DNA from: Verrucomicrobiota bacterium
Lineage (GTDB): Bacteria > Verrucomicrobiota > Verrucomicrobiia > JAWXBN01
Direction: 5' to 3'
DNA length: 44,561 nucleotides
Assembly (NCBI GenBank): GCA_034440155.1
Contig: JAWXBN010000060.1
Location: forward strand, 1 to 44,561
Position numbers and translations under genes: made by a program. Under the pieces are notes generated by a model. It was given only the letters and a program-made list of their open reading frames with translations, made no database searches and had not been told where the DNA came from. Below, piece after piece: positions 1 to 44,561 of the stretch (its first letter is position 1; every line of letters begins with the position of its first letter).

Positions 1-1
1 G

Positions 2-1513
2 CTCGGGGCGGGCCTCGGGGTGATATCGTTTGTGGGGGCATTAGCCAGTGCGTTGATACTGGTGAGTGAAGGGACCTTGGCATTCCGTTTTCTGGAGTGG
101 GGCCCGTTATCGGTGGGGATTTATTACGACACACTTTCAGCGATCATTTTGATGCTGGTTTCCTTTTTGGGCGCGGTGGTACTCCGGTACTCCCGCCAAT
201 ACATGGACGGGGATCCGCGCCAGGGAGGATTCACCCGGTGGCTTTGTTTAACGACGGGATCAGTCCTGTGTATTGTGATGTCAGGAAATCTCGTGTTTTT
301 TGCGGTCGCATGGAGCGCCACTAGCCTGTGCCTACACAAATTGCTGGTCTTTTATCCTGACCGCCCGGGTGCTATGCTTGCCGCGCGGAAAAAATTCATC
401 ATTAGCCGGTTGGGCGACCTGTGTCTTCTGGGAGTGGTTATTCTCACCTATCGGCAGTTCCATACCTGGGATTTCCAGCAGATTTTTGCGGCCATTCCCG
501 CGCTTTCATCATCCCTATATGGAGCGGGCGGGGGGACTTTGACCATGCTCTGTTTGTTGATTGTCACTACGGCCCTCCTGAAATCCGCGCAGTTCCCATT
601 CCACAGCTGGTTACCTGACACGATGGAGACTCCTACTCCTGTGTCGGCCCTCATGCATGCGGGGATCATTAATGCCGGGGGCTTCCTGATTGTACGGCTC
701 AGTCCCTTGGTGTCCCTATCACCGACGGCCTTAAACACACTGGCTGTATTTGGGGCTGTGACGGCTATATTTGCCTCCCTAGTCATGCTGACGCATGCCA
801 GCGTCAAGCGGGCCCTGGCTTTTTCGACAGTTGCACAGATGGGATTCATGATGTTGCAATGCGGACTAGGGGCATTTTCTCTGGCGGTTTTGCATCTCGT
901 GGCCCATTCCTTGTATAAGGCACATGCATTCCTATCCTCCGGGAGCATTGTCAATATGGCCAAGGCGGCTTGGACACCTCCCTCAAGGGGGTCGACCCGG
1001 GGTACTGGGATATTGGCCGGGGCATTGATCGTGGCCGTCGGGCTGGTATTTATCTTCTCCCGGGTAGTCGGTGTGGGCCTCGTTGAGAAGCCCGGCCTCT
1101 GGTTACTCTGTAGTGTATTCATGATGTCCCTGACCTATATGGTGTGGAATTTATGGAGACACTCGATGAGTACAATGATGGTGGCCGCAGGCGCATTGAT
1201 GGTGGCTGGAGTCGGTGCCGTGTATTATGTCCTGCACATGGTCTTTGAGCAGTTGCTCGGCCCGGCCTTGCCTGTTTACGCGCCCGGACGGAGTTATGTC
1301 GACTATGGACTCATGCTCCTCTTGCTGGTGCTTTTTTTCGGGATTCTCTTGTTTCAATCGCTGATCCCTTGGTGGAGTCGGCGCACCTTTTTCCAGGCCC
1401 TGTATGTACATGCCCGGAATGGCTTTTATTTTAATACCCTCGCCAATCGTCTCACTATGCAATTTTGGCCGGTGCAAACGCGTAACATAAAGGAATCCTC
1501 CTATGAAAAATGA
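2..1513 (+). CDS. dabB: DabB-type proton-conducting membrane subunit (5' end outside window)
   Basis: NuoL/ND5-like polytopic membrane protein that in DabAB systems couples the ion gradient to inorganic carbon uptake by DabA. Repeated hydrophobic segments run along the whole chain. The proton-channel core typical of complex I antiporter-like subunits is visible around residues 185-225 of the visible part (LLKSAQFPFHSWLP, then TPVSALMHAG and a glycine-rich helix). The frame is open to the first base of the window, and a GTG at 20 is only an internal possibility, so the true start probably lies upstream. Its stop overlaps the dabA start by 11 bases, which indicates translational coupling. By sequence alone it could be called an NADH dehydrogenase subunit; the DUF2309 partner immediately downstream decides for DabB. 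Confidence 0.88.
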   Translation, partial: LGAGLGVISFVGALASALILVSEGTLAFRFLEWGPLSVGIYYDTLSAIILMLVSFLGAVVLRYSRQYMDGDPRQGGFTRWLCLTTGSVLCIVMSGNLVFFAVAWSATSLCLHKLLVFYPDRPGAMLAARKKFIISRLGDLCLLGVVILTYRQFHTWDFQQIFAAIPALSSSLYGAGGGTLTMLCLLIVTTALLKSAQFPFHSWLPDTMETPTPVSALMHAGIINAGGFLIVRLSPLVSLSPTALNTLAVFGAVTAIFASLVMLTHASVKRALAFSTVAQMGFMMLQCGLGAFSLAVLHLVAHSLYKAHAFLSSGSIVNMAKAAWTPPSRGSTRGTGILAGALIVAVGLVFIFSRVVGVGLVEKPGLWLLCSVFMMSLTYMVWNLWRHSMSTMMVAAGALMVAGVGAVYYVLHMVFEQLLGPALPVYAPGRSYVDYGLMLLLLVLFFGILLFQSLIPWWSRRTFFQALYVHARNGFYFNTLANRLTMQFWPVQTRNIKESSYEK

Positions 1514-4061
1514 TATACTCCTCCAGTCGATGCAAACTGCTTGCCGGCGGATCCCGCCTTTGTGGCCGCTGAAAAACTTTGTGGCGGTAAACCCCTTTCT
1601 CGGAATGGCGGACATGCCGTTTGCGGGTGCGGCCGGCCTCATGCAGCGAGTCGGACACGGGGATATACTGATGCCACCGTCCTATTATTTAAAAAGGCTG
1701 GAAACCGGTGATATACAAGATGAGGATATTATTAAAGCCTGCCAGCAGCTCGAGAGGGACGGGGCTCTGAAGGGTTTACCGGAATACGACCACCGCAATG
1801 TCGATGGACTCGTTAGGTACTTAAAAATGTCCGAAGGCGGACAAGGACAGGACCCAGTATTAACCGTGGCCGACTGGCGGGACAAAAATGAAGGAACAGC
1901 CTGGAGCGCCTTTGTCGTCGAGGAGGTATCCAAATGGTGTTCGGTTTATTTTGATGAAGGACAGTCATCGTGGAGGATGCCTTGGCGAGGGCAATCGTTT
2001 TACAAGGCCTGGAGGGAGGCGGCACGGTTCGACGCTAACCCCGGGCTGATGGGGATGGGGGATTTTCGCAAGATCGTCGATGGACTCTCCGAGGATCCCA
2101 TGGAGACCATCCAGATGATTATGGGAATCTTGGAGGTGCCGGAGGCGGGAATGACCGACTTTTTGCACAGGCAGATCATGAGTGTGGGGGGGTGGGGTGG
2201 TTATATCCAATACCGGGTGCGCCAAGCGGGGATGAATGGCCAAGAGGACACCTCACTTGTGGAGTTTCTAGCGCTCAGATTAGTTTATGACCTAGTTCTT
2301 TTCAAAGGGATTAAAGGAAAGGGGTGGGCACAATGGAAAACACAAGTCGCCGGGATGGATGCCCCGCAGAAAATGATTCCTGAGGCAAGTATCCTGTGTC
2401 GTCTGCTGGCCCAACAAACACTGGAAAATTCCTTTCAAAGACGTTTATTTAAGGGAATGGCTGGTTGTCTCGGTCGGCAGGAGGAAACCATGTCTGCCCG
2501 TAAAACGTTGCAGGCGATTTTCTGCATCGATGTCCGTTCGGAGATTTACCGGCGGAATCTGGAGGGGCGCTCCGCGGAAATCGAGACGATTGGATTTGCC
2601 GGATTTTTCGGGATAGCCGTCGAATACCTGCCGATGGGGCGCAGACACGGGAATGTCCAGTGTCCGGTGTTACTGAACCCCGCGCTCACTATCCGCGAGA
2701 CGCTCCAAGACTCCTCTCCCGGTCAGGATGAGTCCATGCACAGGCGACTGGTTTTCGGTCAGAGAATCGGGGCCGCGTGGAACGCCTTTAAAACCTCTGC
2801 TGTCTCGTGTTTCCCCTTTGTAGAAACGGTCGGACTCGCCTACGGTGTCGGACTTGTACAGGATTCACTTCGACTGCACACTTCTGAAAAACCCGGCACA
2901 TGTTGCGGAAAACCCAGTACGCCACAAGTGAGCCTGGTCCGTAAGGGACATCACCATGGCCATGCGCACGGGTTTGACACGGGCATAGATGATGAATCGA
3001 AAATAAACATGGCCGCCGGAGCGTTACGCAACATGGGCTTGACCTCCGGATTTGCACGGTTTGTTCTCATCTGCGGACACGGCAGCCAGACTCGGAATAA
3101 CCCCTACGGTTCGGGGTTAGACTGCGGGGCATGTGGAGGACACGCCGGGGATGTGAATGCCCGGGTGGCGGTGGCCCTTTTCAACGATCTAGACGTTCGT
3201 GTGGGACTCCGGAAGATAGATATCCACATTCCAGATGATACAGTTTTCCTAGCGGGTTTACATAATACCACCACTGATGATGTCCATCTCTTTGAAGATG
3301 AGGTGACGCAGTCCGCGGACCGGGCCCTCCTAGAAACGGTGCGGGGATGGCTCGACCGAGCCTCGGCAGTGACCCGGCGTGAACGCGCCACAAGGCTAGG
3401 AATGCAGGACCAGATTTCACACCCCCGCTTTGACGAGAAAATCCGTCAGCGCAGTAAGGACTGGGCACAGGTCCGTCCTGAATGGGGGCTCGCAGGCAAC
3501 GCAGCATTTATCGCGGCGCCTCGTGAGCGGACTCGGGGATTAAATTTGCAGGGCCGGGTCTTTCTGCATAATTATGATGTCAACCTCGATCCGTCCGGAT
3601 CAGTCTTGGAGCTGATCTTGTGCGCGCCCGTGGTGGTGGCCAGCTGGATCAACCTTCAATACTACGCCTCCACGGTGAATAACCGCCTTTTTGGGAGCGG
3701 GAATAAAGTACTGCACAATGTGGTGGGAGTCTTAGGAGTCTGGCAGGGAAATGCCGGGGATCTCCAGACAGGGCTGCCAATGCAGTCGGTCCATGACGGT
3801 ACTCGGTGGATGCACGAACCCCTCCGGCTGAGTGTGATCATCGAGGCCAGCACGGAATCCATCAATGTAGTACTGAAAAAACACCCGGAGGTCCGCGCAC
3901 TGATGGATCACGGATGGTTGCACCTCTTTGCGATCAAACCCGGAGGCGGGGAGTGCTTTCGTTACGCCGGAGGTTACGAATGGCAAAGTGAGGAAATGGA
4001 TAATGCCCCGGCTGATGCTGCGGGAGTTTCTGAGGGTGCCTCAGCCTTAGCGATGGTTTGA
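1503..4061 (+). CDS. dabA: DabA, DUF2309/UPF0753 inorganic carbon transporter subunit
   Basis: Large cytoplasmic, beta-carbonic-anhydrase-like zinc protein that works with DabB to hydrate CO2 vectorially and accumulate bicarbonate. The 852 aa length is normal for the family. The putative zinc and catalytic residues are all present: C341 and D343 in FCIDVRSE, H526 in ICGHGSQT and C541 in GLDCGACGGH. The spacings match the Cys-X-Asp ... His-X14-Cys arrangement known from Halothiobacillus DabA. A histidine-rich loop (GHHHGHAHGF) precedes the second pair. The start at 1503 overlaps the end of dabB. Function follows from established family knowledge; activity in this organism is inferred. Confidence 0.92.
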   Translation: MKNDILLQSMQTACRRIPPLWPLKNFVAVNPFLGMADMPFAGAAGLMQRVGHGDILMPPSYYLKRLETGDIQDEDIIKACQQLERDGALKGLPEYDHRNVDGLVRYLKMSEGGQGQDPVLTVADWRDKNEGTAWSAFVVEEVSKWCSVYFDEGQSSWRMPWRGQSFYKAWREAARFDANPGLMGMGDFRKIVDGLSEDPMETIQMIMGILEVPEAGMTDFLHRQIMSVGGWGGYIQYRVRQAGMNGQEDTSLVEFLALRLVYDLVLFKGIKGKGWAQWKTQVAGMDAPQKMIPEASILCRLLAQQTLENSFQRRLFKGMAGCLGRQEETMSARKTLQAIFCIDVRSEIYRRNLEGRSAEIETIGFAGFFGIAVEYLPMGRRHGNVQCPVLLNPALTIRETLQDSSPGQDESMHRRLVFGQRIGAAWNAFKTSAVSCFPFVETVGLAYGVGLVQDSLRLHTSEKPGTCCGKPSTPQVSLVRKGHHHGHAHGFDTGIDDESKINMAAGALRNMGLTSGFARFVLICGHGSQTRNNPYGSGLDCGACGGHAGDVNARVAVALFNDLDVRVGLRKIDIHIPDDTVFLAGLHNTTTDDVHLFEDEVTQSADRALLETVRGWLDRASAVTRRERATRLGMQDQISHPRFDEKIRQRSKDWAQVRPEWGLAGNAAFIAAPRERTRGLNLQGRVFLHNYDVNLDPSGSVLELILCAPVVVASWINLQYYASTVNNRLFGSGNKVLHNVVGVLGVWQGNAGDLQTGLPMQSVHDGTRWMHEPLRLSVIIEASTESINVVLKKHPEVRALMDHGWLHLFAIKPGGGECFRYAGGYEWQSEEMDNAPADAAGVSEGASALAMV

Positions 4062-4412
4062 GAACCATGGTGCTTTTCTTGAGCAAATTCTGTAGCCGGA
4101 GGAGAATCCTGAAGGCACTCTGAGAAAAGAAACTTGTCGTTTTAAGGACGATGAGAGGAGGCGAGTAAGCCTCTTGATCCAAGGTTATGGCGGTGAGCGC
4201 GGGGATTAAATCGGGTGATTATCTTAAAATAGTTACTATTATATCATCTTTAGCCAGAGCGGGTTGAATACCGGATTTCTCAAAAGCAAGGATTTTATCG
4301 AAGTTTAATCTGATGATTTAAGGGGACATAATTAATCCGAAATGTCTCGTATACAAGGACATATTATCAAACAACCCCTCGACTCCGTTGCCGTTGCCAC
4401 TATTCTTTAAAC
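4062..4412 (+). other. Intergenic region between dabA and mutA
   Basis: 351 bases without a recognisable gene. It is AT-richer than its surroundings, especially after about 4200. It presumably carries the dabA transcript end and the promoter of the propionate block, but I see no hairpin with a T tract and no convincing -35/-10 pair. No Shine-Dalgarno sequence precedes the mutA ATG. It was inspected for a cobalamin riboswitch because mutAB are B12 enzymes; no convincing B12 box was seen. Confidence 0.5.
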
Positions 4413-6548
4413 ATGGTAACAGACCGACTTTTAGGAGGATTCAAAGCATCCACACCGGATGAATGGAGAAGTGCTGCTGAGGCACTTTTAAAAGGGGCAT
4501 CCTTCGAGAAAAAGCTGCTCACCCAGACTTATGAGGGTATTACACTCCAGCCGATTTATTCCCGCCAAGACATTTCAGGATTCAAACACCTTGAGCAGCT
4601 GCCCGGGCAAGCGGATTTCATGCGTTGCAGTTCGGCCTCCGGTTATCGCAGCAAAGTCTGGGAAATATCCCAAGAGCTTCCTTACGGGACACCACAATTA
4701 GTTAATGAAGCATTGCGGAATGACTTGGCTAATGGCCAGACGGAAATCCAGATTCTCCCCGATTTGATTACCCAGTTTGGCAACGATCCAGATTATGCGC
4801 AACCTGCCGAGGTCGGCATGTGCGGAGTCTCCCTCTCGAATATCCAGGATTTCGACACGTTATTTAAAGGGATCGATGTGGAGAATCACTCTGTTTACCT
4901 GCGTGGTGGGCCGAGCTGTCTGGCTTTGGCGATTGTTTTCTTTGCTTGGACACAGAAATACGCGGTGAATGTCAAAAAGCTGCACGGATGTTTCGAGTCC
5001 GATCCATTCGGGATATGGGCTTCCTTGGGGCGTTTACCTATTAATCTCGATACGTTATTTGAGGAAATCGCGATCCTGACAAAATATGTCTCCGCCAAAA
5101 AACTCCATTTCCAGACGATCACAGTTTCGGCTTCTGCTTACCATGATGCCGGGGCGAATGCCGTTCAGGAGCTGGCTTACTCCATGGCCACAGGGGTCGA
5201 GTACCTGAGGCGTTTCGAGTCTAACGGGTTAAGCGTGGATGATACTGCCCCCCGGATGCAATTTGTTTACGGGATCGGGACGAATTTCTTTATGGAGCTG
5301 GCAAAACTGCGTGCCGCCCGGCTGCTCTGGTCGAAAGTCATCCAGGCCAGTGGTGGGAAATCCGAAGCCCAGAAAATGTGGATCCATGCACGTACAGCCA
5401 CCCGTGATAAAACCGTGGTGGATGCGTATAATAATGTATTACGCGGGACGACCGAGGCATTTGCGGCGATTTTGGGCCAGTGTAACTCGATGCATGTCAG
5501 CCCGTTTGACGAGGTCTATCAAGTGCCCGACGATTTCTCCCGACGTATGGCGCGCAATACCCAGTTAATCCTGAAACATGAATGTCTCCTGACCGACGTT
5601 ATCGATCCTGCGGGCGGATCATGGTTTATTGAAAACCTCACGAAGGATCTGGCTGAAAAAGCTTGGGAACTCTTCCAAAAAATCGAAGCCGACGGGGGAA
5701 TGGAAAAAGGATTACGCACGGGTACTATCCAGAAACAAATTACTGCAATCCGGGATCAACGGATTAAAAATGCGGGGAACCGCAAGGATATTGTCGTCGG
5801 GGTGAATAATTACCCGAATCCCAGGGAAGTGTTGCCGACCCCGCGTATCCCGGATGCGATGGAGATTTTCAAGAGAAGACAGGCGGAAATATCCACTTAC
5901 CGCCAGAGTGCCGAGCCCTCCGAGGATAGCCAGATACTCGCCCTCTTATCAAAGCTTAGAGGGAAGGAATCCGAGAAACTTGTTTCGACAGCGGCTGAAG
6001 CCGTCCTTGCTGGAGCCAGTCTGGGAGAGGTCTCGCGTGTGCTCCGTGCTAATCAGGCGATGGAAGAACCGATTGAAAAACTCCCGCTCTTCCGCCCCTC
6101 TGCCCTTTACGAGGGGTTGAGGAAAAAATGTGAGGATTATGCCAAAAAACACGGGCAGGATTTAACCGTCCTCCAGCTCAATGTCGGGGCATCACGGGAA
6201 TACCGACTGCGCGCAGACTGGACGAGTAGTTTCCTCCAGGTCGGTGGAGTCAAGGTGCTGGCCGATAAAGATTTCGGTACGGTCGCCGAAGCGGTGGAAG
6301 CGGCGAAGGTAGGCAAAGCAAAAGCTGTTGTGATATGTTCCACCGATGAAAAATATACGCAACATGTCCCGGATCTCGCCGCCGCCCTCAAAGCGTTACC
6401 GGGCCGTCGCGTCGTGATTGTCGCCGGTGCCCCTGGAGATAATGAGGCCGCTTGGAAGGCCGCTGGGGTAGACAGTTTTATCAATGTGCGAGTCCCTAAT
6501 TTTGAGTTTTTGAACGGTTTGATTAATCAAATGGAGTCCCTCGTATGA
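4413..6548 (+). CDS. mutA: Methylmalonyl-CoA mutase small subunit
   Basis: Non-catalytic subunit (711 aa) of the heterodimeric adenosylcobalamin-dependent mutase that interconverts succinyl-CoA and methylmalonyl-CoA. The N-terminal TIM-barrel part is clearly homologous to Mut[12 protein letters not shown] and [13 protein letters not shown] here against [11 protein letters not shown] and [13 protein letters not shown] there. The C-terminal Rossmann-like domain (about residues 560-711) lacks the cobalamin-binding DxHxxG motif, as expected for a MutA subunit. It is the first gene of the block, and its stop overlaps the mutB start as ATGA, so equal production of the two subunits is likely. The ATG at 4413 is chosen as the first in-frame start giving the family N-terminus; no clear ribosome binding site is seen. 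Confidence 0.93.
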
Positions 6549-8737
6549 GTACAATCCCCAATTTCGAAAATATCCCCCTGTCAATGGAGTCCCCGAAATC
6601 CTCCTATGAAGAGTGGGAGAAGAAGGTCGAGCGTGAATCCAAACAACCGCTGAATGACCTGATGGTCGAGGCGATGGAGAAAATCGAGATCAAACCCCTT
6701 TATACCAGTGAAGACCTCAAGAAACTGGAGCATTTGGATTACACAGCAGGACTCCCTCCCTTCCTGCGCGGGCCGTATGCCGCGATGTACGTGATGCAAC
6801 CATGGACGATCCGTCAGTATGCCGGATTTTCCACGGCCGAGGAGTCAAATGCCTTTTATCGTAGAAATTTAGCGGCGGGCCAAAAAGGCCTTTCTGTCGC
6901 GTTCGATCTCGCCACACACCGTGGATACGACTCAGATCATCCGAGGGTCATAGGGGATGTCGGCAAAGCGGGTGTGGCGATTGATTCTATCCTGGACATG
7001 GAGATTCTATTTGCGGGTATTCCCCTCGATAAGATCTCCGTTTCCATGACGATGAATGGTGCGGTGTTACCTGTACTCGCCTTCTACATCGTCACCGCCC
7101 TTGAGCAAGGGGCAAGACTCGAGGAACTCTCCGGGACGATCCAGAATGATATCCTCAAGGAGTACATGGTGCGCAATACTTATATTTATCCGCCCGAACC
7201 CTCGATGAAAATCATTGCGGATATCTTCTCCTATACATCGAAGTACATGCCGAGATTTAACTCGATATCCATCTCCGGTTACCACATGCAGGAAGCGGGT
7301 GCCTCGGCAGACCTCGAGCTGGCTTACACACTGGCTGACGGGCTCGAATACATCCGAGCGGGAATTAAGGCTGGTATTGAAATCGATGCTTTTGCACCGC
7401 GCCTGTCATTTTTCTGGGCACAGGGGAAGAATTTCTTTATGGAAATCGCCAAGATGCGTGCCGCGCGTCTGCTTTGGGCCAAGATCGTGAAGGAGTTTCA
7501 CCCGAAGAGTGCCAAATCAATGGCGTTACGCACCCATTCACAGACCTCCGGCTGGAGTCTCACCGAGCAGGATCCTTTTAATAACATTGTCCGCACCTGT
7601 ATCGAAGCCATGGCCGCCACCCTCGGGCACACCCAGTCTTTACACACAAATGCCTTGGACGAAGCCATCGCTTTGCCGACAGATTTCTCCGCCCGTATCG
7701 CACGTAATACCCAGCTCTATCTACAGGAAGAAACCGGGATTTGTCGTGTGGTCGATCCTTGGGGCGGGTCTTATTATGTCGAGGCCCTGACGGACGCCCT
7801 CATGCGCCGTGCCTGGAGCCATATTGAGGAGGTCGAAAAACTCGGTGGCATGGCTAAAGCGATCGAGACAGGATTACCAAAAAAACGAATCGAAGAAGTC
7901 TCCGCCCGCCGCCAAGCTAGGATCGATAGCGGCCAGGAAGTTATTATCGGCGTGAATAAATACCGCCCGACAAAAGAGCATCCCTTGGATATTCTCGATA
8001 TTGATAACTCCGCTGTCCGTGAGTCCCAGATTAAACGCCTGCACAAATTGCGCGCTGAGCGTGATGACACGAAAGTCCGTGCCGCCCTAGAAAAACTCCA
8101 TGAATGTGCAAAAAACGGTGTGGGCAATTTGCTCGAACTGGCTGTCGATGCCGCCAGACAACGTGCCAGCCTCGGTGAAATCTCGGATGCCTGTGAGAAA
8201 GTCTTTGGCCGCCATCAGGCCGTCATTCACTCCATATCCGGGGTTTATAGTAAGGAATTCGGCGAACGCCATGAGATTAAAGATGTGCAGAAACTCACCG
8301 ATGAATTCGCCAAAGAAGAAGGGCGCCGTCCCCGCATCATGATTGCAAAGATGGGCCAGGACGGACATGACCGTGGGGCCAAAGTAGTCGCGACGGCTTT
8401 TGCGGATATGGGATTTGATGTCGATATCGGTCCTCTTTTCCAGACTCCTGAGGAAACGGCTAAACAAGCTGTCGAGAATGATTGTCATGTCGTAGCGATG
8501 AGTTCCCTAGCTGCTGGGCACAAGACTTTATTGCCGAAACTCATTGAAGAACTCACCAAGCTGGGTCGTGAAGATATCATGGTCGTCTGTGGAGGGGTTA
8601 TTCCTGCGCAGGATTATGAATTCCTTTACGCTAACGGTGCCAGTGCGATTTTTGGTCCAGGGACAGTGATTCCTGAGTCTGCCAAGAAAATCCTTGTGTT
8701 ACTGAAGGGTCGACTTGCGGGGGCTACCGTGGCATGA
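6545..8737 (+). CDS. mutB: Methylmalonyl-CoA mutase large (catalytic) subunit
   Basis: Catalytic B12 subunit of 730 aa. The substrate-barrel signature ([18 protein letters not shown], then [18 protein letters not shown]) lies near residues 80-140. The C-terminal cobalamin-binding domain starts around residue 595 with [13 protein letters not shown]; the lower-axial-ligand histidine is H608, close to H610 of the Propionibacterium enzyme. The [11 protein letters not shown] and CGGVIP segments complete the fold. It overlaps mutA (ATGA) and meaB (ATGA) by four bases each, forming a tight translationally coupled trio. All expected catalytic features appear intact. Confidence 0.96.
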
Positions 8738-9837
8738 TGGTGGATGCCCCAGTACAATCCACGGATTCCGCACGTGCGGAGCAGGATGGTATTGTGTCCG
8801 GGGCAAAAACTAATTTGCAAGAGGAGGATTTTATCCAACCGCTGAATACACTCCGGAAAGAAGATTTTGTCACAGGGATTTTGCAGGGTAACCGCAGTCT
8901 GTTAGCCAGGGCGATTACCTTGATTGAAAGTACCGCCCCCAAGCACCAGAAATTAGCGCAGGAGATTTTGCAGGAACTGATGCCGTATACCGGCGGGGCC
9001 GTGCGCGTGGGGATTACCGGTGTGCCCGGCGTGGGTAAAAGCACTTTTATCGAGTCGTTTGGGTTAAACCTTTGCGGCAACGGCCGGAAGGTGGCTGTCC
9101 TGGCAGTGGATCCCAGCAGTCAGCGTTCACACGGGAGTATATTGGGGGATAAAACGAGGATGGAGCATTTATCAAATCATCCAAATGCTTTTATCCGTCC
9201 CTCGCCATCAGGCAATACTTTGGGAGGAGTCGCCCGCAGGACCCGCGAGACGATTTCCCTTTGCGAAGCTTTTGGTTTCGATGTGATTCTTGTCGAGACT
9301 GTCGGGGTCGGCCAGAGCGAAACAATGGTGCGCGACATGGTGGATTATTTTCTGGTGCTGCTTTTGGCCGGGGCCGGGGATGATTTACAGGGAATCAAAA
9401 AAGGAATTATTGAAATGGGTGATGGATTTCTAGTCACCAAAGCCGACGGGGATAATCGGGACCGGGCCATGAGGACGGCGGTGGATTTAAAATCCGTGCT
9501 GCATTTGCTCTCTTCACCCACACCGGGATGGTCACCGAGGGCTGAGGTCTGTTCGGCAAAGACCGGGGATGGCATTACTGATGTATGGTCGGTTATTGAA
9601 GAGTTTTTAAAAACGACTCAGGGGTCCGAGGTCTTTGGGCAACGGCGCGCGGAGCAATTAGCACAATGGTTTGAGAGCCTTTTGCAGGAGAAAGTCATTA
9701 ATACTTTCATCCACGGTGCGCAAATCGCCCCAGAGCTGGCCCGCGTGCGCTCGGATGTGCTCGAAGGCAAGGTGGCTCCTGCGCTCGCCGTAGAAAATAT
9801 TGTCTCAAGGATTGTTAGTCATTTTGAAAAAAACTAA
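8734..9837 (+). CDS. meaB: MeaB/ArgK-type GTPase, methylmalonyl-CoA mutase chaperone
   Basis: G3E-family P-loop GTPase (367 aa) that gates adenosylcobalamin loading and protects MutAB from inactivation. The Walker A motif GVPGVGKST lies at about residues 94-102, followed by [20 protein letters not shown], the [10 protein letters not shown] switch segment and the TKADGDN base-recognition motif. The N-terminal extension and C-terminal dimerisation helix are of family type. The start ATG overlaps the mutB stop; a second ATG follows directly, so the protein may start one residue later. Adjacency to mutAB makes MeaB much more likely than an amino-acid transport ATPase, the old ArgK name. Confidence 0.94.
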
Positions 9838-9857
9838 GGGGTAAGGAATAAAAAATT

Positions 9858-10262
9858 ATGATAAATAAAATCGATCACATCGGGATAGCCGTCAAATCGC
9901 TCGACGAGACGGTCCCCTATTACGAAAAAGCCTTGGGCCTCAAATGCGAACATATCGAAACCGTAGAATCGCAAAAAGTGAAGACCGCCTTTTTTACTGT
10001 GGGCCAGACACATATTGAGCTGCTCGAACCGACCAGCCCAGAAAGCCCGGTCGCGAAATTCATCGAAAAAAATGGAGAGGGAATCCATCATATTGCTTTT
10101 GGGACGGATAATATCACCGGCCAGCTCGAGCAGGCGAAAAATGCCAATGTCCGTTTGATCCACGAAATACCCTTTGAAGGTGCCCACGAAAAACTCGTCG
10201 CATTCCTCCATCCAAAATCATCATTCGGTGTACTCACAGAATTTTGCTCTGATAAACACTAA
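9858..10262 (+). CDS. mce: Methylmalonyl-CoA epimerase
   Basis: Vicinal-oxygen-chelate (glyoxalase-fold) protein of 134 aa that interconverts (R)- and (S)-methylmalonyl-CoA, linking the mutase product to the carboxyltransferase substrate. Two beta-alpha-beta-beta-beta modules are recognisable. Metal ligands expected for the family are visible: the His in KIDHIGIAVKS at the N-terminus, HIELLEPTSPESPV in the first module and GIHHIAFGTDNI in the second. An AAGGAAT-like ribosome binding site lies about 11 bases before the ATG. Length and context are both typical. Confidence 0.94.
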   Translation: MINKIDHIGIAVKSLDETVPYYEKALGLKCEHIETVESQKVKTAFFTVGQTHIELLEPTSPESPVAKFIEKNGEGIHHIAFGTDNITGQLEQAKNANVRLIHEIPFEGAHEKLVAFLHPKSSFGVLTEFCSDKH

Positions 10263-10286
10263 CCAAAAAAGACGGGAAAGAGACCT

Positions 10287-11837
10287 ATGGCCATTAATCA
10301 GCATTTACTCGATGAATTAAAAAAGAGGCGCGCTACGGCAGAAGCCGGTGGTGGCCGTGATAAAATCGAAGCCCGTAATGAAAAAGGGCTTTTAGGGGCG
10401 CGTCAGCGGCTGACCGAGCTTTTTGATGAAAATACTTTTCAAGAGTTCGGTTTGTTGGCCGAGCACGATTGCCATGAGTTCGGTCTCGAAGGTAAAGACC
10501 TTCCCGGGGACGGGGTGGCGACGGGTTGCGGATATGTCGAGAGCCGTCCGGTGGCTTCTTTCAGCCAAGATTTTACTGTAGCCGGTGGTTCATTGGGGAA
10601 GACCCATGCGGAAAAAATCTGTGAGATCATGGATTACGCCGCCAAAGTCGGCATGCCTGTGGTTGGTTTTAATGATTCCGGTGGGGCGCGCATTCAAGAA
10701 GGGGTGAATTCCTTGAGCGGTTACGGACATGTATTTTATAAGAATGTCGAATTATCCGGTGTGGTGCCGCAAATTGCTTTGATCTCAGGGCCTTGTGCTG
10801 GTGGTGCGGCTTATTCGCCCGCGCTCATGGATTTCATCATCATGATCAAGGGTAATGCAAATATGTTTATATGCGGACCTGATGTCATTAAAGCCGCCAC
10901 GGGGCAAACCACCACGATGGAGGAGATCGGCAGTGCGATGGCCCATGGAAGTGTGAGTGGGAACATTCATTTTATCGCCGAGGATGAGCATGATGCGATC
11001 TCGATTACAAAAGACCTCCTGAGTTATTTACCGAGCAATAACCTCCAGGACCCGCCCCATCACATGGGTGACCTCCATCTTGAAGATAATCCTTCGATGA
11101 ATGAGATCATACCAGAGGATAATAAAACGCCGTTGGATGTGATGGAAGTGATTAAACGCCTTGTCGATGACGGGAAAATCCTCGAGGTCCAAAAAGAATG
11201 GGCTAAAAATATTATTGTCGGATTCGCCAGGATCCATGGGATGGTCGTCGGGATCGTCGCTAACCAACCAAAGGTCAAGGCGGGAACTCTCGATATTGAC
11301 TCCTCGGATAAAGCCGCCCGTTTTATCCGCTTCTGTAACGTCTTTAATATTCCGCTAGTGACCCTCGTGGACGTACCCGGATTCATGCCGGGTGTCGCCC
11401 AAGAAAAAGGGGGGATTATCCGCCACGGGGCAAAGATGCTTTTTGCCTATGCCTCAGCGACGGTGCCGAAAATCACGGTCATCCTCCGAAAGGCTTACGG
11501 CGGGGCTTACCTCGCCATGTGCAGTAAAGACATGGGTGCAAATATGGTTTTCGCGTGGCCGACGGCAGAAATTGCAGTCATGGGTGCGGAAGGGGCGACA
11601 AAGATCCTGTACCGTAAGGAAATCAAAGCCTCTACGGATCCGAAAGCCAAGGAAGTGGAAATGATCGAGAAGTACCGCGAGCGTTTTGCTTCCCCTTATA
11701 TGGCGGCATCGAAAAATATGATTACCGATGTCATTGACCCAGCAAAAACACGGTCAACGGTCTCCTTGGCTCTAAGGATGACACTCTCCAAGAGGGAAAC
11801 ACGTCCTGCCAAAAAACACGGAAATATCCCACTATGA
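10287..11837 (+). CDS. mmdA: Methylmalonyl-CoA carboxyltransferase / decarboxylase alpha subunit (MmdA, PccB, 12S type)
   Basis: Crotonase-fold carboxyltransferase of 516 aa that moves a carboxyl group between methylmalonyl-CoA and biotin. The N-terminal acyl-CoA site (GDGVATGCGYV, FNDSGGARIQEGVNSLSGYG) and the C-terminal biotin site (VDVPGFMPGVAQEKGGIIRHGA, split here as VDVPGFMPG and the following helix; RKAYGGAYLAM) are intact. The family covers PccB, MmdA and transcarboxylase 12S, which sequence alone does not separate. Downstream neighbours are an OadG-like subunit, a separate biotin carrier and a 5S-type protein. No biotin carboxylase is nearby, which argues against ATP-driven propionyl-CoA carboxylation. 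The stop overlaps the next gene as ATGA. Confidence 0.94.
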   Translation: MAINQHLLDELKKRRATAEAGGGRDKIEARNEKGLLGARQRLTELFDENTFQEFGLLAEHDCHEFGLEGKDLPGDGVATGCGYVESRPVASFSQDFTVAGGSLGKTHAEKICEIMDYAAKVGMPVVGFNDSGGARIQEGVNSLSGYGHVFYKNVELSGVVPQIALISGPCAGGAAYSPALMDFIIMIKGNANMFICGPDVIKAATGQTTTMEEIGSAMAHGSVSGNIHFIAEDEHDAISITKDLLSYLPSNNLQDPPHHMGDLHLEDNPSMNEIIPEDNKTPLDVMEVIKRLVDDGKILEVQKEWAKNIIVGFARIHGMVVGIVANQPKVKAGTLDIDSSDKAARFIRFCNVFNIPLVTLVDVPGFMPGVAQEKGGIIRHGAKMLFAYASATVPKITVILRKAYGGAYLAMCSKDMGANMVFAWPTAEIAVMGAEGATKILYRKEIKASTDPKAKEVEMIEKYRERFASPYMAASKNMITDVIDPAKTRSTVSLALRMTLSKRETRPAKKHGNIPL

Positions 11838-12280
11838 TTTTATCCACCTGCAATCTTTTCTTCTCCCAGACAACTTGCCCCATGAATATGGGGCCGGCTT
11901 GCTGGCTGGGAGTAGCGGTGATTGTTATTCTCTTTGTTTGGCTGGCCAAGCTCACTTCAAAGGTTTCTTCATTACAGGAACGTTTGGATGGTTTGGATAA
12001 AAAAGCTACTGAACCGGCCAAGAAGGACATTACGACCGCTGTGAGTACTCCATCCGCACCTGCCATAGAGTCCGTGGTGACTGCCACAGCCGCTGTGCCT
12101 GCAACTATTGCTCCGGGTGACATACCCAAGCATCATTTGGTAGCCATTTTTGCAGTGGTTTCACAAATGACGGGGTCAGGCCGTATCCGGAGGATTTCAT
12201 TCGCCGGCTCACGTACAGGAGGACCCGGCTGGTCTACGGAAGGGCGACGTGCCCATTTCTCTTCACACCATGTCCGCTAA
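11834..12280 (+). CDS. OadG/MmdD-like small membrane subunit of a biotin-dependent decarboxylase
   Basis: Small protein of 148 aa with one transmembrane helix at about residues 22-38 (WLGVAVIVILFVWLAKL), a short coiled-coil-like stretch, then a Pro/Ala/Thr-rich linker. It ends in a soluble tail (VAIFAVVSQMTGSGRIRRIS ... EGRRAHFSSHHVR). This layout matches the gamma/delta assembly subunits of Na+-transporting decarboxylases, whose tails contact the carboxyltransferase and the biotin carrier. It lies between mmdA (four-base overlap) and the biotin carrier, the usual gene order. The partner that would pump Na+, the many-helix beta subunit, is absent from the window, so here the protein may only tether the complex to the membrane. 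The role is inferred from architecture and position. Confidence 0.72.
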   Translation: MILSTCNLFFSQTTCPMNMGPACWLGVAVIVILFVWLAKLTSKVSSLQERLDGLDKKATEPAKKDITTAVSTPSAPAIESVVTATAAVPATIAPGDIPKHHLVAIFAVVSQMTGSGRIRRISFAGSRTGGPGWSTEGRRAHFSSHHVR

Positions 12281-12321
12281 ATAAATTTAAATAATGATTG
12301 ATCAAAGGGATTCGAATAAAA

Positions 12322-12714
12322 ATGAAAAAGCTCAAAATCACAATAGAAGGTGTCTCTTACGATGTGGAAATTCAAATGCCCCAAAATGAAGGGGCTCCTG
12401 CTCCTGTCCGTCGAGTCGCTCCTGTGGCCCAAGCCGCCGCTGTGGCTCCAGTGGCTGCAGCAGCCGCACCTGCTACGTCAGGCACCTCGAAATCAGCCGG
12501 GGCAAATGATTTGCCTTGTCCGCTCTCGGGCGTGGTTGTTTCCGTGGCTGCAACTGTCGGCCAAGCAGTAAATGAAGGGGATACTGTGATGACTTTGGAA
12601 GCCATGAAAATGTATACCGCGGTTACCGCCCATAAATCAGGGACAGTCAAAGCGGTGCTTGTGGTTGCCGGAGAGTCTGTCGATGAAGGCCAAGGCCTGA
12701 TTACAATTGAATAG
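12322..12714 (+). CDS. Biotin carboxyl carrier protein (1.3S / MmdC type)
   Basis: Mobile biotin arm of the carboxyltransferase complex, 130 aa. It begins with a short beta region (MKKLKITIEGVSYDVEI), has a flexible Ala/Pro/Val-rich linker at about residues 28-58, then a biotinyl domain with the canonical EAMKM motif; the biotinylated lysine is K96. I chose ATG 12322 because this gives the family N-terminus and is preceded by AAAGGG; an in-frame TTG at 12298 would add eight unconserved residues. It sits after the OadG-like gene and before the CoA transferase. The architecture equals transcarboxylase 1.3S and the decarboxylase gamma chain, which cannot be told apart by sequence. Confidence 0.92.
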   Translation: MKKLKITIEGVSYDVEIQMPQNEGAPAPVRRVAPVAQAAAVAPVAAAAAPATSGTSKSAGANDLPCPLSGVVVSVAATVGQAVNEGDTVMTLEAMKMYTAVTAHKSGTVKAVLVVAGESVDEGQGLITIE

Positions 12715-12737
12715 AAGATAAAAGGAATATAAAGAAT

Positions 12738-14219
12738 ATGATCCCTAGAATTACAGCCCAAGAAGCCGCAAAAATGATTGAACACGGGGATTCGATTGGT
12801 TTCAGCGGGTTTACCCCTGCCGGCGCCGCGAAAGTCATCCCGTTAGCCATTGCAGAAAAAGCTAAAGCAGAACACGCAGCCGGACGCCCCTTTAAAATCG
12901 GGGTATTAACGGGTGCTTCGACTGGCCGTTCCCTCGACGGAGCCTTGGCGGCGGCCGATGCCGTCTTATTCCGGACCCCATACCAGTCCGATGGTGAGTT
13001 ACGCAAGAAAATCAACGCCGGTGAAGTGAAGTTTTTTGACATGCACCTGTCGCAAATTGCGCAGAATGTGCGTTATGGCTTTTTGGGTAAAGTGAAATGG
13101 GCGATTGTTGAGGCTTGTGCCGTCGAAGAAGACGGGACGATTGTATTGAGCACATCAGTCGGGACTTCACCCACGTATTGCCAAGTGGCCGAGAAGATTT
13201 TTGTGGAGTTAAATGCCTATCATCCGAAGGAATTAAAAGGGATCCACGATAACTACCAGCCATTGGATCCCCCGCACCGCCGTGAGATCCCGATCTACAA
13301 GGTTTCCGACCGTATCGGTTCACCAGTCATCAAAGTGGACCCGTCTAAAATTGCGGGCATTGTGGAAACGAATCTGCCTGATGAAACTAATACATTTCCC
13401 GAGCCGAATGATGTCACGATCAAAATCGGCAAAAATGTGGCCGCTTTCCTGGCCGCTGAAATGAAAGCCGGACGGATCCCGAAAGAATTCCTCCCGATCC
13501 AAAGTGGTGTGGGTGATGTGGCTAATGCGGTTTTATTTGCCATGGGATCAAATCCGGATATTCCCGCTTTTGAAATGTATACGGAAGTCATCCAGGACTC
13601 GGTGATTAAACTGATGAGCGAGAACAGGATTAAATTCGCCAGTGGATGCTCGTTGACTGTGAGTAACCCCGTGCTGAAACAAATATACGGGAATATGGAT
13701 TTCTTTAAACCCAAACTCGTTTTGCGTCCGCAGGAAATCTCGAATAACCCGGAAATCGTCCGACGTATCGGGATTGTCTCGATAAATACAGCCATCGAAG
13801 TCGATCTCTTTGGTAATGTGAATAGCACGCATGTATTAGGGGCCCAGATGATGAATGGAATTGGGGGGTCAGGGGATTTTACCCGGAATTCCTATATCTC
13901 GATCTTTACTTGCCCGTCGATCGTCAAAGATGGCAAGATCAGCACAATCGTTCCTATGGTCAGCCATATCGATCATAATGAGCACTCGGTACAAATCGTT
14001 ATTACGGATCGGGGGATCGCCGATTTGCGCGGAAAATCTCCACATGAACGCGCCGAGGAAATCCTAAATAAGTGTGTCCATCCCGAGTACCACCCGATCC
14101 TGAGTGCCTATCTGAACCATTCGAAACAAACCCACACAAACCATACATTGTCCATGGCCTTCCGCATGCATGAAGAGTTTGCAAAGACCGGCGACATGAG
14201 AAAAGTACAGTGGAGCTAG
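12738..14219 (+). CDS. Acetyl-CoA hydrolase/transferase family CoA transferase, probably succinyl-CoA:acetate or propionate type
   Basis: Class I CoA transferase of the Ach1/Cat1/ScpC/AarC family, 493 aa, two related alpha/beta domains. The N-terminal SIGFSGFTPAGAAKVIP and the C-terminal MMNGIGGSGDFTRNSY segment are characteristic. Family members exchange CoA between succinyl-CoA and acetate or propionate through a glutamyl-CoA thioester. Between the biotin carrier and the 5S-type gene, the most likely role is release or activation of succinate and propionate, closing the methylmalonyl-CoA loop. The true substrate pair cannot be read from sequence. A GGAAT ribosome binding site precedes the ATG. 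Confidence 0.9.
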   Translation: MIPRITAQEAAKMIEHGDSIGFSGFTPAGAAKVIPLAIAEKAKAEHAAGRPFKIGVLTGASTGRSLDGALAAADAVLFRTPYQSDGELRKKINAGEVKFFDMHLSQIAQNVRYGFLGKVKWAIVEACAVEEDGTIVLSTSVGTSPTYCQVAEKIFVELNAYHPKELKGIHDNYQPLDPPHRREIPIYKVSDRIGSPVIKVDPSKIAGIVETNLPDETNTFPEPNDVTIKIGKNVAAFLAAEMKAGRIPKEFLPIQSGVGDVANAVLFAMGSNPDIPAFEMYTEVIQDSVIKLMSENRIKFASGCSLTVSNPVLKQIYGNMDFFKPKLVLRPQEISNNPEIVRRIGIVSINTAIEVDLFGNVNSTHVLGAQMMNGIGGSGDFTRNSYISIFTCPSIVKDGKISTIVPMVSHIDHNEHSVQIVITDRGIADLRGKSPHERAEEILNKCVHPEYHPILSAYLNHSKQTHTNHTLSMAFRMHEEFAKTGDMRKVQWS

Positions 14220-14249
14220 AAACAAGTTTACCAGACAATAAAAAGGAAA

Positions 14250-15737
14250 ATGCCCCCTATGGAAAAAATCGTTTTTAATAATACAGTACTCCGCGACGGG
14301 CACCAGTCCCTCGCGGCGACCCGCATGAAAGTCGAGCAAATGTTACCCGTGGCCGAGAAACTCGACGGCTTAGGTTTCGGCATGCTCGAAACATGGGGTG
14401 GAGCGACGATTGACGCATGTTTACGTTTCTTAAATGAAAATCCTTTTGAGCGTCTGCGCAAACTCAAGACCAAAATCACAAAGACCCCCCACAGCATGCT
14501 CTTACGCGGCCAGAATATTGTCGGTTACACCCAGTACGCCGATGATGTCGTGGAAGCATTTGTAGATTGTGCAGCCAAAGCGGGCATGGACATGTTCCGT
14601 ATCTTTGATGCGCTCAATGATATCCGTAATATCGAGACATCGATCAAAGCTGTTTTAAAAAATGGGAAACATGCACAGGGAACCATTAGTTATACGACCA
14701 GTCCTGTCCATACGATCGACGGGTATATCAAGTTTGGCCTGGATATGGAGGCTCTTGGCTGCCAATCGATTTGTGTGAAGGATATGGCCGGTATTCTTTC
14801 CCCCGGTGATGGAGTGACATTGGTCAAGGGATTAAAGGCGAAGTTAAAAATCCCTGTCGTCGTCCACAGTCACTCCACGACTGGTTTTGCGCCCGTCACG
14901 TATTACCAAGTGACCGAGGCCGGGGCCGATGCGATTGATTGTTCGATCGCGCCATTTGCTAATGGTTCAGCCCAGCCCGACACCTTACTCATGCAAGAAA
15001 TGCTCCACGGTCATCCACGGGCACCTCATTACGATGAGAAGACCTTGCGTGAACTCAGTGTTTATTTCAAAGAAATCTATAAGGAATTAATCGCATTCAC
15101 CGATCCGATGAATGAAAAAGTCCAGGAAGACGTGCTGATTTACCAGATTCCGGGAGGAATGCTGAGTAACTTTGTTTCCCAGCTTAAACAGCATAACATG
15201 ATCGACCGTTGGAATGAGGTGCTCGAAGAGGTGGTTTATGTCCGGGAAAAACTCGGGTTTATCCCCTTGGTCACCCCGACATCACAAATTGTCGGTACCC
15301 AGGCGATGATGAATGTGAAGATGGGACGTTGGAAAAGTATGCCGCAACAAACCTTAGACCTTGCCCTGGGACGTTTCGGAAAAACCCCGGCCCCGGTGGA
15401 TCCAGAAATTATCAAACTTGCTGAACAAAAAACGGGCCAGAAGGTCATGACCGACCGGCCTGCCAGTGAATTACCCCCCGGGATGGATAAACTCCGCGAG
15501 GAACTCAAGAAAAATGACCTGCCTGTCGATGACGAGACAGCTGTTCTTTATGCGATGTTCCCCCAACAGATCACCCAATATTACAAAAAACCGGCGGAAC
15601 AACCTAAAGCCGCTGCCGCCCCGGCCCCGGCAATCACTACGTCAATAGCCTCTACAGCCGTTGAAGGTGCGGGAAAATCCATCTCGATAAAGATTAATGA
15701 CAAAACTTATCAGGCCACCGTCGAAGAAGTAAAATAA
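14250..15737 (+). CDS. Pyruvate/oxaloacetate carboxyltransferase (transcarboxylase 5S, PycB/OadA catalytic part)
   Basis: HMGL-like TIM barrel (residues about 10-270) plus the conserved carboxylase domain, which transfers carboxyl between biotin and pyruvate/oxaloacetate. Metal-site and catalytic motifs are present: RDGHQSLAATRM with D16, CVKDMAGILSP with the lysine that is carbamylated in the family, and VHSHSTTGFAP. OadA proteins normally end in a complete biotinyl domain. Here the chain stops at 495 aa after a linker and a short strand (KSISIKINDKTYQATVEEVK), with no EAMKM, so biotin must come from the separate carrier. It is the last gene of the block and is followed by a strong terminator. 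The start at 14250 is favoured by AAAAGGAAA just upstream; ATG 14259 is the alternative. Confidence 0.92.
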   Translation: MPPMEKIVFNNTVLRDGHQSLAATRMKVEQMLPVAEKLDGLGFGMLETWGGATIDACLRFLNENPFERLRKLKTKITKTPHSMLLRGQNIVGYTQYADDVVEAFVDCAAKAGMDMFRIFDALNDIRNIETSIKAVLKNGKHAQGTISYTTSPVHTIDGYIKFGLDMEALGCQSICVKDMAGILSPGDGVTLVKGLKAKLKIPVVVHSHSTTGFAPVTYYQVTEAGADAIDCSIAPFANGSAQPDTLLMQEMLHGHPRAPHYDEKTLRELSVYFKEIYKELIAFTDPMNEKVQEDVLIYQIPGGMLSNFVSQLKQHNMIDRWNEVLEEVVYVREKLGFIPLVTPTSQIVGTQAMMNVKMGRWKSMPQQTLDLALGRFGKTPAPVDPEIIKLAEQKTGQKVMTDRPASELPPGMDKLREELKKNDLPVDDETAVLYAMFPQQITQYYKKPAEQPKAAAAPAPAITTSIASTAVEGAGKSISIKINDKTYQATVEEVK

Positions 15738-15759
15738 TTAATCGTCTGATACAATCTCG

Positions 15760-15800
15760 AAGCCCGTGTTTGTGATGGTACCCATCCGCACGGGCTTTTT
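15760..15800 (+). terminator. Rho-independent terminator of the propionate block
   Basis: Perfect nine-base-pair inverted repeat: AAGCCCGTG at 15760-15768 pairs with CACGGGCTT at 15789-15797, with a 20-base loop, followed directly by a run of T to 15800. It lies 23 bases after the 5S-type stop codon. The T run is on the plus side only, so it mainly ends the plus-strand operon rather than the converging hupE-like gene. Confidence 0.88.
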
Positions 15801-15812
15801 ATTGCCCGGATT

Positions 15813-16415
15813 TTATTCGAACCCTAGAAATAATCCGGTAACAGCGATGGCTAGTCCGGCATACCGCATGGCAAGGGGGTGGAGTAACCTCCCCGAGAGG
15901 ATACCCGTTGCGATTCCGGCAAGGTGCAGGGCAAAGGTGCTGGTCAAAAAGCCGCTCGCGTAGAGGAGGGAGTTTGTGCCTGTAGTCATTTCATTGCCGT
16001 GGGCGTACCCGTGGAAGAAGGCGAATACCCCGACGATGATGGAGCAAAGGGCGAGGGGCAATTTGCGTGCAGTAAAAAGGGCGATGCCGATCACCATGAC
16101 AGAAGCAAGGATCATGGGTTCTGTTATGGAAAGTGTATGCCCATTCATTCCAGTCAAAAAACCAATGCTCATTAATCCTATAAAACTAGAGGGAATAATC
16201 CAGACGGCCTTTTTACCGGTTTGATATGCCCACAGGCCAACGGCGAACATGGCCAGCATGTGGTCGAGCCCACTCCACGGGTGTGCAAATCCGCTGGTGA
16301 AGCCCAATGAGTGCTCGTGGCCTGTATGGGCGGAGGCCGAAAAGATTGTGCAATAAAGGGCGAGGGCCAAAAAAACACTAGTTTTGTAAAAACGGGGGAG
16401 GGTGTTTATTTTCAT
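15813..16415 (-). CDS. HupE/UreJ family metal permease
   Basis: Membrane protein of 200 aa with a cleavable-looking signal peptide (FLALALYCTIFSASAHTGHEH) and about six hydrophobic helices. The family signatures HPWSGLDHMLAM after the signal and FHGYAHGNEM in the middle carry the His/Asp/Glu residues thought to bind Ni or Co. Family members import nickel or cobalt for hydrogenase, urease or B12. No hydrogenase or urease gene is in the window, while a B12-dependent mutase is, so cobalt supply is a reasonable but untested guess. It converges on the 5S-type gene. A GAGGAAT sequence precedes the start. Confidence 0.85.
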   Translation of the reverse strand: MKINTLPRFYKTSVFLALALYCTIFSASAHTGHEHSLGFTSGFAHPWSGLDHMLAMFAVGLWAYQTGKKAVWIIPSSFIGLMSIGFLTGMNGHTLSITEPMILASVMVIGIALFTARKLPLALCSIIVGVFAFFHGYAHGNEMTTGTNSLLYASGFLTSTFALHLAGIATGILSGRLLHPLAMRYAGLAIAVTGLFLGFE

Positions 16416-16526
16416 GGATACAGAGAATTCCTCCGAAAGTCTAGACTGTCAATGCGGGAAGTGCCGAAAAAACAATATTATGAAGCTAACAGCTTGAATT
16501 TTTGCAAAAGGATCCGTAGCCTTTAA

Positions 16527-17354
16527 ATGAATATTGAACATATCATGTTACGCTTAACCATAGCAAATCGGTTGGACGCTTTGGCTGATGTGAATGCCGC
16601 CATCGAGACGTGCTCCGCCCAAAATGAATGGGTGATGGAGGTGGAGTATGCGCTTACCTTGGCGATCGAAGAGCTGGTGACAAATATCATCAAGTATGGA
16701 TATGATGATGAGAGTGAACATTGGATATTGATTCAAATCGATGACCTCGGGACGGAAATCCTTTTGCTAATCGAGGATGATGGGCATGAGTTTGATCCCA
16801 TTAAAGGCCCTCCCCCGGCTTTTGACTTGGCATTAAAAGACCGTCCAATCGGTGGACTGGGCTTGCATTTGATTAAGGAACTCTCCAAATCAATGGAGTA
16901 TACACGCGAAAACGGAAGCAATAAAGTCAAAGTGCTTTTTTATAAGATACCCCCCCCACAACCAAGGAATAAGATGATGAGTTTGCAAATAAAACAAACA
17001 GAAAAACGGCCCGGTTTTTTTATTTTAAGCGTTATTGGAAGGCTCGATACGGTTACCTCTCCCCAGCTCGAGCAAAAAATTAATTACCTCCTGGAAAATG
17101 AAGCGAAATCCATTTCTTTTGAGATGTCCCAGCTTGATTATGTCAGCTCTGCGGGACTCAGGGCGGTTTTAGGCACCTACAAGAAACTCAAAGGCAAGGG
17201 GGGTGTCTGTAGTGTGATTAACCTCCAGCCCCAAGTAAAAAAGATTTTTGATATCGCCAATGCCTTTCCTACATTGGAAATTTTCGCCAGCGAAGCCGAA
17301 GCTGATGATTATTTTGACCGGATGCAAAAAGGGGAACTTGACCCGAAATTGTAA
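16527..17354 (+). CDS. RsbW-like anti-sigma kinase fused in frame to a STAS anti-sigma antagonist
   Basis: Residues 1-148 form a GHKL/HATPase_c serine kinase of the RsbW/SpoIIAB type: N-box LAIEELVTNIIKYGY with N53, IEDDGHEFDP and the GGLGLHLIKELS G2 region. Residues about 150-275 form a STAS domain like RsbV/SpoIIAA, with the phosphoacceptor segment DYVSSAGLRAVL (S207/S208). Kinase and antagonist are normally separate proteins that bind and phosphorylate each other. Here they are joined across a run of eight C at 16950-16957. With seven C the kinase would stop at a TGA overlapping the ATG at 16974, giving a usual-sized kinase (about 148 aa) and antagonist (about 126 aa). The sequence as given is one open frame; biologically two proteins are at least as likely. 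The Cache-PP2C protein downstream is the probable phosphatase of the STAS part. Confidence 0.8.
   Translation: MNIEHIMLRLTIANRLDALADVNAAIETCSAQNEWVMEVEYALTLAIEELVTNIIKYGYDDESEHWILIQIDDLGTEILLLIEDDGHEFDPIKGPPPAFDLALKDRPIGGLGLHLIKELSKSMEYTRENGSNKVKVLFYKIPPPQPRNKMMSLQIKQTEKRPGFFILSVIGRLDTVTSPQLEQKINYLLENEAKSISFEMSQLDYVSSAGLRAVLGTYKKLKGKGGVCSVINLQPQVKKIFDIANAFPTLEIFASEAEADDYFDRMQKGELDPKL
16950..16977 (+). other. C8 homopolymer, internal ribosome binding site and hidden ATGA junction
   Basis: Eight C at 16950-16957 are followed by AAGGA at 16964-16968 and ATG at 16974 (a second ATG at 16977). The AAGGA-to-ATG spacing of five bases suits an independent start for the STAS protein. Removing one C would put TGA at 16975-16977 in the kinase frame, exactly overlapping this ATG, the same ATGA coupling used repeatedly elsewhere in this window. 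This points to an ancestral or actual two-gene arrangement with an indel, a sequencing error or a slippage switch in the C tract. Confidence 0.7.
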
Positions 17355-17373
17355 TTTTATCCAAAGGGCGATC

Positions 17374-18378
17374 ATGGACTTCTTACGAAATTGGCGAATG
17401 TCCGGATTACTGCTCTGTCTGGCTTTTTCCGGCGGATTTTCTCATGCCGGAGAAAAACCGATCCCGCTCCAAAAAGTGCGCCTGATGACGGCCTGGTTTC
17501 CTCAGTCGCAATTTGCGGGATATTATGTGGCGGTCGACCAGGGTATTTATAAAAAGTACGGTTTGGATGTGGAGATTATTTCCGGCGGACCGGACAAGGA
17601 TCAAGGTATTTACCTTCAGACGGGGAAGACGGATTTTGCCATTAGCTGGCTCGCCCCTGCCATGGTTAACCGTGAGAAGGGCATTCCCATGGTGCTCGTG
17701 GGACAAGTGATGGAACGCTCGAATCTTGCGCTCGTCGGGTGGAAAGAGAGAGGGATTCGTTGCCTGAATGATTTACAAGGCCGGCGGGTGAGTCTTTTTC
17801 AAGGATGGCCGAGGCCGTCAATGTATGCATTCCTGCGGGCACAGAATCTGGATGTGGAATTAGTCCCGCAATATTTCACGATGGATCTTTTCCTGAGGCG
17901 TGGGGTGGATGTTGCTTCGGTGATGACTTATAATGAATACAATATGCTTTATCTTTCAGGTGTGGATGCTTCCGAGCTCACCCTGATCCGCCTGTCCGAC
18001 CTGGGTTTTGTTTTCCCCGAAGACGGGATATATACCTTAGACAAGACACTGTCCGAAAATCCTGAGATGACTCGAAAACTTGTCGCCGCCACCAAGGAAG
18101 GTTGGGAATTTTCCCGCAATAAACCTGAACTCGCCTTAGCCTCAGTGATGAAGCGGGTGAATGAAGACCATTTGCCGACCAATATCACTCATATGAAAAT
18201 GATGTTAGAGGAGATATTGGCTTCCATATTTCCAGAGGGAAAAAACGGTAAACACGCGGGAAAACTTTCAATGGAGGATTTTGAGAGTTGTGCGAAACAA
18301 ATGAAAGATGCCTCATTACTCAATGCATTACCTGTGTATGAGCAGATGGTTTACCCGGGGGCCCGTTATGCTCCATAA
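17374..18378 (+). CDS. Periplasmic substrate-binding protein, NMT1/THI5-like (SsuA/ThiY type)
   Basis: Secreted protein of 334 aa. The signal peptide (MSGLLLCLAFSGGFSHAGEK, residues about 9-28) is followed by the typical type II binding-protein start: VRLMTAWFPQSQFAGYYVAV, then DQGIYKKYGLDVEIISGGP. Family members bind thiamine pyrimidine precursors, sulfonates, nitrate or related small molecules and normally feed an ABC transporter. No ABC permease or ATPase lies nearby; the gene is placed between a partner-switch module and a Cache-PP2C sensor, which it overlaps by 11 bases. A sensory role, handing ligand information to the Cache protein, is therefore inferred. I chose ATG 17374 since it follows AAAGGG and starts just before the signal peptide; the longer frame would overlap the STAS coding region. 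Confidence 0.85.
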   Translation: MDFLRNWRMSGLLLCLAFSGGFSHAGEKPIPLQKVRLMTAWFPQSQFAGYYVAVDQGIYKKYGLDVEIISGGPDKDQGIYLQTGKTDFAISWLAPAMVNREKGIPMVLVGQVMERSNLALVGWKERGIRCLNDLQGRRVSLFQGWPRPSMYAFLRAQNLDVELVPQYFTMDLFLRRGVDVASVMTYNEYNMLYLSGVDASELTLIRLSDLGFVFPEDGIYTLDKTLSENPEMTRKLVAATKEGWEFSRNKPELALASVMKRVNEDHLPTNITHMKMMLEEILASIFPEGKNGKHAGKLSMEDFESCAKQMKDASLLNALPVYEQMVYPGARYAP

Positions 18379-20287
18379 ACTCAAGATCGCACCACGCCTG
18401 GCGATATTAATCATCCTGGGAGTAGGGACGGTTACGGGCATTGCGACCTATTTTGATTATGTCATGGGGCGTAAAATGTTCAGTGAGGAATTACACGGGC
18501 GTGTCGAGAATCTTGCCGCTGCCACAGCCGGGGAAATGGAGGTGGTCAAACGGGCCGTCGAAAAAGTCGTCCAAGAAGTCGCAGTCGTCCTCGAGGATAA
18601 TAAGCTTTCAACCGAGCAAAGTTACCGTCTTTTGGAAAGGACTTTAGAACGGCATCATGAGCTTTACGGGGCGGCCATTGCCTTAGATACACCTGCGCTG
18701 GATGGTAAAAATAAACCTATTGTGCCTTATGTCCACCGGACCTTGGAAGGTAACAAAAGGGTGAATCTCCACGTCGACGGATATCATATCAAGGAGGCAG
18801 ACTGGTATTTTTTGCCTTATCAACTCAGGAAACCGGCTTGGACCGAGCCTTATTTTGATGAGGGTGGCGGGAATATTATCATGGTGACTTATTCTGTGCC
18901 GCTCCGTGATTCCAAAACGGGTAAATTTATCGGCGTGGTTACGGGGGATGTCTCTCTTGAGTGGTTGCGCACTCTGGTCGAGGGGATGGATCTGGGTGAA
19001 GGGGGAAAGGCTTTTATTATTTCGCGGAGCGGGACGTTTGTGACGTATCCGGATAAAAATGATATTATGACACAAACCATTTTTAGTCTCGCCGAGGAAA
19101 AGGGTTGGACAGGAATAAGGGCATTAGGTCAAAAGATGATCCGGGGGGAGAAAGGTTTCGAGCCTGTAGATCTGACCAATGATGATGGTGATGAATTCTG
19201 GATCGCGTATACGCCTGTCTTAGACATGGGCTGGTCATTGGGTGCTTTTTTTCCGCAACGACAGGTGATGGCGCGGCTTTATGAGCTTGGCAAAGTGAGA
19301 TTGATCATGTGTCTGGCTGGAGGGCTCGGCTTGATTATTGTCGTCTGGAGAATCGCCCGTTCAATCACCCGCCCGTTGACCGATCTTGAGACAGCGGCAG
19401 AAGGACTTGCTTCCGGGAATCTTGACACTCCGATACCGGTTTTACCGGGTAAAGACGAGGTCGCCACTCTCTCGCGCAGTTTTTCAAAAATGCAGGGGGA
19501 CCTGAAAAGTTATATTTCCCGGCTGGAAGATGAGGCGTCTCAACGCGCAAAAATCGAGACAGACCTCAAGGTCGCTCATGATATTCAGGCTAGCCTCGTG
19601 CCCCGAAATTTCGACCTTACTACTTATTCGCATCGAGTGAGTGTGGCGGCTGATCTCCAGCCCGCCCGCGAGGTGGGCGGGGATTTCTTCGATTTCTTTT
19701 TCTTGGATTCCGACAGATTTTTCTTTGCCGTCGGGGACGCCTCCGGAAAAGGAATACCGGCCTCCCTTTTTGTGGCGGTCACTCAGGCTTACCTACGTGC
19801 TTTTATCCGCAGTGATGATGATCCGGGCAGGGCTTTAGCTAGGGTCAATGATGCGTTGGCCGACTCGAATGACACGAATATGTTTATTAGCCTTTTTTGT
19901 GCGATCCTCAATGTGAAAACCGGTGAACTCGTTTTTGCGAATGCCGGGCATAACCCCACGTATCTCTTGGGCCCCGGCCTTGTCTCAAAATCCTTAGTAA
20001 TGGGTAAAGGGGGACTATTGGGGATTTTCCCCGGACAGACTTTTGAAACCGGACGGACTCGGCTCCAACCGGGCCAAACCCTACTGGGTTACTCGGACGG
20101 GATTGTAGAGGCAGAGAATGCGGCTCAAGAATTTTATACCGAAGAAAAAATGGCGGAGTTCATCGCTACTTGCGTCGGAGATACCCCCGAGCAAATTGTT
20201 TCAAAGCTCAAAGCAGATGTCGCTACCTTCGTCGCCGGTGCCGACCAGTCCGATGACATGACGATTATCGCGGTGAATTTAAAATAG
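18368..20287 (+). CDS. dCache-HAMP-PP2C (SpoIIE/RsbU) membrane sensor phosphatase
   Basis: Transmembrane receptor phosphatase, 639 aa. TM1 at about residues 9-28, a periplasmic double-Cache-like sensor at about 35-300 (including VTYSVPLRDSKTGKFIGVVT), TM2 at about 311-328, HAMP at about 328-382 (SITRPLTDLETAAEGLASGN), a coiled linker, then a PP2C domain at about 400-639. Metal-binding aspartates are visible in EVGGDFFDFF, VGDASGKGIPASL, GYSDGIVEAEN and DQSDDMTIIAV. PP2C proteins of this kind dephosphorylate STAS antagonists, so the STAS domain two genes upstream is the natural substrate. The start ATG at 18368 lies inside the end of the binding-protein gene, arguing for coupled translation. 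The ligand is unknown. Confidence 0.9.
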   Translation: MLHKLKIAPRLAILIILGVGTVTGIATYFDYVMGRKMFSEELHGRVENLAAATAGEMEVVKRAVEKVVQEVAVVLEDNKLSTEQSYRLLERTLERHHELYGAAIALDTPALDGKNKPIVPYVHRTLEGNKRVNLHVDGYHIKEADWYFLPYQLRKPAWTEPYFDEGGGNIIMVTYSVPLRDSKTGKFIGVVTGDVSLEWLRTLVEGMDLGEGGKAFIISRSGTFVTYPDKNDIMTQTIFSLAEEKGWTGIRALGQKMIRGEKGFEPVDLTNDDGDEFWIAYTPVLDMGWSLGAFFPQRQVMARLYELGKVRLIMCLAGGLGLIIVVWRIARSITRPLTDLETAAEGLASGNLDTPIPVLPGKDEVATLSRSFSKMQGDLKSYISRLEDEASQRAKIETDLKVAHDIQASLVPRNFDLTTYSHRVSVAADLQPAREVGGDFFDFFFLDSDRFFFAVGDASGKGIPASLFVAVTQAYLRAFIRSDDDPGRALARVNDALADSNDTNMFISLFCAILNVKTGELVFANAGHNPTYLLGPGLVSKSLVMGKGGLLGIFPGQTFETGRTRLQPGQTLLGYSDGIVEAENAAQEFYTEEKMAEFIATCVGDTPEQIVSKLKADVATFVAGADQSDDMTIIAVNLK

Positions 20288-20303
20288 TGTCCCCGTGTCC
20301 CCT

Positions 20304-21545
20304 TTAGAGCATCTTTGCAATTTGTTTGAGCGTTCTAACAAAGATATCGACCTCGGTTGTGGTGTTATAGAGGTAGAAGCTCGCCCGGGCGGTGGCTTCG
20401 AGTCCGAAATGGTGCATGAGGGCTTGGTTACAATGGTGCCCGCCGCGCAGGGCAATCCCGTGTGCATCAGCCAAAGTCACGATATCACTGGCATGGGCTT
20501 TGGGGAATACGAAACAAATTGATCCTGCATGGTTTTGTGCCGGGCCCAGAATACGGATATTTTCGATGCCGCGCATTTGATCTAGGGCATAGGCGGTTAA
20601 TTCCAGATCGTGGGTAAAAATCGTTTCCCTCCCGATAGCCTCGATATAATCCACAGCAGCGCCCAGCCCGATAGCTCCCGCGATATCGGGGGTCCCCGCT
20701 TCAAACCTGGCCGGTGCTGATTTATAAGTGCTATGGATGTACTCCACCCGGTCGATCATATTCCCGCCACTTTGATAAGGGGGCATCGAATCGAGGAGGG
20801 CCTTGCGTCCCCAGAGGACACCGATGCCTGTGGGACCGCACATTTTATGCCCACTAAAGACGAGGAAATCGCAGTCGAGATCCTGCACATCCACCGGACA
20901 ATGCCCGATGGACTGGGCAGCGTCGATCATTGACACCGCACCGTAATGGCGGGCGAGGGTGCACATTTGTTTCGCGGGATTAATGGTGCCCAGGGTATTG
21001 GAAATATGGGTGAATGCCAGTAACTTGACTTTCCCGCTGGATAATTTGTTTTCGAGTTCTCCCATGTCGAGGAGACCTTCGTCGCCATTGACCGTGAGGT
21101 AATCAAGAGTGGCTCCGGTGTGTTGCGAAACAATTTGCCACGGCACCATATTACTGTGGTGCTCCATCTGGGTCAGTAGGATGGTGTCCCCGGGTTTGAG
21201 GAATGTGCGGCCCCATGCCTCCGCCAGCAGGTTAATGCCCTCAGTCGTACCGCGGGTGAAAATAATCTCCTCCTCCGAGGTAGCATTGATGAATTTTGTG
21301 ACCTTGAGGCGTGCTTGCTCGAAAGCGGTCGTGGCGCGGTTGCTGAGGTCATGGATGCCCCGGTGGACATTGCTATTGTCCTTCAAGTAAAAGTCGCTGA
21401 TGGCCTGGATGACGGAGACCGGCTTCTGGCTGGTGGCGGCGTTATCGAAATAAATCAAGGGCTGTCCATTGACCTTTTGGTCAAGAACCGGGAAATCTTT
21501 CCGGAGGGTTATTACATCGAGGGGATTAGTAGTGAGAGTGGACAT
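20304..21545 (-). CDS. sufS: SufS cysteine desulfurase
   Basis: PLP-dependent group II cysteine desulfurase (413 aa) that takes sulfur from cysteine for Fe-S assembly. The N-terminal FDNAATSQKPVSVIQAI, the PLP lysine in FSGHKMCGPTGIG and the catalytic cysteine in ALRGGHHCNQALM are intact. RFEAGTPDIAGAIGLGAA is the phosphate-contacting segment. It is the last gene of the minus-strand suf operon and converges on the PP2C gene with a 16-base gap. No SufE or SufU sulfur acceptor is seen here; SufT lies immediately upstream. In contrast to the second desulfurase homologue at 36.2 kb, this one has every key residue. Confidence 0.95.
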   Translation of the reverse strand: MSTLTTNPLDVITLRKDFPVLDQKVNGQPLIYFDNAATSQKPVSVIQAISDFYLKDNSNVHRGIHDLSNRATTAFEQARLKVTKFINATSEEEIIFTRGTTEGINLLAEAWGRTFLKPGDTILLTQMEHHSNMVPWQIVSQHTGATLDYLTVNGDEGLLDMGELENKLSSGKVKLLAFTHISNTLGTINPAKQMCTLARHYGAVSMIDAAQSIGHCPVDVQDLDCDFLVFSGHKMCGPTGIGVLWGRKALLDSMPPYQSGGNMIDRVEYIHSTYKSAPARFEAGTPDIAGAIGLGAAVDYIEAIGRETIFTHDLELTAYALDQMRGIENIRILGPAQNHAGSICFVFPKAHASDIVTLADAHGIALRGGHHCNQALMHHFGLEATARASFYLYNTTTEVDIFVRTLKQIAKML

Positions 21546-21667
21546 ATAATTTCAGGAGATGCTTTCAGTGTGCGGGGCTTTGAGTTTCCCCATTATTGGG
21601 TTGCATCATCATGGCTGTAATATAGGCCAAGAACTTGATTAGGTAAAGTTTACCCACTTAAAAATCC

Positions 21668-22216
21668 CTACAGCAGGCCCATCTGGAGTTTGGCGGCTTC
21701 GCTCATCATGCCTTGGTTCCAGGGTGGATCCCAGACGACCTCGACATTACAGCTTTCGACACCGGGAATGCTTTCGACTTTGCTTTTAGCATCTTCGGCG
21801 ATGACCGGGCCCATGCCGCAACCGGGGGCGGTCAGGGTCATTTTGACATCGACATTGCGTTTGCCATCGGGACTGATCTGGGCGTTACAACTGTAAACCA
21901 GTCCGAGGTCGACGATATTGACCGGGATTTCGGGATCGTAACAAGTCTTGAGCTGGCGCCAGATCATCTCTTCATTAAAATCAGTGTCCTGCGCATTTTG
22001 TGCAGCGAGAGCTGCGGCGGAGATTTCTTTGCCGAGTGCATCAGCATCTCGCGCATCGATCCGGGCGAGGCAACTACGGGACATGACGGTGAAATTCCCG
22101 CCGAGGCGCTGGGTAATGGTTACTGTTTCACCCGAGGTCAGCGTGATTTTGTCGCCCATGGGGATGGCGACGGCTAATACATCCCTCGTTAAAGTCACTG
22201 TCTCATGTTCATTCAT
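21668..22216 (-). CDS. sufT: SufT, DUF59/MIP18-family Fe-S maturation protein
   Basis: Fe-S assembly accessory protein of 182 aa in the SufT form: an N-terminal beta-rich part (VTLTRDVLAVAIPMGDKITL, then TVTITQRLGGNFTV) followed by the MIP18 domain from about residue 85 (YDPEIPVNIVDLGLVYSC, TAPGCGMGPVIAEDA, VWDPPWNQGMMSEAAK). SufT helps target clusters to client proteins. It lies between sufD and sufS in the operon. Its MIP18 part is strongly similar to the free-standing protein at 38.5 kb, so the two are paralogues. Confidence 0.9.
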   Translation of the reverse strand: MNEHETVTLTRDVLAVAIPMGDKITLTSGETVTITQRLGGNFTVMSRSCLARIDARDADALGKEISAAALAAQNAQDTDFNEEMIWRQLKTCYDPEIPVNIVDLGLVYSCNAQISPDGKRNVDVKMTLTAPGCGMGPVIAEDAKSKVESIPGVESCNVEVVWDPPWNQGMMSEAAKLQMGLL

Positions 22217-22284
22217 ATTTTTTTTTGTTTCCTGACAAAATTAATCACTTACGGCGGGTTAGTCCCTCCAAAAAAATCATCTGG

Positions 22285-23637
22285 TCAAATCATACCGGTT
22301 AATTTGCCTTCGACAAGCTTGCTGGCATGCGCACGGAGAGGTTCATTCTCGATACGATCGAGGATCTCTTGGGCAAATGCCTGCGTGAGCATGACCCGCG
22401 CTTTTTGCTCGGCGATGCCCCGGCAACGCAAATACTGGATGGCTTCTTCATTCATTTCACCGACGGTAGCCCCGTGGGTGCATTTGACATCATCGGCATA
22501 AATCTCAAGCTGCGGTTTCGTATTGACCGTGGCGTCCCGCCCCAAGAGGATAGCGCGGTTAGTCTGTTTGGCATCCGTTTTTTGGGCTTCTTGCCGGACA
22601 AAGATTTTGCCGTTAAAGACCCCGCGTGATTTTCCAGCGAGGATACCGTGGTAATATTCATGGCTACCACAATGGGGTTTACGGTGATCGACCAAGGTAT
22701 GATGGTCGCAGAGTTGATCATTTTCCATGGCGTAGATACCGAAAAGCAGGGCGTCGATATTTTTCCCGTTCAGGTGCAAATGGATATTGTGCCGGGAGAG
22801 CTTGGCCCCGATGGCGACCGAGTGGTTCATAAAGCGGCTGTCGGAGGCGAGCTCGGCTTGGATCGTCGCGATGTGGTAACTCTCCATACATTCATCTTGG
22901 AGCTTAATGTGTTCGAGCCGTGCGTTGGATTCCACAAATACCTCAGTGACAGAGTTTTTCAGCGTGGGCATGTTGCAGCCACAGCAAATATGGCTTTCGA
23001 CAATGGTCGCATCACTGCCGCTTTCGGCTACAAACAAATTGCGCGGCTGGATAGCTGTCCCGGTTTCAGTCGTCGTGATAAAGAGGAGATGAATGGGGTT
23101 TTCCACGTGCAAATTGCGCGGGATATGGATCACGATGCCGTCCTGGATGAATGCGGTATTCAGCGCGACGAATCCATTATCCGCGGCCGCGACACTTTTG
23201 CCGACATACTTTTCGAGGAGGGAGGAATGTTCCCTGAGAGCCTCGGCAAAAGAACAAACAATGGCACCGGTGGGTAAATGGCCGGGCTTTGACAAGCGGG
23301 GAGAATATTGTCCGTCGATAAAAACGATCTCATGCGCGCCCATGGCAGTGAGGGAATAACGGGCGAAATCCTCGCCGCGCAAATTGCTCTGGGCCTTGGC
23401 GGTCTGGGGTTTGAATGGCATATCTGCGACTGGGGCGGTATTTGTGTAACGCCATTCCTCGTGTTTCACCGTGGGGAATCCCAGCTCGCTAAAGTGCGCG
23501 ATGCCGGAGCTGCGCAGGGACTTTAACCATTTTGGGGTAGAGTTATCCTGAGAGTTCTCGAATTTCTCGTGTTCCTCGATGAATTGCGCAATCTGGTGGT
23601 TAGCCCCGAGGAAAATATTTTCTATGGATGGGTTCAT
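22285..23637 (-). CDS. sufD: SufD, Fe-S scaffold subunit
   Basis: SufBD-family right-handed beta-helix protein of 450 aa that partners SufB and SufC in the SufBC2D scaffold. The N-terminal helical region carries WRYTNTAPV, typical of SufD. The core ends with the family signature around KTDAKQTNRAILL, then CTHGATVGEMNEEAIQYLRC with the conserved C-terminal cysteine and histidine. It starts six bases downstream of the sufC stop, a tight operon arrangement. Confidence 0.93.
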   Translation of the reverse strand: MNPSIENIFLGANHQIAQFIEEHEKFENSQDNSTPKWLKSLRSSGIAHFSELGFPTVKHEEWRYTNTAPVADMPFKPQTAKAQSNLRGEDFARYSLTAMGAHEIVFIDGQYSPRLSKPGHLPTGAIVCSFAEALREHSSLLEKYVGKSVAAADNGFVALNTAFIQDGIVIHIPRNLHVENPIHLLFITTTETGTAIQPRNLFVAESGSDATIVESHICCGCNMPTLKNSVTEVFVESNARLEHIKLQDECMESYHIATIQAELASDSRFMNHSVAIGAKLSRHNIHLHLNGKNIDALLFGIYAMENDQLCDHHTLVDHRKPHCGSHEYYHGILAGKSRGVFNGKIFVRQEAQKTDAKQTNRAILLGRDATVNTKPQLEIYADDVKCTHGATVGEMNEEAIQYLRCRGIAEQKARVMLTQAFAQEILDRIENEPLRAHASKLVEGKLTGMI

Positions 23638-23643
23638 GGCGGG

Positions 23644-24414
23644 TTAGACTCCGGCGGGTTGGGCGGCGGACTCGATAATCCAGTCATAGCCATCTTTCTC
23701 GAGCTTGAGGGCGAGGGATTTGTCCCCGGTCGAGATGATTTTACCGGCGGAAAGGACATGGACAAAGTCGGGGATGATATAATCAAGCAAGCGTTGGTAG
23801 TGGGTAATGACGACTGTGGCATTATCCGGGCGGTGGAGTTTATTGACCCCTTCTGAGACGACTCGCAGGGCATCGATATCGAGGCCGGAGTCTGTCTCAT
23901 CAAGGATCGCAAGTTTCGGCTCCAGCACGGCCATTTGGAAAATTTCATTCCGTTTCTTTTGGCCCCCGGAGAAACCTTCATTGACGGAACGTTTGAGCAG
24001 GTCAGGGTCGAGATCGACGAGTTTCATTTTCTCGCGGACGTAGGCGAGGAAAGGACCGGCATCCATCTCGGGTTCACCCCGGTACTTACGGATTTCATTA
24101 TAGGCAGAGCGGAGGAAATAAATGTTATTTACCCCTGGAATCTCGATCGGGTATTGGAATGCGAGGAAGAGCCCTTCGCAGGCGCGTCCTTCCGGTGGGA
24201 GGTCGAGGAGGTTTTTGCCGCGGTAAATGACTTCGCCCTGGGTGACCTCAAAAGAGGGATGTCCGGCGAGGACTTGGGAGAGTGTGCTTTTGCCGCTGCC
24301 ATTGGGTCCCATGATGGCGTGGACTTCGCCCTCGTTGACGATGAGGTTGATCCCTTTGAGGATTTCTTTGCCTTCGATTGAGGCGTGCAAATTGCGTATT
24401 TCCAAGAGTGCCAT
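23644..24414 (-). CDS. sufC: SufC, ABC-type ATPase of the SUF scaffold
   Basis: Cytosolic ABC ATPase of 256 aa powering the SufBC2D complex. Walker A GPNGSGKST, the Q-loop in AFQYPIEIPG, the signature FSGGQKKRNEI, Walker B KLAILDETDSGLDIDAL and the switch histidine in VVITHYQRLLDYI are all seen. The DETDSGLD form of Walker B is typical of SufC rather than transporter ATPases. It lies between sufB and sufD. Confidence 0.96.
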   Translation of the reverse strand: MALLEIRNLHASIEGKEILKGINLIVNEGEVHAIMGPNGSGKSTLSQVLAGHPSFEVTQGEVIYRGKNLLDLPPEGRACEGLFLAFQYPIEIPGVNNIYFLRSAYNEIRKYRGEPEMDAGPFLAYVREKMKLVDLDPDLLKRSVNEGFSGGQKKRNEIFQMAVLEPKLAILDETDSGLDIDALRVVSEGVNKLHRPDNATVVITHYQRLLDYIIPDFVHVLSAGKIISTGDKSLALKLEKDGYDWIIESAAQPAGV

Positions 24415-24464
24415 AATAGATTGTTTTCCTTTTTAAATTTAAAAAATTCCGGGGATTGTCCGCC

Positions 24465-25910
24465 TTATCCCACACTGCCCTCGAGGCTGATGCCGAGGAG
24501 TTTTTGGGCTTCGACGGCGAATTCCATCGGGAGCTGCCGGAAGACTTCCTTACAATAACCATTCACGATCATATTCACCGCGTCTTGAGTCGTGAGTCCG
24601 CGTTGGTTCAGGTAAAAAATCTGGTCTTCACCGATTTTGGAGGTGGTCGCCTCATGCTCGACCTGTGCGGTGGGATTTTGTACGTCGATGTATGGAAAGG
24701 TATGGGCACCGCAACGGTCACCGATCAGGAGGGAGTCACACTGGGAGAAATTCCGTGCGCCGTCTGCTCCCTTGAGCACTTTGACCTGCCCACGGTAGCT
24801 ATTCTGTCCACGGCCTGCGGAGATTCCTTTGGAGATGATCGTACTCCGTGTGTTTTTTCCGATATGAATCATTTTTGTGCCGGTATCGGCTTGCTGCATA
24901 TTATTCGTCAATGCGACGGAGTAAAATTCGCCAATGGCATTGTCCCCTTGCAAGATGACACTCGGATATTTCCAGGTGATGGAGGAACCCGTCTCGACTT
25001 GGGTCCAGGAGATTTTGGAGTTCCTCATGCATTTTCCGCGTTTGGTCACGAAATTATAAATGCCTCCCTTACCTTGCTCGTCGCCCGGGTACCAGTTCTG
25101 CACTGTGCTATATTTTATCTCCGCATTATCCATGGCGATGAGCTCGACGACGGCCGCATGGAGCTGGTTCTCGTCGCGCATCGGGGCGGTACAGCCCTCG
25201 AGATAACTGACATAAGCCCCTTCTTCCGCCACGATCAGGGTCCGTTCAAATTGCCCGGTATTTTTGGCATTGATCCGGAAATAGGTCGATAACTCCATCG
25301 GACAACGAACCCCTTTGGGGATAAAGACAAATGAACCGTCGGAATAAACCGCGGAGTTCAGCGCGGCATAGTAGTTATCCGTATAGGGCACCACGGTTCC
25401 CAGATATTTTTTAATCAGGTCGGGATGCTCATGACACGCCTCGGAGAATGAGGAAAAGATCACGCCTTTGTCGGCCAGTTGTTTTTTAAAGGTCGTATGC
25501 ACCGAGACACTATCGAATACCACATCCACGGCGACCCCGGCGAGGCGCTCCTGTTCCTTGAGGGGAATCCCGAGTTTCTTATAAGTTTCGAGGAGTTTCG
25601 GATCGACTTCATCCAGGCTTTTGGGCGCGTCCTTGGCTTGTTTCGGCGCGGAATAATAGATGATGTCCTGATAATTGATCGGGGGGTAAGTAACATTTGG
25701 CCATGCGGGTGGCTCCATCGTGAGCCAGTGGCGGTAAGCCTTCAAACGCCATTGCGTCAGCCAATCGGGTTCATTCTTCTTTTTCGAAATGGCGATGACG
25801 ACATCCTCATTGATCCCCGGCGGCAGGGTATCGGCATCGATCAGGGTTTCAAACCCGTACTTATACTCTTGGGAAACAAATTGCTCAATTGTACTGCTGG
25901 AATCGCTCAT
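24465..25910 (-). CDS. sufB: SufB, Fe-S scaffold subunit
   Basis: Core scaffold of the SUF complex, 481 aa from the ATG at 25910. Typical SufB segments: [20 protein letters not shown] at the N-terminus, [20 protein letters not shown] in the beta-helix, and the C-terminal [20 protein letters not shown]. The ATG at 25910 gives the family N-terminus ([20 protein letters not shown]). A start 23 codons upstream would consume the promoter, so it is rejected. First gene of the operon sufB-C-D-T-S, preceded by a sigma70-like promoter and an IscR-type palindrome. Confidence 0.95.
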
Positions 25911-25968
25911 AAAATCTAGCTTATGGTTAGGCCGCCCGTTTAAAGCGGATAAAATTAATCCTATTCCG

Positions 25969-25996
25969 AATATACTCACTCACAGGGTCTTGTCAA
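25969..25996 (-). promoter_or_regulatory. Sigma70-like promoter of the suf operon
   Basis: On the minus strand a perfect -35 TTGACA (plus-strand 25991-25996) is followed after 16 bases by TATATT (25969-25974). The -10 is about 58 bases before the sufB ATG, leaving a leader of roughly 50 bases. It is the best promoter-like sequence noticed in the window. Confidence 0.75.
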
Positions 25997-25998
25997 AC

Positions 25999-26015
25999 AA
26001 GACTATTTTAGTCTT
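25999..26015. promoter_or_regulatory. IscR type-1-like operator next to the sufB promoter
   Basis: Perfect palindrome with arms AAGACTA and TAGTCTT around TTT. Its core GACTATTTTAGTC fits GACTRWWWYAGTC, the centre of the E. coli IscR type-1 site as I know it. It lies two bases upstream of the -35 box. Binding by an Rrf2-family protein is inferred; the window holds one candidate at 35701-36141. Confidence 0.65.
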
Positions 26016-26020
26016 AATAA

Positions 26021-26096
26021 GAGACTTAATCTCAATAGGCTTCAAGAAAACCTTGACCAGTCTCAATAATACATCATCATAATGAGACAAATCTCA
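26021..26096. promoter_or_regulatory. Additional GAGAC/TCTC half-site palindromes upstream of suf
   Basis: Two further imperfect palindromes follow the IscR-like site going upstream: GAGACTTAATCTC at 26021-26033 and TGAGACAAATCTCA at 26083-26096, with an extra GTCTCA half-site at 26060-26065. They share GAGAC-type half-sites with each other and partly with the operator. They may be secondary regulator sites; the evidence is sequence symmetry only. Confidence 0.4.
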
Positions 26097-26207
26097 AAAA
26101 CAAGGCGTTTTTTCAGGGGAATTCGCCCACCCGGGTCGACTCATCAGTTTTGATACCGGAGCGGATACAAGTTTCCCCCACCTTCTTCATGACTCGCCAA
26201 AGCTATT

Positions 26208-26530
26208 CACCACGAAGATCACGAAAGGCACAAAAGATGGGGGGACGTGTCGGCCAAACTAATTCTGTAGGGCAAGCGGCCCTGCTTGCCGAGGGTCGGG
26301 GAGCTCATGCGTCCCCGCGTGCATCCCCCGAGGGCGTCCCCGCCCGATGGGGCCATGCAGGCCACGAACGGCCCTCGGGGCATTTGTCAAAAAACGGTGG
26401 CACGGGCGCCCGCCTGCAACACGCAGGGACTAAACTCCAGAAAAAATAAGTTTCTCGGGAAGTCCGCAAAGGACGCAAAGTTTTTCCGGTTTCCGCGTGT
26501 AAGGCGAGCGGCCCTGCTTGCCTGCCGGAG
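26208..26530. repeat. Composite intergenic repeat region
   Basis: Non-coding, GC-rich and full of short repeats. A CACGAAG-type tandem (CACCACGAAGATCACGAAAG, from 26208) and CGCAAAGGACGCAAAG (26465-26480) look like the dispersed intergenic motifs common in several environmental phyla. GGCAAGCGGCCCTGCTTGCC (26271-26290) recurs as a 19/20 match at 26503-26522; both copies are hairpins, GGCAAGC pairing with GCTTGCC in the first. Further palindromic GC-rich sequence fills 26290-26400. The pattern suggests degenerated palindromic repeats of REP or MITE type. The frames open through here look like accidental products of GC-rich sequence. Confidence 0.6.
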
Positions 26531-26621
26531 AAATTTTCTGGAAAGATATCTCAAATCGCTGCCTGCTCCTATCCCGTAATAAATCGTAGGTCAATCGTCA
26601 TAATGTCCTCTGGCTTGGGGC

Positions 26622-26879
26622 TTAAATTCCAAGTGCATTCTTGAGATCTTCGATGGATTCAAATGCCCGATTTTTTGAATCAGGGGTAGTCAGTGCCTTC
26701 CGAAGGCGGGCAGCGTTCCTTGGGGAACTTATCAGTTTTTCGGTGGTGTCCTGAGCGGCTGGTTTGGGCGGCAGGGTTTTCTCCAAGATAAACTCTTTTA
26801 ATGTCATCCCGGAAAAAGTGGCCAAAGTCTTGATTTTCCGGCGCTGCTCTGGGTCGATTTCAATGGTGAGACGGCTCAT
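26622..26879 (-). CDS. Ribbon-helix-helix antitoxin-like small protein (orphan)
   Basis: 85 aa. The N-terminus (MSRLTIEIDPEQRRKIKTLA, then FSGMTLKEFILEKTL) reads as one beta strand plus two helices, the ribbon-helix-helix DNA-binding pattern of CopG/ParD-like antitoxins. The C-terminus (FESIEDLKNALGI) resembles the toxin-binding tail of RelB/ParD-type antitoxins. No RelE/ParE toxin is seen on either side, only repeats and decayed sequence, so it is an orphan or relict. No known gene name is justified. Confidence 0.6.
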   Translation of the reverse strand: MSRLTIEIDPEQRRKIKTLATFSGMTLKEFILEKTLPPKPAAQDTTEKLISSPRNAARLRKALTTPDSKNRAFESIEDLKNALGI

Positions 26880-27303
26880 ACCATCAATATTGTCCAGATG
26901 GATGCTATGGTAAACCTTTCAGGCCGAACCCCGCAAGGATCTTGCACGTCTGGTCAACGACGATTAAAAGTGAGCACTGACGACAATTAAAAGTGACCAG
27001 TGGATGACCTGTGGTCCCGTCGGTAAAACCTGCGCTTGCAAAAAAGGCATCACCATCCCCGTCCACAATATCACTGTGGTCAGATATTTCCTGAAAGAGG
27101 ATAAGTGTTTGTCTAATCTCAACATCCTCGGGTGATTTAAAAGAACTTATCCTCCCTCGGAAAGGAATTTGCTCGGGGCTTTCCAATGCGATTTTCTTCC
27201 AAAGCCCTTTTACACGTCCTTAACAATTTTGTTGTTGGTAAACATAATCGTTTAACAGGGGGGAGGGGAGATTTGAGGGGTGAAAGAGGGAAGGTGTAAA
27301 CTC
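26880..27303. other. Gene-poor stretch with repeat debris
   Basis: About 420 bases without a credible gene. An open minus-strand frame at 26905-27186 runs through two tandem repeat copies and shows no recognisable fold, so it is not called. The main structure is the repeat pair at 26957-26999. An A/G-rich stretch (GGGGGGAGGGGAG-like, about 27258-27272) precedes the small secreted frame at 27304. Confidence 0.5.
26957..26999. repeat. Two tandem 20-base repeats, possible IS21-type end remnant
   Basis: ACGACGATTAAAAGTGAGCA (26957-26976) and ACGACAATTAAAAGTGACCA (26980-26999) differ at two positions and lie 23 bases apart. Spaced repeats with a TTAAAAGTGA core recall the multiple terminal repeats of IS21-family elements. 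No istA or istB gene is present, so at most this is a relic. The IS assignment is from memory of the family. Confidence 0.4.
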
Positions 27304-27540
27304 ATGAAAAACTTTTTTATTCTTATACTGGTGACCTGTTTTACTTCGGTTTTATGTGCGGGGGAAGTCAATCTCCTCAAAAATCCGGGGCTAGATTTAT
27401 TGGAGGATAATCCGAAACAGGCGGAGGGCGTCCCGGCCCGCGGGGTTAAGCAAATTGCTTTTTTTCTGGAAGGAAAAGATAATTCCGGGTTGATTTCGAA
27501 ATGTTTTCGGGGCAAATTGTTTCGAGTCATACAAGTGTGA
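27304..27540 (+). pseudogene. Short secreted-protein fragment with signal peptide
   Basis: 78 aa with a good signal peptide (MKNFFILILVTCFTSVLCAG) preceded by AGGGAAGG. It continues EVNLLKNPGLDLLEDNPKQA, the usual beginning of secreted carbohydrate-binding-like modules (NLLKNxGFE type). The expected module does not follow: after about residue 45 the sequence looks unrelated and stops. It is probably the 5' remnant of a larger secreted protein cut by deletion or frameshift. A genuine small secreted protein is the alternative. Confidence 0.45.
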
Positions 27541-27584
27541 ATCACAATTTCCCGGAGTAAACTAACCTTAACTTTCTTATCCTT

Positions 27585-28271
27585 ATGAAAACCCTCGTAA
27601 TCGATGTCGGTGGTACTCATGTCAAAGCGCTTGCAACTGGGAGGAGGGGGCCGATTAAGATACCTTCCGGCCCTAAAATGACTGCCCAAAAAATGGTCAC
27701 TGAAATCATGAATGCCACCGCTGACTGGAAATATGATGTTGTCTCGATCGGTTACCCGGGCCCGGTGGTGCAGGGGTTACCGCTGAAGGAGCCGCATAAC
27801 CTCGCCAAAGGCTGGGTCGGGTTTAACTATAAAAGTGCTTTTGGGCGCCCGGTCAAAATCATTAATGATGCGGCCATGCAAGCCCTCGGCAGTTACCAGG
27901 GTGGACGGATGCTTTTCTTAGGGTTAGGCACCGGGCTGGGGTCGGCTTTGATTGTGGAAGGGGTTCTTGAACCGATGGAGTTAGCCCATTTGCCCTACCG
28001 CAATGACAGGACATACGAGGAGTTTTTGGGTGTGCCTGCCCTAGAGAAGGATGGCAAAAAGAAATGGCTCAAACACCTTGCCGAAATCGTGACTATTCTG
28101 AAAAATGCATTCCAAGCTGATTACATCGTCCTCGGGGGAGGTAATGCGAGGCTGGTGGAAAAAATCCCCGATGGAGCCCGGTTGGGCGGGAATGAAAATG
28201 CTTTTCTAGGCGGATTCCGCCTATGGATGAAAGCTTACAACCGTCCAAGCACCCACCGATTCACCCATTAA
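27585..28271 (+). CDS. ppgK: Polyphosphate glucokinase, ROK family
   Basis: ROK-family sugar kinase of 228 aa that phosphorylates glucose with polyphosphate (some members also with ATP). Phosphate-binding motif VIDVGGTHVKALATG at the N-terminus, GYPGPVVQG, the catalytic region IINDAAMQALGSYQGGRML and the second phosphate loop LGLGTGLGSALI are present. The C-terminal YIVLGGGNARLVEKIP is typical of PpgK-like proteins, which lack the zinc cluster of ordinary ROK kinases. It is shorter than actinobacterial PpgK (about 260 aa). Its product would feed the G6PD encoded 4 kb away. Donor preference cannot be read directly. Confidence 0.85.
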   Translation: MKTLVIDVGGTHVKALATGRRGPIKIPSGPKMTAQKMVTEIMNATADWKYDVVSIGYPGPVVQGLPLKEPHNLAKGWVGFNYKSAFGRPVKIINDAAMQALGSYQGGRMLFLGLGTGLGSALIVEGVLEPMELAHLPYRNDRTYEEFLGVPALEKDGKKKWLKHLAEIVTILKNAFQADYIVLGGGNARLVEKIPDGARLGGNENAFLGGFRLWMKAYNRPSTHRFTH

Positions 28272-28310
28272 ACAATGGCTCATGCGGGGGTGGGGAAAAA
28301 TAGGCTTTTT

Positions 28311-30212
28311 CTACTTGTCGGGATGGAGGTGTTTGGCGAGGAATCTCTCCATCGTGGCGTAGAACTCCATACGATTTTCTTCATTATGGAAACCGTGTCC
28401 TTCATCGTCCTTCACGAGGTACTCGACTTCGACGCCCCGTTTGCGGAGGGCCTCGACGATCTGGTTTGATTCCGCGATATTTACACGGGGATCTTTGGCA
28501 CCTTGGACAACGAGGAGGGGGGCTTTGATTTTATCCGCGTGGAAAACCGGGGAGGCGGCCTTTAGCATATCGGTTTCCTTCTCGGGATGGCCGACTTGTT
28601 CATACATCATTTCCAGATAAGGTTTCCAGTAGGGGGGGATAGTTTTCATGAAGGTGAGGAGATTCGAGACACCCACATAATCGACACCGCAGGCATAAAG
28701 ATCAGGGGTGAAAGCCAGTCCGGCGAGAACCGCATATCCGCCGTAGCTACCCCCGTAAATACCGACTCTTTTAGGGTCAGCGATACCTTGATCGATGAGC
28801 CAATGCACGCCGTCAGTGACGTCGTCCTGCATTTTTAGGCCCCATTGTTTGAATGAGGCTTCCCAGAATTTCCGGCCATAACCTGTCGAGCCCCGGAAAT
28901 TAACCTGAAAAATGGCGTAACCCCGGTTGGCGAGGAATTGGACTTCGGGATTGTATCCCCAGCTATCCCGGTGCCAAGGGCCCCCGTGGGGATTTATCAC
29001 GACAGGGAGATTTTTTGCCGGGCGGCCTTTGGGCAGGGTTAAATAACCATGGATCGTGAGGCCGTCGCGGGATTTGTAAGAGACGGGTTTCATCTCGGTG
29101 AGGTCGGCGGGGTTCAGCCAAGGACAGGCATTAGCGAGCTCCTCGAGTTTATCGGTCTGGACGTTATAGAGGTAATAAATGCCGCGCAGTGTGTCACTGG
29201 TGGCCCGGACGATAAAAAGGTTTTCAGCATCATCGGTGCCGGTAATCTGGACTTCGACACCGGGGAGGAGGGTTTGTAGGCGGGTAAAGATTTTCTCAAT
29301 GACTGGGTCGAGGAATTTGCGGTTCACCTTTTCTTTTTCGAAGGTGATCGTCGTGAGTACCTTGCGTTTACGGGAATAATGCAGGCTCTCGACATCCACG
29401 TCGGGGTCTTCATAAAGGACTTCGAGCTCTTTACCGGTGGCCGGATCGATTTTGACTATGGCGGATTTATCACGCCCGAGATTTGAGGCCGCATAAACGA
29501 ATTGGTTATCAAAGGTGAAAAACTGGGGGGAAATGCCCTCGCGGAAATTCGTCGTCAGGACGGTTTTGAAAGGTGCCTTTTCATTAGGGCGGTAGAGTAA
29601 ACTGGTATTGACCCCGTCGGTGGTGGTCGCCATCCGGATTTTTCCTTCATGGTCGGTGATCCAATTGCCGATATTACCCGGATTTTCCGCGACCATATTC
29701 ATCTTGCCCGACTGGATATCCAGCCGGTAAACGTCGAAGACTTCGGGGTTACGTTTATTCATCCCGATCAAGACATCGGTGTCACTAATATCCTCGAGGT
29801 TATCCACCATGCCAGCGCGGACTTTATCGAAAGGAGTGAGGTCTTTGGCCCCTGAGCCGTCAGGATTCGCCGAAAAAAGATGGAAATTCTCGTCACCGCC
29901 GAAATCGCGGGAATAAATGATCCGATCCCCTTTCCAGAAATAGGAGGATATATCCCGGTCTTTGAGGTCGGTGACACGGGTCGCCTCGCCCCCGGAGGTT
30001 TTCCGGACAAAAACATTCATCCGGTTTTCCCAAGGTGCGAGATAAGAGATGTATTGACCGCTTGGGGAGATTTGGAAAGCGGCTTTTTCGGGGTTACGGA
30101 AAAAATCTTTAAGCGGGATCATAGGCGGTTTTGGGGTGGTATTTTTCTGGGGGGAACAGGCCGTGGCGGCCAGTAAAAGGCTGAAGCAGGTGATGAGATT
30201 GCGTAAATGCAT
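28311..30212 (-). CDS. S9-family prolyl oligopeptidase-like lipoprotein
   Basis: Serine peptidase of 633 aa, family S9 (acylaminoacyl-peptidase-like). The chain starts with a lipoprotein signal (LITCFSLLLAATACSPQ, cysteine at residue 19). A beta-propeller covers about residues 40-370, and an alpha/beta hydrolase domain follows. The catalytic triad is readable: S489 in GIYGGSYGGYA, D574 in QGAKDPRV, H606 in DDEGHGF. I chose ATG 30212 because it places the lipobox correctly; a start 19 codons upstream would overlap the HAD gene. Likely a periplasmic or envelope peptidase; its substrate is unknown. Confidence 0.9.
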   Translation of the reverse strand: MHLRNLITCFSLLLAATACSPQKNTTPKPPMIPLKDFFRNPEKAAFQISPSGQYISYLAPWENRMNVFVRKTSGGEATRVTDLKDRDISSYFWKGDRIIYSRDFGGDENFHLFSANPDGSGAKDLTPFDKVRAGMVDNLEDISDTDVLIGMNKRNPEVFDVYRLDIQSGKMNMVAENPGNIGNWITDHEGKIRMATTTDGVNTSLLYRPNEKAPFKTVLTTNFREGISPQFFTFDNQFVYAASNLGRDKSAIVKIDPATGKELEVLYEDPDVDVESLHYSRKRKVLTTITFEKEKVNRKFLDPVIEKIFTRLQTLLPGVEVQITGTDDAENLFIVRATSDTLRGIYYLYNVQTDKLEELANACPWLNPADLTEMKPVSYKSRDGLTIHGYLTLPKGRPAKNLPVVINPHGGPWHRDSWGYNPEVQFLANRGYAIFQVNFRGSTGYGRKFWEASFKQWGLKMQDDVTDGVHWLIDQGIADPKRVGIYGGSYGGYAVLAGLAFTPDLYACGVDYVGVSNLLTFMKTIPPYWKPYLEMMYEQVGHPEKETDMLKAASPVFHADKIKAPLLVVQGAKDPRVNIAESNQIVEALRKRGVEVEYLVKDDEGHGFHNEENRMEFYATMERFLAKHLHPDK

Positions 30213-30256
30213 AGAGGAACGGATTTTAACACACGACCCAAGGGCAAGTTGCTCTC

Positions 30257-30922
30257 CTATTTTTCCCAATCCCGGATCACGGCGAGTATTTCTGTGGGGC
30301 TATCGACGAGGAGGTCAAAGGTGGGAATACAGTTTGTTTCCAGTTCCTTGCGGGAATGAATACCCCAAGTCACCCCGATACTGCGCATCCCGGCATTTTT
30401 GGCGGTTAATGCATCGACAGGACTGTCCCCGATATAGACGGATTCAGTAGTGCCGGGTGAGGCGGCCTTGGTGAGTCCCCGGGGATCGGGTTTCGGGGCG
30501 GGCATATCTTCTTCCCCGGTAATCGTCTCGAAATACGGGCCCAGACCGAGGTGATGGATGACTTTGCGGATCAGAGAGCCTTTGTTATTACTCAGGATAC
30601 ATTGTCGGAATTTAAGGGAGTTCATTTCCCGCAGCAGGGGTGTCACTCCTGCGTAGGGTCGGAAGAGGCCGGGTTCATTTTCCACCATGAGGTCGATGGT
30701 TTGATAAAACTCAGTAGCCATCTGCTCCGAGGTATCACCGTCATTGATCCCGGCGGCCATACCCATGCGCTGTGCAGTGGGCCATCTCATTTGCTCCACG
30801 ATCTGTGCGGGAGTCTGCGGGAGGACCCCGTATTTGTGCAGGACCACATTTGTCCCGTGGACGACGGTGGGTAGGGAATCCATCAATGTCCCGTCATAAT
30901 CGTAGATGAGTGTCGTAATCAT
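30257..30922 (-). CDS. HAD-superfamily phosphatase, phosphoglycolate phosphatase-like
   Basis: Haloacid dehalogenase-type hydrolase of 221 aa. Motif I IYDYDGTLMDS (nucleophile Asp and following Asp), motif II ILSNNKGSLIRKVI, and motif III/IV VYIGDSPVDALTAKNAG are present, with a helical C1 cap between I and II. This layout is shared by Gph phosphoglycolate phosphatases, PpaX and beta-phosphoglucomutases; the substrate is uncertain. ATG 30922 is preceded by AGGGGG at suitable spacing, which decides this start over one ten codons upstream. It precedes the S9 peptidase by 44 bases on the same strand. Confidence 0.87.
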   Translation of the reverse strand: MITTLIYDYDGTLMDSLPTVVHGTNVVLHKYGVLPQTPAQIVEQMRWPTAQRMGMAAGINDGDTSEQMATEFYQTIDLMVENEPGLFRPYAGVTPLLREMNSLKFRQCILSNNKGSLIRKVIHHLGLGPYFETITGEEDMPAPKPDPRGLTKAASPGTTESVYIGDSPVDALTAKNAGMRSIGVTWGIHSRKELETNCIPTFDLLVDSPTEILAVIRDWEK

Positions 30923-31025
30923 GATGCCCCCTAAAAAAATAGTTTCCCTCAAGACTCGACTTTATCGTGGGAAGGAATGATTTCAATGGTATTTAAACCG
31001 TTTTTACGCCTATGATCTGGGGCTT

Positions 31026-31877
31026 ATGGCGATCATTGGAAAATGGAATAAACTCAGAGTGCTCCGTGACACTTCTCCCGGTATGTATTTAGATGACGGT
31101 CATGGCGGGGATATCCTGCTGCCCGGAAAATATATCCCGCGCGATTTGCGTGAAGGTGATGACATCGATGTCTTTGTTTATCTCGACTCAGAGGATCGCC
31201 TGGTCGCGACCACCGAGAAACCATTTGCCACAGTCGGGGAATTTGCCGCCCTGCGAGTGGCGGGGATTAACCGCAATATCGGTGCGTTTTTGGAATGGGG
31301 TTTGCCCAAGGATTTGCTCTTACCCTTTCGCGAACAGCTCGGCCCGCTCCGTGAAGGGCAGACCGTCGTCGTCTATATCTATCAAGATATCCAATCCTCC
31401 CGCTTGGTCGGGACGATGCGCCTAAAAAAGCATCTCAGCCAGACCCCGCCCCCTTATACACAAGGCCAGGCGGTTAACCTCTTGGTGACGAACCCGACCC
31501 CGCTTGGATACAGTGCGATTATCGAGAATCAATACACGGGGTTACTTTTTAACGACCATTTGTCCGGCCCTCTCAAAGTCGGGCAGAAACTCAAAGGATT
31601 TATCCAGTCCGTGCGGCCTGACGGGAAAGTCGATCTCCGGCTCGATGAATCCGGCTACCAGAAAGTCATGCCCCTGCGTGATTTGATCCTCCTCGCCCTC
31701 AAGAGGAACCGCGGGCGTTTGGAGCTGGATGATAAAACCCCACCGGAAGACATCCGGGAACGTTTCGGTGTCAGTAAAAAAACTTTCAAACAAGCCCTCG
31801 GTGCCCTTTACAAGGAGCGCATCATTATTTTTGAAAACCAAGGTATCCGCCTGCTGGATCAGGATAGTAAAAAATAA
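31026..31877 (+). CDS. CvfB/YitL-like S1 RNA-binding protein
   Basis: 283 aa. Tandem S1-like beta barrels: the first at about residues 5-65 (MYLDDGHGGDILLPGKYIPR), the second at about 70-135 (GAFLEWGLPKDLLLPFREQL), a third at about 145-210 (GYSAIIENQYTGLLFNDHLS), then a C-terminal winged helix (IRERFGVSKKTFKQALGALY). This is the CvfB architecture, a conserved RNA-binding regulator in Firmicutes and others. It stands alone, with a divergent HAD gene upstream and a converging G6PD gene downstream. The target RNA is unknown. Confidence 0.88.
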   Translation: MAIIGKWNKLRVLRDTSPGMYLDDGHGGDILLPGKYIPRDLREGDDIDVFVYLDSEDRLVATTEKPFATVGEFAALRVAGINRNIGAFLEWGLPKDLLLPFREQLGPLREGQTVVVYIYQDIQSSRLVGTMRLKKHLSQTPPPYTQGQAVNLLVTNPTPLGYSAIIENQYTGLLFNDHLSGPLKVGQKLKGFIQSVRPDGKVDLRLDESGYQKVMPLRDLILLALKRNRGRLELDDKTPPEDIRERFGVSKKTFKQALGALYKERIIIFENQGIRLLDQDSKK

Positions 31878-31934
31878 CGAGGGACTTTTGGCCCCCCCCC
31901 CTTCCAGAATGTGCCCATACACACGATTTGCCTA

Positions 31935-33314
31935 CTAACAAGCGGGTTTGGCAGGGTTATCCCAACCGCCCGGGGGCATGATATGCCCGCCTTCCGTAGG
32001 GCCCCATGTGCCGGGTTCATAAGGATGAACCGCGGTGTTTGCTTTTAATGCCGGGTCCACAATGCGCCAGGCCTCCTCGACATAATCTTCACGAGCAAAA
32101 AGGGTCGCGTCCCCTGCGATGGCCTCTCCCAAGACACGCTCATAAGCATCTTCTTCTTCGGCTGTCGGGTGGTGGTTTTGGATGATTTCGGTGTATTCAC
32201 TGGCTTTGTCTTTCAGGGGATTCAGGATATTCATCCCGAAAGCGATAATCACATCCGGGCTGATACGGAAACGTACGATATTGGGTTTGAGGTTAAAGCC
32301 ATGGTACATACTGGGGGCTTGGTGGAGGGTGACGACGATTTCCGTGCAGGTCACAGGAAGACATTTCCCGGCCCGGATATAAAAAGGAACCCCGTGCCAA
32401 CGCCAAGAATCGATATTCAGCCGCATCGCGCCAAATGTTTCCGTTGTCGAGTCGGCGGCGACCCCGGGCTCTTGGAGGTAACCGTTAAATTGGCCACGGA
32501 GGATGTCTTGGGGGCCGAGGGATTTAATGGCTTTTAGGACTTTGACTTTTTCATCACGGATGGACTCACTGTCGTCGCGTACTGGGGGTTCCATCGCGAT
32601 ATTGGCCATGAGCTGGAACATGTGGTTTTGGATCACGTCCTTGATCGTGCCGGTCCGGTCGTAGAAAGCGCCCCGGCCTTGCACGCCGAAATCCTCGGCC
32701 ATGGTGATTTGGACACTCTTGATATGTTCGCGGTTCCAGAAAGATTCCATCAAGGTATTAGCAAAACGGCAGAAGACCATATTCTGGACGGGCCCCTTGC
32801 CGAGGTAATGGTCGATGCGGAAGATGTCTTGTTCCTCAAAATTACCCAAGAGAGTTTTATTGAGTTCACGCGCCGAGGCGAGATCAGTGCCGAAAGGTTT
32901 TTCGACAATCACACGGGCTCCTTTTGGGGCACAGCCCGATTTACCCAGCTGCTCGACGACCGTTGCGAAAAGTACCGGGGGAATAGCGAGGTAATGCGCG
33001 GGCCGGGATGATTTACCCAGCGCAGCGCGTAAAGTCTGGAATGTAGCGGGATCATTATAGTCCCCGTCCACATAACCCAGGAGGGAGGAGAGTTTTGCAA
33101 AGGCTGCCGGGTCGAGGCCCCCGTGTTTTTCGAGGCTGTCTTTTGCCCGAGCTTTGAGCTGGTCGAGATCCCATCCGGCCTTGGCGACACCGATGACCGG
33201 GATATTCAGGTGTCCCCGTTTGACCATGGCTTGGAGAGAGGGGAATATTTTTTTATAAGCCAAGTCACCAGTGGCACCGAAGAAGACAAGAGCATCGGAG
33301 GATATGAGGGGCAT
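31935..33314 (-). CDS. zwf: Glucose-6-phosphate 1-dehydrogenase
   Basis: NADP(+)-linked first enzyme of the oxidative pentose phosphate route, 459 aa. Dinucleotide-binding VFFGATGDLAYKKIFPSL at the N-terminus, VIVEKPFGTDLASA, and the catalytic RIDHYLGKGPVQNMVFCR with the substrate-binding His-Tyr and Lys are present. The usual KE after GKG-type residues is replaced by KG, a mild deviation. The C-terminus WGPTEGGHIMPPGGWDNP is family-like. ATG 33314 gives the standard N-terminus; an upstream start would add 32 unconserved residues. Converges on the CvfB gene across a C10 tract. Confidence 0.94.
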   Translation of the reverse strand: MPLISSDALVFFGATGDLAYKKIFPSLQAMVKRGHLNIPVIGVAKAGWDLDQLKARAKDSLEKHGGLDPAAFAKLSSLLGYVDGDYNDPATFQTLRAALGKSSRPAHYLAIPPVLFATVVEQLGKSGCAPKGARVIVEKPFGTDLASARELNKTLLGNFEEQDIFRIDHYLGKGPVQNMVFCRFANTLMESFWNREHIKSVQITMAEDFGVQGRGAFYDRTGTIKDVIQNHMFQLMANIAMEPPVRDDSESIRDEKVKVLKAIKSLGPQDILRGQFNGYLQEPGVAADSTTETFGAMRLNIDSWRWHGVPFYIRAGKCLPVTCTEIVVTLHQAPSMYHGFNLKPNIVRFRISPDVIIAFGMNILNPLKDKASEYTEIIQNHHPTAEEEDAYERVLGEAIAGDATLFAREDYVEEAWRIVDPALKANTAVHPYEPGTWGPTEGGHIMPPGGWDNPAKPAC

Positions 33315-33568
33315 AAAGAAGGCCTTTGGAATAGGGTTAGTTAGATTGATTTTAATGTGATTCGGACGGAATTTGTATTTGATGATCGCCGAGGAGTTTT
33401 TTGATGTCAATTTATTTTGGTGTTACGTTTCAATTATCCGGTCGATGCATCACCGGAGGATCGTGATGGCTTATGAATCAGGAAATATTTCGGGTTCATC
33501 GTCGAAGCGGACAGGGCAGGTAAATTTTTTGCCCGAGTAGGATGGAGTGAGTAAAAAAGCGAGATGAG

Positions 33569-33832
33569 TCAATTCCAACGCAGTGACTGGGGCACCGTTG
33601 CCTCTAGCGGGTTTTCGCCCATGATTTTCCCGTAAACTCCTTTTTGAACGGCGAGAGAGGCAACGGCCTGTCCTAATAAACGTGGGGTCAGCGCAATGTC
33701 GTTAGACAGGTCACGGGCAAGGCGTTTGTCCCGTGCTGTCAGGACATGGCCCAGCCGCTTTCGTATGATGATACGTCCGGCAATGAGTGCTTTTACCCAA
33801 GATGAATCCCTGTGGTCAGACGTGACTATCAT
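33569..33832 (-). CDS. Hypothetical 87-aa protein
   Basis: An open frame in a 700-base stretch (33315-34011) otherwise without genes. Composition is basic in the middle (IAGRIIIRKRLGHVLTARDK) and helical in prediction by eye, with no signal peptide or membrane helix. No family was recognised. No ribosome binding site is apparent before ATG 33832. Codon choice is compatible with coding, but a decayed gene or chance frame is possible. The surrounding sequence contains one copy of the GCAAATTGC motif at 33888-33896 and no other clear feature. Confidence 0.3.
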   Translation of the reverse strand: MIVTSDHRDSSWVKALIAGRIIIRKRLGHVLTARDKRLARDLSNDIALTPRLLGQAVASLAVQKGVYGKIMGENPLEATVPQSLRWN

Positions 33833-34011
33833 TTATCAACACAGCCCATCAAAGACCAGTAGATTCCGTGTCAACTGGTTCAACCGCGCAAATTGCGCGG
33901 AGGAATGTTTGGATGAGGCGGCATGTCTTGGGCGGACAGGCTGGGAGCTTGTCGAGGATTCTTGAAAATTCCCACTGGCAAGTTGCAGGCGGTGTGGTTT
34001 AATCGGGGGCA

Positions 34012-35412
34012 ATGGAAATTATTGTCGGCATTATCGGGTTAGTGATAGGGGTGGTCATGACGTGGCTGATCCTGCGGGGACGCACACAAACCGCACTGGC
34101 CGAGGCCTCGTCGGCTTTACAGGCGCAAATCGCTACACTGGCCGCCCAGCTCCAGGAACGCGCCGCACAAATCGCCCGGGATCAAGAGCAATTTGCCGGG
34201 GAGAAACAAGCTCATTCCCGGACAGCTGCGCGACTTGCTCAAACCCAAGTGGAAATAGGACAGCTCACGATCCAGCTCGAAAATGAACGGCAACGTTCCA
34301 CCGGCCAAATCGCCCTGCTTAATGAGGCCCAGACGAAATTATCCGATGCATTTAAGGCGCTTTCCTCGGAGGCCCTCCAGAAAAACAACCAGTCATTTCT
34401 CGACCTTGCCAAGCAGACGATGGAGTCCTTCCGAGAATCCGCCAAGGGCGACCTCGAAAAACGGCAGGAAGCCATTGTCCAGATGATTACCCCTGTGCGG
34501 GAGACCTTATCGAAATTTGATGAAAAAATCCAATCCCTCGAAAAAGACCGTGTCGGGGCTTACGAAGGACTGCGCCAGCAGGTCGCCCAATTAGCTGATA
34601 CACAGACCAAGCTCCATGAGCAAACGGGCAATCTCGTGACCGCTTTGCGGAAACCCGATGTGCGCGGGCGCTGGGGCGAGCTCCAGCTTAAACGTGTCGT
34701 CGAGGTCGCGGGCATGGTCGAATACTGCGATTTCCAGACCCAGGAAAATGTGAATACCGAGGAGGGCCGACTCCGGCCCGATATGATTGTGCGCTTGCCC
34801 AATGGCCGCAATATCATTGTGGATGCCAAAACCCCGTTGGCCGCTTATCTAGAGGCTGTCGAAGCCAAGGATGAACCCACCCGTTTGCTCAAACTGCGCG
34901 AGCATGTCGCCCAAATCCGCACACACATGCGCCAACTCGGGAGTAAATCCTATTATGAGCAATTTGCACCGACTCCGGAATTCGTCGTGCTTTTCTTACC
35001 CGGGGAGTCGTTTTTCAGTGCCGCCCTCGAGCAAGACCCCCAGTTACTGGAGTCCGGAGCCTTGGAGAGTAAAGTCATCCTTGCCACACCCACGACTTTG
35101 ATCGCCCTCTTGAAAGCGGTCCATTACGGTTGGCGCCAAGAGAAAATCGCCGAAAATGCCCGCCACATTTCCGAGCTGGGCAAAGAGCTTTACTCCCGCA
35201 TCGGCACCCTCACAAAACATTTTGCCGACGTGGGCAAGGAGCTCGGCCAAGCTGTCGGCAAGTACAACGACGCGGTGGGTTCTCTCGAACGCAGCTATTA
35301 CCCCAGCGTCCGCAAGTTTAAGGAACTCGGCATTACCAAGGACGGCGAAGACGTTGCGGAACTCACTCAGATCGAGAAACACCCCAAACAGGTGCGTGAA
35401 GATTTATTGTAA
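34012..35412 (+). CDS. rmuC: RmuC family DNA recombination protein
   Basis: 466 aa. An N-terminal membrane anchor (IIVGIIGLVIGVVMTWLIL, residues 2-20) is followed by a long coiled coil (about 25-190). A nuclease-like RmuC domain follows at about 215-400: KPDVRGRWGELQLKRVVEVA, LPNGRNIIVDAKTPLAAYLE and FLPGESFFSAALEQDP. RmuC limits inversions at short inverted repeats in E. coli. GGGGG precedes the ATG. Transcribed alone; the next gene begins 288 bases later. Confidence 0.93.
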   Translation: MEIIVGIIGLVIGVVMTWLILRGRTQTALAEASSALQAQIATLAAQLQERAAQIARDQEQFAGEKQAHSRTAARLAQTQVEIGQLTIQLENERQRSTGQIALLNEAQTKLSDAFKALSSEALQKNNQSFLDLAKQTMESFRESAKGDLEKRQEAIVQMITPVRETLSKFDEKIQSLEKDRVGAYEGLRQQVAQLADTQTKLHEQTGNLVTALRKPDVRGRWGELQLKRVVEVAGMVEYCDFQTQENVNTEEGRLRPDMIVRLPNGRNIIVDAKTPLAAYLEAVEAKDEPTRLLKLREHVAQIRTHMRQLGSKSYYEQFAPTPEFVVLFLPGESFFSAALEQDPQLLESGALESKVILATPTTLIALLKAVHYGWRQEKIAENARHISELGKELYSRIGTLTKHFADVGKELGQAVGKYNDAVGSLERSYYPSVRKFKELGITKDGEDVAELTQIEKHPKQVREDLL

Positions 35413-35622
35413 TTGGCCATCAGGGTAGAGGAGTGACAGAATGAGTATAGTCATGGGCTGACAGAAGATATCAAGGGAACAAGGCCCCGAGAAAAATTAG
35501 AGAGATCAAAAAAAGAAGCCTCACCAGTAGGCTCAGGGGGTGGAAATGATAACGAATAATCAATCGTCTATAAAAAATTTTTAATTATAATAGCGCTGAA
35601 GCGATGATTTCGAATCTTTAAC

Positions 35623-35659
35623 GGTAAATATACCACCATTTACCCCGTTTAGATTGACA
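35623..35659 (+). promoter_or_regulatory. Inverted repeat and -35-like element upstream of the Rrf2 gene
   Basis: GGTAAAT (35623-35629) and ATTTACC (35638-35644) form a perfect seven-base inverted repeat with an eight-base spacer. TTGACA, a perfect -35 hexamer, follows at 35654-35659; the matching -10 is poor (TAACCT at the 17-base spacing). Rrf2 regulators often control their own promoter, so this is a candidate autoregulatory operator. It does not match the GACT-type palindrome in front of sufB. Confidence 0.4.
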
Positions 35660-35700
35660 TGGTTAATAGAGGGGTGTAACCTCATTTCGGAGTCAACCCT

Positions 35701-36141
35701 ATGAAAATAACACAAGCCGTAGAATACGGTATACTCGGAGTCATCTATCTCGCCCGTCAACCCGAAGGGCGATTGGTCATGATCGACGAAATCTGTGAAA
35801 GCGAAGGAGTCCCAAAAAGCTTCCTTGCAAAAATATTCCAGAGTCTGACAAAGTCCGGCATCATTCGTTCCCGGCAGGGAGCAGGTGGTGGTTTTGCACT
35901 CACACGTAAACCTGATGATGTATCAGTCTTGAATGTTATCGAGGCGATCGAAGGCAAAATAGCCCTCCAACGTTGTCTCGAAGATTTTCCTGACTGTCAG
36001 AAATTCGAGTCTTGCGCCCTGTCGGGTGTCTTGGCCGAGGCTCAGGCTGCTGTCGTCGATGTCTTTAACCGCAGGACTCTTGCTGATCTTATCCAGCAAC
36101 GTACTCCTTATGGCAATGACATTTATTCGATCCAGCGTTAA
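35701..36141 (+). CDS. Rrf2/IscR-family transcriptional regulator with three cysteines
   Basis: 146 aa. The winged-helix N-terminus is typical (MKITQAVEYGILGVIYLARQ, then the recognition region VPKSFLAKIFQSLTKSGIIR and the wing RQGAGGGFALTRKPDDVSVL). Cysteines C92, C99 and C105 lie in the loop that binds a [2Fe-2S] cluster in IscR (C92, C98, C104 in E. coli) or a cluster in NsrR/RirA. This predicts a redox- or Fe-S-responsive repressor. It heads an operon with a cysteine desulfurase homologue, Mrp and a MIP18 protein, all Fe-S related. The IscR-type site at sufB is a plausible target. GGAG precedes the ATG. IscR, NsrR or RirA identity cannot be decided. Confidence 0.9.
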   Translation: MKITQAVEYGILGVIYLARQPEGRLVMIDEICESEGVPKSFLAKIFQSLTKSGIIRSRQGAGGGFALTRKPDDVSVLNVIEAIEGKIALQRCLEDFPDCQKFESCALSGVLAEAQAAVVDVFNRRTLADLIQQRTPYGNDIYSIQR

Positions 36142-36178
36142 TTCTAAAGCCGCATTTGTGCAGGAGGAAGAGTGATCA

Positions 36179-37384
36179 ATGACCCCTGCACCGATTTATT
36201 TTGATCATTTATCGTCCACAGAAATTTTGCCCCAGATCCTCACCAGTATGGGGCGTTTTTTTTCTCCCGCATTCTCCAGCCCGTGGAGTCCCCACACAGG
36301 GGGGAATGCCGCCCGGGAAGCTTTGGAAGAAGCCCGTAAACAATTTTGCGCATTAGTCGGTGCAGATGATTCTTATGAGGTGATTTTTACCGGTAACGGT
36401 TCAGAAGCTAATAACCTCGTGATAAAGGGCCGCGCATTTTCTTCTTCGAAAAAGGATGCGTGCCTCGTTTACACCGCCACAGACCATCCTTCGATTATCC
36501 AATCCATGCGTTTTCTTGAAAGTCTCGGATTCCGGACACGCAAATTGCCCGTGGATCCCCAAGGTTTTGTTGATCCGGTTGAATTGCGCCGGATGATTTG
36601 CGCGGACACCGTGCTGGTGGTGACGCATTTGGTTAACCACGACCTAGGCACACTCCAACCGGTCGATGAGCTTGTGCAGATGGCGCATAGTGCTCATGTG
36701 CCAGTTTTAATCGATGCGACTTATGGCGGGGGATGGAGGGATTTGAATCTGGCCGGATGTCCGGCCGATTTTGTCACACTGAGCCCGCATCGTTTCCACG
36801 GGCCAAAAGGTGTCGGGGTCCTCGTCAAAAAGAGGCATATCCCTTTGACCCCTCTTATTCACGGGGGGAATCAAGAGCATGAACTCCGTGCCGGGCACGA
36901 GAATATTCCGGCAATCCACGGGGCGGGCCTAGCGGCGGGATTCATCCGAGATCATCCTGAAAAATTTATCCGTAACCCTCGGGAACTCCAAAAGCTTTTT
37001 CTGGAGCAGATCGCCCCGATCCCGGGAATCAAGTTAAACGGGCCACCGATTGGGGACGATTTGCGCGCGGGTAATTCGCTGAGTCTATCGGTGGCTGGAG
37101 TGGATGCGGAGGAGTTAATACTGGTTTGTGACCGTTTCGGACTCCAAATCGCGGGGGGCAGCGCCTGTGTGAGCCGGACCGAAAAAATCCCGCACACTCT
37201 CCAAGAGATCGGGTTATCCGAGGATTCTGCACGTGGAACGGTATTAATGAGTTTTGGAATCACCAATACACCCGCGCAAATTGCCCCGGCGGCGGCGGTC
37301 TTTGCCAAGGCGGTGGAACGGGTCCGTTCACTTTCCCCGCGTTGGAGAATTTCCGGCGAAGTGAAGTTGCATAATCCCCCGTGA
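36179..37384 (+). CDS. Cysteine desulfurase (NifS/IscS) homologue lacking the PLP lysine; probable pseudoenzyme
   Basis: Class V aminotransferase fold, 401 aa, aligning along its length with IscS. The catalytic-cysteine loop is kept (GGSACVS, C330, equivalent to IscS C328), as are the PLP-stacking histidine region (TATDHPSII) and the Asp in LIDATYGGG. The Schiff-base lysine is replaced: LSPHRFHGPKGVG has R205 where IscS has K206 in SGHKIYGPKG. Other PLP contacts also differ: VNHDLG for VNNEIG, DATY for DATQ, and RAGHEN for RSGTLP. It therefore probably cannot make sulfide from cysteine by the usual route. It sits between an Rrf2 regulator and Mrp, 19 bases before the latter. A sulfur/persulfide acceptor, scaffold or regulatory partner is possible; that is inference. 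AGGAGGAAG precedes the start. Confidence 0.88.
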   Translation: MTPAPIYFDHLSSTEILPQILTSMGRFFSPAFSSPWSPHTGGNAAREALEEARKQFCALVGADDSYEVIFTGNGSEANNLVIKGRAFSSSKKDACLVYTATDHPSIIQSMRFLESLGFRTRKLPVDPQGFVDPVELRRMICADTVLVVTHLVNHDLGTLQPVDELVQMAHSAHVPVLIDATYGGGWRDLNLAGCPADFVTLSPHRFHGPKGVGVLVKKRHIPLTPLIHGGNQEHELRAGHENIPAIHGAGLAAGFIRDHPEKFIRNPRELQKLFLEQIAPIPGIKLNGPPIGDDLRAGNSLSLSVAGVDAEELILVCDRFGLQIAGGSACVSRTEKIPHTLQEIGLSEDSARGTVLMSFGITNTPAQIAPAAAVFAKAVERVRSLSPRWRISGEVKLHNPP

Positions 37385-37403
37385 GCGTCTATTTTGGAGG
37401 CTT

Positions 37404-38465
37404 ATGTCATCACCAGAAATCACCCTCGAAAAAATCCGCGAAGTCCTTTCGCAGGTTAAGTATCCCGGATTCAGCCGGGACATTGTATCATTTGGCCTGC
37501 TCAAAGGTGTCTCGGTGGAGCAGGAACCCTACGGCGTTTTGCTGGAGGTCACGACGACAGACCAGGATTTAATCGGACAAATCGTCAAAGGTGCTGGTGA
37601 AGCCCTTTCAAAGCTCGGACCGAAATTTGAAATCCGTATTTCACAGAAAAATGCGGCCCAAGCACCGGCTCAACCGGTCGCGGGCCATTCCCAGAGTATT
37701 CCCGGGATAAAATATATTATCGCTGTCGCGAGTGGAAAAGGAGGGGTGGGTAAATCCACCGTCGCCGCGAACTTGGCATCGGCCTTCCGGAAGATGAATC
37801 TGAAAACGGGTTTGCTCGACTGTGATATCTACGGCCCGAGCATGGGCCTGATGTTCGGGACGGCTGAACGTCCCCATGCAAATGAAGACCAGACGATCGA
37901 ACCGGTGGTTCAATTCGGGATACGCCTCATGTCGATGGGGTTCCTTTTAGAAGCGGATGCCCCGGCGATTTTGCGCGGCCCCATCGTGACACGGTACACC
38001 CAGCAGCTTTTGAAACAAACCCGCTGGGGTGATCTCGATGTATTGGTCCTCGATTTTCCTCCCGGCACCGGGGATATCCAGCTGACGATCGTCCAGACGG
38101 TCGCCCTGAGTGGAGCGGTGATTGTCACGACCCCACAGGATATTGCCTTGCTGGATGCGAAAAAAGGTGTGGCTATGTTTCATAAAACAAATGTACCGAT
38201 TCTCGGGATCGTGGAGAATATGAGCTACTACCATTGTCCAAAATGCGGGAACCGGGAAGAAATTTTCTCCCATGGCGGGGGCAAATTGCAGGCCGCTAAA
38301 ATGAATGTCCCCTTCCTCGGGGAAGTCCCCCTGGACATCGCGATCCGTGAAGGCGGGGATAAAGGAATCCCCGTTGTCTTTGGACAACCCGAGAGTGAAC
38401 ACGCAAATTGTTTTATGCAAATTGCGCGGAATGTGTGGACCGATTTGGAGCAGGTGAAAAAATAA
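37404..38465 (+). CDS. Mrp/ApbC/Nbp35-type Fe-S carrier ATPase
   Basis: 353 aa. An N-terminal MIP18/DUF59 domain at about residues 5-75 (VKYPGFSRDIVSFGLLKGV) is followed by a P-loop ATPase. The deviant Walker A is ASGKGGVGKSTVAANLA (about 109-125), followed by LDCDIYGPSMG, DFPPGTGDIQLTI and the cluster-binding CxxC in YYHCPKCGNREE. Mrp proteins bind and transfer Fe-S clusters. A strong GGAGG precedes the ATG. Position after the desulfurase-like gene and before a free MIP18 protein fits an Fe-S delivery module. Confidence 0.94.
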   Translation: MSSPEITLEKIREVLSQVKYPGFSRDIVSFGLLKGVSVEQEPYGVLLEVTTTDQDLIGQIVKGAGEALSKLGPKFEIRISQKNAAQAPAQPVAGHSQSIPGIKYIIAVASGKGGVGKSTVAANLASAFRKMNLKTGLLDCDIYGPSMGLMFGTAERPHANEDQTIEPVVQFGIRLMSMGFLLEADAPAILRGPIVTRYTQQLLKQTRWGDLDVLVLDFPPGTGDIQLTIVQTVALSGAVIVTTPQDIALLDAKKGVAMFHKTNVPILGIVENMSYYHCPKCGNREEIFSHGGGKLQAAKMNVPFLGEVPLDIAIREGGDKGIPVVFGQPESEHANCFMQIARNVWTDLEQVKK

Positions 38466-38506
38466 AATTAATCAGTAAGCTAAGAATTTAACCGGAGCAA
38501 AAGAAT

Positions 38507-38824
38507 ATGACTAAAAAAGAATCAAAAATCACTGTGGAACAAATTTACACCGCCCTCAAAAATTGTTTTGATCCGGAGATCCCGGTTAATATTGTCGATC
38601 TGGGATTGGTTTATGATGTGGTCTTGGAAGGTAATGATGTCCGGGTAAAAATGTCCCTGACGACTCCCGGTTGTCACATGGGCCCTTCCATCTCCAATGA
38701 CGCGCAATCTAAGGTGATGGCTGTCGAGGGGGTAGAATCCTGCGAAATCGACATCGTCTGGGATCCTGCTTGGAATCAGTCCATGATCACAGCTGACGGC
38801 CGCAAAAAACTCGGGATGGTTTAG
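38507..38824 (+). CDS. MIP18-family (DUF59) Fe-S assembly protein
   Basis: Single-domain MIP18 protein of 105 aa: FDPEIPVNIVDLGLVYDVVL, TTPGCHMGPSISNDAQSKVM and VWDPAWNQSMITADGRKKLG are the characteristic segments, including the conserved cysteine. It is related to the C-terminal domain of SufT in the suf operon; fifteen consecutive residues (DPEIPVNIVDLGLVY) are identical. It completes the Rrf2-desulfurase-like-Mrp set and probably helps Mrp mature client Fe-S proteins. A GGAGC sequence lies upstream at slightly long spacing. Confidence 0.9.
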   Translation: MTKKESKITVEQIYTALKNCFDPEIPVNIVDLGLVYDVVLEGNDVRVKMSLTTPGCHMGPSISNDAQSKVMAVEGVESCEIDIVWDPAWNQSMITADGRKKLGMV

Positions 38825-38845
38825 TCACGTTAATCCACACGTCTC

Positions 38846-38956
38846 CATGGTGACGATAGTTCTCGACTAATCAGCAAAAGAATCGATGAAGTCAGGATTT
38901 ATGACCAAGCCTTGTCCGAAGGGCAAATCTTCAAATTCATCGGCAAAAAGGGTTAG
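38846..38956 (+). pseudogene. C-terminal remnant of a LamG/concanavalin-like domain protein
   Basis: Without a start codon, the frame reads KRIDEVRIYDQALSEGQI and ends GKKG-stop at 38954-38956. The IDEVRIYDxALSExEI pattern is the standard last strand of LamG-like (concanavalin A-type) domains in secreted proteins of environmental bacteria. Nothing upstream continues the domain: the MIP18 stop is 30 bases away. It is a relict left by deletion of a larger gene. Confidence 0.6.
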
Positions 38957-39031
38957 AATCCTACGCCATCAGGTGAGCATCATTTGATTAGGGTGGACAG
39001 TGGTACCGTAAATGTTTTTGTTGAATGGAAT

Positions 39032-39679
39032 ATGAGCAAAAAAGCTTTGATTGTCTGGGGCGGTTGGGATGGGCACAAACCCAAAGAATGTGCACGACTT
39101 TTTGAAACCCTGCTGAAGGCGGAAGGGTTTTCAGTGGAGGTCTCCGACTCACTAGATTCTTTTCTGGATAAAGATAAATTAGCGGGATTAAGTCTGATCG
39201 TTCCGATGTGGACGATGGGCGAGATTACTGGAGAGCAATTTGCGGGCTTGAGTGCCGCGGTAAATTCTGGGGTCGGCTTAGGAGGCGTGCATGGCGGTAT
39301 GGGGGACTCTTTCAGGAATAATTCCGATTACCAAATGATGGTGGGTGGGCAATTTGTCGGTCACCCGGGTAATGTCGTCAGCCATATCGTTCATATTACC
39401 GATCGCACAGATCCGATCACTGCGGGGATGAATGACTTTAGGCTGGAGACTGAACGTTACTACATGCATGTCGATCCGAGTAATGTGGTTTTGGCGACAT
39501 TAACATTTGCCGGACACGAGGTCCCCGGTGGAGGCCAGCTCGTGATGCCGACAGTGTGGAAAAGGATGTACGGCCAGGGGCGTGTCTTCTACGCTTCCTG
39601 GGGTCATGACCCGAAAGATTTTGAAGGGGTTGAAGCTAAAGAAATCGTCCGTCGTGGATTGCTCTGGGCGGCGAAATAG
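39032..39679 (+). CDS. ThuA-like domain protein
   Basis: 215 aa, glutamine-amidotransferase-like fold of the ThuA family: KALIVWGGWDGHKPKECARL at the N-terminus, PMWTMGEITGEQ, GVGLGGVHGGMGDSF, YYMHVDPSN and RVFYASWGHDPKDF. ThuA proteins are linked to trehalose and other sugar utilisation in Rhizobium and are common beside sugar dehydrogenases, but no such partner is found here. ATG 39032 gives the family start; the frame is open further upstream to 38984 without conservation. Confidence 0.85.
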   Translation: MSKKALIVWGGWDGHKPKECARLFETLLKAEGFSVEVSDSLDSFLDKDKLAGLSLIVPMWTMGEITGEQFAGLSAAVNSGVGLGGVHGGMGDSFRNNSDYQMMVGGQFVGHPGNVVSHIVHITDRTDPITAGMNDFRLETERYYMHVDPSNVVLATLTFAGHEVPGGGQLVMPTVWKRMYGQGRVFYASWGHDPKDFEGVEAKEIVRRGLLWAAK

Positions 39680-39715
39680 TTTTTCTTTTTTTCGAATTGT
39701 TCCTAGTCTATCGTA

Positions 39716-40702
39716 ATGAGTCAATGGTTGACATTCAGGCGGCAGCTCGAAGTGGCAGGATTCCGCATTGCTTTTTTGCTGGTGCCGCTGATTCCTCGTT
39801 TTGCGGTTTATCCCCTTTCCCGCCTGCTGGGGAGCTTGGCTTATCTCGTTGATCATAAAGACAGGAAAATCGCATTGACGAATCTGGAGCTGGCATTCGG
39901 GCCATCCATGACGCCTGCCCAGCGTGAGCAAATTGCCCGGAAAGGATTCGAGCAATTTGCCCAGGTCATTATCGACTCGTTATGGTGCCGGAATCTCAAG
40001 GCATCAAATATCCGGAAATACATGGACTATGAGGAAGGCAGCCTGGAGCTTTATGAAAAACTCGCCGCACGTGGCAAAGGGGTGATTTTCCTCGGGATGC
40101 ACTACGGTAATTATGAGTGGATGAGCTTGGGATTTGGTTTTTATGGATACCCATCCCATGTTGTCGTGCAGGAACTCCGTAATCTCAAAGTCAATGAACT
40201 CTTTAACGAAGTGCGTGTGCGTTGCGGACACCGCTTGGTCTACCGCAAAAATGCGGCGGTAAAAATTTTTAAGGCACTGAAACGGGGCGAACCCCTCGGG
40301 TTACTCGTTGATCTGAACCTGAATGAATGGGAAGGACCGATTGCGGCCGAGCTTTTCGGGAAGCTGGTCCATGCAAATCCATTGCCTGCATTACTGGCTC
40401 TCCGGACGGGGGCGGCATTATTAGTTTCCCGGACATATTGGTGTGAGGAGAGGGGAAAATATCTCACGGTTTTCGGTCCGGAAATCCAATGGACAGAACA
40501 GGAAACAAAAGACCAGACCATCCGTGTGATTACGGAAACTTATATATCGATTTTTGAAGAGTTTATCCGTCAAGCTCCCCACCGTTGGTTATGGAGTTAC
40601 AAACGCTGGAAATTCCGCCCGACACAAGAACTTCATGGTTACCCCGCTTATTCAAAGTACTCCAAAATATTGCATGAGTGGCAGAAAGTCACGGAATCGT
40701 AA
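39716..40702 (+). CDS. LpxL/HtrB-like lipid A acyltransferase
   Basis: Membrane-associated acyltransferase of 328 aa in the lipid A biosynthesis (LABLAT) family. The motif FLGMHYGNYEWMSLG (His-x4-Glu) is the catalytic site; GEPLGLLVDLNLNEWEGPIA and PLPALLALRTGAALLVSRTY follow. An N-terminal hydrophobic helix (AFLLVPLIPRFAVYPLS) anchors it. Presence of such an enzyme supports a Gram-negative lipid A envelope. It could also act on other lysophospholipids. It precedes phoB by 40 bases and may be transcribed with it. Confidence 0.85.
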   Translation: MSQWLTFRRQLEVAGFRIAFLLVPLIPRFAVYPLSRLLGSLAYLVDHKDRKIALTNLELAFGPSMTPAQREQIARKGFEQFAQVIIDSLWCRNLKASNIRKYMDYEEGSLELYEKLAARGKGVIFLGMHYGNYEWMSLGFGFYGYPSHVVVQELRNLKVNELFNEVRVRCGHRLVYRKNAAVKIFKALKRGEPLGLLVDLNLNEWEGPIAAELFGKLVHANPLPALLALRTGAALLVSRTYWCEERGKYLTVFGPEIQWTEQETKDQTIRVITETYISIFEEFIRQAPHRWLWSYKRWKFRPTQELHGYPAYSKYSKILHEWQKVTES

Positions 40703-40742
40703 CGTGCGTAGTTCTTGCTGGTTGGAGGGTCGGAGTGTATAG

Positions 40743-41435
40743 ATGCTCATTATGTCACAGAAGATATTGATTGTTGATGATGAGCCGGATGTTGTAGATC
40801 TTGTATCGTTTAATTTAAAAGGGGCAGGATTTTCTGTGGTCACTGCTGGTGATGGAAATTCCGCCCTGCAAATGGCCAAAGAGCATGTTCCATCCCTGAT
40901 TATTCTCGATGTGATGATGCCCGGTATGGACGGGACGGAAGTTTGCAAGTTCCTTAAAAAAGACCCATTAACCTCCTCGATCCCTGTGGTCATGCTCACG
41001 GCTAAAGGCGAGACGGTGGATAAAATCCTGGGATTGGAACTGGGTGCGGACGATTATATTACGAAACCTTTTAGTCCGAGGGAATTGGTTTTGCGGGCGA
41101 AATCCATTCTTAAGAGAAGGGGATCAGAAAAGATAGAAGACACCCTCATTGTCGGTGAAATCACCCTAGATCGCGCGAGGCACGAGGTTTTTATCAAGGG
41201 GAAAGCCATTGTTTTAACCGCTACGGAATTCAAGCTCTTGAGCCTTTTAATCGAGAGAAAAGGCCGAGTTCAGAGCCGGGACCGCCTCCTGCAAGACGTT
41301 TGGGATTACTCCTCAGCGATCGATACACGGACAGTGGACACCCATGTCAGGCGTTTACGCAAAAAACTCGGCAAAAACGCAAAATTAATCGAGACGACAA
41401 GAGGTGTTGGCTATCGGATCCTGGATCCTGTATAG
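40743..41435 (+). CDS. phoB: PhoB-type response regulator
   Basis: OmpR/PhoB-family regulator of 230 aa. Receiver domain: IVDDEPDVVDLVSFN acidic pair, phosphoacceptor D56 in IILDVMMPGMDG, Lys in YITKPFSPREL. The C-terminal winged helix carries ATEFKLLSLLIERKGRVQSR and the recognition region AIDTRTVDTHVRRLRKKLG. Sequence is closest to PhoB by eye, but other OmpR-type regulators cannot be excluded. GGAG seven bases before ATG 40743 supports this start. It is followed eight bases later by its kinase. No pst or phoU genes are in the window. Confidence 0.88.
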   Translation: MLIMSQKILIVDDEPDVVDLVSFNLKGAGFSVVTAGDGNSALQMAKEHVPSLIILDVMMPGMDGTEVCKFLKKDPLTSSIPVVMLTAKGETVDKILGLELGADDYITKPFSPRELVLRAKSILKRRGSEKIEDTLIVGEITLDRARHEVFIKGKAIVLTATEFKLLSLLIERKGRVQSRDRLLQDVWDYSSAIDTRTVDTHVRRLRKKLGKNAKLIETTRGVGYRILDPV

Positions 41436-41442
41436 TACGGCC

Positions 41443-42702
41443 ATGAGTTGGATTACTTTTATCATCTTGGTTCTTCTAATGTGGGCGGCGTTTTATTGGT
41501 ATTACAGCCGTAAACAAGCCCGATGGATAAATTTGCTCAGTGCTATCAAGGATCTTTCCCTTGGAAATATGAATATTTCCGTACCACGCCCGGATAGTAA
41601 AATACACCTCGAAGCGGCCGGTTATGTCGATGAAATCAAGGGTCAACTCATCCGGCTCCGGAACCAATGTTCTGTAGAGGTTTCTAATTTACGGGGTATC
41701 CTCGACTCCATGACTGAAGGTGTCATGGTCGTTGATTCATTCGGGAAAATCCGGTTGGCCAATGAGCAATTAGTCCGCCTGTTTGGGCTCGGCAATGACC
41801 CCAAGGGACAAAGCCTCATGGAGGCCTTGCGTAACCACGCGATCTATGATGTCTTCCAGAAAGCTTCAAAAGTCGGAAAGGTTTTGGGCGAGGAAATCAC
41901 TATGGGCCACGGGCAGGAATTATTTTTCGAGCTTAATGCCCTCAAGCTCCAAGGGGAGGGTGACCAGTTTAAAGGCGTCGTCTTTGTCTTCCACGATATC
42001 ACCAAGATTCGGCGGTTAGAGAATGTCCGGAAAGAATTTGTGACCAATGCCTCCCACGAGTTACGGACCCCGTTATCAATTATCAAAGGTTATGTCGAAA
42101 CCCTCGCAGACGGGGCTATCGATGAACCTAAAACCGCCCGGAAATTCATCGGGATCATGCAAAAACACACCGAACGCCTTGCCGTACTAATTGAAGACAT
42201 GCTCGAGCTTTCGCGAATCGAATCAGGCCGTTTGGATATCCGTCTAGAAATGGTCAAGGTACAGCCCATACTCCTGCGGGTGATCCAATCTTTTCATTCC
42301 CTGACAGACCGCAAAAAAATCAATATCTTTTCAAAGGCTAATCCCGGGAATATCGAATGGAAAGTGGATTCAAATTTGATTGAAAGGGTGATTTTTAACC
42401 TCGTGGATAATGCGATTAAATATTCCCCTGATGGCGGGGAAATCAGGATTGAAACAACGGTTAATGACCGGGATTTCCTATTTTCCATCTCCGATAACGG
42501 GCCCGGCATTCCCAAAGAAAGTATGGAGCACCTTTTTGAGCGCTTTTACCGAGTGGACAAATCCCGTTCTAACGACTCGGGGGGGACAGGCCTGGGGTTA
42601 AGTATTGCCAAACATATTATCGAAAACCACAAAGGACGTATCTGGGTGGAGAGTACATACGGTAAAGGAGCTGCTTTCTCTTTTACAATACCTCGTTCCT
42701 AG
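41443..42702 (+). CDS. phoR: PhoR-type sensor histidine kinase
   Basis: 419 aa. One N-terminal transmembrane helix (WITFIILVLLMWAAFYWYY), a HAMP-like region, a PAS domain at about 85-190 (LRGILDSMTEGVMVVDSFGK), a HisKA domain with H205 in NASHELRTPLSIIKGY, and an HATPase domain with NLVDNAIKYSPDGGE (N box), SDNGPGIPKESMEHLFERFY and GGTGLGLSIAKHI. There is only one membrane pass and no large periplasmic sensor, like PhoR that reads PstSCAB-PhoU status. ATG 41443 is chosen; an upstream in-frame TTG would overlap phoB. Confidence 0.9.
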   Translation: MSWITFIILVLLMWAAFYWYYSRKQARWINLLSAIKDLSLGNMNISVPRPDSKIHLEAAGYVDEIKGQLIRLRNQCSVEVSNLRGILDSMTEGVMVVDSFGKIRLANEQLVRLFGLGNDPKGQSLMEALRNHAIYDVFQKASKVGKVLGEEITMGHGQELFFELNALKLQGEGDQFKGVVFVFHDITKIRRLENVRKEFVTNASHELRTPLSIIKGYVETLADGAIDEPKTARKFIGIMQKHTERLAVLIEDMLELSRIESGRLDIRLEMVKVQPILLRVIQSFHSLTDRKKINIFSKANPGNIEWKVDSNLIERVIFNLVDNAIKYSPDGGEIRIETTVNDRDFLFSISDNGPGIPKESMEHLFERFYRVDKSRSNDSGGTGLGLSIAKHIIENHKGRIWVESTYGKGAAFSFTIPRS

Positions 42703-42736
42703 AAAATAGTCTGGACGTATTTCTGTAAAATGTGAG

Positions 42737-43237
42737 ATGATAAAACTAAATGATAGGAGAGATTTTTCTTTGAATAATATCCAAGCACATAGTTTGAGCG
42801 AAATCAGGAAAGTGGTTCGAAAACTCACAAGTGGACATCATTTGGGGGTACTCAGTTGTGTTGATCCCTTTGGCCGCCCTCATTCATCCTGGATGGGCAC
42901 CGTTTATGCCGAAGATTACCAGACAATCGTCGCTATTTCCTCACCCGAAGGCCGCAAGGTCAAATATATCGAGCAAAATCCACAAGTGGAGTGGATGGTC
43001 GCGGATGAACAATTATTCCACGTCGTTTATTTCAAAGGGGTCGCCCGGATTATGGAAGACGCTGCGGAAATTAAAAAAGCATGGAATGATATTCCTGACA
43101 AAAGCCGCTCTTATTTCCTTCGTTTTCAGGATCGTGGGGTCGGATTCAAGATTATTGAGACAAAAGTTAAAAGTGTCGAATACCGGGTCCCCACGGAAAA
43201 TATCTTTGTAGAGGTTGCGGTTTCTGATCTGGCATGA
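42737..43237 (+). CDS. Pyridoxamine 5'-phosphate oxidase-like split-barrel protein
   Basis: 166 aa, FMN-binding split-barrel fold of the general-stress-protein 26 type: VVRKLTSGHHLGVLSCVDPF, PHSSWMGTVYAED, ISSPEGRKVKYIEQNPQVEW, VYFKGVARIMED. These proteins bind flavin, F420 or haem; which one is not readable. The short length excludes true PdxH. An AGGAGA sequence lies inside the first codons, and an in-frame start closer to the conserved part is possible. Probably co-transcribed with the following gene, 18 bases on. Confidence 0.75.
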   Translation: MIKLNDRRDFSLNNIQAHSLSEIRKVVRKLTSGHHLGVLSCVDPFGRPHSSWMGTVYAEDYQTIVAISSPEGRKVKYIEQNPQVEWMVADEQLFHVVYFKGVARIMEDAAEIKKAWNDIPDKSRSYFLRFQDRGVGFKIIETKVKSVEYRVPTENIFVEVAVSDLA

Positions 43238-43255
43238 TAACCTTCCGGGAGATTT

Positions 43256-43693
43256 ATGGATGTTCAAACCGCTGTATTATGTGATAGTGCTGCCGATTAT
43301 GGCGGGAAACTTTGTGTTTTAGGGGCTTTCGACACGATTTGGGCTCGGCAATTCCCCGCAGTCCATCCATTTTGTTCAGTAGCCATCAGGGTTGTCTTCC
43401 GTGATGTCGATGCGGGCAAACATAATATGAAGATCCAGATGATCGATGATGATGGACGTAATCTTGTCCCTCCTATCGAGGGTGAGATCAATATTCAACT
43501 ACCCGAAAATGTATTTTTCCTGAGCCAGAATTTTGTGCTGAATCTCCAGCAATTCAAGATCGACCAAGCGGGACAATATTCCGTCGATGTCAGTATGGAT
43601 AAACATATCATTGCCCGCATTCCCCTGCAAGTCATCAAGGTCGATCAAATCCCGCCTTTCCACCATCCGCCCAAAGATTCAGGTTTTGAGTAA
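43256..43693 (+). CDS. DUF6941-like conserved hypothetical protein
   Basis: 145 aa soluble beta-rich protein: MDVQTAVLCDSAADYGGKLC, VLGAFDTIWARQFPAVHPFC, then SVDVSMDKHIIARIPLQVIK near the end. The opening ACD-type pattern followed by GKLxVLGxFDTI is what I associate with the DUF6941 family, found mainly in environmental bacteria, with no known function. It lies 18 bases after the split-barrel protein, so the two may be functionally linked. GGGAG precedes the start. Confidence 0.65.
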   Translation: MDVQTAVLCDSAADYGGKLCVLGAFDTIWARQFPAVHPFCSVAIRVVFRDVDAGKHNMKIQMIDDDGRNLVPPIEGEINIQLPENVFFLSQNFVLNLQQFKIDQAGQYSVDVSMDKHIIARIPLQVIKVDQIPPFHHPPKDSGFE

Positions 43694-43813
43694 TGCCTAG
43701 ACTAGTCTCATGCGATAAAAATCAGGTTTGTCGCTCGCGCGCAATTTGCTATTGATTAACTCTCCCATTGGCGCGTGATTTTTTAGGACTCACGGTGTAC
43801 CGGGCCCATTATT

Positions 43814-44458
43814 ATGGAATTCACCTCAATCAAGCGTCCAAGGAATGTCGGCTGGGTACGTGCAGCGGCCTTGCTTTATGGTGATTGGGGTACCAGTAAG
43901 GCCTATGTTATCGGTATCGGGTTTGCTTTGGCTGGATATGCGGCTTTACCCCATCTTTTGGCGGTAGTCCTGCTGACAGCCATCGTGGGCATTAATTATA
44001 TATGGGTCTGTAAATGTTTTCCCAACGGGGGAGGGGTTTATTCCGCCGCACGGGTGCATTCACAGAAACTAGCCGTCTTAGGGGCCTTGCTACTGACGGC
44101 TGATTTTGTGGTCACTGCTTCATTGAGTTGCTTGGAGGCATTCCACTACTTTGGTTTTCCCTCCGAAGATGCCCGGCGAATTGCCATCTTTGCCATTATA
44201 ATCATCGGGATCATGAATGCCTATGGGCCGAAATTTACCGGGAATCTCGCCATTTATTTGGCTTTCCCGACAGTCGTGCTCATTATTGTCCTTTTGATTT
44301 TCGGGGTTCCCCATATTACCTTTGACCACCTCCAAAAGCCCCAAGGGGGAATCCTCCATAATTGGATGCTTTTTGCAGGAATGATTTTAGCCCGACTTCC
44401 GCTACTGGCGGTGAAAAACGGTTTTTTTGGGGTGAATTTTGGGGATAATATTTTGTAA
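43814..44458 (+). CDS. Amino-acid/polyamine (APC) permease, C-terminally truncated
   Basis: APC-superfamily transporter whose first half is recognisable: VGWVRAAALLYGDWGTSKAY at the N-terminus, paired helices, NGGGVYSAARVHSQKLAVLG and NAYGPKFTGNLAIYLAFPTV. Family members have about 12 helices and 430-650 aa; this frame stops at 214 aa. After HNWMLFAGMILA (about residue 196) the expected helix continuation is replaced by RLPLLAVKNGFFG and a stop. No continuing frame is obvious in the last 100 bases. The gene looks broken by deletion or frameshift, although the window end prevents a full check. Substrate unknown. Confidence 0.7.
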   Translation: MEFTSIKRPRNVGWVRAAALLYGDWGTSKAYVIGIGFALAGYAALPHLLAVVLLTAIVGINYIWVCKCFPNGGGVYSAARVHSQKLAVLGALLLTADFVVTASLSCLEAFHYFGFPSEDARRIAIFAIIIIGIMNAYGPKFTGNLAIYLAFPTVVLIIVLLIFGVPHITFDHLQKPQGGILHNWMLFAGMILARLPLLAVKNGFFGVNFGDNIL

Positions 44459-44561
44459 GTGGTTGATGTTGAGGGGAGGCATTTTTGAAAAGGGCGTGTA
44501 GTGGCGACCTACCCCCTATTCAATGCGGATAAAAGCCGTTAATATGGGCTGATGTATTTGA
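44459..44561. other. Tail of the window, no gene seen
   Basis: About 100 bases after the truncated permease with no open frame of note. It contains GTAGTGGCGACCTACC (44498-44513), a short imperfect palindrome (GTAG/CTAC) of the kind seen in dispersed intergenic repeats, which would be in keeping with a rearrangement that cut the permease gene. Too short to classify. Confidence 0.3.

Follow-up and report, generated by a model that had tools for sequence, protein, structure and literature searches.

The closest described counterpart of the protein examined here is archaeal. The IscS of Archaeoglobus fulgidus, in which the PLP lysine is replaced by Asp, has no desulfurase activity and gives a Cys ligand to a [2Fe-2S] cluster on IscU (PMC7585200, citing Marinoni 2012 and Pagnier 2014), and IscS1 of Methanosarcina acetivorans, where the lysine is also missing, was suggested to act like it (PMC7585200). 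In E. coli IscS, neither the K206A nor the Q183E variant shows desulfurase activity (PMC9978102). Minimal IscS–IscU pairs have been termed MIS, or MisS–MisU (PMC12442378, PMC12192291), and an earlier study mapped Rrf2 genes in the vicinity of MIS (PMC9973013).

The window, a stretch of 44,561 nucleotides from a Verrucomicrobiota bacterium, encodes a protein of the same fold, which we refer to as pseudo-IscS (Table 1). Residue equivalences were read from an alignment to E. coli IscS, whose numbering serves as the reference. Lys206 is replaced by Arg205, Asn155 by His154, Gln183 by Tyr182, Thr243 by His240, Thr76 by Ser75 and the substrate-carboxylate Arg354 by Leu356, whilst Cys328 (Cys330), Asp180 (Asp179), His104 (His103), His205 (His204) and Ser203 (Ser202) are kept, as is Trp389. 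Arg354 of IscS positions the substrate and Thr243 holds the PLP phosphate. A first-pass annotation had already placed R205 at the Schiff-base lysine, quoting VNHD, DATY, RAGH and LSPHRFHGPKG exactly; the changed positions it listed are right, but the loss of R354 (L356) had been overlooked. The protein matches Pfam Aminotran_5 and scores far under the NCBIfam cut-offs for both NifS (267.0 bits, equivalog cut-off 530.75) and IscS (215.0 bits, cut-off 643.2). Measured against cysteine desulfurases (EC 2.8.1.7), it has the IscS fold and the loop cysteine and lacks three residues needed for cysteine desulfuration, namely the PLP lysine, Gln183 and Arg354.

A sequencing error at Arg205 was ruled out, as CGN codons are conserved at this position in many genomes, and the residue is not there by chance, since dozens of genera share this Arg and mostly encode it by CGN, two changes from Lys. 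The suggestion that Lys lies just one step from Arg was rejected for the verrucomicrobial Arg, nearly always CGN, though AGR codons are found in an Acididesulfobacter-type group. Nor does a different lysine fill the PLP position: no gaps interrupt the alignment near PHRFHGPKG, and the fold matches run the full length. Retention of C330 and of the overall fold, as first proposed, is borne out by the alignment, by an AlphaFold2 model with the IscS fold (pLDDT 90.2, pTM 0.90), in which the Cys loop 330–333 and the C-terminus are the only stretches under pLDDT 50, and by Foldseek, where the top matches are human NFS1 and A. fulgidus IscS, rank 2 being the A. fulgidus IscS–IscU complex (4eb7, TM 0.89/0.94). 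The top PDB sequence match, with the window protein as single query, is A. fulgidus IscS2.

Table 1 Features of the pseudo-IscS locus and of the SUF desulfurase in the window
Feature	Position	Strand	Evidence
SufS, intact desulfurase, end of sufBCD-sufT-sufS cluster (20304-25979)	20304..21545	-	NCBIfam 559.8 bits, cut-off 475
Rrf2-family regulator, Cys92/Cys99/Cys105 (Fe-S type triad)	35701..36141	+	Pfam/NCBIfam
37-bp gap where most relatives have iscU	36142..36178	+	
Pseudo-IscS, IscS/NifS-fold, 401 aa, without PLP lysine, catalytic Gln and substrate Arg	36179..37384	+	
Arg205 codon CGT at Schiff-base lysine position	36791..36793	+	
Cys330 codon, persulfide/ligand cysteine on mobile loop; model confidence low at 330-333	37166..37168	+	
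Mrp/ApbC-type P-loop ATPase, CPKC (Cys278/Cys281), sole Mrp in genome	37404..38465	+	Pfam/NCBIfam
MIP18 (FeS_assembly_P / SufT-like) protein	38507..38824	+	Pfam/NCBIfam

The likeness to A. fulgidus IscS2 (PDB 4eb5, 4eb7 and 4hvk; D199K mutant 4r5f) extends beyond the missing lysine, the retained loop Cys and the fold, as Gln183 and Arg354 are lost there too (to Ala and Leu, the latter as in the window). The archaeal protein differs in carrying Asp where the window has Arg and Asn where the window keeps His205, and it pairs with IscU, whereas the window protein has no IscU and sits in an operon with Rrf2, Mrp and MIP18. M. acetivorans IscS1, likened here by its description, is another archaeal IscS homologue without the catalytic lysine (PMC7585200).

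Among 57 genomes of the same class, a homology search recovered a separate group of relatives with 33–42% identity; the alignment places Arg at the lysine position in 14 of its 15 members (the window counted in) and Lys in one (L011). A contig scan with the single window protein gave no match, and a degenerate DNA pattern was then used to scan GTDB genomes. The P-H-x-F motif in this pattern biases the sample, and the homology-based group (1 Lys in 15) served as a check. The scan brought in named Verrucomicrobiota (Pedosphaera/Limisphaerales, Methylacidiphilales and others) as well as a second group with Arg, to which Candidatus Acididesulfobacter belongs. Across 68 scored clade loci the PLP-lysine position holds Arg in 65, and Lys, His and Gln once each; homologues in the same operon keep Arg. 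Gln183 and Arg354 are retained in none of the 68, compared with 70/74 and 70/70 in lysine-bearing relatives, so that the losses of K206, Q183 and R354 coincide across the clade. Cys328, by comparison, is retained in every clade row that covers it. The exact motif, searched in 384 genomes of the class, occurs in its Arg form in 37 and in its Lys form in 4, both lower bounds because of variation in the motif. One family, still lacking Gln183 and Arg354, accounts for three of the four Lys-form genomes, and the remaining one carries a canonical IscS.

That family (f11; L011/L040, L204, L206) has a lone Lys in an otherwise dead site. The Gln and His variants, from a LacPavin MAG (L146) and Methylacidiphilales SRB-18 (L062), both adjoin IscU. 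Four IscS-like proteins from Caldiserica and a related MAG (L102, L103, L150, L157) keep Lys and Arg354, with Gln183 changed to Ile or Leu and Asn155 to His or Gln, and are possibly intermediates.

In a tree built with the catalytic columns left out, the verrucomicrobial clade was recovered with support of 100/99, and all lysine-less sequences, including A. fulgidus IscS2, lay to one side of a poorly supported branch (59/86). We found no description of the Arg clade in the literature searched, which did not extend to the key MIS paper (Garcia et al. 2022). A lysine-less IscS paired with IscU has already been described in A. fulgidus, and the Arg-bearing bacterial clade is a variant of that kind.

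A protein so altered could bind PLP non-covalently, Arg205 and the clade-typical His154 running a different reaction. His104, Asp180, His205 and Thr243, all PLP contacts, are invariant in the IscU-linked members, Asn155 is replaced by His in 52 of the 68 loci, and the K206A variant of E. coli IscS retains some PLP binding and a slow reaction with the cofactor (PMC9978102). However, the substrate-carboxylate Arg and Gln183 have gone along with the lysine, the window protein has lost Thr243 as well, and the nearest lysine-less IscS to have been characterised reportedly lacks desulfurase activity (PMC7585200), which together make such an enzyme improbable.

The neighbours named in the first-pass annotation, an Rrf2 regulator with a cysteine triad, Mrp and MIP18, were all recognised by Pfam and NCBIfam, but its proposed conserved order, Rrf2–pseudodesulfurase–Mrp–MIP18, holds in part. 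Linkage to Rrf2 and Mrp is conserved, whilst tblastn of the loci gave Rrf2–IscU–pseudo-IscS–Mrp as the usual order in the clade, with IscU in between and MIP18 next in only a few. IscU adjoins 44 of the 68 loci, Rrf2 29 and Mrp 25. The operon IscU of relatives retains its three Cys, Asp39 and His105, and LPPVK, the HscA-binding motif of E. coli IscU, is present in these proteins (e.g. L039, L042). As relatives carry IscU next to pseudo-IscS, the operon is an Fe-S assembly operon of the ISC/MIS type under an Rrf2 regulator, and the undescribed Fe-S/sulfur control system envisaged at first finds no support. With bacterial ISC (IscR–IscS–IscU) the clade shares an Rrf2 regulator, the IscS fold and, in relatives, an IscU with canonical ligands and LPPVK; it differs in that the operon appears to encode no functional desulfurase and that Mrp and MIP18 follow. 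With MIS it shares a two-gene IscS/IscU-like unit, sometimes with Rrf2 nearby (PMC12442378, PMC9973013, PMC12192291), although descriptions of MisS make it a cysteine desulfurase, and members of the clade, judged by sequence, cannot be one, and the window lacks the MisU that its relatives have as an IscU-like gene. Some 5 kb downstream, at 42737–43237, lies a pyridoxamine-phosphate-oxidase-fold protein, probably unrelated.

Rrf2 was also the supposed partner in the initial proposal of a repurposed fold, of which the persulfide-acceptor or scaffold role fits the data and the sensor role is unsupported. In favour of pseudo-IscS as a dedicated sensor that binds Rrf2 and hands it a cluster or persulfide, Rrf2 adjoins 29 of the 68 loci and nearly always has its three cysteines. 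Yet Rrf2 genes beside Fe-S assembly genes, including MIS, have been mapped already and read as operon regulators (PMC9973013), IscU stands between Rrf2 and pseudo-IscS in most relatives, and many clade members have no Rrf2 nearby, so that a regulatory partnership is very improbable. No convincing operator was found upstream of the window Rrf2.

The NifU_N profile (IscU/SufU) found nothing anywhere in the assembly (2.76 Mb, 97.2% complete), whilst the same search was positive in 12 of 14 control genomes and in 54 of the 57 genomes of the relatives search. With the genome 97% complete an IscU could sit in the missing part, but the window's bacterium appears to lack IscU yet retain pseudo-IscS. 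Sulfur supply is covered, since the genome holds the SUF genes, including the SufS that had been read as intact at 20.3 kb and scores above its NCBIfam cut-off (Table 1), SufE encoded outside the window, and two Lys-bearing IscS paralogues (L002, L003).

Loss of IscU raises the question of decay. The IscU-less members form derived sub-clades, the window's among them (support 98/94), and PLP-phosphate Thr243 is lost in 9 of the 20 IscU-less members with enough flank vs. none of the 44 IscU-linked ones. An association of Thr243 loss with IscU loss (Fisher p = 6e-6) was set aside, as the test ignores kinship and the IscU-less members are clustered. The window protein itself has a long branch (1.4), and this together with its Thr243 loss could be decay. 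Pseudo-IscS may then be a relic whose partner went with IscU, drifting and expressed only because the operon's regulator and Mrp/MIP18 are still useful; that several IscU-less members have no Rrf2 or Mrp beside them is in keeping with this. Against it, the window reading frame and fold are intact, with Cys330, His103, Asp179, His204 and Trp389 retained, and both the IscU-linked and the IscU-less sets show little or no variation at Arg and Cys, the latter set keeping them in 24/24 members across many families. Drift would not preserve them, and we therefore consider a relic unlikely.

We favour, at a probability of roughly 0.6, a catalytically dead IscS-type protein that takes part in Fe-S cluster assembly as a non-enzymatic subunit; the presence of Lys in three genomes of one family (including L011) counts against this reading. 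Its likeliest role would be to act without catalysis as a scaffold or cysteine-donor subunit that receives sulfur from the intact SufS, with Mrp possibly replacing IscU here. By analogy with A. fulgidus IscS, the verrucomicrobial proteins would be non-catalytic IscU partners, the loop Cys330 of the pseudo-IscS dimer serving a nascent cluster as ligand or persulfide carrier, with sulfur supplied by the genome's intact SufS, its probable source, or by the IscS paralogues. The last step of the A. fulgidus mechanism is not directly transferable, because it needs the IscU seemingly missing in this genome. The acceptor would then probably be the adjacent Mrp ATPase with its CxxC, the best candidate partner of the window protein, and MIP18 downstream may handle delivery, whilst Rrf2 most likely merely regulates the operon by Fe-S or iron status.

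The window Mrp keeps CPKC, and all other readable operon Mrps (L037–L165) lack CxxC (e.g. YFTAPD-GSR, YFLCPGDGKR), a loss unexpected for an Fe-S carrier ATPase. Other IscU-less loci are also without the Mrp CxxC, so the window's CxxC is one case and its retention only suggestive. A more specific proposal, in which a dead IscS dimer and Mrp build or relay clusters in a cell with neither IscU nor SufU, the Mrp CxxC replacing IscU, seems to us doubtful.

Until now, the lysine loss in A. fulgidus IscS has looked like an archaeal oddity. The lysine-less lineage, with three catalytic positions lost together, is widely distributed among the Verrucomicrobiota and is found in Acididesulfobacter-type bacteria too, in most cases next to IscU. 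This suggests a second role for IscS in cluster assembly, one that needs no enzymatic activity and can outlast catalysis, and the bacterial clade opens the question to tests in bacteria. The species of the window goes a step beyond this, in that its pseudo-IscS appears to persist without IscU.
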